The notes under the pieces are model-generated. The model saw nothing but the letters and a program-made list of their open reading frames with translations. It did no database searches and had not been told where the DNA came from. DNA of 45,781 bases from the NCBI GenBank assembly GCA_020247055.1, contig JADCJL010000143.1, positions 1 through 45,781 of the forward strand, given 5' to 3'. Position numbers and translations under genes: made by a program. Source of the stretch: Acidobacteriaceae bacterium (lineage in GTDB: Bacteria; Acidobacteriota; Terriglobia; Bryobacterales; Bryobacteraceae). Position 1 is the first letter of the stretch, and each line of letters starts with the position of its first letter. Shown in pieces: positions 1-45,781 of this stretch.

Positions 1-700
1 CCGGCGGCCGGCCGCCGTACCAGTCCCGCAGCGGTGAGACCGACGCGCCCGCATTCGCCTCCACGTAAACCCGCCAGGCCAGCACGGTGGCCAGCAGCAC
101 CGCGGCGTACACCGCCGCCTGCCCGTAACGGCGTCGCAGCGCCACGTAAACCACCACGGCGCCCAGACCGGGCAACAGAGTATCGCTCGTCAGATAGGAC
201 GCCGCTCCCGCCAGCGCCCCCAACAGCGTCGCCGCCCACGAGTCCTGCTCCATCACATAAACGGTGACCAGCACCAGCACCAGGGCCAGCAGATCCGGCA
301 CCATGTTGGCGCTCCCCTGCACAAAAACCGGAAACGCCCCCAGCGGCAGGCACAGCAGCGCCGCCGTCAGGGAATCAAACCGCTGCTGCCGCCCCCAGAA
401 ATAAATCAGCGCCAAGGCGCACGGCGCCAGCAGCCAAAGCAGCATACTCAACAACGCCCGGCTCTGCACAAACGGCGCCAGCAGCGCCGGAAAGCCCGGT
501 GGAAACCGCGTCAGCATCGGCTCGCCCGGCACGCTCGTCGCCCGGTAGCCCCGCCCCTCGCCCAGCGCCATCGCGGCGTTGTAGTAGGCGCCGTCCTCAG
601 CCCGCGTCCCCAGTTGGGGAAGCTCCCACGCCGCCGCCGCCATCCATAACGAGGGCAGTAGCGCAACCACAAGCAACACCCACACAAGCAGACGAGACAT
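1..700 (-). CDS. Membrane glycosyltransferase, ArnT/PMT (GT39)-like, partial
   Basis: An open frame begins with ATG at 700 and runs off the left edge of the window, so only the first 233 residues are visible. The N-terminus is a hydrophobic helix (about residues 3-24). It is followed by a loop with acidic residues (AEDGAYYNAA), a GRGY turn and TRFPPGFPALLAPF. An acidic first loop followed by a PPG(F/Y)P turn is typical of ArnT/PMT-type transferases that use polyprenyl-linked sugars. At least four more hydrophobic segments follow. Codons end mostly in G, as in the other minus-strand genes. It diverges from the MBL nuclease gene with 28 bases between the start codons. No Shine-Dalgarno sequence precedes the start. 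The sugar donor and acceptor cannot be told, and a generic polytopic DUF2029-like protein is the alternative. Confidence 0.7.
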   Translation of the reverse strand, partial: MSRLLVWVLLVVALLPSLWMAAAAWELPQLGTRAEDGAYYNAAMALGEGRGYRATSVPGEPMLTRFPPGFPALLAPFVQSRALLSMLLWLLAPCALALIYFWGRQQRFDSLTAALLCLPLGAFPVFVQGSANMVPDLLALVLVLVTVYVMEQDSWAATLLGALAGAASYLTSDTLLPGLGAVVVYVALRRRYGQAAVYAAVLLATVLAWRVYVEANAGASVSPLRDWYGGRPP

Positions 701-712
701 GGAAAGAACCAC

Positions 713-718
713 TAGAAT
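713..718 (+). promoter_or_regulatory. Candidate -10 hexamer between divergent genes
   Basis: TAGAAT lies 10 bases before the ATG at 729. The overlapping opposite-strand reading TATTCT lies 13 bases before the ATG at 700. No good -35 element is visible. The same TAGAATA word recurs between the divergent genes at 38.6 kb. Confidence 0.35.
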
Positions 719-728
719 ACCAGTATCC

Positions 729-2129
729 ATGCAGATCACTTTTCGCGGCGCCTGCCGCACCGTCACCGGCTCGAGCCACGAACTCCAGCACGCCGGCAAA
801 CGCATTCTCCTCGACTGCGGCCTGTTCCAGGGACGCCGCGCCGAAGCCAACGAAAAGAACCGCTGGTTCGGTACGCCACCCGACGAAATCGACGCCGTCG
901 TCCTCTCCCACGCCCACATCGACCATAGCGGCAAACTCCCCAAACTCGTCCAACAGGGCTTCCGCGGCCCCATCTTCACCACCCCCGCCACCGTCGACCT
1001 CTGCAAAGCCATGCTCGCCGATTCCGCCTTCATCCAGGAAAAGGACGCCGAGTTCCTCAACCGCCGCACCTCCCGCAAACGGCGCCTCCAGCCCGACTGC
1101 CCCGACTGCGACGTCGAACCCCTCTACACCACCGTCGACGCCACCGCCACCTTCCCCCTGTTCCGCTCTACCGCCCTGCACCAGCGCACCGAAGTTGCCC
1201 CCGGCTTCCACTACACCGCCTACGAAGCCGGCCACATGCTCGGCTCCTCGTTCGTCCTCGTCGAAGCCGGCCACACGCGTCTGCTCTTCTCCGGCGACAT
1301 CGGCCGTAAAAACCTGCCCATCATCCATGACCCCGAACCCCCACCCCCCGCCGACTACCTCATCATGGAGAGCACCTACGGCGACCGGCTCCATCAACCC
1401 ATGGAACACGCTCAGCACAAGCTGGCCGAAATCATCAACCGCACCGCCCAGCGCGGCGGCAAAATCATCGCCCCCGCCTTCGCCGTCGGCCGCACCCAGC
1501 AGCTCGTCATGGTCATCAACCAGCTCATGCGCGAGCGCAAAATCCCCGAAATCCCCATCTTCGTCGACAGCCCCCTCGCCGTCAACGTCACCGATGTCTT
1601 CCGCGCCCACACCGAATGCTACGACGCCGAAACGGCCCGCTTCATGGAGGACCACGACGACCCCTTCGGCTTCCACCGCCTCCGCTACATCCGCGACGTC
1701 GAAGAGTCCAAAGCCCTCAACTCCCTCCGCATGCCCTGCCTCATCCTCTCCGCCTCCGGCATGGCTGAAGCCGGCCGCGTCGTCCATCACCTCTCCAACA
1801 GCGTCGGCGACCCCCGCAACACCGTCCTCATCACCGGCTTCCAGGCCGAAAACTCCCTCGGCCGCAAACTCCTCGACGGCCAGAAAGACGTCAATATCCT
1901 GGGCGAACCCCACCGCGTCCGCGCCGAAATCTACAAGCTCAACGAACTGAGCGGACACGCCGACCAGCGCGAGCTGCTCGAGTGGATGGAACCCGTCGTC
2001 AAAGGACTCAAGCACGTCTTCCTCGTCCACGGCGAACCGCTCCAGCAGCAGACGCTCGCCACCATGATCCGCGGCATGTACAACGTCCCCGTCACCATCC
2101 CGCAAACCGGCGAAGTCTTCCCCTGCTAA
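729..2129 (+). CDS. MBL-fold/beta-CASP metallohydrolase (RNA-processing type)
   Basis: This is a 466-residue metallo-beta-lactamase-fold hydrolase of the beta-CASP group (CPSF/Ysh1-like), whose members are RNA endo- or exonucleases. The N-terminal GACRTVTGSSHEL matches the family's usual opening. The zinc motif HAHIDH is at about residues 61-66. Further ligand regions include a SGDIGR segment, and the C-terminal half carries the RMMBL-type ELSGHADQRELLEW motif and a VFLVHGE motif. The beta-CASP insertion spans roughly residues 230-370. I chose ATG 729 because the protein then begins MQITFRG like its relatives. The in-frame ATG at 699 would overlap the divergent start at 700. The next gene starts 31 bases downstream. 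It is probably cytoplasmic, and the exact RNA substrate is unknown. Confidence 0.88.
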   Translation: MQITFRGACRTVTGSSHELQHAGKRILLDCGLFQGRRAEANEKNRWFGTPPDEIDAVVLSHAHIDHSGKLPKLVQQGFRGPIFTTPATVDLCKAMLADSAFIQEKDAEFLNRRTSRKRRLQPDCPDCDVEPLYTTVDATATFPLFRSTALHQRTEVAPGFHYTAYEAGHMLGSSFVLVEAGHTRLLFSGDIGRKNLPIIHDPEPPPPADYLIMESTYGDRLHQPMEHAQHKLAEIINRTAQRGGKIIAPAFAVGRTQQLVMVINQLMRERKIPEIPIFVDSPLAVNVTDVFRAHTECYDAETARFMEDHDDPFGFHRLRYIRDVEESKALNSLRMPCLILSASGMAEAGRVVHHLSNSVGDPRNTVLITGFQAENSLGRKLLDGQKDVNILGEPHRVRAEIYKLNELSGHADQRELLEWMEPVVKGLKHVFLVHGEPLQQQTLATMIRGMYNVPVTIPQTGEVFPC

Positions 2130-2160
2130 CCGCTGATTAGTGATAGCATGGGCCCCAGCA

Positions 2161-4653
<2,493 letters not shown>

Positions 4654-4658
4654 CCCTC

Positions 4659-6014
4659 ATGAACCGGCGCCAATTACTTCTCACGGCGGGCGGCGGCCTC
4701 GGCGCCCTAGCGCTCAACTCTCTTGAAGCCGCCACCCACCACCCCGCCAAAGCCAAACGCGTCATCTCGCTCTTCATGAGCGGCGGCGTCAGCCACCTCG
4801 ATACCTTCGACCCCAAACCCGCCCTCACCCGCTACGCCGGCCACCCCCTGGAAGGCAAAGGCGAAGTCGTCGTCCGCCAGGGCCATCCCGGCCCCCTCAT
4901 GCCCTCGCCCTTCACCTTCCGCCGCCACGGCCAAAGCGGCCTCGAAGTCTCCGAACTGTTTCCCAAACTCGGCGCCCTATGCGACGAATACGCCCTCATC
5001 CGCAGCGCCTTTTCCAAATCGAACGACCACGTCCAGGCCCACTACGCCCTCGCAAGCGGCCAGATCCGCATGGGCTTCCCCTCCCTCGGCGCCTGGGTCT
5101 CCTACGGCCTCGGCTCTCTCAACCAGGACCTGCCCGGCTACGTCGTCCTCTACGACCAGCGCGGCGGCCCCTTCGGCGGCCCCGCCAACTGGACCGCCGG
5201 CTTCATGCCCGCCGCCTACCAGGGCACCGTCTTCCGCGCCGCCAACCAACCCATCCTCGACCTCCAACCGCCCCCCGGCGTCTCGGCCGCCGAACAGCGC
5301 CAGCGCCTCGCCGCCCTCCGCCAGCTCAACAGTATCGACGCCGCCCGCGCCCCGTCGAACTCCGAACTCACCGCCCGCCTCGACAGCTACGAACTCGCCT
5401 ACCGCATGCAAAGCGCCGCCCCCGACGCCGTCGACCTGTCAAGCGAGTCCCCCGCCACCCGCCGGCTCTACGGCCTCGACGAAGCCCACACCGAACCCTT
5501 CGGCCGCCAGTGCCTCATGGCCCGCCGCCTCGTTGAACGCGGCGTCCGCTTCGTGCAGCTCTACCACGGCGGCCTCGGCAACCAGAACCTCGACACCTGG
5601 GACGCCCACGAAGACGTCAAGGCCAACCACACCCGCCACGCCGCCGCCACCGACACCCCCATCGCCGGCCTCCTCACCGACCTCAAATCCCGCGGCCTGC
5701 TCACCGACACCCTCGTCCTCTGGCACGGCGAGTTTGGCCGCATGCCCATCTCCCAGCGCGGCCTCGGCCGCGACCATAACCCCGGCGTCATGTCCCTCTG
5801 GATGGCCGGCGCCGGCATCCGCGGCGGCCAGGTCATCGGCACCTCCGACGAGTTCGGCTACAAAGCCGCCGAACAGCCCGTCAGCGTCCACGACTTTCAT
5901 GCCACCATCCTTCATCTGCTGGGACTCGATCACACCAAACTCACCTACCGCTTCAACGGACGCCAAATGCGCCTGACCGACGTCTACGGCACCCCGGTGC
6001 CGCAACTGCTATGA
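4659..6014 (+). CDS. DUF1501 domain-containing exported protein
   Basis: This 451-residue protein is of the DUF1501 family, which has an alkaline-phosphatase/sulfatase-like fold. The N-terminus NRRQLLLTAGGGLGALAL is a Tat-type leader, so export in folded form is expected. Family hallmarks are visible: FMSGGVSHLDTFDPKP near residues 40-55, a GRQCLMARRLVERGVRFVQLYHGG segment, WDAHEDVKANH, and a WHGEFGRMP..GRDHNP segment that resembles the metal-binding region of sulfatases. ATG 4659 fits the Tat leader better than GTG 4650, which overlaps the preceding stop. It pairs with the PSD1-type gene directly upstream and overlaps the MFS gene downstream by four bases (ATGA), so the three are probably co-transcribed. 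The substrate is unknown. Confidence 0.9.
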   Translation: MNRRQLLLTAGGGLGALALNSLEAATHHPAKAKRVISLFMSGGVSHLDTFDPKPALTRYAGHPLEGKGEVVVRQGHPGPLMPSPFTFRRHGQSGLEVSELFPKLGALCDEYALIRSAFSKSNDHVQAHYALASGQIRMGFPSLGAWVSYGLGSLNQDLPGYVVLYDQRGGPFGGPANWTAGFMPAAYQGTVFRAANQPILDLQPPPGVSAAEQRQRLAALRQLNSIDAARAPSNSELTARLDSYELAYRMQSAAPDAVDLSSESPATRRLYGLDEAHTEPFGRQCLMARRLVERGVRFVQLYHGGLGNQNLDTWDAHEDVKANHTRHAAATDTPIAGLLTDLKSRGLLTDTLVLWHGEFGRMPISQRGLGRDHNPGVMSLWMAGAGIRGGQVIGTSDEFGYKAAEQPVSVHDFHATILHLLGLDHTKLTYRFNGRQMRLTDVYGTPVPQLL

Positions 6015-7165
6015 CCCGCGCCTGGGCCCTCGTCGGCCTCCTCTGGATCGCCTTCTGCCTGAACTACATCGACCGGCAGGTGGCCTTCTCCATCTTCCCC
6101 GCCCTCCGTCGCGAACTCGGCTTCTCCGCCGCCGAACTCGGCTGGGTCGGCACCGTCTTCATCTGGAGCTACTCCCTCGCCCTCCCCTTCGCCGGCAAAC
6201 TCGCCGACCGCACCGATAAACGGCGCATGATCGCCGCCAGCCTGCTCCTCTGGAGCCTCGCCATCTGGGGCTCGGCCTCGGCCGCCAGCGTGGGTTCGTT
6301 TTTGGCCTGGCGGGCCGTCATGGGCCTCACCGAAGCCCTCTACTTCCCCGCCGCCGCCGGCTTCATCGCCAGCATCCACACCGGCCCCACCCGCAGCCGC
6401 GCCCTCGGCCTCCACCAGAGCGCCCAGCTGTTCGGCGGCGCCCTCGGCGGCTGGTACGGCGGCTGGAGCGCCGACGGCCCCGGCTGGCGCTACGGCTTCA
6501 CCACCCTCGCCCTCCTCGGCATCCTCTACGCCTTCGTCCTTGGCTTCGTTTTGCCAAAAACCGATCGCACCGACCGCAACGCCGCACCCACCGGCACCCT
6601 CTGGTCCCCGGCTTTCTGCTGGATGGTCGCCGCCTTCTTCGGGTACTGCGGCGTCCTCTGGATGCTCTACGCCTGGCTGCCCAGCCACCTCGGCGAACGC
6701 TTCGCCCTCTCGATGACCGAAGCCGGCTGGCGCGGTACCGTCTTCCTGCAGGGCAGCTCCTTTGCCGGCATCCTCATCGGCGGCTTCTATGGCGACCGCA
6801 CCGGCCGCCGCCTCGAACTCGCCGCGTTGGGCATGCTGCTCAGCCCCGTCTTCGGCTACTTCGTCTTCGCCGCGCCCACCATCTCCGGCAGCATCGCCGC
6901 CTCCGTCGGCTTCGGCCTCGGCGCCGGCCTGGTCATGTCGAACCTCTTCGCCGCCGCCTTCGCCCTGGTCGGTCCGGGCCGCCACGGCTGGGCCGCCGGC
7001 CTCCTCAACATGGCGGGCGGCATCTCGGGCGGCCTCGGCATGCTCCTGGCCGGCTACTCAAAAGACAGCGCCGCCTACGTCGGCCTGCTCACCTTCCTCG
7101 CCGCCGCCGGCCTGCTCATTCAGGCTCGACGATTACCAGGTGCTGCCGCGCCCGCACGTTCGTAA
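6011..7165 (+). CDS. MFS transporter
   Basis: This 384-residue polytopic membrane protein is of the major facilitator superfamily. The first helix ends in LNYIDRQVAFSIFPALRRELGFS, as in the anion:cation symporter/phthalate permease branch. The loop between helices 2 and 3 carries GKLADRTDKRRM, the MFS signature. About ten to twelve hydrophobic helices can be counted. It overlaps the DUF1501 stop by four bases, so translation is likely coupled. Import of a small organic acid or sugar acid is the usual role of this branch, but the substrate is not readable from sequence. Its last 50 bases overlap the end of the convergent CRTAC1 gene. Confidence 0.88.
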   Translation: MTRAWALVGLLWIAFCLNYIDRQVAFSIFPALRRELGFSAAELGWVGTVFIWSYSLALPFAGKLADRTDKRRMIAASLLLWSLAIWGSASAASVGSFLAWRAVMGLTEALYFPAAAGFIASIHTGPTRSRALGLHQSAQLFGGALGGWYGGWSADGPGWRYGFTTLALLGILYAFVLGFVLPKTDRTDRNAAPTGTLWSPAFCWMVAAFFGYCGVLWMLYAWLPSHLGERFALSMTEAGWRGTVFLQGSSFAGILIGGFYGDRTGRRLELAALGMLLSPVFGYFVFAAPTISGSIAASVGFGLGAGLVMSNLFAAAFALVGPGRHGWAAGLLNMAGGISGGLGMLLAGYSKDSAAYVGLLTFLAAAGLLIQARRLPGAAAPARS

Positions 7166-8732
7166 GCGTCTGCCGCTTGCCGCTCGGCCACTCAATCTCC
7201 ACCTTCGCCGCCGTCGCCGCCTTGCCCAGCCCGAAGGTCAGCGCCAGGTCCGACTGGCTGCAGTAACTCGCCCCGCTCGTCACCGTCTGCCACTGCTTGC
7301 CCATCCGCACCACCGCCCCCAGCGCATTGCGGTTGCTCTTGCGGCCCTCCAGACGCAGCGACAGATAGTTGTTCCCGTTGCCGCCTTCGTTCCGGAGCAG
7401 CACCGCCGGCCCGTGATTATTCGTCACCACCACGTCCAGGTCCCCGTCCCGGTCATAGTCGGCATAGGCCGCGCCCCGTGCCACGTAAGGCGTCGTCAAC
7501 CCCGCTGCCTTCGTGACGTCCGCAAACCGCCCGTTGGCTTCGTTTCGAAAAAGCAGGGGGAGCTGCCGGAACTGGATCTTCGGCTGCACCCGGCCGATCT
7601 CTTCGTCAATGTGCCCGTTGGCCGCAAACAGATCGGCGCGGCCATCAAGGTCGTAGTCGAAGAAGAACAGCCCAAACGTCAGGCTCAGCAGGCTCGACCG
7701 CCCAATGGTCGACCGCGGCGCCTCATCGACAAACAGCCCGTTGCCTTCGTTGTGATAAAGGCCCAGCATCTGATTCGAAAAGTTGCCCACGGCCAGGCTC
7801 GCCCGCCCCGATTCGTCGTAATCCCGCGCGGCCACGCCCATGGCCCCCCGCGCCACGCCGTCTTCGGAAAACGCTACGCCCGCCGACACCGCGATATCGG
7901 TAAACGTCCCGTTCTTGTTGTTCCGATAGAGCCGGTTGGGCTGCGTATCGTTCGCCAGGAACACATCGGGCCAGCCGTCGTTGTTGACGTCGAACACCGC
8001 AATCCCCAGCGCCTTCGAGTTCGCATCGGCCATGCCCGCCTTCGCCGCCATGTCCTCAAACGTTCCGTTCCCCCGGTTGCGGTACAGCTTCGGCGCTACG
8101 CCCTTGTAGGACTCCGGCGTGCAGTAGGACTTCGTGTTGCCGTCCATCGAGCAGAACAGATCGCCCTTGGCCGTCCACTGGACGTAGTTCGCCACCAGAA
8201 CATCCGCGTGGCCGTCCTTGTCGTAGTCGAGAAACGCAACGGAAGTGCCGAAGTTGGCGTTCTGAATCCCGGCCGCCTTCGTCACGTCCCGAAACCGGAA
8301 CCCGCCCTCGTTGCGGAACAGCCGGTCGCCTTCGAGCGCCGTCACGTACAGGTCCGTCCGCCCGTCGTTGTCGTAGTCGGCGGCGGCCGCGCCCATCCCG
8401 AACAGCTCCACGGCCAGGCCGCTCGCCGCCGTCACGTCCGTGAAGGTGCCGTTCCTGTTGTTGCGATAAAGCGCACTCAGCGACCGTCTGCCCTTCGGCG
8501 TCCAGTCCTTCGAGTTCACAAGAAACAGATCCGGGTACCCGTCGCCGTCGGCGTCGAACCAGACGGTGCCGGCCCCCATCGTCTCAGGGAGCCAGCGTTT
8601 GCCCGCTCGGCCGCTGTTGTGCACGAAGTTGAGGCCGGCCGCCTTCGTCACTTCGAGGAAGCGGACGGGGCTGGGCTGCGCGCTGAGGAGCATCGTGGCG
8701 ATGCAGGTGACGGGTAGGAGTCGACGGAGCAT
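7116..8732 (-). CDS. CRTAC1 family protein (FG-GAP/VCBS repeats, ASPIC/UnbV domain)
   Basis: This is a 538-residue secreted repeat protein. A signal peptide (about residues 1-19) is followed by FLEVTKAAGLNFVHNSG, the standard opening of the CRTAC1 family. Repeated calcium-binding FG-GAP/VCBS units follow (WFDADGDGYPDLFLVN, AAADYDNDGRTDLYVT, FLDYDKDGHADVLVAN, VFDVNNDGWPDVFLAN and others), giving a beta-propeller. The last 80 residues (NYLSLRLEGRKSNRNALGAVVR, EIEWPSGKRQTL) are the ASPIC/UnbV domain. It is the last gene of the minus-strand cluster that begins at 16346. The upstream cytochrome gene reads 149 bases into it in another frame. No Shine-Dalgarno sequence is visible before the ATG. Adhesion or extracellular binding is the likely role, but this is inference. 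Confidence 0.93.
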   Translation of the reverse strand: MLRRLLPVTCIATMLLSAQPSPVRFLEVTKAAGLNFVHNSGRAGKRWLPETMGAGTVWFDADGDGYPDLFLVNSKDWTPKGRRSLSALYRNNRNGTFTDVTAASGLAVELFGMGAAAADYDNDGRTDLYVTALEGDRLFRNEGGFRFRDVTKAAGIQNANFGTSVAFLDYDKDGHADVLVANYVQWTAKGDLFCSMDGNTKSYCTPESYKGVAPKLYRNRGNGTFEDMAAKAGMADANSKALGIAVFDVNNDGWPDVFLANDTQPNRLYRNNKNGTFTDIAVSAGVAFSEDGVARGAMGVAARDYDESGRASLAVGNFSNQMLGLYHNEGNGLFVDEAPRSTIGRSSLLSLTFGLFFFDYDLDGRADLFAANGHIDEEIGRVQPKIQFRQLPLLFRNEANGRFADVTKAAGLTTPYVARGAAYADYDRDGDLDVVVTNNHGPAVLLRNEGGNGNNYLSLRLEGRKSNRNALGAVVRMGKQWQTVTSGASYCSQSDLALTFGLGKAATAAKVEIEWPSGKRQTLTNVRARQHLVIVEPE

Positions 8733-11406
8733 GGGGTAAAGGGATGGACTCGTGTTCGTGGATCATCTGGCGCTCGTTGTTATCTTCAGCGCTCTGTTGC
8801 CGGTGCTTTTGCGTAATCGCCTGCGCCGATTCGTCGGCCTTGAAGCGGCGGAAGAGCTTCTCCTCGCGGTCGGCCTTGGCGGTGTCGCCCAGGCCGCGGT
8901 AGGCGAGCATCAGCGTATAGTGCGCCGGCACGTCTTCGGGGTCAATCGCCAGCACCTTCTCGAGCGCGGCAATCGCCTCGGGATACCGGCGCTGTAAAAA
9001 CAGCAGCCGCCCAATCTGGTTCTGCGCCACGCGGTCGCGTGGATACTGCGCCACGACGCGGTCGAAGCTGGCCAGCGCGGCGTCGTAGTTGCCATCGGCC
9101 TTATGGACGAGCGCCTCAAAGAAGTGGATCCGCGCCAGGGAAGCGTTAATGGCGAGCGCCTTGGCCAGGTAGGGCTTGGCCGCCTCGGTCTCCCCCTCCT
9201 GAATCAGCGCTCGGGCGACGTTCAGCCAGCCATCGGCGTAGCCCGGCTCCGCCTCGGTGACTTTTTTGAACGCATACTCCGCGCCCTTCAGATCGCCCTG
9301 CAGCAGCAGGCCGATGCCCCAGTCGTTCCATCGCTCCCGCGCCGCGCGCGACGGCACGGCCTTCCACTGCGTTGGCTGCGCGCCGAGCGCGAGTTCGACC
9401 CGCGAGGTCGCCAGCGTCACAATCGGTAGCACCGGAATCTCGTTCTTCATCCGGCCCGACACGTTAGCCGGAATGTTGGCCTTGTCAAAGCTGTACTCCC
9501 GGCTGTCATGATCCAGCCCCGCCGAGCCCGCCCCGGCCTTCCCGGCAAAGGCGTACTTGTTATAAAACTGGGAGAACTTCCGGTAGTTGAGCTTGGCCGT
9601 GAACGTCAGCGGCCCCCGGGCCTGCTCGGGAATCTTCACGCGGTAGTGCACCGTGTCCGCGGCGCCCGGCGGAATCGCGCGGACGTAGAACGCGCTGCGC
9701 GCCTGCCAGGCGTTGCGCTTGTTGATCGGGTTGCCTTCTCCATCGAGCAGGAACGAACGGTAAAAATGCGCCCCCGGCTCCACAGCCCCGTCCTCCTCAA
9801 GCGCCCCGGACCAGAAAATCGTCTGCCCGGTGGCGTCCTTACCCTCCAACTCGAGCCAGATATCAAACGAGTCAATCGTGCCGCCCGGGAAGAAGTGGCC
9901 AATCTTGCGCGTCCGCACCACCACGTCGAGCCGTACGGTCTGCCCCGGAGTAAACGTCGCACCGGACTCATTCAGCGGCGCCGCCAGTTCGCCAACCTCC
10001 CGAATCATCGACGCTCCCCCCGCCTCGGCCTCCTCGCCCACCACGTTCAACGACGCCGCCATCGGCGCCTCGGAACTCCGGCGCCGCATCTGCGGCCCGC
10101 CATCGTTCTGCACCGGCGCGGCGGCAAAAATGTCCACCGAGATAAAGCCCGAGGTCAGAAACTGCCGCGTGGCGTCCAACTGCTCCTGATCCTTGTTGAC
10201 GTGCGCCACCGCCATGTTCGCCCCCGGGAACCGGTGGTTATGAATCTTGCCGTCCCGGGCGCCCGGGTCCTTCGAATCCACCAGCGGCATATGGCAATCG
10301 GTGCAGGTGGAGGTCTTAGGCGGGTAGTAGAAGCTCCGGGCCCCTTGGCCGGAAACCCCCGAAGCCTGCCAGTTATCGTAGTCGTTGAAGCCGCGGATCC
10401 ACCGGTAGTTGTTCACCGGAACATCGAGATGCACCTTGTGGCAGGAAGAACAGAACTCGGCCGAATCCTGCTTCATGAACGGCTTCAGAAAGGTGCGGCG
10501 GTGGGGCTCCGGGTCAAGATAGGTGAGGAAGTTATCGAGCGCCCGGACGTAGCGGTTCCGGCTCGACGCCAGCTCGTGGAGCGGCGGATACTCGATCGTG
10601 AAGCCGCCGTTGCCCATCGAACCTTCCACCGCCGTAATCGAGTGGCACGAGACACACCCGAGCCCGTTCTGCGCCTCGGGGGTGTCAATTTGATCCTTGA
10701 TCGGCTTATCGAAGCGCCCGTTGAAGAAGACGGCGTGGTCGTGGCAGCTCGCGCACCACTTACTGCCCCGCGTCCCGCTCAACTCCTGCATGTGTTCAAT
10801 CGACTTCCGGTAGTACTGGTTGTTGAAGCTGGCGAAGTGGTGCACCGAGCTATCCCACTGCTTGTAGGCGTCCACGTGGCACTCGCCGCACAGCTTCGAA
10901 TCCATGAAGAAGTCCGAGGGAATCGTGCCGCCCACGTTGGTCTTGGCCGAACTCGGCCAGAAGGGACTCTGCGGGCCGCCCCCTTCCTCCTCCATCGCCA
11001 CCGGAACCACCTTCGGGTTCAAAATCCGCTTCACCGGCTGCGGCGCCAACGGCGCCAGCAGCAACGCCACCGCCGGTACGGCCGCATAGCGAAGCAGATG
11101 CTGGCGGAAGTGATAGATCGCCCAGAGCGCGGCCACCGCCCCCAGCGCCATGTGCGCCCATAGCAGCCGGTTGTTCGCCGTGATCGCCCCGGCGTAAGTC
11201 AGCCACGCGCCGGTACCAAACACAGCGACCGCAAACAGCTGCAGCGGCCGGGGCAGAAAACGAAAAGCCAGAAAAAAGACCATCGCCCCCAGCGCCAAAT
11301 GCACCAGCACGTTCGCCATGTAGAAGATCGTGGGCGAAGCGAACGCACCAATATAAGCGGTGTTGGCCAGCAGGGCCACGAAGAGAATCGCGCTGAGTTT
11401 CTTCAT
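8584..11406 (-). CDS. Membrane-anchored pentaheme c-type cytochrome with TPR domain
   Basis: This is a 940-residue protein in three parts. Residues 1-122 contain four or five hydrophobic helices. Residues about 165-400 form a cytochrome-c552/c554-like multiheme region with five CxxCH motifs: CGECH 173-177, CASCH 218-222, CVSCH 251-255, CSSCH 319-323 and CTDCH 368-372. A beta-rich middle follows, and residues about 690-890 are tetratricopeptide repeats. The heme part should lie outside the cytoplasmic membrane. ATG 11406 overlaps the upstream stop by four bases (ATGA). The frame stays open 149 bases into the next gene, so the last roughly 50 residues are an out-of-frame reading of CRTAC1. The expected end is near the DNNERQMIHEH segment, and the natural stop seems to have been lost. 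Electron transfer to a periplasmic or extracellular partner is inferred. Confidence 0.9.
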   Translation of the reverse strand: MKKLSAILFVALLANTAYIGAFASPTIFYMANVLVHLALGAMVFFLAFRFLPRPLQLFAVAVFGTGAWLTYAGAITANNRLLWAHMALGAVAALWAIYHFRQHLLRYAAVPAVALLLAPLAPQPVKRILNPKVVPVAMEEEGGGPQSPFWPSSAKTNVGGTIPSDFFMDSKLCGECHVDAYKQWDSSVHHFASFNNQYYRKSIEHMQELSGTRGSKWCASCHDHAVFFNGRFDKPIKDQIDTPEAQNGLGCVSCHSITAVEGSMGNGGFTIEYPPLHELASSRNRYVRALDNFLTYLDPEPHRRTFLKPFMKQDSAEFCSSCHKVHLDVPVNNYRWIRGFNDYDNWQASGVSGQGARSFYYPPKTSTCTDCHMPLVDSKDPGARDGKIHNHRFPGANMAVAHVNKDQEQLDATRQFLTSGFISVDIFAAAPVQNDGGPQMRRRSSEAPMAASLNVVGEEAEAGGASMIREVGELAAPLNESGATFTPGQTVRLDVVVRTRKIGHFFPGGTIDSFDIWLELEGKDATGQTIFWSGALEEDGAVEPGAHFYRSFLLDGEGNPINKRNAWQARSAFYVRAIPPGAADTVHYRVKIPEQARGPLTFTAKLNYRKFSQFYNKYAFAGKAGAGSAGLDHDSREYSFDKANIPANVSGRMKNEIPVLPIVTLATSRVELALGAQPTQWKAVPSRAARERWNDWGIGLLLQGDLKGAEYAFKKVTEAEPGYADGWLNVARALIQEGETEAAKPYLAKALAINASLARIHFFEALVHKADGNYDAALASFDRVVAQYPRDRVAQNQIGRLLFLQRRYPEAIAALEKVLAIDPEDVPAHYTLMLAYRGLGDTAKADREEKLFRRFKADESAQAITQKHRQQSAEDNNERQMIHEHESIPLPHAPSTPTRHLHRHDAPQRAAQPRPLPRSDEGGRPQLRAQQRPSGQTLAP

Positions 11407-14246
11407 CGGGAACTGGTGAGCGGCCGCAACAGGCGCAGGGCGGGACGAGTGAGAGACTCGCGGATCCAGGCGCCGTCCGGGGCCAACTCGCCGTATTGTT
11501 TCATGGCGCGGAAAGGCAGCGGAATAGTAGATTTCGAGTATGCCGTATTGGCGTCCTGGTCCTTGGCCCAGCCCTGCACCTGCAGCAGGAAGCTTCGGCG
11601 GAAGCCGGGCGCCGGCGGAGCCAGTGCCGGAAACCGCAGCCGCAGCTCGTCGCCCGAACCCATCACGACCAGCCGGTCGTCCGCCCCGTCGAGCAAGGGC
11701 GAGACAGCGCCGTAACGCGTGTAGAAGCCCGGTGTCGGGTTCCACATCGAAGTCGTCCGCACCGGTTCGTAAGCGAAACGCTCCGGCTGTAGCCGCTGCG
11801 GATGTACGGTCACCGGCGAAAAGCCGCGGAACTGTAGTTCGGCCGCAGCCGTGAGCGTCTGCTGCCGCACCGGCGGCGCCCCGGTCTGTTCGCTCAGGAA
11901 GATCTCATCCCAGTAGAGCGCCAGGCCCGAGACAATCCGCACCTCCCGGCTCGCCGAAAGCCATTTGCCGGTGAGATCCACGACGATCGTCTTCGGCTTG
12001 CCGGCCGGCATGCCCATGTCTTCCATCACGGTCTGCCACTGGCCTTGCGCATTCTTTACTTGCAGGTGGGGCATCAGCACCCCCGCCGCCGACGCCTGCG
12101 CCGCGCGGAGAAACGTACTGCCGTCGGCCCAGTCCACCCAGCCGGACAGCAACAGAATCGCCCGCCCGTCGGCGGCCGCCGAGCCAAAATCGAGGTCTAC
12201 GTACGACCGCTCCGCCAAACCGTCCATGGTGCGCCGGAACCCATCCACGTACTGCGCATCGCGGGCCAGCAGCCGCGGCAGCACATCGCGCCCCCGGTGG
12301 TCGCGCGCCGCGCGCGGACGCACCGCCCGCTCCACGCCAAACAGCCGGAACTCGGGAAACGGCGGGGCCTTGAACTTGTCGTTCGTGTAGAGATCCGTCC
12401 CCGCGGGATGGTCGACGGCAATCAGCTTGATCTGATCGAGGTAGGCCACCTCGGCCAGCTCCTCGGTCAACCGCACCTCGTAGTGGCCGTCGCGCGGCAC
12501 GAGCGACGAACCGGGAATCTGAATATACTCATCGTGGTCCACCGGGAAGAAGCTGCCGTCGCCGGAGGAGGCGCCAAGCGGCGCCACGCCGAGCACGTCG
12601 GTCATGTACTCGAACTCGCGGCCGTTCCAGGTCCACACCATGGGGCAGGAGCCGGACAGCCGCTGGGCCTCTTTAAACTCGTGCGCTTTGTTGGCGGCGA
12701 TGCGCGTCTCGTTCTGGATCAGGCCGTTGGCCCAGGTGATCCGAATCGCATCCGCCTCTTTGTACTGCCGGAGGTTGAACGTAATCGGGGTGCCATCGTA
12801 GAGCCGCTTCTGATACAGCCCGCCGGCTTTCACCTCAATCTCCGACCCCGGCGCATGCGGCAGGTTTTTGACGCCGGTGAGCCGGATGCGGAGCCAGTTG
12901 GCCTTGGTCGGGGTGCGGTTCAGTGCACGCACGGCGCCGTTGGCCGTAAGCAGCAGCAGGTCCATGCGGCCGTCGTTGTCGAAGTCCGCGGCCGTCGCGC
13001 CGGTCACCCCGGCGGGCCAGTTGGCGGGGGTTGTGAGTGCGCCCCACCGGTAGTTGCCTTCGTTGCGTAGAATGCCCTGCGGCGTCACCAGATCGAGCAT
13101 GCCCCGGCCTTCGAGGTCCGCCGCCGTGAGTCCACCCGGACCCGCCACGGGCGTAAACTTTCCTTCCCGGTTCTTGAGGATACCGCCGGCGTGCAGCAGG
13201 TCCATCTCGGCGCGGTTGGCAAGATCAAACGCCTGTGGCAGCCCGATCGGCGGCAGCGGCTCCGCCTTGTACCGGCCGGCCAGCTGATCCCGGTAGAGCA
13301 CGGCGCCTTTGTTGGGGTGGATGAGGAGCAGGTCCATCCCCTTGGTCTCATAGACGGCCCGGAACGTCAGGCCCCCGGTCGCCGCCGCCTCGGCCAGCGG
13401 AAAGTCCGCCGTGCGGTCCACCTTCCCCGCCTCGCCCTGGTTGCGCAGCAGCTTCGTCTGCGGCCCCAGCACGAACTCATCGAGATCGTAGTCGTGGTCG
13501 TAGTCAAGCAGGATGGTCCGTGCCTCCGCCGGCGCCGCGGCCTTCTCAAACACGAACTGCAGCGGAACCGCCGCCGGCGAAGCGGGCACCGGCTCGGCGT
13601 CGTCAAGCACCTCGGAGTAGAAGTTCCACTCCATATCTTCCGGAATAGCCGAACCTTCCTGCTCTTTCTTAATCCGCTGGAAGGCGGCGAGTTCGGCGGC
13701 CGCCTCCTCCTTCCGTCCGGCCTGACGATGCAGGTTGAACAGTTGGAAGTGAGGGGCAAAGATGTTGGGATCGAGCTGCGCTGCCTGACGAAACGAAGCC
13801 ATCGCTGCCTCTACTTCGCCCCTCTGCTTCTGCAACACCCCGAGGTTATAATGGCCCCCGGCGTTCAGCGGCACCAACTTCACGAACTGCGCCATCTGCA
13901 CAAACGCCTTGTCCGTCTCGCCGAGCCGCTTCCACTGGATCCCCAGGTTATACCAGGAGTGCGGCAACTGCGGAGCCTGCCGCTGCACCTTCTCAAGCTC
14001 CGCCATGGCCCGCTGCGTCTCGCCGTTGCGCAGGAGCGCCAGGGCGAAGTTCAACCGTTCGCGGGCCGAATTGGGCGCCAGTTGCAGGGCTTTTTGAAAC
14101 TCGACGACGGCCTCTTTCCCCGTCGTCGGGTTTTCATAAAACGCCTTGCCCAGATTGCGGAACGTCGCCAGACGCTCCGCCATCGGGGCCATCGGGGTTT
14201 GAGCCAGTAATGCGGCGATCAGGGAGAACAGACTGAGGTAGCGCAT
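11403..14246 (-). CDS. TPR and FG-GAP repeat protein with ASPIC/UnbV-like region
   Basis: This is a 947-residue exported protein. The signal peptide covers about residues 1-16. Tetratricopeptide repeats follow to about residue 200 (NFALALLRNGETQRAMAELEK, WYNLGIQWKRLGETDKAF, HYNLGVLQKQRGEVEAAM). A beta-propeller-like FG-GAP region comes next (ILLDYDHDYDLDEFVLG, AADFDNDGRMDLLLL). Then comes an ASPIC/UnbV-like stretch with WLRIRLTGVKNLPHAPGSEI. The C-terminal 400 residues, beginning at CPMVWTWNGREFEYMTDVLG, are conserved in acidobacterial proteins as far as I recall but unnamed. It starts 15 bases after the CHRD gene and overlaps the cytochrome gene by four bases, so it is mid-operon. A scaffold for the extracellular redox cluster is a plausible inference. 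Confidence 0.88.
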   Translation of the reverse strand: MRYLSLFSLIAALLAQTPMAPMAERLATFRNLGKAFYENPTTGKEAVVEFQKALQLAPNSARERLNFALALLRNGETQRAMAELEKVQRQAPQLPHSWYNLGIQWKRLGETDKAFVQMAQFVKLVPLNAGGHYNLGVLQKQRGEVEAAMASFRQAAQLDPNIFAPHFQLFNLHRQAGRKEEAAAELAAFQRIKKEQEGSAIPEDMEWNFYSEVLDDAEPVPASPAAVPLQFVFEKAAAPAEARTILLDYDHDYDLDEFVLGPQTKLLRNQGEAGKVDRTADFPLAEAAATGGLTFRAVYETKGMDLLLIHPNKGAVLYRDQLAGRYKAEPLPPIGLPQAFDLANRAEMDLLHAGGILKNREGKFTPVAGPGGLTAADLEGRGMLDLVTPQGILRNEGNYRWGALTTPANWPAGVTGATAADFDNDGRMDLLLLTANGAVRALNRTPTKANWLRIRLTGVKNLPHAPGSEIEVKAGGLYQKRLYDGTPITFNLRQYKEADAIRITWANGLIQNETRIAANKAHEFKEAQRLSGSCPMVWTWNGREFEYMTDVLGVAPLGASSGDGSFFPVDHDEYIQIPGSSLVPRDGHYEVRLTEELAEVAYLDQIKLIAVDHPAGTDLYTNDKFKAPPFPEFRLFGVERAVRPRAARDHRGRDVLPRLLARDAQYVDGFRRTMDGLAERSYVDLDFGSAAADGRAILLLSGWVDWADGSTFLRAAQASAAGVLMPHLQVKNAQGQWQTVMEDMGMPAGKPKTIVVDLTGKWLSASREVRIVSGLALYWDEIFLSEQTGAPPVRQQTLTAAAELQFRGFSPVTVHPQRLQPERFAYEPVRTTSMWNPTPGFYTRYGAVSPLLDGADDRLVVMGSGDELRLRFPALAPPAPGFRRSFLLQVQGWAKDQDANTAYSKSTIPLPFRAMKQYGELAPDGAWIRESLTRPALRLLRPLTSSR

Positions 14247-14261
14247 TACTGACTATGGTAC

Positions 14262-16346
14262 CTAGCGAACCGCCACGGACGTCACGTTCGCCGTCACCGT
14301 GCCGGCCCGCAGCATGACGTTCGCCTGGCCGGGCGCCACGCCGGTCGGAATGTTGGCGAGCACGATGTAGATACCCGGATAACCGGGAATCGTCGTCGCC
14401 CCCATCACCATGGCGTCCCGCCCACCGATCGTGAGCGTTACCGGCGCCGCCACAACATTCGCCCCGTCGGGAATCTGCCCGGTGGCGAGCATCGGCATGG
14501 TCTGCCCCAGGCCCGTAGTGACGAAGGCGATCGTCTCTCCGGCGCGCGCCGGACTCTCCGGACGCACGATCGAGAAGTCCGCCACACGCACCGCAAACGC
14601 GCCCACCGCGTCAAAGAACATGGCGGGAGCCAGCGGTGCGACGGTGACCTGGAAGCGATTCGAGGCGCCATTGGCCGAGGTCACGATCACATCGTGCGTC
14701 CCGGCCGGGGCTTCAAACGGAACCTGGCCGACAATGTAGCCCGCCGGGTTGTTACGCGCCTCAAAGCCCAGCGTGATGATCGGCACGGCCAGGCCGCCCA
14801 TCATCACCGAAGTGCCGTTAGCCGCCCGCGGCAGTTGCAGACCCACCAGACCGCCGAGCGCCGTCGGAACCTTCACCAGATCGTCGCCGAAGATCGTGAA
14901 TTGCCCGCCCGGGGCCAGCGTCCGCAGACGCGAATCGCTGACGGCGCTGATGACGTCCACAATCCGCGGCATCCGCGGGTTGGCCGCCGCCAACTGCGCC
15001 CGCACCGCGCCGCCCGCATGGACGGTAGTGTGCAGATTCAGATAGTGATTCTCCGGATTCCGCAGCAGCGAGTTCAGCGACGCCAGCGGTTGTCCGCCCA
15101 CCAGATTCACCGGCCGCCAGATGTTCCCAAAGCCGCCGGGCGAAACCACGGCGCGCTCCCCGGCGGCGATGTTGCTGTTGATGCTGACCGCGCCGTTCAC
15201 CCCGGCCGCCGCGTCATGGACATGCAGACCCGTGAACGTCGTCGCCCCCGGGAACCGATAGTTCACATCGAAAATGAACCGCGCCGCCGTGACGTTGCCG
15301 GTTCGGTCCCGCAACGCGTAAATCAAAGCATTCCCCATCGCCGACGCATCGAGCCCCGTCACCGCCGGAACCTCGTTGGCGGGGGACATCATCGTCCGGA
15401 ACGGGATCTCCTCCGTGTCGAACATCTGCGAGCGGATCAACCCACCAGGATTCGTGCTGGTGTGCAAGTTGATGTAGTAATCGCCGGGCGAATCAAACAA
15501 ACCCTCAAGCGCCGCCACCTGCGCCGCCGCAGAGGCGTTCACCTCCACCGGGTACACCAGGTTGCCGATGCCGTTCGAAGGCGCCGTCACCGCAGCCGTC
15601 CCCGTGATCCCGGTGTTGAAGATCACCGGTCCGTTCACCCCCGCCGCACCCGTGTGAATGTGCAGGCCGGTGATCGTGCTGTCACCCGGAATGGTGTAGT
15701 TCACATCGAAGTTCACCACGCCCGCCGCCAACCGGCCGTTGCTGTAGGCCCGGACCGCTTCAATCGCCCCAACGCCGGATGCCGTCACGTTCGTAATCGC
15801 CGGCACTTCGTTCGCCGGCGACATCAGGCTGAGCAGCGTCGTGGTTTCCGCGCGCATCAGCTGGCCGCGAATCACCCCACCGGGGAACACCGTCGTGTGC
15901 AGGTTCACATAGTAGCCGGCTGGATTTTGAAACAACCCGCGCAGCGTGGCCACCCCCGCCGCGTTGTCCGGCAGCACCTGCGCCTGTCGCGACAGCACGC
16001 CGCGGAAAGGGGGCGCGATGGTCACCGCGTTAGCGCCCGCGGCAATCCCCGTATTCACCGTAACCGGCCCGTTTACCCCCGCGGCGCCCGCGTGAATATG
16101 GAGTCCGGTAAAAGTAACCTCTTCGAGAAACGTGTACAGGATGACAAAGTCAACCGACCCGGACACAATCTGGTTTTGGGCATCGCGCACCACGTGAGCG
16201 TAGAGCAGCGCGGTACCGCCGGCCGCCGCGGCCACGGGGGGCACCTCGTTTTGGGGAGAAAGCGCCGCCAGAAAGGCCACGGTCTCCGACCGCTGAGCGA
16301 AGGCCGAAGCGGTGAGGGCTACAAGAGCAAGAATCAGTTTTTTCAT
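14262..16346 (-). CDS. Secreted protein with three CHRD domains and a TIGR03437 C-terminus
   Basis: This is a 694-residue secreted protein. The signal peptide (about residues 1-18) ends AFAQ. Three CHRD domains follow, at about 24-166, 172-315 and 322-460. Each shows NEVPP/NEVPA near its start, a GLHIH/GLHVH motif in mid-domain and a YxNLHT...PGGxIRGQL-type ending. Residues about 475-694 match the TIGR03437 domain typical of Solibacter-group exported proteins. I chose ATG 16346 because the signal peptide begins there and CCAGGG lies about 8 bases upstream. An in-frame ATG at 16394 would add 16 residues that do not suit a leader. It is the first gene of the four-gene run ending at 7116. CHRD domains are thought to bind or act in the extracellular space, and no catalytic role is established. 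Confidence 0.92.
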   Translation of the reverse strand: MKKLILALVALTASAFAQRSETVAFLAALSPQNEVPPVAAAAGGTALLYAHVVRDAQNQIVSGSVDFVILYTFLEEVTFTGLHIHAGAAGVNGPVTVNTGIAAGANAVTIAPPFRGVLSRQAQVLPDNAAGVATLRGLFQNPAGYYVNLHTTVFPGGVIRGQLMRAETTTLLSLMSPANEVPAITNVTASGVGAIEAVRAYSNGRLAAGVVNFDVNYTIPGDSTITGLHIHTGAAGVNGPVIFNTGITGTAAVTAPSNGIGNLVYPVEVNASAAAQVAALEGLFDSPGDYYINLHTSTNPGGLIRSQMFDTEEIPFRTMMSPANEVPAVTGLDASAMGNALIYALRDRTGNVTAARFIFDVNYRFPGATTFTGLHVHDAAAGVNGAVSINSNIAAGERAVVSPGGFGNIWRPVNLVGGQPLASLNSLLRNPENHYLNLHTTVHAGGAVRAQLAAANPRMPRIVDVISAVSDSRLRTLAPGGQFTIFGDDLVKVPTALGGLVGLQLPRAANGTSVMMGGLAVPIITLGFEARNNPAGYIVGQVPFEAPAGTHDVIVTSANGASNRFQVTVAPLAPAMFFDAVGAFAVRVADFSIVRPESPARAGETIAFVTTGLGQTMPMLATGQIPDGANVVAAPVTLTIGGRDAMVMGATTIPGYPGIYIVLANIPTGVAPGQANVMLRAGTVTANVTSVAVR

Positions 16347-16380
16347 GGAATTACCCTGGATAACCCGACAATACCCCAAT

Positions 16381-16393
16381 TGATGCCGCATCA
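16381..16393. promoter_or_regulatory. Perfect inverted repeat upstream of the CHRD gene
   Basis: TGATGC-C-GCATCA is a perfect 6-base inverted repeat with a 1-base centre. It lies 35 bases before the CHRD start, in the 75-base gap after glpK. It has no following T-run, so an operator is more likely than a terminator. The repeat is short and could be chance. Confidence 0.3.
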
Positions 16394-16421
16394 CATCCGG
16401 TTGCGCAAAGAATTAACAAAC

Positions 16422-17900
16422 TCAAGACCGCGTGCGGCTCACGGCAGCCTGCCAGCCCGCCCACAAGCTATCGCGCTGCGAAGCAGCCATGGACGGTTCA
16501 AAAACCCGCTCGGCCTGCCAGAACGATTCCACTTCGACGAGCGAACTCCAGTAACCTACCGCCAACCCAGCCAGGTAAGCCGCGCCGACCGCGGTGGTTT
16601 CGTTATCCCGCGGACGGACAACCGGACAGCCGAGCATGTCGGCCTGAAACTGCATCAGGAAGTTATTCTGAGCCGCGCCACCATCGACGCGCAGCTCTTT
16701 GAGCGGGGCGCCGGAATCGGCCTCCATGGCCTGCACCAGTTCGCGCGTCTGGTACGCCATGCTTTCAAGCGTGGCGCGCACCAACTCCGCCCGCCCCGTC
16801 GATAGCGTCATCCCCGTCAGACTCGCCCGCGCCTCCGCGTCCCAGTGCGGCGCCCCCAGGCCCACAAACGCCGGCACCAGATATACCCCGCCCGTATGCG
16901 CCACCGACTGCGCAATCTGCTCCGTCTCCGGCGCCGACTCAATCAGCCCCACCTTATCCCGCAGCCACTGCACCGCCGCGCCCGCAATGAAGATCGACCC
17001 CTCCACCGCGAACTGCGCCCCGCCTCCCAGGTTGGCCGCCCGCGTCCCCAGCAGACGATGGCGCGAAACCGGCATCTCCCCACCCGTGTGCAGCAGCGCA
17101 AAACACCCCGTGCCGTAAGTATTCTTGGACAGACCCGGACGGAAACAAGCCTGGCCCGCCAGCGCCGCCTGCTGGTCGCCCGCAATCCCCGCAATCGGAA
17201 TCTCGGCGCCGAGTACCGTCGCCGCCATCTGCCCGCAAACGCCGCTCGAAGGCACAATCCGCGGCAGCATCGCTCGCGGAATACCGAACAGCGCCAACAG
17301 CTCGTCGTCCCAGTCGCCCGTGGCCAGGTCCATCAGCATCGTGCGCGAAGCGTTCGTCGGATCGGTCACGTGCGTCGCCCCGGCCGTGAGGTTCCAGATC
17401 AACCACGTGTCGATGTTGCCAAACAGCAGGTCGCCGGCCGCGGCCCGCTCCCGCGCGCCGGGGGTATGGTCGAGAATCCATTCCACCTTCGAGCCGGAGA
17501 AGTAAGCGTCGATTACCAAGCCTGTCTTCGCCGTCACCCGGGCGGCCTCGGCCGACGCCGCCAGCGCGCGGCACCGCTCCGCCGTGCGGCGGCACTGCCA
17601 GACGATGGCCGGCGCAATTGGCGCGCCCGTGCGGCGGTCCCAAACCACGGTCGTCTCCCGCTGGTTGGTGATGCCTACGGCGGCAATCTCCTGCGGTTGC
17701 GCGTCGATCTCAGCGAGGGTCCGCCGCATCGCGTCGAGTTGGGCCGTCCAGATCTGCGCCGCGTCCTGCTCCACCCAGCCGGGTTGGGGATAGCGGCACG
17801 GGATGGGCACCGAGGCCATGGCCAGCCGATGGCCTTCCCGGTTATAGAGCGCCGCGCGGGCGGACGTTGTTCCTTCGTCGAGGGAGAGAATATAACGCAC
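16422..17900 (-). CDS. glpK: Glycerol kinase
   Basis: This 492-residue FGGY-family kinase phosphorylates glycerol with ATP to sn-glycerol 3-phosphate. The length is normal for GlpK. The opening LSLDEGTTSARA is the phosphate-binding motif. Residues matching the E. coli glycerol-binding set are present: R81-E82 in TNQRET, W101 in IVWQ, Y133 in DAYFSG and D242 in AGDQQAAL. The FGGY region near YQTRELVQAM and the GGAAQN motif are also present. The start is GTG at 17900, because MRYILSLDEG is where the family begins. There is no Shine-Dalgarno sequence. A -10-like TATAAT ends six bases before the GTG, so the mRNA may be leaderless. No glycerol facilitator or glpD is next to it. Confidence 0.95.
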   Translation of the reverse strand: MRYILSLDEGTTSARAALYNREGHRLAMASVPIPCRYPQPGWVEQDAAQIWTAQLDAMRRTLAEIDAQPQEIAAVGITNQRETTVVWDRRTGAPIAPAIVWQCRRTAERCRALAASAEAARVTAKTGLVIDAYFSGSKVEWILDHTPGARERAAAGDLLFGNIDTWLIWNLTAGATHVTDPTNASRTMLMDLATGDWDDELLALFGIPRAMLPRIVPSSGVCGQMAATVLGAEIPIAGIAGDQQAALAGQACFRPGLSKNTYGTGCFALLHTGGEMPVSRHRLLGTRAANLGGGAQFAVEGSIFIAGAAVQWLRDKVGLIESAPETEQIAQSVAHTGGVYLVPAFVGLGAPHWDAEARASLTGMTLSTGRAELVRATLESMAYQTRELVQAMEADSGAPLKELRVDGGAAQNNFLMQFQADMLGCPVVRPRDNETTAVGAAYLAGLAVGYWSSLVEVESFWQAERVFEPSMAASQRDSLWAGWQAAVSRTRS

Positions 17901-17906
17901 TCGCCG

Positions 17907-17914
17907 ATTATAAT
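17907..17914. promoter_or_regulatory. Palindromic bidirectional -10 element
   Basis: ATTATAAT contains a perfect TATAAT on the plus strand (17909-17914) and another on the minus strand (17912-17907). The plus -10 ends 8 bases before the ATG at 17923. The minus -10 ends 6 bases before the GTG at 17900. Only 22 bases separate the two start codons. Confidence 0.55.
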
Positions 17915-17922
17915 GGAGTCAT

Positions 17923-18357
17923 ATGTTCTTCAAGCGCGCTGCCAAAGAGGTCCCGACGTTCGCCAAGAAGTTGAGCGCCGCTCAGGCGCAAGGATTCACG
18001 AGCGAAAGCGTCGCCGGCGGCTACCTCATCACCCGCAAAGGCTGCGCGGCCATCGTGAAGGAGACCGCCGAGGGCAAGGCCGAAATCGTCGAACACGGCA
18101 TTCTCAGCGGCAAGCAGGTGGCCCGCCTGATGCACGGCGGCTATCAGATGTTTTTCCTTACCCCGGACGGACACAAACATCCGGCCCTGGCCGAGCATCT
18201 CAAAGCCGTCCACGCCTTCCGCGAAGACCTCATCGAGGCGCTCGGCGAGACGAGCCTCTACAACCAGTCGCTCGGTAGCACCTGCGCCGGCCACATCTAT
18301 GACCGCGTCAAGGACCGCGACCACGGCGTGGCGAAGCGGCCCTGGGAATCAGCCTAG
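17923..18357 (+). CDS. Conserved hypothetical protein, 144 residues
   Basis: I do not recognise a named family. The 144-residue product is soluble, has no signal peptide or membrane segment, and looks alpha/beta. Visible features are a lysine-rich N-terminus, GGYLITRKGCAAIVKE, a HGGYQMFFLTPDGHKHPA segment, and a C-terminal stretch ending SLGSTCAGHIYDRVKDRD. The start at 17923 has GGAG five bases upstream, but also a consensus TATAAT eight bases upstream, so either a leadered or a leaderless transcript is possible. Codon use matches the neighbouring plus-strand genes, which supports a real gene. It ends eight bases before the stop of the convergent TonB-dependent receptor gene. Confidence 0.8.
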   Translation: MFFKRAAKEVPTFAKKLSAAQAQGFTSESVAGGYLITRKGCAAIVKETAEGKAEIVEHGILSGKQVARLMHGGYQMFFLTPDGHKHPALAEHLKAVHAFREDLIEALGETSLYNQSLGSTCAGHIYDRVKDRDHGVAKRPWESA

Positions 18358-18365
18358 CGCCCCGG

Positions 18366-21300
18366 TTACCAGAGCAGCTTTAACCCGAACTGCATCTGCC
18401 GCGGATCGTTCGATTGCGTGGTAACCCGCCCGAAGTTCGCCCCCGCCGTCACCGACGTGTTCGGACTGCCGAAGCGAACCCGGTTCACCGCGTTGAACGC
18501 TTCGGCCCGGAACTGCAGCTTCAGCTTCTCGAGAATCTGGAACTGCTTGAAGAGCGAGAAATCGAGATTGTTGATGTGGTGATTCCGCAGGTCGCTCGTC
18601 AACGGGCTCATGTTGCCGAGCGTGAACGGCGCCGGCTGGCTGAAGACGGTCGTGTCAAACCACCGTTCCAGCCGGTCATGCGCCCGCCCGCTCTGCGCCC
18701 CGCTTCGTCCGTTGTTATTGGCGCGGAAGGCCTGCGTAAAGATTCCGGCGGTATTGTTGGCGCCGATGCCGAGGTTCGCCCCCGACTGCACCGTCAGAAT
18801 CCCGTTCACCTGCCAGCCGCCGGCCAGCGCATCCGCCAGACGCGACATGTTGGCGCCCACCTTCCGTCCCCGTCCGAAAGGCAGTTCATACACCCCGGAG
18901 AAAACCAGACGCTGCGGCACGTTCACGCTCGATACCGCGCGGCTTGAACGAATATCGAACGAGTCCTGGTGGCTGGTGCCATCATCCATCGCCTTGGCCC
19001 ACACATAGTTGCCTTCAAACACCATCCCCTGGGCGAAGCGCTTGCTGAAGGTCACCTGGAGCGCGTTGTAATCGGACGTCGCGCCCTGCGAAAAAATCGG
19101 GTAGATGCTGTTGAACTGCGGATACGGCCGGAGCATCTGCGCCCGCGACACCTGCCGATTGGCGAGAATCCCCGCTCCCCCGCGCCCGAAGAACGGATTG
19201 TCCACCAGTTGGTTCAACTGCGCGCCCAGGCTCAAAAAGCGCGGGTCCACCTGATTCAGCGAAAAGCCGCCTTCCCCGCCCCGCGACAGCTGCCGCCCGC
19301 GGTTGCCGACAAACGCGGCTTCGAGCAGCACCGCCCCGGGCAGTTCTCGCTGCACCGTGAGATTGTATTGAATCGTGTACGGCGTGTTGGTATTGCTGAG
19401 TGGCGCATCGAGGTTGCTGCCAATGGCCGTCATCGCGCCCTGCGAAGCGCCGGGGACGGGCTGGAAGCCGCCCGGGAAGGGATTGCTCAGGCGGTTGAGC
19501 GGGGTGATGCCGTCGAGCGTAGCCACCCACGGCGTCTCCACGCGGAAACCATACGGACCCACCGTACCCTGCGCCGCGAGCGTACTCGGGCCGAACAGTT
19601 GCGCGAAGGCGGCGCGAATGGCCGTCTTGCTATCGAGCTGGTAAGCGAGGCCGAGCCGCGGCGCCCAGTTGTTCCAGTCGCCCGTGTACTGGCTGCGATT
19701 GTTCCCATCGACGCCCACAAAACGGAGGCCGCCTGTGAGCCCGGGCACCGCCGTTGCCAGCGGCGAGGCCAGCGACGGGTCGAACCAGCTCATGCGGTTG
19801 AAACGCTCCGTCCGCGGCGTGTCGAAGTCATAACGCAACCCCAGATTGAGCGTCAGCTTGCGGGTGATGCGGAAGTCGTCCTGGATGTAGAAAGCCTGAT
19901 AGAAGCTCTGCGAGGCCACGTTCTTCCAGTTCTGGAACAGGTTGCCGCTCGATCCGGCGCCGAGCAGGAACGAAGCAAACCCGTAGCCCGCTGTCGCACT
20001 CGCCGCGTTCGGGTTGGGCCCCTGCGTCATGCCGGCGTTGAATCCGAACGTCGCCGCCGCGCGGGCCTCCCACACGTTGATGCGGAGCATGCGGCCCTCG
20101 TAGCCCATCTTCAGCGAATGCTTGCCGGTCAGCTTGCTCAGGCTCCCGGCCAACCCGTAGTTGTTGAACCCGCTCTGCCGATGGTCATTGCCGCCCAGCG
20201 AAGTCTGCCCGGCGACATCGAAGCGGGGGAACATGTAGCGGTCAACCGCGGCATCAATGTCCCGCGGCAGCCCGAGGCTCGACGGCACGAAATTCAGCCC
20301 CTGGTTATCAAACAGAAAGCGGTTGCGCGCAAACGACGCCCGCAGGTTCAGCAGCATCGTCGGCGAGAGCGTGTTGGTATAGTCGGCAATGAAATTCCGG
20401 CCGAAGTCGTTGTTGTTCACGCGGCCTTCGGCCACGCCGAGATCCCCGGGAAACAGCTGCGGCGGCCCGTTGAAAGAACGCCGGTAGGAGAAGCGGCCAA
20501 ATAGGCGCTGGGTGTCCGAGAGGTTGTGGTCGAGGCGAACGTCGAAGTTATTGGTATCGATGCTGGCCGCGCCGTTGTTGTAGAAGTTGTTGCGAAACGT
20601 ACCGGGGTCGCCCGGCTGGTTGGCCTGGGGGAAGTAGGCCATGGTGCGGACGGCTACGGGGTCAAAGCGCGAAGCCGGAATGATGTTGCCGGGGAACACT
20701 GTCCGTATGGAGCCGCCGCCCGCCGGATTCGGGCGCGTCGTATCCGGGTCGAACACGTTGATGATGGAGGTGGCGCCGGCCCGCGTGTTCGAAAAATTAC
20801 CCGCCCGTTCGAGCGCCGTGGGCACCGTCGTAAGCCGTTCGGAGAAACTGCGCTCCCGCAGGCCCTCAAAGGCGGTCATGAAGAACGTCTTGTTGCGCCG
20901 GATCGGGCCGCTGGCCATGCCGCCGAACTGGTTGCGCTTGAAGCTGGCGAGCGGATTGCCGCGCGAATTGGCAAAGAAGTTGTTCGCGTCCAGCACGGAG
21001 TTGCGCAGGAACTCGTACGCCGACCCGTGAAACTGATTCGTGCCCGACTTATAGACCAGATTCAACACCGCCGTCACACTCCGCCCGAACTCGGCGCTGA
21101 AGTTCTGCGCCTGCATCTTGAACTCAGCCACCGCATCGACAGACGGAAACACGGAGATGCCCGTGAAGCCGTTCACCGTAGGGAAGGCGGCGCTCGAACC
21201 ATCCACGAGCACATCAAACGTACCGCCGCGGGCCCCGTTCACTGAAAAGCTCACCTGGTTATGCGCGTTGCCGATGCCGCCCGTCACCCCCGGCGTCAGG

Positions 21301-21761
21301 TTGACGAGCGAGTAGACGTTCCGCGTATTGAGCGGCAACTCGAGAATCCGCTTGTTATCCACCACCTTGCCAATCGACGACGTCGTCGCCTCCACCACCG
21401 CCGCATCGCCCTGCACCGCAATCGACTCGTTGATGCTGCCCACCTGCAGCACCACGTCCACCCGTCCCTGCTGCTGCACCCGCAGCACAATCCCGGACTG
21501 CGTAAACGCCTTGAAGCCGGGCGCCGAGACGTTCACCTCGTACGAACCCGGCTGCAGCAGCGGCGCCGTATATTGGCCCGCGGCGTTCGTCGCAATCTCC
21601 AACCGGCTGCTCGTACCCGTGTTCACCACGGCCACTTTGGCGCCCGAGATCACTGCCCCGCTGCTGTCCGTCACCGTGCCGGTGATGGTTCCGGTTGCGG
21701 TTTGCGCCGAAAGCAGGCCACTGCCGGCAATCAGGCTGAGACAAAGAGAGATAATTCGCAT
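18366..21761 (-). CDS. TonB-dependent receptor, Oar-like with carboxypeptidase-regulatory domain
   Basis: This is an 1131-residue outer-membrane receptor. The signal peptide covers about residues 1-19. An N-terminal carboxypeptidase-regulatory-like (CNA-B type) domain at about 22-105 begins TGTITGTVTDSSGAVISGA. A plug region follows with LPLNTRNVYSLVNLTPGV and FSVNGARGGTFDVLVDGS. The rest is a long beta-barrel ending in MQFGLKLLW, whose terminal aromatic residue suits outer-membrane insertion. This architecture is abundant in Solibacter-type Acidobacteria and resembles Myxococcus Oar. GAGGG five bases before the ATG is a fair Shine-Dalgarno sequence. It follows the UbiD-family gene after 43 bases, so read-through is possible. 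The ligand cannot be told; uptake of complex organics is the usual guess. Confidence 0.93.
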   Translation of the reverse strand: MRIISLCLSLIAGSGLLSAQTATGTITGTVTDSSGAVISGAKVAVVNTGTSSRLEIATNAAGQYTAPLLQPGSYEVNVSAPGFKAFTQSGIVLRVQQQGRVDVVLQVGSINESIAVQGDAAVVEATTSSIGKVVDNKRILELPLNTRNVYSLVNLTPGVTGGIGNAHNQVSFSVNGARGGTFDVLVDGSSAAFPTVNGFTGISVFPSVDAVAEFKMQAQNFSAEFGRSVTAVLNLVYKSGTNQFHGSAYEFLRNSVLDANNFFANSRGNPLASFKRNQFGGMASGPIRRNKTFFMTAFEGLRERSFSERLTTVPTALERAGNFSNTRAGATSIINVFDPDTTRPNPAGGGSIRTVFPGNIIPASRFDPVAVRTMAYFPQANQPGDPGTFRNNFYNNGAASIDTNNFDVRLDHNLSDTQRLFGRFSYRRSFNGPPQLFPGDLGVAEGRVNNNDFGRNFIADYTNTLSPTMLLNLRASFARNRFLFDNQGLNFVPSSLGLPRDIDAAVDRYMFPRFDVAGQTSLGGNDHRQSGFNNYGLAGSLSKLTGKHSLKMGYEGRMLRINVWEARAAATFGFNAGMTQGPNPNAASATAGYGFASFLLGAGSSGNLFQNWKNVASQSFYQAFYIQDDFRITRKLTLNLGLRYDFDTPRTERFNRMSWFDPSLASPLATAVPGLTGGLRFVGVDGNNRSQYTGDWNNWAPRLGLAYQLDSKTAIRAAFAQLFGPSTLAAQGTVGPYGFRVETPWVATLDGITPLNRLSNPFPGGFQPVPGASQGAMTAIGSNLDAPLSNTNTPYTIQYNLTVQRELPGAVLLEAAFVGNRGRQLSRGGEGGFSLNQVDPRFLSLGAQLNQLVDNPFFGRGGAGILANRQVSRAQMLRPYPQFNSIYPIFSQGATSDYNALQVTFSKRFAQGMVFEGNYVWAKAMDDGTSHQDSFDIRSSRAVSSVNVPQRLVFSGVYELPFGRGRKVGANMSRLADALAGGWQVNGILTVQSGANLGIGANNTAGIFTQAFRANNNGRSGAQSGRAHDRLERWFDTTVFSQPAPFTLGNMSPLTSDLRNHHINNLDFSLFKQFQILEKLKLQFRAEAFNAVNRVRFGSPNTSVTAGANFGRVTTQSNDPRQMQFGLKLLW

Positions 21762-21771
21762 GAAGACCCTC

Positions 21772-21784
21772 GCTAGAGCCTAGC
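21772..21784. promoter_or_regulatory. CTAG-containing inverted repeat before the TonB-dependent receptor
   Basis: GCTAG-AGC-CTAGC sits 10 bases before the receptor start, abutting the GAGGG ribosome site at 21767-21771. CTAG is generally rare in GC-rich bacterial DNA, and here two copies occur within 13 bases. It could be an operator or a small RNA hairpin that affects translation. It is short and unproven. Confidence 0.3.
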
Positions 21785-21804
21785 AGGACAGCGTTGCGCC
21801 TGCA

Positions 21805-23253
21805 TTACAAACCGGCTTTTTTCCAAAGATCATCCACTTTTCGTTTGATCTCCGGGCTCATCGTAATCACATCCGGCCACCGCCGCGTGAACCCCTCCTC
21901 GGGCCACTTCCGCGTCGCGTCAATCCCCATCTTCGACCCCCAGTTGATCATCCGGCTCGCGTGATCGAGCGAATCAATCGGACCGGTGACAAACTCAATA
22001 TCCCGCTGCGGATCGATGTTATTCAGCGCCTTCCACGCCACCTCGCTGTAGTTCTGAATATCCACGTCCTCATCCACCACCACAATGCACTTGGTGAACA
22101 TCGCCTGCCCGAGGCCCCAAATCGCGTGCATCACCTTGCGAGCCTGCATCGGATAAGACTTGCGAATCTTGACCAGCATCAGGTTGTGAAAGATCCCTTC
22201 CGCCGGCAGGCACATATCGCGAATCTCGGGAATCTGCATCCGCATCAGCGGCAGAAAAGTCCGTTCAATGGCCTTGCCCATGTAGTAGTCTTCCATCGGC
22301 GGCGGGCCCACAATCGTGGTGGCGTAGATCGGATTCCTGCGGTGCGTCAGGCACGTCAGATGGAACACCGGATACTCATCTTCGAGCGAATAGTAGCCCG
22401 TGTGATCGCCGAACGGACCCTCCGTCCGCCGTTCGCCCATCTCGACGTAGCCCTCGAGCACATACTCGGCGTTGGCCGGCACATCCACGTCCACCGTCAG
22501 GCACTGCACCATCTCAACGGGCTTCTTACGCAGAAAACCCGCGATCATCATCTCATCGAGATCCGGCGGCAGCGGCAGAATCGCCGCGTACATCACTGCC
22601 GGATCCGCGCCGATCGCCACGGCCACGTCCATCTTCGTCTCGCCGGCCTTGAAGCGGCGGCGATAGTGTTCGGCGCCCTGCTTATGCGCCTGCCAGTGCA
22701 TGCCGGTGGTCCGGGCATCGTAGACCTGCATGCGATACATGCCGCAGTTGCGTTTGCCCGTCTCCGGGTTCTTCGTGAACACCATCGGCAGGGTAATGTA
22801 CGGCCCGCCGTCCTGCGGCCAGCAGGTCAGCACCGGCAGCCGGCCCAGGTCGATCTGGTCGCCTTTCAGCACCACCTCCTGGCACGGCGCGCTGCTGACG
22901 GTCTTGGGGAAGAACGATCCCATCTCCGCCAGCTTCGGCAGCATCGACAGCTTGCCGAGCAGCCCCTGCGGCATCTGCATCTGCAGGTACTCGGAGATGC
23001 GGTCGGCGATCTGTTGAAACTCCTCCACCTGCAGCGCAATCTGCATGCGCCGCTCGCTCGCCAGGCTGTTAATCAACAGCGGCACGCTGTAGCCCTTCGG
23101 CTTTTCAAAAAGGAGCGCCGGCCCCCCGCCCTTCACGGCGCGGTCGGCAAACTCGGTGATCTCGAGGTAAGGATCCACCTCAAAAGGGATGCGCTTCAGT
23201 TCGCCGGCCTTTTCGAGAGCCGCGATGAATTCGCGCAAATCGCTATATGCCAT
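21805..23253 (-). CDS. UbiD-family decarboxylase, probable menaquinone biosynthesis
   Basis: This is a 482-residue UbiD-family (de)carboxylase, the prenylated-FMN-dependent group. The N-terminal DLREFIAALEKAGELKRI and the long central segment EGPFGDHTGYYSLEDEYPVF are family hallmarks; the latter lies at the cofactor site. PIYATTIVGPPPMEDYYMGKAIER, CIVVVDEDVDIQN and DATRKWPEEG are also typical. Length and motifs fit the branch annotated as menaquinone biosynthesis decarboxylase in Acidobacteria. Prenyl-FMN synthase (UbiX) is not in the window. It diverges from fabG with only 11 bases between start codons, so its promoter must lie inside fabG. No Shine-Dalgarno sequence is visible. A UbiD homologue acting on other aromatic acids remains possible. 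Confidence 0.88.
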   Translation of the reverse strand: MAYSDLREFIAALEKAGELKRIPFEVDPYLEITEFADRAVKGGGPALLFEKPKGYSVPLLINSLASERRMQIALQVEEFQQIADRISEYLQMQMPQGLLGKLSMLPKLAEMGSFFPKTVSSAPCQEVVLKGDQIDLGRLPVLTCWPQDGGPYITLPMVFTKNPETGKRNCGMYRMQVYDARTTGMHWQAHKQGAEHYRRRFKAGETKMDVAVAIGADPAVMYAAILPLPPDLDEMMIAGFLRKKPVEMVQCLTVDVDVPANAEYVLEGYVEMGERRTEGPFGDHTGYYSLEDEYPVFHLTCLTHRRNPIYATTIVGPPPMEDYYMGKAIERTFLPLMRMQIPEIRDMCLPAEGIFHNLMLVKIRKSYPMQARKVMHAIWGLGQAMFTKCIVVVDEDVDIQNYSEVAWKALNNIDPQRDIEFVTGPIDSLDHASRMINWGSKMGIDATRKWPEEGFTRRWPDVITMSPEIKRKVDDLWKKAGL

Positions 23254-23258
23254 ATGAT
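23253..23258 (+). promoter_or_regulatory. Candidate -10 hexamer for fabG
   Basis: TATGAT matches the consensus at five of six positions and ends six bases before the ATG at 23265, with no Shine-Dalgarno sequence between. A transcript from here would start at or next to the start codon. No convincing -35 is visible. Confidence 0.4.
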
Positions 23259-23264
23259 GAGTCC

Positions 23265-23999
23265 ATGGTAAATCGGAACGCTCTGATCACCGGCGGCAGC
23301 CGCGGCATCGGCCGGGTCTGCGCCCTGCGCCTCGCTAAGGCTGGCGCGCGCGTGATCGTCGCAGCAAGAAATGTAGAGAAGTGTGAAGAGGTGGCCGCCG
23401 AAATCCGGGCCGCCGGCGGTGAGGCTCTGGCCTTGGCTGTCGACATGTCCTCAAGAGATTCGATTCAGGCCGCCTTCTCCCAAGCCGCAAAAGATTTCGG
23501 CCCCATTGGCATTCTGGTCAACAACGCCGGAATCACCAAGGACGGACTCGCCCTGCGCATGAAGCCCGAAGACTGGAACATCGTCCTGCAGACCAACCTC
23601 AGCGGCGCGTTCTTCGCCATGCAGGCCGTCATGCAGGGCATGATGAAGGAACGCTGGGGCCGCATGATCAACATCGTCTCCGTCGTCGGCGAAATGGGCA
23701 ACGCCGGACAGGCCAACTACGTGGCCTCGAAGGCCGGACTCATTGGCCTGACCAAGTCTCTCGCCCGCGAACTCGCCAGCCGCAACATCACCGTTAACGC
23801 CGTCGCCCCCGGCTTCATTGAAACCGACATGACCGCCGTTCTGACCGACGAACAGAAGGCCGGCATGAAGGGCATCATCCCCCTCGGCCGCTTCGGCCAG
23901 GCCGACGACATCGCCGCGGCGGTCGAATTCCTCGCCGGAGACGGCGCGGGCTACATCACCGGCCACGTCCTCGACGTCAACGGCGGCATGTACATGTAG
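23265..23999 (+). CDS. fabG: 3-oxoacyl-ACP reductase (SDR family)
   Basis: This is a 244-residue short-chain dehydrogenase/reductase of the FabG type, which reduces 3-oxoacyl-ACP with NADPH in fatty acid elongation. The nucleotide motif GGSRGIG is at residues 10-16 and NNAG at about 86-89. The catalytic set N111, S139, Y152 and K156 is complete. NNAGITKDGLALRMKPEDW and VAPGFIETDMT are FabG hallmarks, and the C-terminus HVLDVNGGMYM is standard. I chose ATG 23265 because MVNRNALITGG is the normal family start. The ATG at 23247 would overlap the divergent UbiD-family start. It is not in a fab cluster here, and aguB follows after 33 bases. A paralogue acting on another ketone cannot be excluded. 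Confidence 0.9.
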   Translation: MVNRNALITGGSRGIGRVCALRLAKAGARVIVAARNVEKCEEVAAEIRAAGGEALALAVDMSSRDSIQAAFSQAAKDFGPIGILVNNAGITKDGLALRMKPEDWNIVLQTNLSGAFFAMQAVMQGMMKERWGRMINIVSVVGEMGNAGQANYVASKAGLIGLTKSLARELASRNITVNAVAPGFIETDMTAVLTDEQKAGMKGIIPLGRFGQADDIAAAVEFLAGDGAGYITGHVLDVNGGMYM

Positions 24000-24032
24000 C
24001 GGGACGAGCAGGACATCGGCGAGAATTGGAGG

Positions 24033-24926
24033 ATGTCCAACGCCTCCGGCCAACGTTTCCGCGTCGGTCTCGTGCAGATGTCCTGCTCCCTCTCCCCCGG
24101 CGAAAATCTCGAAAAAGCCGCGGAAAAGGTTCGCGAAGCCGCCGCCCGCGGCGCCCAGATCATCTGCCTGCAGGAGCTGTTCCGCTCCCAATACTTCTGC
24201 CGCGAAGAGAAAGCCGACCTGTTCGACCTCGCCGAACCCATCCCCGGCCCCGCCACCGCCGTCATGGGCCAACTCGCCAAAGAGCTCGACGTCGTCATCG
24301 TCAGTTCGCTCTTTGAAAAACGCGCCCACGGCCTCTACCACAACACGGCCACCGTCCACGACGCCGGCGGCGAAATGCTCGGTATCTTCCGCAAAATGCA
24401 CATCCCGGACGATCCGCTCTTCTACGAAAAGTTCTACTTCACCCCCGGCGACCTCGGCTTCAAGAACTTCGAGACAAAGTACGCCCGCATCGGCGTGCTC
24501 ATCTGCTGGGACCAGTGGTATCCGGAAGCCGCCCGCCTCACGGCCCTGCAGGGCGCCAGCATTCTCTTCTACCCCACCGCCATCGGCTGGCACCCGGCCG
24601 AAAAAGAGGAATACGGCCCCGCCCAACTCGACGCCTGGCGGACCATCCAACGCAGCCACGCCATCGCCAACGGCATCTACGTCGCCGCCGTCAACCGCAT
24701 CGGCTTCGAACAGGGCCCCCACGACTCCGGCCTCGAATTCTGGGGCCACTCCTTCCTCGCCGACCCCTTCGGCCGCGTCCTCACCGAAGCCTCGGCCGAC
24801 CGCGAAGAGATCCTCGTCTACGAGTGCGACCCCAAACTCCAGGACGAAGTCCGCCGCAACTGGCCCTTCCTCCGCGACCGCCGCATCGACGCCTACGACG
24901 GCCTCACCAAAAGGTTCCTCGACTAA
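24033..24926 (+). CDS. aguB: N-carbamoylputrescine amidase
   Basis: This is a 297-residue carbon-nitrogen hydrolase (nitrilase superfamily) that hydrolyses N-carbamoylputrescine to putrescine, CO2 and ammonia. The catalytic triad is visible: E48 in LQELFRSQYFC, K121 in RKMHIPDD and C158 in LICWDQWYPEAAR. The FRSQYFC and PDDPLFYEKFYFTPGD segments are typical of AguB rather than of other nitrilases. GGAGG directly abuts the ATG, an unusually short spacing. Its stop TAA overlaps the start of aguA by one base (TAATG), so the two polyamine genes are translationally coupled. Confidence 0.95.
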   Translation: MSNASGQRFRVGLVQMSCSLSPGENLEKAAEKVREAAARGAQIICLQELFRSQYFCREEKADLFDLAEPIPGPATAVMGQLAKELDVVIVSSLFEKRAHGLYHNTATVHDAGGEMLGIFRKMHIPDDPLFYEKFYFTPGDLGFKNFETKYARIGVLICWDQWYPEAARLTALQGASILFYPTAIGWHPAEKEEYGPAQLDAWRTIQRSHAIANGIYVAAVNRIGFEQGPHDSGLEFWGHSFLADPFGRVLTEASADREEILVYECDPKLQDEVRRNWPFLRDRRIDAYDGLTKRFLD

Positions 24927-25963
24927 TGCCCGCCACCTGGACCATGCCCGCCGAATGGGCGCCCCACGAAGGAACCTGGCTCGCCTGGCCGCACGAAAAG
25001 AGCGATTGGCCCGGCAAGTTCGGCCCCATCCCCCACTTTTATGGCAAGCTCATCGCCAAGCTGACCCGCTTCGAGATGGTCCACCTCCTCTGCGCCGACG
25101 AACGCGCCGCCCAGGCCGCCGTCAAAGCCGCGCGCCAGGAGCACGCCAACCTCGCCGCCCTCGACCTCCACCTCGTCCCCACCGACCGCAGCTGGCTCCG
25201 CGACACCGCGCCCATCTTCGTCAAATCCACCACCGGCAAGCTCAAAGTCACCGACTGGCACTTCAACGGTTGGGCCAAGTACGACAACTGGCAGAACGAC
25301 GACGCCCTGCCCGCCTACATCGCCGCCAAACTCGGCCTCCCCCGCGTCCAGCCCCTCGCCCGCCAGCGCAGCGTCGTGCTTGAAGGCGGCTCCATCGACG
25401 TCAACGGCGCCGGCACCCTCCTCACCACCGAAGAGTGCCTTCTCAGCCCCGTTCAGGCCCGCAATCCCCACCTCACCAAAGCGCAGATCGAAGCCGTCCT
25501 CGCCAAGTATCTCGGCGTCACCAAAGTCCTCTGGCTCGGCCACGGCATCGCCGGCGACGATACCCACGGCCACGTCGACGATCTCGCCCGCTTCACCGAT
25601 CCCCAAACCATCGTCACCGTCGTCGAAGCCGACCCCGCCGACCCCAACTACGAACCCTTGCAGGACAACCTCCGGCGCCTCCACGGGATGACCGACCAGG
25701 ACGGCCGCCCCCTCCGCATCGTCACCCTCCCCATGCCCGCCCCCGTCTGGTTCGCCGGCCAGCGCCTCCCGGCCAGCTACGCCAACTTTTACATCGCCAA
25801 CCAGCAGGTCCTCGTGCCGACCTTCAACGACCCCAACGACCGCCACGCCCTCAACACCCTCGCCGGCCTCTTCCCGGACCGCACCGTCGTCGGCATCGAC
25901 TGCAGCGACCTCGTCCTCGGCCTCGGCACCCTGCACTGCATGACCCAGCAGCAGCCCGCCTAA
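24926..25963 (+). CDS. aguA: Agmatine deiminase
   Basis: This is a 345-residue peptidylarginine-deiminase-fold enzyme that converts agmatine to N-carbamoylputrescine and ammonia, feeding AguB encoded just upstream. MPAEWAPHEGTWLAWPH is the family opening. RSWLRDTAP, LEGGSIDVNG, the HGHVDD motif and YANFYIANQQVLVP follow. The catalytic cysteine is C338 in GTLHCMTQQ, at the expected place near the C-terminus. The start ATG shares one base with the aguB stop. The last four bases overlap the stop of the convergent secreted-protein gene. No arginine decarboxylase is in the window. Confidence 0.95.
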   Translation: MPATWTMPAEWAPHEGTWLAWPHEKSDWPGKFGPIPHFYGKLIAKLTRFEMVHLLCADERAAQAAVKAARQEHANLAALDLHLVPTDRSWLRDTAPIFVKSTTGKLKVTDWHFNGWAKYDNWQNDDALPAYIAAKLGLPRVQPLARQRSVVLEGGSIDVNGAGTLLTTEECLLSPVQARNPHLTKAQIEAVLAKYLGVTKVLWLGHGIAGDDTHGHVDDLARFTDPQTIVTVVEADPADPNYEPLQDNLRRLHGMTDQDGRPLRIVTLPMPAPVWFAGQRLPASYANFYIANQQVLVPTFNDPNDRHALNTLAGLFPDRTVVGIDCSDLVLGLGTLHCMTQQQPA

Positions 25964-27792
25964 TTCGCCGTCTCCCAGTAGAGCGTGAAGCGGTAGGTGT
26001 CGGCGCCGCGCGCCGGGTCCCGGATCTCAATCCGTCCTGCCGCCGGATCAACCAACCTCACCTCACCCCGCCCCCGCACCTTCTCAACCCGGTACTGCGG
26101 GCTGTAGTAGCGCGAAACCGCTCCCGTGCACTGCTGGCTCACCTCCCGCTCCGGCGCCCCCACCAGCACCTCGTAAACCGGCCTTCCGCCGCTCAGCGAA
26201 ATCCCCACGGTGCCGTCCACCACCACCTCCACCGTACAACTCCCCTTCGCCGGCGCTGACCCGGACGCCGTCGCCGCCGGCCCCGCCCCGCTCGCCTGCC
26301 CCACCACGTTCCGCTCTACCGCCACAAACGCCGGCTCCGGTCCCCCCACATCGAGATACGGATTGAACACGTACTCGGTCGACACCGGACGATCAGCGGG
26401 GAACCGCAGATTCTGCGAAAAACCGTAGGCCGGATCCGCCCCCCACTGCCCCGTCGCCAGGATCTTCCGCCGCTGCGTCGCCACGTCGTGCCAGCCCCAG
26501 AAAGGCTTCGCCTTATCCCGCCCGTGCTTCACCCCGTAAAAACTACCCGCCACCGTCTCCGCCCGCATCCCCGGACGCCCCCCGGCCGGGGTGTAGCGAT
26601 AAAACGCGCTCAGCAGCCGCTCCTCCCCGTTCGACTCCCGGGTAGCGCGCGCCCACCAATGGTGATAAATCGGCAGTAACTCGTAGCCGACCTCGCGGTC
26701 CACCCCGTGCCGCGGCCGCTCCGCCGCGCCCTTATAGACGTAAGTAATGCCGGTGTTCTGCTTCCAATCGAAGTTATTCCCGTCAAAAAACGATTTCTTA
26801 TCGCCGGCCCCCAGCGCCCCGTGCCCGCCCGCTTCAAGAAACACCACCGGATGCGAACCGTTATGCAGCAGCAGCGGGCCGTCCACGTTGTGGGCCCCGC
26901 CCCGAATGCCCGCGTCGCCCGCCGTGTACGAGTAGATATTGTTGTGCGCCAGCGTCTCCATCGCCTCAATCCGGCCCAGCGCCGAACCGTCCTTCCGCAC
27001 CGCGACAATGACTCCCTCGTTATCGTTCTCATGGCACGTGCCCGCCACGCAGTTATCCGAGTAATCCCGCGCGTGAAAGAAGTTGTAAATCAAAAACCAG
27101 TGCGACTGCGACTCAATGGCGGCGTAATAAACATAGGCCTGCGTCGATCCCGCCCCCAGGTTATCCCAGTTATTGCCGCCGTCCCAGTCGTTGTCGTAAT
27201 CGACGCGGCAGATGGCGTCGGCCCGCCAGTCAAACCAGGTCTCCTGCGCCACGTAGGGCGCGTAGTGTTCCGCGAGTTGGCGATAGGGATCGGCCATGGG
27301 CCTCTCCGGCCCGAAGGTCCACTTTTCCGCGGGCTCCTCCGGCCCTGGCGCCGCCGCGTCGACGACGATCTCCGCCGCCGTCCGCAACTCCCCCAGCCGA
27401 AACTCCACCGTATACCGCCCCGGAGTCTCCGGCGCGTGGTACACAATCGCGTCCTTCACCGTAAACTGCCCGGAAAGCTGCCGGAACAGCGACCCGGCCA
27501 AGCCCGTCGCCGGATCGTAGAACGGTTCCGTGTCCGTCCCCTGAAACCGGAATGGCTTGGAAACCCAACCGCCCCGCGGCGACACCACCTCGACGCTCCA
27601 CCCCGCCTGCCGCAGGCGGACCTCTTTCGTCTTCTCGCCGTCCGGCACGTTGCCATACACCTTCACCTGCAAAATCGCTTCCCTGTGCGGCCGGATGCGC
27701 AGCGCTGCCGGCGTGGCCGACACCGCCAGACGGGACGGATTTTGCCCCCACGCCGCCATCACACAGAACAAAACGAAAATACAGGAACGCAT
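25960..27792 (-). CDS. Secreted protein of unknown function, 610 residues
   Basis: I do not recognise this family with confidence. The signal peptide MRSCIFVLFCVMAAWGQ is clear. A beta-sandwich-like N-terminal third ends near residue 165. The central part starts DPYRQLAEHYAPYVAQET and contains aromatic- and Asp-rich stretches, a SHWFLIYNFFHARDYSD segment and CHENDNEGVIVAV. That last motif faintly recalls the HEGDWEG/GHRHDWE signatures of Vps62-like and NPP1-like proteins. The C-terminal 100 residues look like a further beta domain. I chose ATG 27792 because the leader begins there; upstream in-frame starts lie inside the phosphoesterase gene. Only seven bases separate it from the stop of that gene, so the two are co-transcribed. 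Confidence 0.8.
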   Translation of the reverse strand: MRSCIFVLFCVMAAWGQNPSRLAVSATPAALRIRPHREAILQVKVYGNVPDGEKTKEVRLRQAGWSVEVVSPRGGWVSKPFRFQGTDTEPFYDPATGLAGSLFRQLSGQFTVKDAIVYHAPETPGRYTVEFRLGELRTAAEIVVDAAAPGPEEPAEKWTFGPERPMADPYRQLAEHYAPYVAQETWFDWRADAICRVDYDNDWDGGNNWDNLGAGSTQAYVYYAAIESQSHWFLIYNFFHARDYSDNCVAGTCHENDNEGVIVAVRKDGSALGRIEAMETLAHNNIYSYTAGDAGIRGGAHNVDGPLLLHNGSHPVVFLEAGGHGALGAGDKKSFFDGNNFDWKQNTGITYVYKGAAERPRHGVDREVGYELLPIYHHWWARATRESNGEERLLSAFYRYTPAGGRPGMRAETVAGSFYGVKHGRDKAKPFWGWHDVATQRRKILATGQWGADPAYGFSQNLRFPADRPVSTEYVFNPYLDVGGPEPAFVAVERNVVGQASGAGPAATASGSAPAKGSCTVEVVVDGTVGISLSGGRPVYEVLVGAPEREVSQQCTGAVSRYYSPQYRVEKVRGRGEVRLVDPAAGRIEIRDPARGADTYRFTLYWETAN

Positions 27793-27799
27793 AGCCAAA

Positions 27800-28684
27800 T
27801 TATAGGCGCGGCCGCGCCGCCAGCGCCGGATCGCCCGGATCAAACTGCGGTCCCCCGGCGTTCCACTCCTCCAATCGAAATGCCCGCCCCAAACCATACG
27901 GCGGCGGCAGTTCGCGCACCGTCACCCGCACCTGTCCCCCCGCCACCCGAATCAGGAAATAGTGATAACACCAACCCTGCCGAAACCCCTCGCCCCGGCT
28001 CAACCCCCGGTCGATGTTGCCCCCGCTCGAACCGATCTCGGTGTAGTGAATCCCGCCGGTCTCCAGGTGGACGAACTGATGCCCGTGGCCCGAAAACACG
28101 TGGGTCACGCCGTGCTTCTTCGCCATCTGATGCAGCGCGAACTCCCCGCTCCCCACCGCCACCTGCGGAATCCAGAACGGTTTGTGCAGAAACACCATCT
28201 TCGGATGGCAGCCCGCATGCGCCTGCAGGCTCTGCTCGAGAAACGCGAGCTGCGCCGGCGCCAACCCCTCGGTCCGGCTGTTGTCCAGAATCACGAACAG
28301 CGTATTCTGATGCACCCACGCATACTGCGGCGGGTGGCCGGCGTGCCGGGCAAACGCCGCCGCCGAAGCATCGTTCCAGATGTCATGGTTCCCGGGCGTA
28401 TGCCGGATCGGAAACGGCGCCGTCCCCCACAGCGCCTCCATCTCCGCCCACTGGGCCGGCGCCTTGGCGTCATCGACGCCCTCAATCGCATCCCCAATCG
28501 TCACCGCAAACGCCGGGTCCGCCAGCAGCACCTCCCGAAACACCCGGGAGTAGATCTGCGGACGCGCCGAACCCGTCCGGTCGCCAATCAGCGCAAACGT
28601 AAAGTCATTCGGTCCGGCACCGGCGGCCGGCAGCGCGGCAGCGGACAGCAACGGGAACAGACGGCGGCGGGAAAGCGTAAACAT
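27800..28684 (-). CDS. Exported calcineurin-like metallophosphoesterase
   Basis: This is a 294-residue metallophosphoesterase. An RRR-containing N-terminus followed by a short hydrophobic run (LSRRRLFPLLSAAALPAAGA) suggests Tat or Sec export. Metal-binding blocks run in order: LIGDRTG, TIGDAIEG, PGNHDIW, VFLHKPFW and FSGHGHQF. The first block has Arg-Thr where GDxH is usual, a variant seen in some subfamilies. The substrate (nucleotide, phosphodiester or phospholipid) is not readable. It diverges from the glycosyltransferase gene with 39 bases between starts. CAAAAT lies seven bases before the ATG as a possible -10, and no Shine-Dalgarno sequence is seen. The downstream secreted protein is seven bases away. 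Confidence 0.88.
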   Translation of the reverse strand: MFTLSRRRLFPLLSAAALPAAGAGPNDFTFALIGDRTGSARPQIYSRVFREVLLADPAFAVTIGDAIEGVDDAKAPAQWAEMEALWGTAPFPIRHTPGNHDIWNDASAAAFARHAGHPPQYAWVHQNTLFVILDNSRTEGLAPAQLAFLEQSLQAHAGCHPKMVFLHKPFWIPQVAVGSGEFALHQMAKKHGVTHVFSGHGHQFVHLETGGIHYTEIGSSGGNIDRGLSRGEGFRQGWCYHYFLIRVAGGQVRVTVRELPPPYGLGRAFRLEEWNAGGPQFDPGDPALAARPRL

Positions 28685-28723
28685 AAGTGAGATTTTGAAC
28701 GAACCCAGCCACTAGTCTACCGA

Positions 28724-30457
28724 GTGTTATCCGGCTTCTCAGCGGCGTTGGACTCGTTCGTAGCCACTATCTTTCCCGGCGTCCTGGCATGGCTCCTGGT
28801 CAATGGTGTCGACGATCTGTTTCTGAACCTTCTCTGGCTCCGGCTCCGCGCAAAACCAGCGCCGTCCGCCGGCCAGGCGGAGCCCGAAAAAACCCTCGCC
28901 ATCTTCGTCCCCCTTTGGCAGGAGCATGACGTCGTCCGGCAGATGGTCACCCACAACGTCACCGCCATCCGCTACACCAACTACCACCTCTTCCTCGGCG
29001 GCTACCCCAACGACACCGCCACCCTCGACGAGATCCGGGCGATGGAAGACCAGTTCCCCCACGTCCATCTTTCGCTCGTCCCCCACGACGGTCCAACCTC
29101 CAAAGCCGACTGCCTCAACTGGGCCTTCCAAACCATGCTGCTCTACGAAGAGCAACGCGGCGCCCGCTTCGACGGCATCATCACCCACGATGCCGAAGAC
29201 ATGATCCACCCCGACTCCCTGCGCTGGATCAGCCACTATCTGAGTCACTACGACATGGTCCAGGTGCCCGTCCTCGCGCTGCCCACCCCGCTCACCGAAC
29301 TCGTCCACGGCATCTACATCGATGAGTTCAGCGAGTTTCAAACGCGGGATCTCCAGGTCCGCGAGTCGCTCGGCGGCTTCCTCCCCGGCAGCGGCGTCGG
29401 CACCGGCTTCTCCCGCCGGGCGCTTGAAGCCTTGGCCCGGTCAGCCGAAAACCGCATCTTCGAACCCGCCTGCCTCACCGAAGACTATGAAAACGGCTTC
29501 CGCCTCCGCCACCTCGGCTTCCGCCAAACCTTTCTGCCGATTCGCTTCGCCGCGGGCGCACCCATGGCCACCCGCGAGTACTTCCCCCGCACCTGGCGCG
29601 CCGCCATCAAGCAGCGGACCCGTTGGGCCACCGGCATCGTCTGGCAGGGCGCCGAACGCCACGGCTGGCAGGGTGGCTGGCGCCAGTGGTGGTGGCACTG
29701 GCGGGACCGCAAAGGCGTCATCGGCCACCCCGTCGGCGTGCTGTGCAACCTCCTGTTCCTCTACGGACTCCTCTGGCCCGAACGCCTACTGGCCCTGCCC
29801 GGCGCTCAGTGGCTTCCCTTAACCTTCGCCTTCGCCCTGCTCCAGGCCGCCATTCGCGTCGGCATCGTCCAGCGCTTCTACGGCTGGCCCATGGCCCTTC
29901 TGTCCCCGCTGCGCATCCCGGTGGCCAACTGGATCAACGCCTCGGCCGGCCTCCGCGCCACCCTGCGCTACGCCAAATCCCGCTGGCGCCGCGAGCCCCT
30001 TGCCTGGCTCAAAACCCAACACCAGTATCCCAACCGCTTCGCCCTCGAAGCCCACCGGCCCACCCTCCCCGAGATCCTCGTCAAATCCGGCTACCTCCCC
30101 GCCAGCGCCCTCGAAGGCAAACCAGCCGGCCGCCGTCTGCAGGACTGGCTCGTCGAAACCGGCCGCCTGAGCGAAGAGCACCTCTACGAAGCCCTCGCCC
30201 TCCAACTCTGCATGCCTGTCTGTCTGGTCAGCCCGGACACCGTCTCCCGCGCTATCGCCCGCTCCCTGCCGGCCCACGTCGTACGGGAGCATCAGATCAT
30301 CCCCGTGCGGGTCGAAGACGGCCAACTGGTCGTCGCCGGCCCCGAAGCCCCGCCCGAAACCCTACCCCTCGCCCTCCGGCCCTACACCCGCCTCGGCGTC
30401 AAGTTCGAACTGGTACCCCGGTCCACCTTCGACCAGATTCTGCAAACCCACCTCTAG
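28724..30457 (+). CDS. NfrB-like glycosyltransferase family 2 with C-terminal MshEN-like domain
   Basis: This is a 577-residue inner-membrane glycosyltransferase. A hydrophobic N-terminus (12-40) leads into a GT2 domain with HDAED 155-159, LTED ending at 254 and QRTRW 297-301, the D,D,D,Q(Q/R)xRW set of processive polysaccharide synthases. Two hydrophobic segments follow (about 336-356 and 363-382). Residues about 446-545 resemble an MshEN/GspE N-terminal domain. They contain two related helices (LPEILVKSGYL and LQDWLVETGRLSEEHLYEAL), the pattern that binds cyclic di-GMP. The order matches E. coli NfrB, reported as a c-di-GMP-controlled exopolysaccharide synthase that phage N4 requires. It is shorter than NfrB (about 745 residues), and no NfrA-like outer-membrane gene adjoins it. 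The start is GTG 28724 without a Shine-Dalgarno sequence. It overlaps the epimerase gene end by four bases. Confidence 0.87.
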   Translation: MLSGFSAALDSFVATIFPGVLAWLLVNGVDDLFLNLLWLRLRAKPAPSAGQAEPEKTLAIFVPLWQEHDVVRQMVTHNVTAIRYTNYHLFLGGYPNDTATLDEIRAMEDQFPHVHLSLVPHDGPTSKADCLNWAFQTMLLYEEQRGARFDGIITHDAEDMIHPDSLRWISHYLSHYDMVQVPVLALPTPLTELVHGIYIDEFSEFQTRDLQVRESLGGFLPGSGVGTGFSRRALEALARSAENRIFEPACLTEDYENGFRLRHLGFRQTFLPIRFAAGAPMATREYFPRTWRAAIKQRTRWATGIVWQGAERHGWQGGWRQWWWHWRDRKGVIGHPVGVLCNLLFLYGLLWPERLLALPGAQWLPLTFAFALLQAAIRVGIVQRFYGWPMALLSPLRIPVANWINASAGLRATLRYAKSRWRREPLAWLKTQHQYPNRFALEAHRPTLPEILVKSGYLPASALEGKPAGRRLQDWLVETGRLSEEHLYEALALQLCMPVCLVSPDTVSRAIARSLPAHVVREHQIIPVRVEDGQLVVAGPEAPPETLPLALRPYTRLGVKFELVPRSTFDQILQTHL

Positions 30458-31530
30458 CGCCGCGAGAGCCCCCAGACGGTGGTCGACCGCAGCGGAACCC
30501 CCTTCTTCACCACCGTCGAAGGAAAACTCGGCCGGTTCGGCGAATCCGGATAATGCTGCGTCTCAAAGCAGAATCCCGCCCGCCGCACATACTGCCGCTT
30601 ACCCTTACCGGTCAGCTTGCCGTCGAGAAAGTTCCCCGTGTAGAACTGCACCCCGGGCTCGGTCGTCGCCACTGTCAACACCCGGCCCGACCGCGGACTA
30701 TAGGCCTCAATTACCTTCCGTAGCGTCCCCGCCCCGCCGTTCAGCGCCCAGTTGTGGTCGTAACCGCCGCCAAACTGAATCTGCTGATCCCGGGCGTCTA
30801 TCCGGGCGCCGATCGCCGTCGCCTTCCGGAAGTCGAACGGCGTACCCGCCACCGCCCGCAGTTCGCCCGTCGGGATCAGCCCGGCATCCACCGGCGTGAA
30901 CCGGTCGGCGTCGATCCGCACCACGTGGTCAAGAATCGTCGCCCCGCCCGACAGGTTGAAGTAGGCGTGGTTGGTCAGATTCGCCACCGTGTCCTCGCTC
31001 GCTGCGGCCAGATAGTCAATCCGTAGCTCATTGCCGGCCGTCAGCGTGTAAGTAACCGTCACATCCAACTGCCCGGGATAGCCCTCCTCGCCCGCGGCGC
31101 TGCGGTAGGTGAACTCCACGGCGTCCGCCTTGGCCGTAGCTTTCCAAACGCGCTTATCAAATCCGCGCAGGCCGCCGTGCAGCGCGTTGGCGCCATTGTT
31201 CACGGCCAGCGAATAGCTCTTGCCGTTCAGCGAAAACCGGCCCTTGGCGATGCGGTTCCCGTAGCGGCCCACAATCGCTCCCATGTAGGGCTGCTCCTGC
31301 AGATAACCGGCCAGCGAATCAAATCCCAGCAGAACATCAAAGCCATCCGGCCCTGCCAGCGACACGACCGTAGCTCCGTAGGTCATGATCCGCGCCGTCA
31401 TCCCGGCGGCGTTTGAGAGCGTAAAAATCTCCACCGCCTGCCCGTCGGGCGTACGGCCAAAAGCCTCTTTCTTGACGGCGGCCGGCAGGCAGAGCGCGAC
31501 GGCGGTGAGCAACAGTGCAGTGCGAAGCAT
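30454..31530 (-). CDS. Aldose 1-epimerase (galactose mutarotase), exported
   Basis: This is a 358-residue GalM-family mutarotase that interconverts alpha and beta anomers of aldohexoses. NRIAKGRFSLNG, NNGANALHGG (H118), NLTNHAYFNLSG with the catalytic acid H188, D258 in GGYDHNW, and the catalytic base E323 in FETQHYPDSPN are all in place. Unusually for classic GalM, it has a clear signal peptide (about residues 1-18), so it should act in the periplasm; such exported GalM homologues are common in Bacteroidetes and Acidobacteria. It starts seven bases after the DinB-like stop and is the last gene of the run from 38629. Its stop overlaps the convergent glycosyltransferase stop at CTAG. Confidence 0.93.
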   Translation of the reverse strand: MLRTALLLTAVALCLPAAVKKEAFGRTPDGQAVEIFTLSNAAGMTARIMTYGATVVSLAGPDGFDVLLGFDSLAGYLQEQPYMGAIVGRYGNRIAKGRFSLNGKSYSLAVNNGANALHGGLRGFDKRVWKATAKADAVEFTYRSAAGEEGYPGQLDVTVTYTLTAGNELRIDYLAAASEDTVANLTNHAYFNLSGGATILDHVVRIDADRFTPVDAGLIPTGELRAVAGTPFDFRKATAIGARIDARDQQIQFGGGYDHNWALNGGAGTLRKVIEAYSPRSGRVLTVATTEPGVQFYTGNFLDGKLTGKGKRQYVRRAGFCFETQHYPDSPNRPSFPSTVVKKGVPLRSTTVWGLSRR

Positions 31531-31537
31531 CCTGCAA

Positions 31538-31984
31538 TTATAGTTGGGCTAGATGGTTCCGGTCGTGCCCGGCGATGATCTCGACGAGTGTGCGGAAGGT
31601 TAAATCACCCAACTCCGGATGCACCACCGGTTTGCCAAAAGTCTCCGCCGGCAACTGCCGCAGGAAACCGAGGAGCCACGCCCGGACGCTCGTAAAAACG
31701 GCCAGCGCCGCCGCCGGGTCAGCGTTCGCATAACTGTTCGCCCAACGGTCCTGGTCGAAGGGCTGCACCACGTAGCTCTCCTCGGCCGCCGCCTGCCGCA
31801 GACGAAACGCAAACGCCACCTCGCAGTCGGCCAGGTGCGCCAGAATCTGTCCGTAGGTCCACTTCCCCGGCGCCCAGGGCGTCGCGTACCGCGCCGGGTC
31901 AATGGCCGCCAGTCGAGCCGGCGTAGCGGCCAGCACCGCCAGCGGATCCAGGTCGCCAAGGTACTGGCCGTAGGGATTACTCAT
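31538..31984 (-). CDS. DinB-like four-helix protein
   Basis: This is a 148-residue protein of the DinB/DinB_2 fold (DinB/YfiT-like four-helix metalloenzyme superfamily). The three metal-ligand histidines expected of the fold are visible: H50 in ILAHLADCE, and H140 and H144 in GHDRNHL. KWTYGQILAHLADCE is typical. Members include bacillithiol or mycothiol transferases and many of unknown role; they are not DNA polymerase IV despite the name. Its ATG overlaps the preceding stop by one base (TAATG), and the epimerase follows after seven bases. Why it sits between exported proteins is unclear. Confidence 0.88.
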   Translation of the reverse strand: MSNPYGQYLGDLDPLAVLAATPARLAAIDPARYATPWAPGKWTYGQILAHLADCEVAFAFRLRQAAAEESYVVQPFDQDRWANSYANADPAAALAVFTSVRAWLLGFLRQLPAETFGKPVVHPELGDLTFRTLVEIIAGHDRNHLAQL

Positions 31985-34767
31985 TAAATCGGCTTAGCCT
32001 CGTACAATACCGTCTCATCATCGTAAGTCATCGCCAGGAAGTAGACCGTACCGTCATCCCGGAAATCGATGGCATTGATTCGAATCAGATAGTCCCCGTC
32101 GGGCGTCGGGCGGAAGAAGTTAATCACCTGCCGCACCTCCTCCCCGCGGCGAACCAGCAGGAAGTTGTTCCCGTTCGACTGCTGGAACAACACATCCCCG
32201 TTGCGATTGGCATCGGCGGCGATCACCGAATTAGCCACCTGCCCGTTCGGCATCACCGACGAGTTGTTGACGAGAATCTCCCAACCGCCCGACTTCCACT
32301 CCACCAGAATCGGCCCGCCCGAGGCCACGTTTAAGCCCGCAAACAGCCGCGTCCCGCCCACGCGGGACAAATTCGCAATCCCCGTCACCAGGTGGGCCCC
32401 AATCCGCGTCACGTTCGGCTCCGCCATCCGCGTCCACGTCTGCCCGTTCCAGTGGTGCAGCACCGGCACACCAACATTGCGGAACCGCAGCGAGGCTAAC
32501 ACCTGGCCTGTATCGGCCAAGGTAAACGAATCGAAGCTCGAAACAATCCGGCCATCGATCGTGCTCGCCGTGGCGGCCGTGCCACTCAGCACCAGCAACT
32601 GGCGCGCCTGGCCGTTCGACCACAGGAACATCCGATTATCCCCGGCGCTCGTCGACGAGTGGAACAACAATTCGCCATTTCCGTTCACATCGAATTGCCC
32701 CGGGTTATTCACCGTCAACGTATCAATGCGCAGCGGAAAACGGAGAATCAACTCCGGCGACCCGCCCCGCACCACGCGCCCAATACCCACGCCCGAAATA
32801 AAGTACAGATCCCCGTTCGGAGCCCGGCGCAGATTGTAAGTAGCCCCGTGAAACCCGCCAAACCACATCGTCGTGCCAAACAGACGCTCACCGGTCGCCA
32901 GAACCGCATCGAACGCCTCACCGTTCCACTCGGCCACCGAACCCGTCGTGCCGCCCGACAACAACTGCGGCGCCCCTTCGCGCGCTCCGCCAATCAAGGT
33001 GATCAGATTCACCGGCGCCGTCACCTTCAGCATCCGGCCCGACCAGGCCAGAAAATCTGGTTCCCCGCCAATCCGCACCAACCCCATCGTGAGCGTTGTC
33101 GTCCGCACCATTAGGAAGATCTCGCCCCGGGCGTTGATTGCCCCGCTCTCGATCGCTTCAACGGTAGTCGTGCCCAGCGTCGGCCGCGACAACAGGAATT
33201 GCGACTGCGGCTCGCTGCCCGGCTTCCACAGATAGACGCCATTGCCCCGGTTGTTGAACGGGTTGGCGAACAGCAGCGCCCCGTGGTTCGGGTGATAGGA
33301 GAGAATTCCAGTCTGGCCTGTCAGCTGTAACGAACGGATCTGATTCTGCCTGTCGATATGTACGTAGTGCGTCGTGTTGTTGTTCAGCACCACCGCACAC
33401 AGCAGTTCCCCGTTCTCCTCGAGCCAGAACGCCGGCGCGTTGGTGGCGCCGCCCGCGAAACTGCGGACCGTCGAACCGGCCACCGCGTCTCCCACCCCAA
33501 GCACCCGCTGCCGCGTCCCGTCCGGTAGATGCCGGAACCAAACCCGGTTGGACCCCTGCGTGAGCGAGTAGTAAGCCGAACCGTCAGCGGCAATGCCAAA
33601 GTCATTGTCCACCGTGAAGGCCGCCGTACCAAACGGATCGAAGCGGTCTGCCGTCGAAACCAGCAGTTCGTAATCCCGCTGGTCGTAGGAACGGAACAGC
33701 CCGGTGTACGTAACCGGGTTATTCTCAAACCGGAAGGTCGCCCGCACCAGCACCGCCCCGCTCGAAGCCAGCGAGTTCCGGGTGATAAAGATGTTGCCCG
33801 TAGCCTCGGTCGCGCCCAACGGCGTATTGTTCGAAAACACGGGAAAGACGCCATGCCGGTCACCGCTCGAAAGCTGGCGCCCGTTGATGTTCGTATCCTC
33901 GTACGCCAAAACCTGCCCTTTCCGCGTAATCGAGTGCGAGAACAGTTCATTGGCAAAACTGGCCGAAGCAAACCGCGGAACACCCGTGGCCGTCACCACG
34001 CTCCACTCCCCCTCGCGCCAGTTCAGCAGCGCCCCGGTCAACCCGCCCAGCGAGGCATTAACGAACACTTCGCCATCATCGGTCGCCCACACCATCGACG
34101 GCCGCGCCCGCAATTCAAATTCGCCCGGCTGCTGATTCATGTTGTGGAAGAGCCGCCGCACCCGGTACGTGCGCGGAGCATTCGTCGTCACCCGCGCCGT
34201 CACCTGCCACTGGCGCTGCAAGCCCGTCTGCACATCGCCATAGGTGAAGGTAGCCAGCACCATGTTGGCCCCCTCGGCAATCGCCGACATCACCCCCTGC
34301 GGCGTAATCCGCGCCGTTTGCGTCGTCCCGTTGCGCAGGTTGGTCACCGTCCATCCCCACGCCACCCCCGGAATCACATTGCCATCGGCGTCCAGCGCCG
34401 TAGCCGAAAACTGCCGCGTGGCGCCGACGTCCACGTCGGCCTCCTGCGGGTCAATCCGCACCTCGCTCGGAATCGTCTGCACCGCCGTCTCGGCCACCAG
34501 CGCCCCCAGCCGCGCCGCCACCCGCAACGTCCCCAAACCCCGCGCTGTCAGCAACCCACTGGAGTTGATCGTCGCAAATATAGAGTTATTGACCGACCAC
34601 GTGACCACCGCGTTCTGCAGTTGATTCCCCCCCGCATCCCGCACCACGGCCCGGAACTGCAGCGTCCGCCCCACCAGCACCTGCGAAGAGTCACTCAACA
34701 CCTGCAAAGTCGCCGGGGTCTGCGCCGCCGCCGAAACGGCCAACAGGAAGACAAGCGGTCGTAGCAT
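31984..34767 (-). CDS. Secreted protein with bacterial Ig-like domains and propeller-like repeats
   Basis: This is a 927-residue secreted protein. A signal peptide (about residues 1-17) is followed by two Big_2-like Ig domains, about 20-105 (LQVLSDSSQVLVGRTLQF ... AAR) and 108-200 (DPQEADVDVGATRQFSA). The remaining 700 residues are beta-rich with repeated units carrying phrases such as NARGEIFLMVRT, NGNGELLFHSST, ANRNGDVLFQQS and RDDGTVYFLAM. This suggests a beta-propeller built from about 50-residue blades. I cannot name the family. It is locked between the DUF1501 gene and the DinB-like gene by 1-base start/stop overlaps (TGATG and TAATG), so its expression is tied to theirs. Confidence 0.85.
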   Translation of the reverse strand: MLRPLVFLLAVSAAAQTPATLQVLSDSSQVLVGRTLQFRAVVRDAGGNQLQNAVVTWSVNNSIFATINSSGLLTARGLGTLRVAARLGALVAETAVQTIPSEVRIDPQEADVDVGATRQFSATALDADGNVIPGVAWGWTVTNLRNGTTQTARITPQGVMSAIAEGANMVLATFTYGDVQTGLQRQWQVTARVTTNAPRTYRVRRLFHNMNQQPGEFELRARPSMVWATDDGEVFVNASLGGLTGALLNWREGEWSVVTATGVPRFASASFANELFSHSITRKGQVLAYEDTNINGRQLSSGDRHGVFPVFSNNTPLGATEATGNIFITRNSLASSGAVLVRATFRFENNPVTYTGLFRSYDQRDYELLVSTADRFDPFGTAAFTVDNDFGIAADGSAYYSLTQGSNRVWFRHLPDGTRQRVLGVGDAVAGSTVRSFAGGATNAPAFWLEENGELLCAVVLNNNTTHYVHIDRQNQIRSLQLTGQTGILSYHPNHGALLFANPFNNRGNGVYLWKPGSEPQSQFLLSRPTLGTTTVEAIESGAINARGEIFLMVRTTTLTMGLVRIGGEPDFLAWSGRMLKVTAPVNLITLIGGAREGAPQLLSGGTTGSVAEWNGEAFDAVLATGERLFGTTMWFGGFHGATYNLRRAPNGDLYFISGVGIGRVVRGGSPELILRFPLRIDTLTVNNPGQFDVNGNGELLFHSSTSAGDNRMFLWSNGQARQLLVLSGTAATASTIDGRIVSSFDSFTLADTGQVLASLRFRNVGVPVLHHWNGQTWTRMAEPNVTRIGAHLVTGIANLSRVGGTRLFAGLNVASGGPILVEWKSGGWEILVNNSSVMPNGQVANSVIAADANRNGDVLFQQSNGNNFLLVRRGEEVRQVINFFRPTPDGDYLIRINAIDFRDDGTVYFLAMTYDDETVLYEAKPI

Positions 34768-36107
34768 CAGCCGAAAACCTCTTCGACGGGGCGGAACCCA
34801 TGCTCCGGAGAGGGCGTGATGTAGTAATAACGGCGTCCGGAAGGCGTATCGGTAATCGACTTGGTCCAGTCAATCCCCAACGCCGAATAGATCGTCGCCG
34901 CAATATCCTCGGTGTAGATCGCCCGGTTCCCCGACCAGCCGTGCTCCACGATATTCGCTCCGTTGGCGTCGCTCAATCCAATCGCACGCCCGCCCCGCAC
35001 CCCGCCGCCCAGCATCGCCACCGACATCACCTGCCGGTAATGGTCCCGCCCGCCGCGGCTGTTTAATACCCCCGGCGTCCGGCCAAACTCGCCCATGATC
35101 ACGATCAACGTCGAATCGAACTCTCCGGTCGCCTTCAAATCCTCCACCAGCGAACCCACCGCCCGGTCTAACTGGTTGGTCAGCGTGTGAATCGGCATCC
35201 CCTGCCCCGCGTCGAACTGGCCCACGTGGGTATCCCACCCACCCTGCGTCACGTTGATAAAGGTCACCCCGTTCCGCGCCCGCACCGCATTCCGCGCCAC
35301 CAGAAGCGACCGGCCTACCGCCGTATTGCCGTACCGGCCCTCATCGTTGGCGTCGAACTTGAAAACATTGTCCACCGCCGGGTTGTACATCATCGAACGC
35401 GCCCGGGTGTAATAACTCCCATAAGCCGCCATCGTGTCGTTATACGGTGCGCGCCGCAACGACTCATCCAGATCCTGCAAAAGCTGAAACCGGCGCTCGA
35501 AACGTTCCTGGCTCTGCGCCGCGGTGCCAAAAAACGGGTGCGTCAGCGTCGGCACACCGGTGCGCGCCGCCGGAGGCATCATCGCCTGGTACAGGCCGCC
35601 CAGAAACGTCGCGCCCTGCATCGTCTGGTTGAAGGATAAAAACGGCGGAATCAGCCCACCAGCGCCCTTCTCCCGCGAAATCACCGCTCCGATGTGCGGA
35701 ATCTCTGCCATGAAGGCCGGGTTCTGCGAACGGCCCGTCTGCATGTAAAACTGACCCCGCTCGTGCGCCGCCTCCCAACTCGAGCAGGACCGCAACACCA
35801 GCAGATCATTCCGCAGCGCCGTCAGCCTCGGAAAGTACCGGTTCGACAGCCGCAACCCGTTCGAGTAGTCCCGAATATCGACATCGGCCGGATTCCACGG
35901 GCCATCCTTCGGGTCGAAGGTGTCCATGTGGCTCGGACCGCCGTTCAAGTTCACAAAAATGCAGGCGTTCGCCGTACCGCGCGGCGTCGCGCCCCGCGCC
36001 GAGGTAACCTCGGCATCGGCATGGGCCCCAAGCAGCGCCGCCGAGGCCGATCCAAACAAAAAGTGGCGCCGCGTGTGACCGGCACAGAGAGGACGATTGA
36101 TTTTCAT
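34767..36107 (-). CDS. DUF1501 domain-containing exported protein (second copy)
   Basis: This is a 446-residue DUF1501 protein. The N-terminus has a Tat-type leader (TRRHFLFGSASAALLGAHA). Family motifs are present: FVNLNGGPSHMDTFDPKDGPW, TQGGWDTHVGQF and VIMGEFGRTPGVLNSRGGRDHY. It is divergent from the copy at 4659. ATG 36107 is chosen because the twin-arginine leader starts there. It follows the DUF1549/DUF1553 gene after 13 bases and overlaps the Ig/propeller gene by one base. Pairing with a DUF1549 partner repeats the arrangement at 2161-6014, but here additional exported proteins are added to the operon. Confidence 0.9.
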   Translation of the reverse strand: MKINRPLCAGHTRRHFLFGSASAALLGAHADAEVTSARGATPRGTANACIFVNLNGGPSHMDTFDPKDGPWNPADVDIRDYSNGLRLSNRYFPRLTALRNDLLVLRSCSSWEAAHERGQFYMQTGRSQNPAFMAEIPHIGAVISREKGAGGLIPPFLSFNQTMQGATFLGGLYQAMMPPAARTGVPTLTHPFFGTAAQSQERFERRFQLLQDLDESLRRAPYNDTMAAYGSYYTRARSMMYNPAVDNVFKFDANDEGRYGNTAVGRSLLVARNAVRARNGVTFINVTQGGWDTHVGQFDAGQGMPIHTLTNQLDRAVGSLVEDLKATGEFDSTLIVIMGEFGRTPGVLNSRGGRDHYRQVMSVAMLGGGVRGGRAIGLSDANGANIVEHGWSGNRAIYTEDIAATIYSALGIDWTKSITDTPSGRRYYYITPSPEHGFRPVEEVFG

Positions 36108-36120
36108 GGGCCAGCCTCCG

Positions 36121-37947
36121 CTAGTAGTTAAAGACAAAATCCAGCTTGTTGAGCAACGCCCACTGCAGGTCACTCAGCCATTGCGCCCGCGCACCACTCC
36201 GGTACGCCAACACCCGCGCCATCTCGCCCTCCGATGGGCCCCGAGAGAGCGTCGCCACGAACATGCGCCGAATCGCCTCCTCGTCCGAGACCGGCGAACT
36301 GTCGATTTGCAGCACCCGGTTGCGCGAACTTACCGTGGCCGTCGCGTTACCCAGCGTCCGATTCACGTTCTGAGCATCGTTCATTAAATACAATAAACCC
36401 AGAATCGAAGGCTCACTGGCGCGCTCAATCGCCAGCCAATTGCCCCGCCCCGCCTGATTCAGAAAATCCACCACGCGGAAATCGGTTGCCGGCTCGGTCG
36501 GATCCGGTAACTGGTTGGCATACAGCAGCGTCCGGCCTACCTCGGAAGCAATCATTGGTTGTTCGGTGCGGGTGGCCGTAATCATCGAGTCATAAAGCTC
36601 TTCGGCCGAAAGCCGCCGGGGTTCATGCTTGGCGAAATAGCGGACGAAGGCAGGCTGCCACCGCCCCTCGTACCGGCTCGAAAGCTGATAAGCATCGCTC
36701 GTGACCAGCAGCCGGAAGAGCGGACGGAACTGGTAGTTGTTCCGGATAAAAAAGTCCGTCAAAGCCTCGAGCAGCTCCGGATGCGTATTCTGAATCGGCC
36801 AATCCCCTGGCGGCGGCCGCTTCGGGTCCGTCCGTTCAAAATCCCACGCCTCGGGTGGGTCCACAATGCCGTGCGAGAACAGATAGGCCCAGATGTGGTT
36901 CACCGTCGCCCGGGCAAACTGCCGGTCTGCCGTCAGAATCGCGGCAAAATCCTTCCGCCACTCCCCCGTACGCGGCTTGGCCCCGTTCAGAATAAACTCC
37001 GGCTCCACCACCGCGCCCTGCCGCGCCGGACGGTTCCCCGGATTCGCCGGGTTCACCGAACCGGTGTAGGAGCCGTAAGTCCGATCGTTTAGAATCACCC
37101 GCGGCCGGAACCCGATGTTATCGTCGCTCCACCGCACAAACGTCATCCGCGATAACCACGCCGACATCCGCCAAAACTGCTGTCGCGTCCGGCGCGTTAA
37201 ATATAAGTTAATCTTTTCAAGATGACCCCGCCCATTGTGACAAGAGATACACTCCGTCTTAAACCCTAAAAACGTCGTCGTAATCTTATCGGTAATATCA
37301 TCCCAGGAGTCCTGCACCGGCCCCGCCAGGTCCATCCACCGGGCGAAAAACTGGGGACCGGGCACCGTATCCACCTCCCCGGAAGCCGATAGCAATTCCC
37401 GCACCAGGGCGTCGTAGGGCCGGTCCGCGGCCATCGAATTCCGCAGCCATTCATAGAAGGTATTCCGTCCCCGCGTGCCAATGTTTTCGTGCGCCCGGGT
37501 CACTTTAAACTTATTGGCCCAGAACGTGGTCAACTGATCCGCAAACGCCGGCGAGCCCAGCAGTTGCTCAATCAGCTTCGCCCGCTTATCCGGCGCCCGG
37601 TCCGCGGCAAAGGCTTCTACCGCTTCCGGCGTCGGAATCCGCCCCGTCAGGTCGAGATGAATTCGCCTTACAAACTCCGTATCGGAAGAGGCAGACGCGG
37701 GACGCACATTGTCCGCCGCCATCTTCGCAAACAGGTGCTGATCCACCAGATTCGACCGCGTGGTCTGCTCCCGCCCCGCCGCCGCTCCAAAGCGCGCCAT
37801 CCGGCTGAAGGCCGCGTAGGACCGGTCGAGTTCGAGCAAATCAATCTGCTCAGCCCGCACCGACTCCGGATACCGCGGACAATAAGGGTCACCAGCCAAC
37901 AAAGGGGCTGCCAGAGCGACCGTAAGGAGACAGGACTTCCTCAGCAT
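36121..37947 (-). CDS. DUF1549/DUF1553 protein with single heme-like motif (second copy)
   Basis: This is a 608-residue exported protein. The signal peptide covers about residues 1-18. The DUF1549 half contains FVRRIHLDLTGRIPTPEAVEAF and one CxxCH in TECISCHNG. The DUF1553 half contains FARATVNHIWAYLFSHGIVD and FRLLVTSDAYQLSSRYE. Unlike the PSD1-type protein at 2161 it lacks the N-terminal PSCyt1 heme domain and is about 220 residues shorter. GGAGAG eight bases before the ATG is a usable ribosome site and lies in the last codons of the HAD gene, which ends four bases upstream. ATG 37947 is chosen for the leader; in-frame starts further upstream lack one. Confidence 0.9.
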   Translation of the reverse strand: MLRKSCLLTVALAAPLLAGDPYCPRYPESVRAEQIDLLELDRSYAAFSRMARFGAAAGREQTTRSNLVDQHLFAKMAADNVRPASASSDTEFVRRIHLDLTGRIPTPEAVEAFAADRAPDKRAKLIEQLLGSPAFADQLTTFWANKFKVTRAHENIGTRGRNTFYEWLRNSMAADRPYDALVRELLSASGEVDTVPGPQFFARWMDLAGPVQDSWDDITDKITTTFLGFKTECISCHNGRGHLEKINLYLTRRTRQQFWRMSAWLSRMTFVRWSDDNIGFRPRVILNDRTYGSYTGSVNPANPGNRPARQGAVVEPEFILNGAKPRTGEWRKDFAAILTADRQFARATVNHIWAYLFSHGIVDPPEAWDFERTDPKRPPPGDWPIQNTHPELLEALTDFFIRNNYQFRPLFRLLVTSDAYQLSSRYEGRWQPAFVRYFAKHEPRRLSAEELYDSMITATRTEQPMIASEVGRTLLYANQLPDPTEPATDFRVVDFLNQAGRGNWLAIERASEPSILGLLYLMNDAQNVNRTLGNATATVSSRNRVLQIDSSPVSDEEAIRRMFVATLSRGPSEGEMARVLAYRSGARAQWLSDLQWALLNKLDFVFNY

Positions 37948-37951
37948 AGAC

Positions 37952-38629
37952 TCACTCTCCGAGTGTAAGCAAACGCGCGGACAAGTCAATACCCATTTCC
38001 ACTTTCCGAAGATGGGAGAGGAGTGCTACGGCTAAATGGTCCGGGTGATCCAGACGCAGTACCGTAAATCCAGCCGCCTCCCCCGCCGCTACCCCCGCAT
38101 CCGAGTCTTCTACCACCAATGGGTTACTTACCCCCAGCCGCCGCGCCCCCTCAAGATAAGGATCCGGATGCGGCTTCAACCGTGTGACGTCCTCAAAGCA
38201 AACCAGCGTCTCAAACCGGTGCAGCAGACCCGCCTTTTCAAGCACCGGCTCCAACTCCGCCCGCCCCGACGAACTCACCACCGCAATCGGTACCTCCGTC
38301 AGCCCCAGAATCAACTCGCGCGTCGCCTCCGTAATCGGAGGATTCGCCGCCGCCTTCTGCCGAAACAGCGCCTTTTTCCGCGGATACTCCGGCCAGAGCA
38401 GGTCGATATCGTACGGCGGATCCACCCGCCGCCGCAGCACCTCCAGCATCGCCCGGTCCGTTATCCCAATGCAGTTCGCCCGGTAGTCCTCCCACGTCAG
38501 CGGAATCCCGTGCGCCGACAGGATCTCCGTCCAGCAGGCATAATGCAGCGCCTCGGAATCGGCCAGCACCCCGTCAAAGTCAAACAATATTGCGTCGTAA
38601 TGAGCCACTCTCTGTAGAATAACCCTCAT
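37952..38629 (-). CDS. HAD-family phosphatase/phosphoglucomutase-like
   Basis: This 225-residue haloacid-dehalogenase-superfamily enzyme resembles beta-phosphoglucomutase and related sugar-phosphate phosphatases. Motif I is FDFDGVLADSE with nucleophile D17 and acid D19. Motif II is VVSSSGR, motif III the lysine in RLKPHPDPYLEGARRLG, and motif IV VVEDSDAGVAAG. The alpha-helical cap lies between motifs I and II. ATG 38629 has GAGG five bases upstream, but its codon shares bases with the divergent MFS start at 38628. A GTG at 38608 is the alternative and would give 218 residues. It heads a six-gene run reaching 30454. The substrate is not determined. Confidence 0.88.
   Translation of the reverse strand: MRVILQRVAHYDAILFDFDGVLADSEALHYACWTEILSAHGIPLTWEDYRANCIGITDRAMLEVLRRRVDPPYDIDLLWPEYPRKKALFRQKAAANPPITEATRELILGLTEVPIAVVSSSGRAELEPVLEKAGLLHRFETLVCFEDVTRLKPHPDPYLEGARRLGVSNPLVVEDSDAGVAAGEAAGFTVLRLDHPDHLAVALLSHLRKVEMGIDLSARLLTLGE
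38615..38620 (+). promoter_or_regulatory. Candidate -10 hexamer, possibly bidirectional
   Basis: TAGAAT ends seven bases before the MFS ATG at 38628, with no Shine-Dalgarno sequence between. The opposite-strand TATTCT (38621-38616) ends seven bases before the alternative HAD start GTG 38608. TTGCGT at 38590-38595 is a weak -35 with a 19-base spacer for the plus strand. Confidence 0.4.
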
Positions 38630-39827
38630 GCTTACCTCGCCGTCGCGCTGGGTCCTCTGTGCCTTCCTGCTCGCCGGGACCACCATCAACTACCTCGACC
38701 GCCAAACCCTCAGCCTGCTCGCCCCCCTGATGCGCGACGAACTGCAGTTGAACAACGAAAAACTCGGCCTGCTCTTCTCCCTCTTCTATTACGCCTACAT
38801 GCTCGCGCAGTTCCTCGCCGGCGGTCTCATCGAACGTCGCAACCTCCGGTCGAGCTACGGCGGCGCCGTCCTCCTCTGGTCCCTGGTCGGCTTCGCCACC
38901 GCCTTCACCACCGGCTTTGCCAGCCTCGCCGTCTTCCGCATCCTCCTCGGCATCGCCGAATCGCCCAACTGGCCCGGCGCCCTCAAAATCGTCTCCCGCG
39001 CCCTCCCCGAACGCGAGCGGCCCCTCGGCAACGGTATCTTCACCAGCGGCCAAAGCGTCGGCGCCCTCCTCGCCCCCATTCTGATCCTGACCATCGCCCA
39101 GACCGCCGGCTGGCGCATGGGCTTCGCCGCCGTCGGCCTGCTCGGCGTCCTCTGGTTCGCCGCCTGGGTCTGGTTCACCCGCCGCCCGGAGTTCGCCCCC
39201 CTCTGGCCCCCGGGTCCCCCCGTCACCGTCGCGGCCAGCTACGGCGCCATCCTGCGCTCCAAACCCTTCTGGTGCGTCGCCGTCATCACCAGCACCGTCA
39301 ATCCCATCCTCTACTTCAACGTCAACTGGCTGCCGACTTACTTCCACCAGCAGCGCCAGATCGCCCCGGGCTCGGACGAAATGAAGTGGATCCTCACGGC
39401 CATCTTCCTCGCCCTCGACCTCGGCTATCTCGCCTGCGGTCTAGCCTGTCTCCGCCTGCCCCGCACCCTCGTCTTCACCGTCGCCACTGCCCTGGTCGCC
39501 TGCGCCGCCGCCGTCCCCGGCGCCCCGGACCGCACCGCGCTCATCGCCCTCCTCGCCGTCTCCAACTTCGGCCTCGGCATGTGGATGGCCCTCTACCTTA
39601 CTTTCACCCAGGAGATCTCCCGCCACTCCATCGCCACCGCCATGGGCCTGCTCGGCGGCACCGGCAGCCTCGCCGGCGCCATCGTCATGTGGCTCGTCGG
39701 CGTCACCACCGAACGCACCCACTCCTTCGATCTCCCCCTCTACGCCATCGCCGGAGCCGTCACCCTCACCTGGCTCGCCGGCCTCACCCTCCAACGCAGC
39801 CAATCCACCACCCGGAACCTCGCATGA
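38628..39827 (+). CDS. MFS transporter (sugar-acid/anion symporter type)
   Basis: This is a 399-residue major facilitator. It opens WVLCAFLLAGTTINYLDRQTLSLLAPLMRDEL, the signature of the hexuronate/anion:cation symporter branch (ExuT-like). Typical loops follow: AGGLIERRNLRSSYG, and FRILLGIAESPNWPGALKIVSRALPERERPLGNGIF between helices 4 and 5. About twelve helices are visible. Uptake of hexuronates or similar acids is the best guess from the branch, not proof. The ATG overlaps the divergent HAD start (CATG). Its stop overlaps the next gene by four bases (ATGA), so it is coupled to the cyanophycinase-like peptidase. Confidence 0.9.
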   Translation: MLTSPSRWVLCAFLLAGTTINYLDRQTLSLLAPLMRDELQLNNEKLGLLFSLFYYAYMLAQFLAGGLIERRNLRSSYGGAVLLWSLVGFATAFTTGFASLAVFRILLGIAESPNWPGALKIVSRALPERERPLGNGIFTSGQSVGALLAPILILTIAQTAGWRMGFAAVGLLGVLWFAAWVWFTRRPEFAPLWPPGPPVTVAASYGAILRSKPFWCVAVITSTVNPILYFNVNWLPTYFHQQRQIAPGSDEMKWILTAIFLALDLGYLACGLACLRLPRTLVFTVATALVACAAAVPGAPDRTALIALLAVSNFGLGMWMALYLTFTQEISRHSIATAMGLLGGTGSLAGAIVMWLVGVTTERTHSFDLPLYAIAGAVTLTWLAGLTLQRSQSTTRNLA

Positions 39828-40657
39828 AAACACCCCTCGCCGCCTTTCTTCTCGCCCCCTGCCTCCTCGCGCAAGACCCCTACACCTACTCCCGCGCCGG
39901 CGCCCCCAACGACGTCACCACCCCCACCTCCGGCGGCGCCGTCCTCATGGGCGGCAGCCGCGATGTCGCCGCTGCCTTCGCCTGGATGATCGATCGCAGC
40001 GGCCGCGGCGACTTCCTCGTCCTCCGCGCCGCCGGCACCGATGCCTACAACCCCTTCGTCCTCGAACAGGGCCCCGCCCACTCCGCCGCCACCCTCATCA
40101 TCCGCTCCCGCGCAGCCGCCAGCCATCCCTTCGTTCTTGAAAAGGTCCGCCACGCCGAAGCCATCTTCCTCGCCGGCGGCGACCAGTGGAACTACATCCG
40201 CCTCTGGAAAGACACCCCCCTCGCCCGCGCTATCCAGCAGCGCATCGACGCCGGCGTCCCCATCGGCGGCACCAGCGCCGGACTCGCCGTCCTCGGCCAG
40301 TACTACTTCTCCGCCGAGTTCGACACCATCACCTCCGCCGAGGCCGAAGCCAACCCCGCCAGCCCCAAAATCGCCCTCGGCCGCGACTTCCTCCGCGTCC
40401 CCCACCTCGAAGATCTCATCACCGACAGCCACTTCAGTGAGCGAAAGCGTCAGGGCCGCCTCGCCATCTTCCTCCGCCGCCTCGGCGGCGACCAGATCAC
40501 CGGCCTCGGTATCGACGAAAGAACCGCCGTGCTGCTTTCACCCGATGGCTCCGCCCGCGTCGTCGGTGCGGGCGGAGCGCACCTGTTCCGCAATGGGCAT
40601 CCGCCCCGGAGCTATCCCCCCGGGGCGGCCCTGTCACTTCGGAAACCGCGAGAATAG
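39824..40657 (+). CDS. Cyanophycinase-like peptidase (family S51), exported
   Basis: This is a 277-residue protein of the peptidase S51/cyanophycinase group with a class-I glutamine-amidotransferase-like fold. The signal peptide is MKTPLAAFLLAPCLLAQ. GGAVLMGGSRDVAAAF starts the domain, FLAGGDQWNYI precedes the nucleophile elbow, and GGTSAGLAVLG carries the catalytic serine S151. HFSERKRQGRLAIFL and GLGIDERTAVL are family motifs. Cyanophycinases release beta-Asp-Arg dipeptides, and many secreted homologues have unknown substrates. It is coupled to the MFS gene upstream. Its last 24 bases overlap the end of the convergent 62-residue gene. Confidence 0.9.
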   Translation: MKTPLAAFLLAPCLLAQDPYTYSRAGAPNDVTTPTSGGAVLMGGSRDVAAAFAWMIDRSGRGDFLVLRAAGTDAYNPFVLEQGPAHSAATLIIRSRAAASHPFVLEKVRHAEAIFLAGGDQWNYIRLWKDTPLARAIQQRIDAGVPIGGTSAGLAVLGQYYFSAEFDTITSAEAEANPASPKIALGRDFLRVPHLEDLITDSHFSERKRQGRLAIFLRRLGGDQITGLGIDERTAVLLSPDGSARVVGAGGAHLFRNGHPPRSYPPGAALSLRKPRE

Positions 40658-40822
40658 CCACTCAAACCGCTCCGTGGCCAACTGCGCGTACGTATCAAAG
40701 TTCGACCAGAGGACGTCGAAGCTGGAGACGAAATCGGACGCCTGTTGAATCAGCGCGTCAATTCCGCCCGAAAATTGGGAAAGAGAGGATAAAAAACTTT
40801 GCGATAGGGGAATCCAAGGCAT
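40634..40822 (-). CDS. Small aromatic-rich protein, 62 residues, sigma-54-driven
   Basis: This is an unrecognised small protein. Evidence that it is a real gene is strong for its size. The perfect Shine-Dalgarno sequence AAGGAGGT (40828-40835) lies five bases before the ATG, and a near-perfect sigma-54 promoter ends 26 bases upstream. The product starts MPWIPLSQSF and ends WLFSRFPK. It has eight Phe, three Trp and one Tyr in 62 residues, no Cys, a net charge near minus three, and spacing of hydrophobic residues compatible with amphipathic helices. It has no signal peptide or obvious membrane span. Its 3' end overlaps the convergent cyanophycinase-like gene by 24 bases. Possible roles (regulator, granule- or membrane-surface protein) are guesses only. 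Confidence 0.72.
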   Translation of the reverse strand: MPWIPLSQSFLSSLSQFSGGIDALIQQASDFVSSFDVLWSNFDTYAQLATERFEWLFSRFPK

Positions 40823-40827
40823 TGTGT

Positions 40828-40835
40828 ACCTCCTT
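40828..40835 (-). promoter_or_regulatory. Perfect Shine-Dalgarno sequence of the 62-residue gene
   Basis: AAGGAGGT lies five bases before the ATG at 40822. It is the strongest ribosome-binding site I find in the window, where most other starts have weak sites, none, or rely on overlap with the preceding gene. Confidence 0.8.
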
Positions 40836-40847
40836 AGGGCCTACTGC

Positions 40848-40863
40848 AGCAATTCTCGTGCCA
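40848..40863 (-). promoter_or_regulatory. Sigma-54 (-24/-12) promoter
   Basis: On the minus strand the sequence is TGGCACGAGAATTGCT, matching the sigma-54 consensus TGGCACG-N4-TTGCW at every defined position, with ten bases between the -24 GG and the -12 GC. Taking the last C (40849) as -12 puts the start of transcription near 40837, giving a leader of about 15 bases that contains the Shine-Dalgarno sequence of the 62-residue gene. Confidence 0.8.
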
Positions 40864-40956
40864 TCCCCAAAAACCCGCACTCCCCCCTCGGATCGCCCCC
40901 CAAGTTGTCCCTAATCAGGCAACCCTACTCTGGCACCCTGGACCATTTCCTCCAGC
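40864..40956 (-). other. Intergenic region upstream of the sigma-54 promoter
   Basis: These 93 bases between the LssY_C/barrel gene and the -24 element hold no gene. An imperfect inverted repeat, TTGCC-N7-GGACAA on the minus strand, is a possible activator site. Just after the upstream stop, CTGGA-N9-TCCAG could form a short hairpin, but no T-run follows, so I do not call a terminator. Confidence 0.3.
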
Positions 40957-43149
40957 CTAGAACGTAAACGCGAACCCCGCGCTCACCCGCTGCTGTATCA
41001 TCTTCCCGCGGGCCACCTGATCCGGCAGCACCTGCGGTTCGAGCGACTTCCGCAGCAGATCCGGCCGCGGACTGCACGTGTTCCGGTAATCGAACAGCAC
41101 CGTCCAGTGCGGACTCACCCGGTAGCGCACCCCGCCTCCAAACTGCAAACCCGTCTGAAAGATCCCGCCCCCCGCCAGCGGAGGCTCACTGCCAAACCCA
41201 TAGGCCGCCCGGAACATCCCCACATTGTTCAGACCAAACCGGAAGATCCCCCGCGCCTTCGTAAACGGCGCATGCGTCAGGTGCACCAACTGCAGCACCG
41301 GCCCCGCCGCCACGTAAGGCCGCCATCGGCTCTCCCGCGGCCGCAGATGCACCAGGCCGTTATAGCTGAACCGGCGCGTCAGGAAACCACTATCCTGCTC
41401 GGCCACACTCGACGGACCTTGTAACTCCATACGGTAGCTACCCCGCTGATAACCAAAGCCCAGTTCGTGCGAATACCAACGAAACTGATGCAACGTCACC
41501 CCGCCCCCCAGCGTAAACCCCGGCGATACCCGGTTGGCCGCCTGCAGCGTCAGGCTCTCCCCCGGGCGATGCGGCGAGGCAATCCGCATCCCTTCCGCCC
41601 CCACCGACGAGTTACTGAACACCATCATCCCCGCATGGAAACTCAACTCCACCAGCGGCGGCGTCCAATCCGCCCCCCGCGCCCCCATCTTGGGCTCCTT
41701 CACCACCGTGCCGATCAGCTTCGGACCCGGAACCGCCTGCATCGTCTGCGGGGACTTCCGGTAGTGGCGAACCGTCTGCGTCAGAATCGAAGCGCCCTGG
41801 TACCATAGGCTCCCCCGATAAATGTCGTTGCGAAACGTCAGCACCGTCTGCCGCGCTATTCGCTTCGCCCGGTTGCCCCGGTGCGGCCCCGGCGCCGGCC
41901 CTACCGCCTCATCAAACCGCTTGCCCGCCAAGCAATCATTGAACACCATCACGGCCGCCTCCCGGTCCGTAATCAGCGTCTGCCCCGTCGCGTTGAACAG
42001 ATCTTCCGGCAGCCACGGCCGCGGCGCCAACCCCACCGACTCAACGCACCCCGTAAACACGAGATCGTTCACCACCTTGCTCCGCTCCCGGTCAATCTGC
42101 TCGTCAATCAGATGCGTAAACAACTCCCGGCCCCGGGAAAAATTGATCGCCACATCCTGCGTCGCCGCCGCCGTAAATACCGGCCGGCCCAACCACCGCT
42201 CCCCCGTCGCGTACACCCGCAGATGGTGGCGCTTGGAAAACGTATTCAACGCCTTCGCCCAGTTCTGCACCGGCGGCGCCCCCTCGAGCAGCAGCAACGA
42301 CATCGGAGCCTCTTTATACTCCTGATTCTCCGCCATCGCCCGCAGCGTCCGGAACCGCGCGGCCGCCGTCAGCGCCTCCGGCGCCTGCCACCCCGCCGCC
42401 TGAAACGCCCGCTCAATTGCCGCCGCCTCTCCGGCCAGCACCAGATTCGTCACATCAGAATCGATCCACCGCTCAGCCGTGTGCGTCCGGTACGGCAACC
42501 GCCGCAACATCTCCTCCGGAACCGCCTCCGGCAGTCCCAGCAGCGGCGGCGGCAGCGGCGCCCACTCCACGGGTTCGAGCAACTCCACCAATAACTCCGT
42601 TCCCGCCTCAAGCCGGATCTCCGGCTCGGAGAATCGCAGCACCGACGCAAACGCCGCCGTCGAAAACACCAGCGCAATCGGGTCCACCGCCGCCAGCGAC
42701 GTCAGCAATCCCGCGGCCCGAAACCCCGGCGTATTCGTCGAACGGATCCCCCGCATCCGTCCCTCCCCGTCCACCCGCTCCCGCGCATTATCAATCGTCA
42801 CCACCCGCGCCTCAATCCGAACAGCCACCCCCGGCTCCCGCTCCAACTTCGTAAACCGTAGCGTCATCGACGCCGTCTCCCGCACAATACCCACCCCCAC
42901 CCGCCGCACCTCCGCCACCTCCCCCCACACCCGCGCCCCCGCCGCCACCCGGTCAAATCCATATACCCGGAACGGCGCAATCAACACACCCTGCACCCGG
43001 TCCCCTACCCGCGACGAGTACGAGTTCACCTCCTGTTGCAGCCGCACCTCCAGGCACCTGTCACAGGCCCGGTCCGCCCCGGCGCACATCCCCGGCCCGG
43101 CGAGCAAAACAACCAGCGGCGCGAAAGATTTGAACAAGGTAAACAGCAT
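40957..43149 (-). CDS. LssY_C-domain protein with C-terminal outer-membrane beta-barrel
   Basis: This is a 730-residue exported protein. The signal peptide covers about residues 1-24. A first beta-rich region to about 200 is followed by a segment opening AERWIDSDVTNLVLAGEAAAIERAFQAAGW, which matches the LssY C-terminal domain pattern. That domain runs to about residue 430 with VNDLVFTGCVESVGLAPRPWL. Residues about 500-730 show alternating amphipathic strands (SPGFTLGGGVTLHQFRWYSH, YVAAGPVLQLVHLTH, FGGGVRYRVSPHWTVLFDYR) and end GFAFTF with a terminal Phe, as expected of an outer-membrane barrel. It diverges from the FHA gene with 17 bases between starts and no Shine-Dalgarno sequence. The function is unknown. 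Confidence 0.82.
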   Translation of the reverse strand: MLFTLFKSFAPLVVLLAGPGMCAGADRACDRCLEVRLQQEVNSYSSRVGDRVQGVLIAPFRVYGFDRVAAGARVWGEVAEVRRVGVGIVRETASMTLRFTKLEREPGVAVRIEARVVTIDNARERVDGEGRMRGIRSTNTPGFRAAGLLTSLAAVDPIALVFSTAAFASVLRFSEPEIRLEAGTELLVELLEPVEWAPLPPPLLGLPEAVPEEMLRRLPYRTHTAERWIDSDVTNLVLAGEAAAIERAFQAAGWQAPEALTAAARFRTLRAMAENQEYKEAPMSLLLLEGAPPVQNWAKALNTFSKRHHLRVYATGERWLGRPVFTAAATQDVAINFSRGRELFTHLIDEQIDRERSKVVNDLVFTGCVESVGLAPRPWLPEDLFNATGQTLITDREAAVMVFNDCLAGKRFDEAVGPAPGPHRGNRAKRIARQTVLTFRNDIYRGSLWYQGASILTQTVRHYRKSPQTMQAVPGPKLIGTVVKEPKMGARGADWTPPLVELSFHAGMMVFSNSSVGAEGMRIASPHRPGESLTLQAANRVSPGFTLGGGVTLHQFRWYSHELGFGYQRGSYRMELQGPSSVAEQDSGFLTRRFSYNGLVHLRPRESRWRPYVAAGPVLQLVHLTHAPFTKARGIFRFGLNNVGMFRAAYGFGSEPPLAGGGIFQTGLQFGGGVRYRVSPHWTVLFDYRNTCSPRPDLLRKSLEPQVLPDQVARGKMIQQRVSAGFAFTF

Positions 43150-43166
43150 ATCGCAAGATAGAAGCC

Positions 43167-44573
43167 ATGAGTTCCGTGCCCATCCTCCGGGTCCACTCCG
43201 GCCCCGACCCGGCCAACGTGCAAACCTGGCGCTTCTCGTCCACGTTTCATATCGGCCGCGCCACCGAGTGCGAACTGCAAATTCCCGATAGCCACATCAG
43301 CCGCAAACACGCCCTCGTCTCCTTCCAACAGGGCCAGTGGTGGATCCAGGACCTCAACAGCGCCAACGGCATCCTCCTCAACGGCCAACGCGTCCCCGCC
43401 GCCCCCATCAACCCCAACCTCACCGTCCGACTCGGCCTCGAAGGCCCCTGGCTCTGGTTCGAAGTCGAACCACTCCCCGACCCCGCCCCCAGTCAAACGA
43501 TGGTCCTCCGCCAGTACACCGAAAAATACCTCGCCCCCGCCTCGAGCGACCAACCCGCCGGCCATCAGACCATGATGATCCGCACGGCCTTCGCCCACGC
43601 TCAGAAAAAACAGCGCTCCAAGTTCGCCCTCGCCCTCGGCGGCGTCGCCCTCGCCGCCCTCGCCATCGCCGGCTACGCGCTCTACCAGCACCGCCAACTC
43701 AGCGAACGCAAAGCCCTCGCCCAGGAACTCTTCTACCAGATGAAGGCCCTCGACGTCGACATCGCCAGCGTCCGCTCGGAAAACGTCGCCCGCTACCGCG
43801 CCCGCCGCCTCGAAATGGAAAAGAACTACGAAAAGTTCCTCACCACCCTCAAAGTCTACGACCCCAAAATGAGCGAACGCGAACGCCTCATCATGCGCGT
43901 CTCCCGCATCTTCGGCGAATGCGAACTCGACATGCCCCCCGGCTTCAAACAGGAGGTCGAAAACTACATCACCAAATGGCAAAGCTCCGGCCGCTACAAA
44001 GCCGCCGTCCAACGCGCCCGCGAAAACGGCTACACCCCCCGCATCACCAGCGAACTCTTGAGCCAGGGCCTCCCCCCCCAGTTCTTCTACCTCGCCATGC
44101 AGGAAAGTAACTTCGACCCCTACATCAGCGGACCCGAAACCTACATGGGCATCGCCAAAGGCATGTGGCAGTTCATCCCCGAAACCGGCGCCAAATACGG
44201 CCTCCAAATCGGCCCCCTCGCCGACCTCCGCCGCCCCGACACAAGCGACGACCGCCACAACTGGGAAAAAGCCACCGTCGCCGCCTCCCGCTATCTCAAA
44301 GACCTCTACTCCACCGACGCCCTCGCCAGCGGCCTCCTCGTCATGGCTTCTTACAACTGGGGCGAAGGCCGCGTCATCAAACGCATTAAAAGCCTCCCCG
44401 GCAACGCCCGCGAACGCAACTTCTGGCGCCTGCTCACCGAGTTCCGCGCCGACATCCCCGCCGAAACGTATGACTACGTCTTCCACATCGTCTCGGCCGC
44501 GGTCATCGGCGAAAACCCGCGCCTATTTGGCTTCGATTTCGATAACCCCCTCGCCCATCTCGAAAAACCCTGA
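43167..44573 (+). CDS. FHA domain-transmembrane-lytic transglycosylase fusion
   Basis: This is a 468-residue fusion. Residues about 5-100 are an FHA domain with the phosphothreonine-binding residues in place: GR 30-31, SRKH 45-48 and an Asn in LNSANG at 63-68. A basic stretch (KKQRSK 147-152) precedes a single membrane helix at about 153-173, so by the positive-inside rule the FHA part is cytoplasmic. Coiled-coil-like helices follow to about 245. Residues about 290-450 are an SLT-type lytic transglycosylase with catalytic E313 in QESNFDP, GMWQFIP 332-338 and ASYNWGEG 394-401. The periplasmic part should cleave murein to anhydromuropeptides. The stop overlaps the Fpg/Nei start (TGATG). The joining of cytoplasmic phosphopeptide recognition to a muralytic domain is unusual. 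Confidence 0.9.
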   Translation: MSSVPILRVHSGPDPANVQTWRFSSTFHIGRATECELQIPDSHISRKHALVSFQQGQWWIQDLNSANGILLNGQRVPAAPINPNLTVRLGLEGPWLWFEVEPLPDPAPSQTMVLRQYTEKYLAPASSDQPAGHQTMMIRTAFAHAQKKQRSKFALALGGVALAALAIAGYALYQHRQLSERKALAQELFYQMKALDVDIASVRSENVARYRARRLEMEKNYEKFLTTLKVYDPKMSERERLIMRVSRIFGECELDMPPGFKQEVENYITKWQSSGRYKAAVQRARENGYTPRITSELLSQGLPPQFFYLAMQESNFDPYISGPETYMGIAKGMWQFIPETGAKYGLQIGPLADLRRPDTSDDRHNWEKATVAASRYLKDLYSTDALASGLLVMASYNWGEGRVIKRIKSLPGNARERNFWRLLTEFRADIPAETYDYVFHIVSAAVIGENPRLFGFDFDNPLAHLEKP

Positions 44574-45382
44574 TGCCTGAACTCCCCGAAGCCGAATACA
44601 TGGTCCGCCGCCTCGCCGAGTGCGCCCCCACCACCAAAATCCAATCCCTCACCATCCTCCGCCCCAGCCTCGTCGCCCCCCAATCCCCCGACGAACTCAC
44701 CGCCACCGTCGCCGGCCGCCAAGTCCTCGGCTACGCCCGCCGCGCCAAAAACGTCCTGCTCCACCTCGACCACGGCTGGTCCCTCCGCGTCCAACTCGGC
44801 ATGACCGGCCACTTCTTCTGGATCCCCGACTCCCGCCAACTCCCCCGCTTCACCCGCCTCTGGTTCGCCCTCCCCCACCACGCCGCCTTCGTTTTTGAAG
44901 ACTCCCGCACCTTCGGCAACCTCCACCTCCACCGTACCGAAGAACTCCCCACCGTCTTCGCCGCCTACGGCCCCGAACCCCTCGACCCCGCCTTCACCTG
45001 GCAACACCTCCAGGCCAGCGCCGCCCGCGCCCACGGCCCCGTCAAACCCTTCCTCCTCGATCAGTCCAAACTCGTCGGCCTCGGCAACATCTGGGCCGCC
45101 GAAAGCCTCTTCGCCGCCCGCCTCGCCCCCCAGCGTCCCCTGCCCTCCCTCACCGCCCCCGAATGGAAAGCCCTCCATAAAGCCATCCGCCAAACCCTCA
45201 CCGCCGCCATCGCCAACACCTTCCGCGTCACCGCCTCCGCCGAAGAGTTCCCCGGAGCCGACCTCCTCGCCTGCCGCGTCTACGGCCGCGCCGGCCAACC
45301 CTGCCGCCGCTGCCGCCAACCCATCGCCCGCTTCGTCCAGGCCGGCCGCAGCACCTACCACTGCCCCAACTGCCAGCGGTAA
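44573..45382 (+). CDS. mutM: Formamidopyrimidine-DNA glycosylase / Nei family
   Basis: This is a 269-residue DNA glycosylase/AP lyase of the Fpg/Nei family, which removes oxidised bases. MPELPEAE supplies the catalytic N-terminal Pro2 and Glu3. K59 in RRAKNVLL matches the conserved Lys of the beta-hairpin, and LGMTGHFF and GLGNIWAAESLF are family motifs. The C-terminal zinc finger is complete with C244, C247, C264 and C267, and R259 is in the loop that contacts the lesion. Fpg fits slightly better than Nei because of the LxGLGNIW and zinc-finger patterns, but the split is not certain. The start codon overlaps the upstream stop by one base. Confidence 0.9.
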   Translation: MPELPEAEYMVRRLAECAPTTKIQSLTILRPSLVAPQSPDELTATVAGRQVLGYARRAKNVLLHLDHGWSLRVQLGMTGHFFWIPDSRQLPRFTRLWFALPHHAAFVFEDSRTFGNLHLHRTEELPTVFAAYGPEPLDPAFTWQHLQASAARAHGPVKPFLLDQSKLVGLGNIWAAESLFAARLAPQRPLPSLTAPEWKALHKAIRQTLTAAIANTFRVTASAEEFPGADLLACRVYGRAGQPCRRCRQPIARFVQAGRSTYHCPNCQR

Positions 45383-45398
45383 GTGCCACAATCAGGGC

Positions 45399-45781
45399 AT
45401 GCGCGCCCTTTTCCTCCTCCTGTCGCCCCTCCTGAGTTGGGGCGCCTGCCCGGAAGTTCGCGTCCTTACCTATAACATCCACCACGGCGAAGGCATCGAC
45501 GGCCGCTTCGACCTCCAACGCATCGCCCGCGTCATCCAAAACACCCACGCCGACATCGTCGCCCTCCAGGAGGTCGACCAGCGCACCAACCGCATCCGCG
45601 GCATCGACACCCTCGCCGAACTCGCCCGCATGACCGGCCTCCAGCCCCTCTTCGGCAAGTCGATGAACTACGACCGCGGCGAATACGGCAACGCCCTCCT
45701 CATCCGCGGCGTCATCCATAACCACAGCGTCCACCCCATCCCCACCTCCCCCGGCCGCGAACCCCGCTCCATCCTCCGCGC
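45399..45781 (+). CDS. Endonuclease/exonuclease/phosphatase family protein, partial
   Basis: Only the first 127 codons are in the window. The signal peptide MRALFLLLSPLLSWGA is followed by VRVLTYNIHHGEGIDG, a typical opening of the EEP (DNase I-like) fold. The metal-binding glutamate lies in DIVALQEVDQ, followed by NYDRGEYGNALLIRG. This subgroup is often exported and acts on phosphodiesters or phosphoinositide-like substrates; the exact one is unknown. It starts 16 bases after the Fpg/Nei stop. CACAAT six bases before the ATG could be a -10, and no Shine-Dalgarno sequence is evident. Confidence 0.88.
   Translation, partial: MRALFLLLSPLLSWGACPEVRVLTYNIHHGEGIDGRFDLQRIARVIQNTHADIVALQEVDQRTNRIRGIDTLAELARMTGLQPLFGKSMNYDRGEYGNALLIRGVIHNHSVHPIPTSPGREPRSILR

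Follow-up and report, generated by a model that had tools for sequence, protein, structure and literature searches.

A predicted sigma-54 promoter with paired upstream palindromes ahead of an orphan small gene in a genus of Bryobacteraceae

A near-perfect sigma-54 promoter sequence, with an exact 10-base GG-to-GC spacing, was noticed directly ahead of a small gene on the minus strand of a contig from an Acidobacteriaceae bacterium (GTDB family Bryobacteraceae; assembly GCA_020247055.1, contig JADCJL010000143.1). The whole stretch of 45,781 nucleotides that was analysed is referred to below as the window. The locus raises the question of whether such a match is likely to be a working promoter and, if so, what kind of gene would be placed under its control. 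In order to answer it, the sites, their conservation, the selection acting on the coding sequence, the helix periodicity of the product and the genomic complement of rpoN and activators were computed.

Core promoter and its conservation in the genus

Direct reading of the minus strand at 40863-40848 gives TGGCACGAGAATTGCT, with GG at 40862-40861 and GC at 40850-40849 separated by 10 bases, exactly as described in the first-pass annotation. The sigma-54 (RpoN) consensus is given as TGGCACN5-7TTGCT in an excerpt of PMC12316311. The placement ahead of a small gene is equally borne out, as the ATG at 40822 opens an ORF of 62 codons, 25 nt after TTGCT and preceded by a Shine-Dalgarno sequence. Counting 12 bases from the -12 C would place +1 near 40837 and predicts a leader of about 15 nt. 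The features of the locus are collected in Table 1.

Table 1. Positions of the observed and predicted features of the small-gene locus in the window
Feature	Position	Strand	Remarks
Peptidase S51 (cyanophycinase-like) gene, convergent	39824..40657	plus	start codon placed by eye; shares 24 nt with the small ORF at its 3' end
G+C-rich hairpin following the stop codon, where the transcript may end	40595..40631	minus	-30.1 kcal/mol, z -3.25
Small ORF, 62-aa orphan protein	40634..40822	minus	residues 21-61 suit one amphipathic helix; based on dN/dS, helical moment, no accepted family
Shine-Dalgarno sequence AAGGAGGT	40828..40835	minus	GGAGG in four relatives, GGAAGG in G016
Predicted transcription start (+1)	40837	minus	12 bases downstream of the -12 C
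Sigma-54 core promoter (-24/-12), TGGCAC-N5-TTGCT	40848..40863	minus	exact consensus; GG-N10-GC in all five close relatives
Proximal palindrome TGCCTGATTAGGGACA, putative activator (UAS) site	40906..40921	minus	2 mismatches; centre 50 bp upstream of TGG
Distal palindrome TGGAGGAAATGGTCCA, putative second activator site	40939..40954	minus	3 mismatches in the window
Upstream gene, LssY_C domain	40957..43149	minus	C-terminal part with a weak likeness to an outer-membrane beta-barrel (below the Pfam cut-off)

The pattern TGGCACN5TTGCT is matched once in the window, against a mean of 0.01 in 100 dinucleotide shuffles. When up to two mismatches to TGGCACN5TTGCW are allowed, 14 sites are found in the window for 17.0 expected and no excess is left. 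Across the window genome, TGGCAYN5TTGCW is matched 10 times (three of them as TGGCACN5TTGCT) versus 3 times in the backwards control, and the nine relatives of the genus sum to 98 matches versus 60 (10 versus 2 in G016, 9 versus 6 in G017 and 11 versus 11 in G011). Since relaxed matches are common in the control too, a strong match alone is no proof of a promoter. That the site is only one of the ten relaxed matches in the genome counts against the reading of the first-pass annotation. No sigma-70-like site was called near the small gene, in a scan of little power as shuffles also gave 0.0.

Conservation across relatives constitutes stronger evidence for the putative promoter than the strength of the match. 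The small protein was detected in 7 of the 257 genomes of the order, all seven belonging to the genus of the window, of which 19 genomes were examined for carriers. These comprise the genome of the window, five close relatives (G001, G009, G015, G016 and G017, with 73-74% protein identity) and the more diverged G006 (34%). Three wider homologue matches outside the genus (E 0.017-0.038), lying inside open frames of 242-624 codons, were dropped. GG-N10-GC is present in the window and at all six homologous loci, and the full TGGCAYN5TTGCW in the window and at four of the six, the exceptions being G009 (TGGCAG) and G006. The -24 box reads TGGCAT in G017, G016 and G015 and TGGCAC in G001, and in these four genomes as in G009 it is followed by N5-TTGCT. 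Ungapped comparison of the 15 pairs formed by six sequences yields 93% identity over the eleven box positions, 53% over the spacer and 38% over the 40 nt upstream, and the distance from TTGCT to ATG remains within 24-26 nt in all six (the window and the five close relatives). The -24/-12 bases are kept in the five close relatives that retain the small gene, so that the comparison proposed by the first-pass annotation comes out in favor of the promoter. Their loss in gene-keeping relatives, named there as evidence against the promoter, was seen in none of these five; the diverged G006 has TGGCCC-N5-TTGCT with GG-N10-GC intact, and in this genome the palindromes described below are absent and the upstream region is shortened while the ORF is still open.

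A homologue of the LssY_C gene stands just upstream of the small gene in all seven carriers; in G006 the homologue seems to have lost part of its end and its reading frame there, or else the assembly is faulty. In G011 the upstream gene is directly followed by an apparent peptidase gene, the small gene being missing between the same neighbours (by eye). G004, G005 and G010 possess the upstream gene without a match to the small gene, and other sequence follows it. Divergently from the LssY_C gene, positions 43167-44570 of the window encode FHA and lytic transglycosylase (SLT) domains in one protein.

Paired palindromes and candidate activators

Two imperfect 16-bp palindromes, TGnCnGAwwTCnGnCA, are found upstream of the box in the window and the five close relatives, and are regarded here as putative activator (UAS) sites. 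Their spacing is 19 bp in the five relatives, where each copy carries 0-1 mismatches, and 33 bp in the window, where both copies are weaker. Measured from the first base of TGG, the palindrome centres lie at -68/-49 in G009, G016 and G001, -67/-48 in G017, -79/-60 in G015 and -83/-50 in the window, so that in four of the five close relatives the proximal distance to the -24 box varies by no more than 1 bp; the distal palindrome of G016 abuts a run of N. With respect to the predicted +1, the centres are located about 76 and 109 bp upstream in the window and about 74-109 bp upstream over all six promoters. An excerpt of PMC3844500 places enhancers 80-150 bp, or about 70-150 bp, ahead of the promoter; the proximal palindrome, at only 48-60 bp ahead of the -24 box, comes close to the lower limit of reported distances.

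For each of the six promoters, none of 1000 shuffles held an equally good pair at spacings of 17-35, the motif having been derived from the same promoters that were later tested and N having been replaced by A in G016. Unguided scanning for inverted repeats placed one of the two elements at rank one in G009, G016, G017 and the window and at rank two in G015; in G001 neither element appeared among the top four. The symmetry of the palindromes is uneven among the promoters.

The occurrence of the pair elsewhere was examined in several sets of sequences. No pair with at most two mismatches in sum and a spacing of 18-20 or 29-34 was found in 755,792 bases of activator flanks. A prefiltered scan of the full set of loci analysed (1.12 million bases, redundant; spacings 18-20 only; window sequence excluded) returned such pairs only at the small-gene promoters of the five relatives. 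Exact sigma-54 sites with at least 110 bases upstream amounted in these loci to 76 distinct ones, including the full list of 62 from the window genome and its five relatives, and the pair is present at 4 of them, all ahead of this small gene; the window, with its weaker palindrome copies, and G009, with a promoter outside the exact pattern, are not among these four. Within the scanned loci and activator flanks, which are part of each genome, the putative enhancer is apparently private to the small gene. Lone palindrome matches were also considered as a possible regulon, and outnumbered those of the backwards control in each of the ten genomes (17 versus 4 in the window genome, among the matches listed). 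Several 16-mers turn up unchanged in more than one genome, a pattern suggestive of conserved coding sequence, and no regulon was therefore inferred.

Sigma-54 promoters require an enhancer-binding activator. The window genome encodes both components, so that the lack of rpoN which, by the first-pass annotation, would have told against the promoter was not seen: rpoN is represented by one match (PF04552, E 2e-56, 192 bits) and the activator AAA+ domain by 14 matches to PF00158 at E <= 7e-49, five weak matches (E 1e-7 to 7e-5) being left out of the count. Ten genomes of the genus contain 12-20 activator domains each. The 14 activators of the window genome were searched for by reciprocal best matches in nine genus genomes, a comparison that took in 128 of 143 activator domains, with 10 of 12 in G003 and 7 of 20 in G004. 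Absences in these two genomes are unsafe because their activator sets are incomplete. L099, missing from G009, and L106, missing from G001, were discarded as the activator of the small gene, and so were L109 and L110, missing from most or all of the nine genomes, which leaves ten candidates. L103 (receiver, AAA+ and Fis-type HTH) offers the best fit to the presence of the small gene; homologues about 60% identical to it occur in G004, G007 and G014, all without the small gene, in a search of genomes other than G016-G018. Among the ten candidates, L104 alone is absent from G006, the genome that lacks the palindromes. L103 and L104 may be considered as leads only.

Other sigma-54-type sites were observed in the course of this survey. 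At L098 (G000:C327), a kinase-like gene (by eye) accompanies a sigma-54 response regulator, and a divergent, apparently exported protein of 138 aa is encoded behind a sigma-54 site. The site beside this kinase/activator pair is kept in 7 of nine genomes, pointing to use of the sigma-54 consensus in the genus. Palindrome-like sites upstream of L098, also in 7 of nine genomes, fall within an open frame that all seven preserve (LPQFR or LPDFS) and were rejected as coding sequence. L018 (G000:C139:11115-11130) is an exact sigma-54-type site located 29 nt ahead of an Hsp20-family gene with a Shine-Dalgarno sequence, and its 16 bases are found unchanged in G016 at C78:47496. In several genomes of the genus another exact sigma-54-like site closely precedes a short ORF, as seen at L019 (G000:C170:16121-16136), L070, L076 and L081; at L019 the gene that follows looks DksA/TraR-like (by eye), and TATACT follows the site, so that a sigma-70 promoter may explain it.

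The small protein and its transcript

Every one of the 15 pairs of the six sequences (G006 left out) has a dN/dS ratio in the range 0.18-0.45, from which it follows that the ORF encodes a protein under selection. Searches of Pfam gave no match for the window protein and no accepted match for the seven members, two families being approached, each by a single member, at best E values of 0.018 and 0.14. NCBIfam contained none for the three members searched, and no PDB match was accepted (best E 1.1). The hydrophobic moment of residues 21-61 peaks at 100 degrees in 6 of the seven members and at 102 degrees in the diverged seventh, and only 1 in 2000 shuffles of window residues 21-62 reached the observed moment. 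The hydrophobic face of the window protein is rich in Phe and includes a Trp alongside Leu and Ile, and the net charge ranges from -3 to -5 in the four members computed. From this periodicity, the last 41 residues or so appear suited to an amphipathic helix. The family is an orphan, limited to the genus among the genomes of the order searched, and is new together with its putative, apparently private enhancer.

The main stem of the hairpin that follows the stop codon is kept in all six sequences. Its DNA doubles as the final stretch of the S51 peptidase gene, read on the opposite strand, and this overlapping coding can explain the conservation. The hairpin has no T-run and the terminator scan made no call there; an Rfam search of 40500-41100 returned no family. 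Within the gene, positions 40701-40729 (minus strand, codons 32-41) hold an inverted repeat TTCGAC-N8-GTCGAA, one base of which is changed in G016. The degenerate constant-residue codons among 32-40 display no silent change in the six genomes while silent divergence is high elsewhere, and an intragenic RNA or DNA element may lie here.

Alternative explanations and proposed regulation

The sigma-54 match could be due to chance, in which case read-through from the LssY_C gene or a different promoter would supply the transcript of the small gene. Relaxed matches are not rare in these genomes, the LssY_C gene is on the same strand and ends 93 bp ahead of the -24 box, and the ORF of G006 stays open despite a damaged box. 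However, both boxes are kept while neighbouring bases diverge, the leader length, the Shine-Dalgarno position and the paired palindromes are kept as well, and the low-powered sigma-70 scan called no other promoter, which makes this explanation highly improbable. It is somewhat less far-fetched, though still unlikely, that the palindromes are what is left of a hairpin that once terminated the upstream gene. They do begin right after the LssY_C stop codon, the two elements can by our own reading partly pair with each other in G015 and G016, and neither stood out as an inverted repeat in G001; against this, the elements read as direct repeats and not as complements in G017 and G001, no T-run comes after them, and their distance to the -24 box is nearly fixed in four of the five relatives.

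The nature of the product was considered in the same manner. That a small regulatory RNA is the true product, with an incidental ORF or a dual function, has a very slim chance of being correct: the purifying range of dN/dS in every pair and the conserved Shine-Dalgarno sequence and start speak for translation, covariation is small (-0.86 of -68.47 kcal/mol, with change on both sides in 3 of 68 pairs), and Rfam is silent. An RNA would nevertheless suit a unit of about 240 nt with a strong terminal hairpin, the six degenerate constant-residue codons among 32-40 that lack silent change, and the recurring TTA/CTA leucine codons, seen without a codon-usage baseline. A much more serious contender, if still a doubtful one, is a soluble partner forming a coiled coil with another protein, since a long amphipathic stretch fits it as well and the mean moment is 0.36 at 102 degrees versus 0.39 at 100. 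The best angle of 100 degrees in nearly all members and the Phe-rich face with its Trp weigh in the other direction. Action on the surface of a membrane or lipid, or else through self-assembly, is the role that we favor, tentatively and with slightly less than even confidence.

We consider sigma-54 control of the small gene to be very probable. Sigma-54 RNA polymerase would wait in a closed complex at TGGCAC-N5-TTGCT, and the two palindromes, whose centres lie 50 and 83 bp ahead of the -24 box, would be occupied by dimers of one activator. Upon a signal, the activator would assemble and the complex would be opened, to give a short mRNA of one gene with a leader of about 15 nt and an end probably near the hairpin after codon 62. 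The product would be a small acidic protein folding residues 21-61 into one amphipathic helix, whose most likely role would be at a membrane or lipid surface or in self-assembly, within an envelope or stress response. The view that the gene is switched on by a specific signal, advanced in the first-pass annotation, is made more likely by the conserved paired palindromes.

As a regulatory element the promoter is of a known kind. It resembles canonical sigma-54 promoters in its exact consensus, its GG-N10-GC, its paired elements at about enhancer distance and the presence of rpoN and activators in the genome, and differs from them in that it appears to drive a single orphan small gene and that its start site is a predicted one. 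NorR-type promoters reportedly carry three enhancer sites, and the NorR motif is GTCA-TGAC. More than one putative activator site upstream of one sigma-54 promoter is a shared trait, but only two elements are present here and their sequence does not resemble the NorR motif. In the phage-shock (Psp) response, PspF and sigma-54 drive pspA. The likeness to Psp would be one of function, namely sigma-54 control of a gene for an amphipathic-helix protein; compared on the small protein alone, the locus differs in consisting of one 62-aa gene without an accepted Pfam match, hence without PspA, PspB or PspC homology. PspF is listed among the activators devoid of a sensory domain in an excerpt of PMC7175178. 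A bolder reading, which we hold to be rather unlikely, is a genus-specific, enhancer-controlled stress module with the 62-residue amphipathic-helix protein as its sole output, either as a minimal and independently evolved Psp counterpart or as a self-assembling or surface-active peptide made on demand.

In the open-licence literature, almost nothing on sigma-54 control in Acidobacteriota was present among the matches listed, and Bryobacteraceae was not found together with sigma-54. A query combining sigma-54, Acidobacteria and enhancer-binding protein retrieved only a review of other sigma factors, among the matches listed, and a sigma 54-dependent promoter, a small protein and an amphipathic helix were not found together. 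The word Acidobacter- is absent from the main text of the comparative sigma-54 studies checked. This sparse literature contrasts with the 12-20 activator domains per genome in this genus. The locus offers a compact test case, with one promoter, one putative enhancer pair, one gene and six close natural variants, to which G011 adds a natural contrast as the gene is missing there between the same neighbours. The orphan small protein would thereby gain a testable expression condition.
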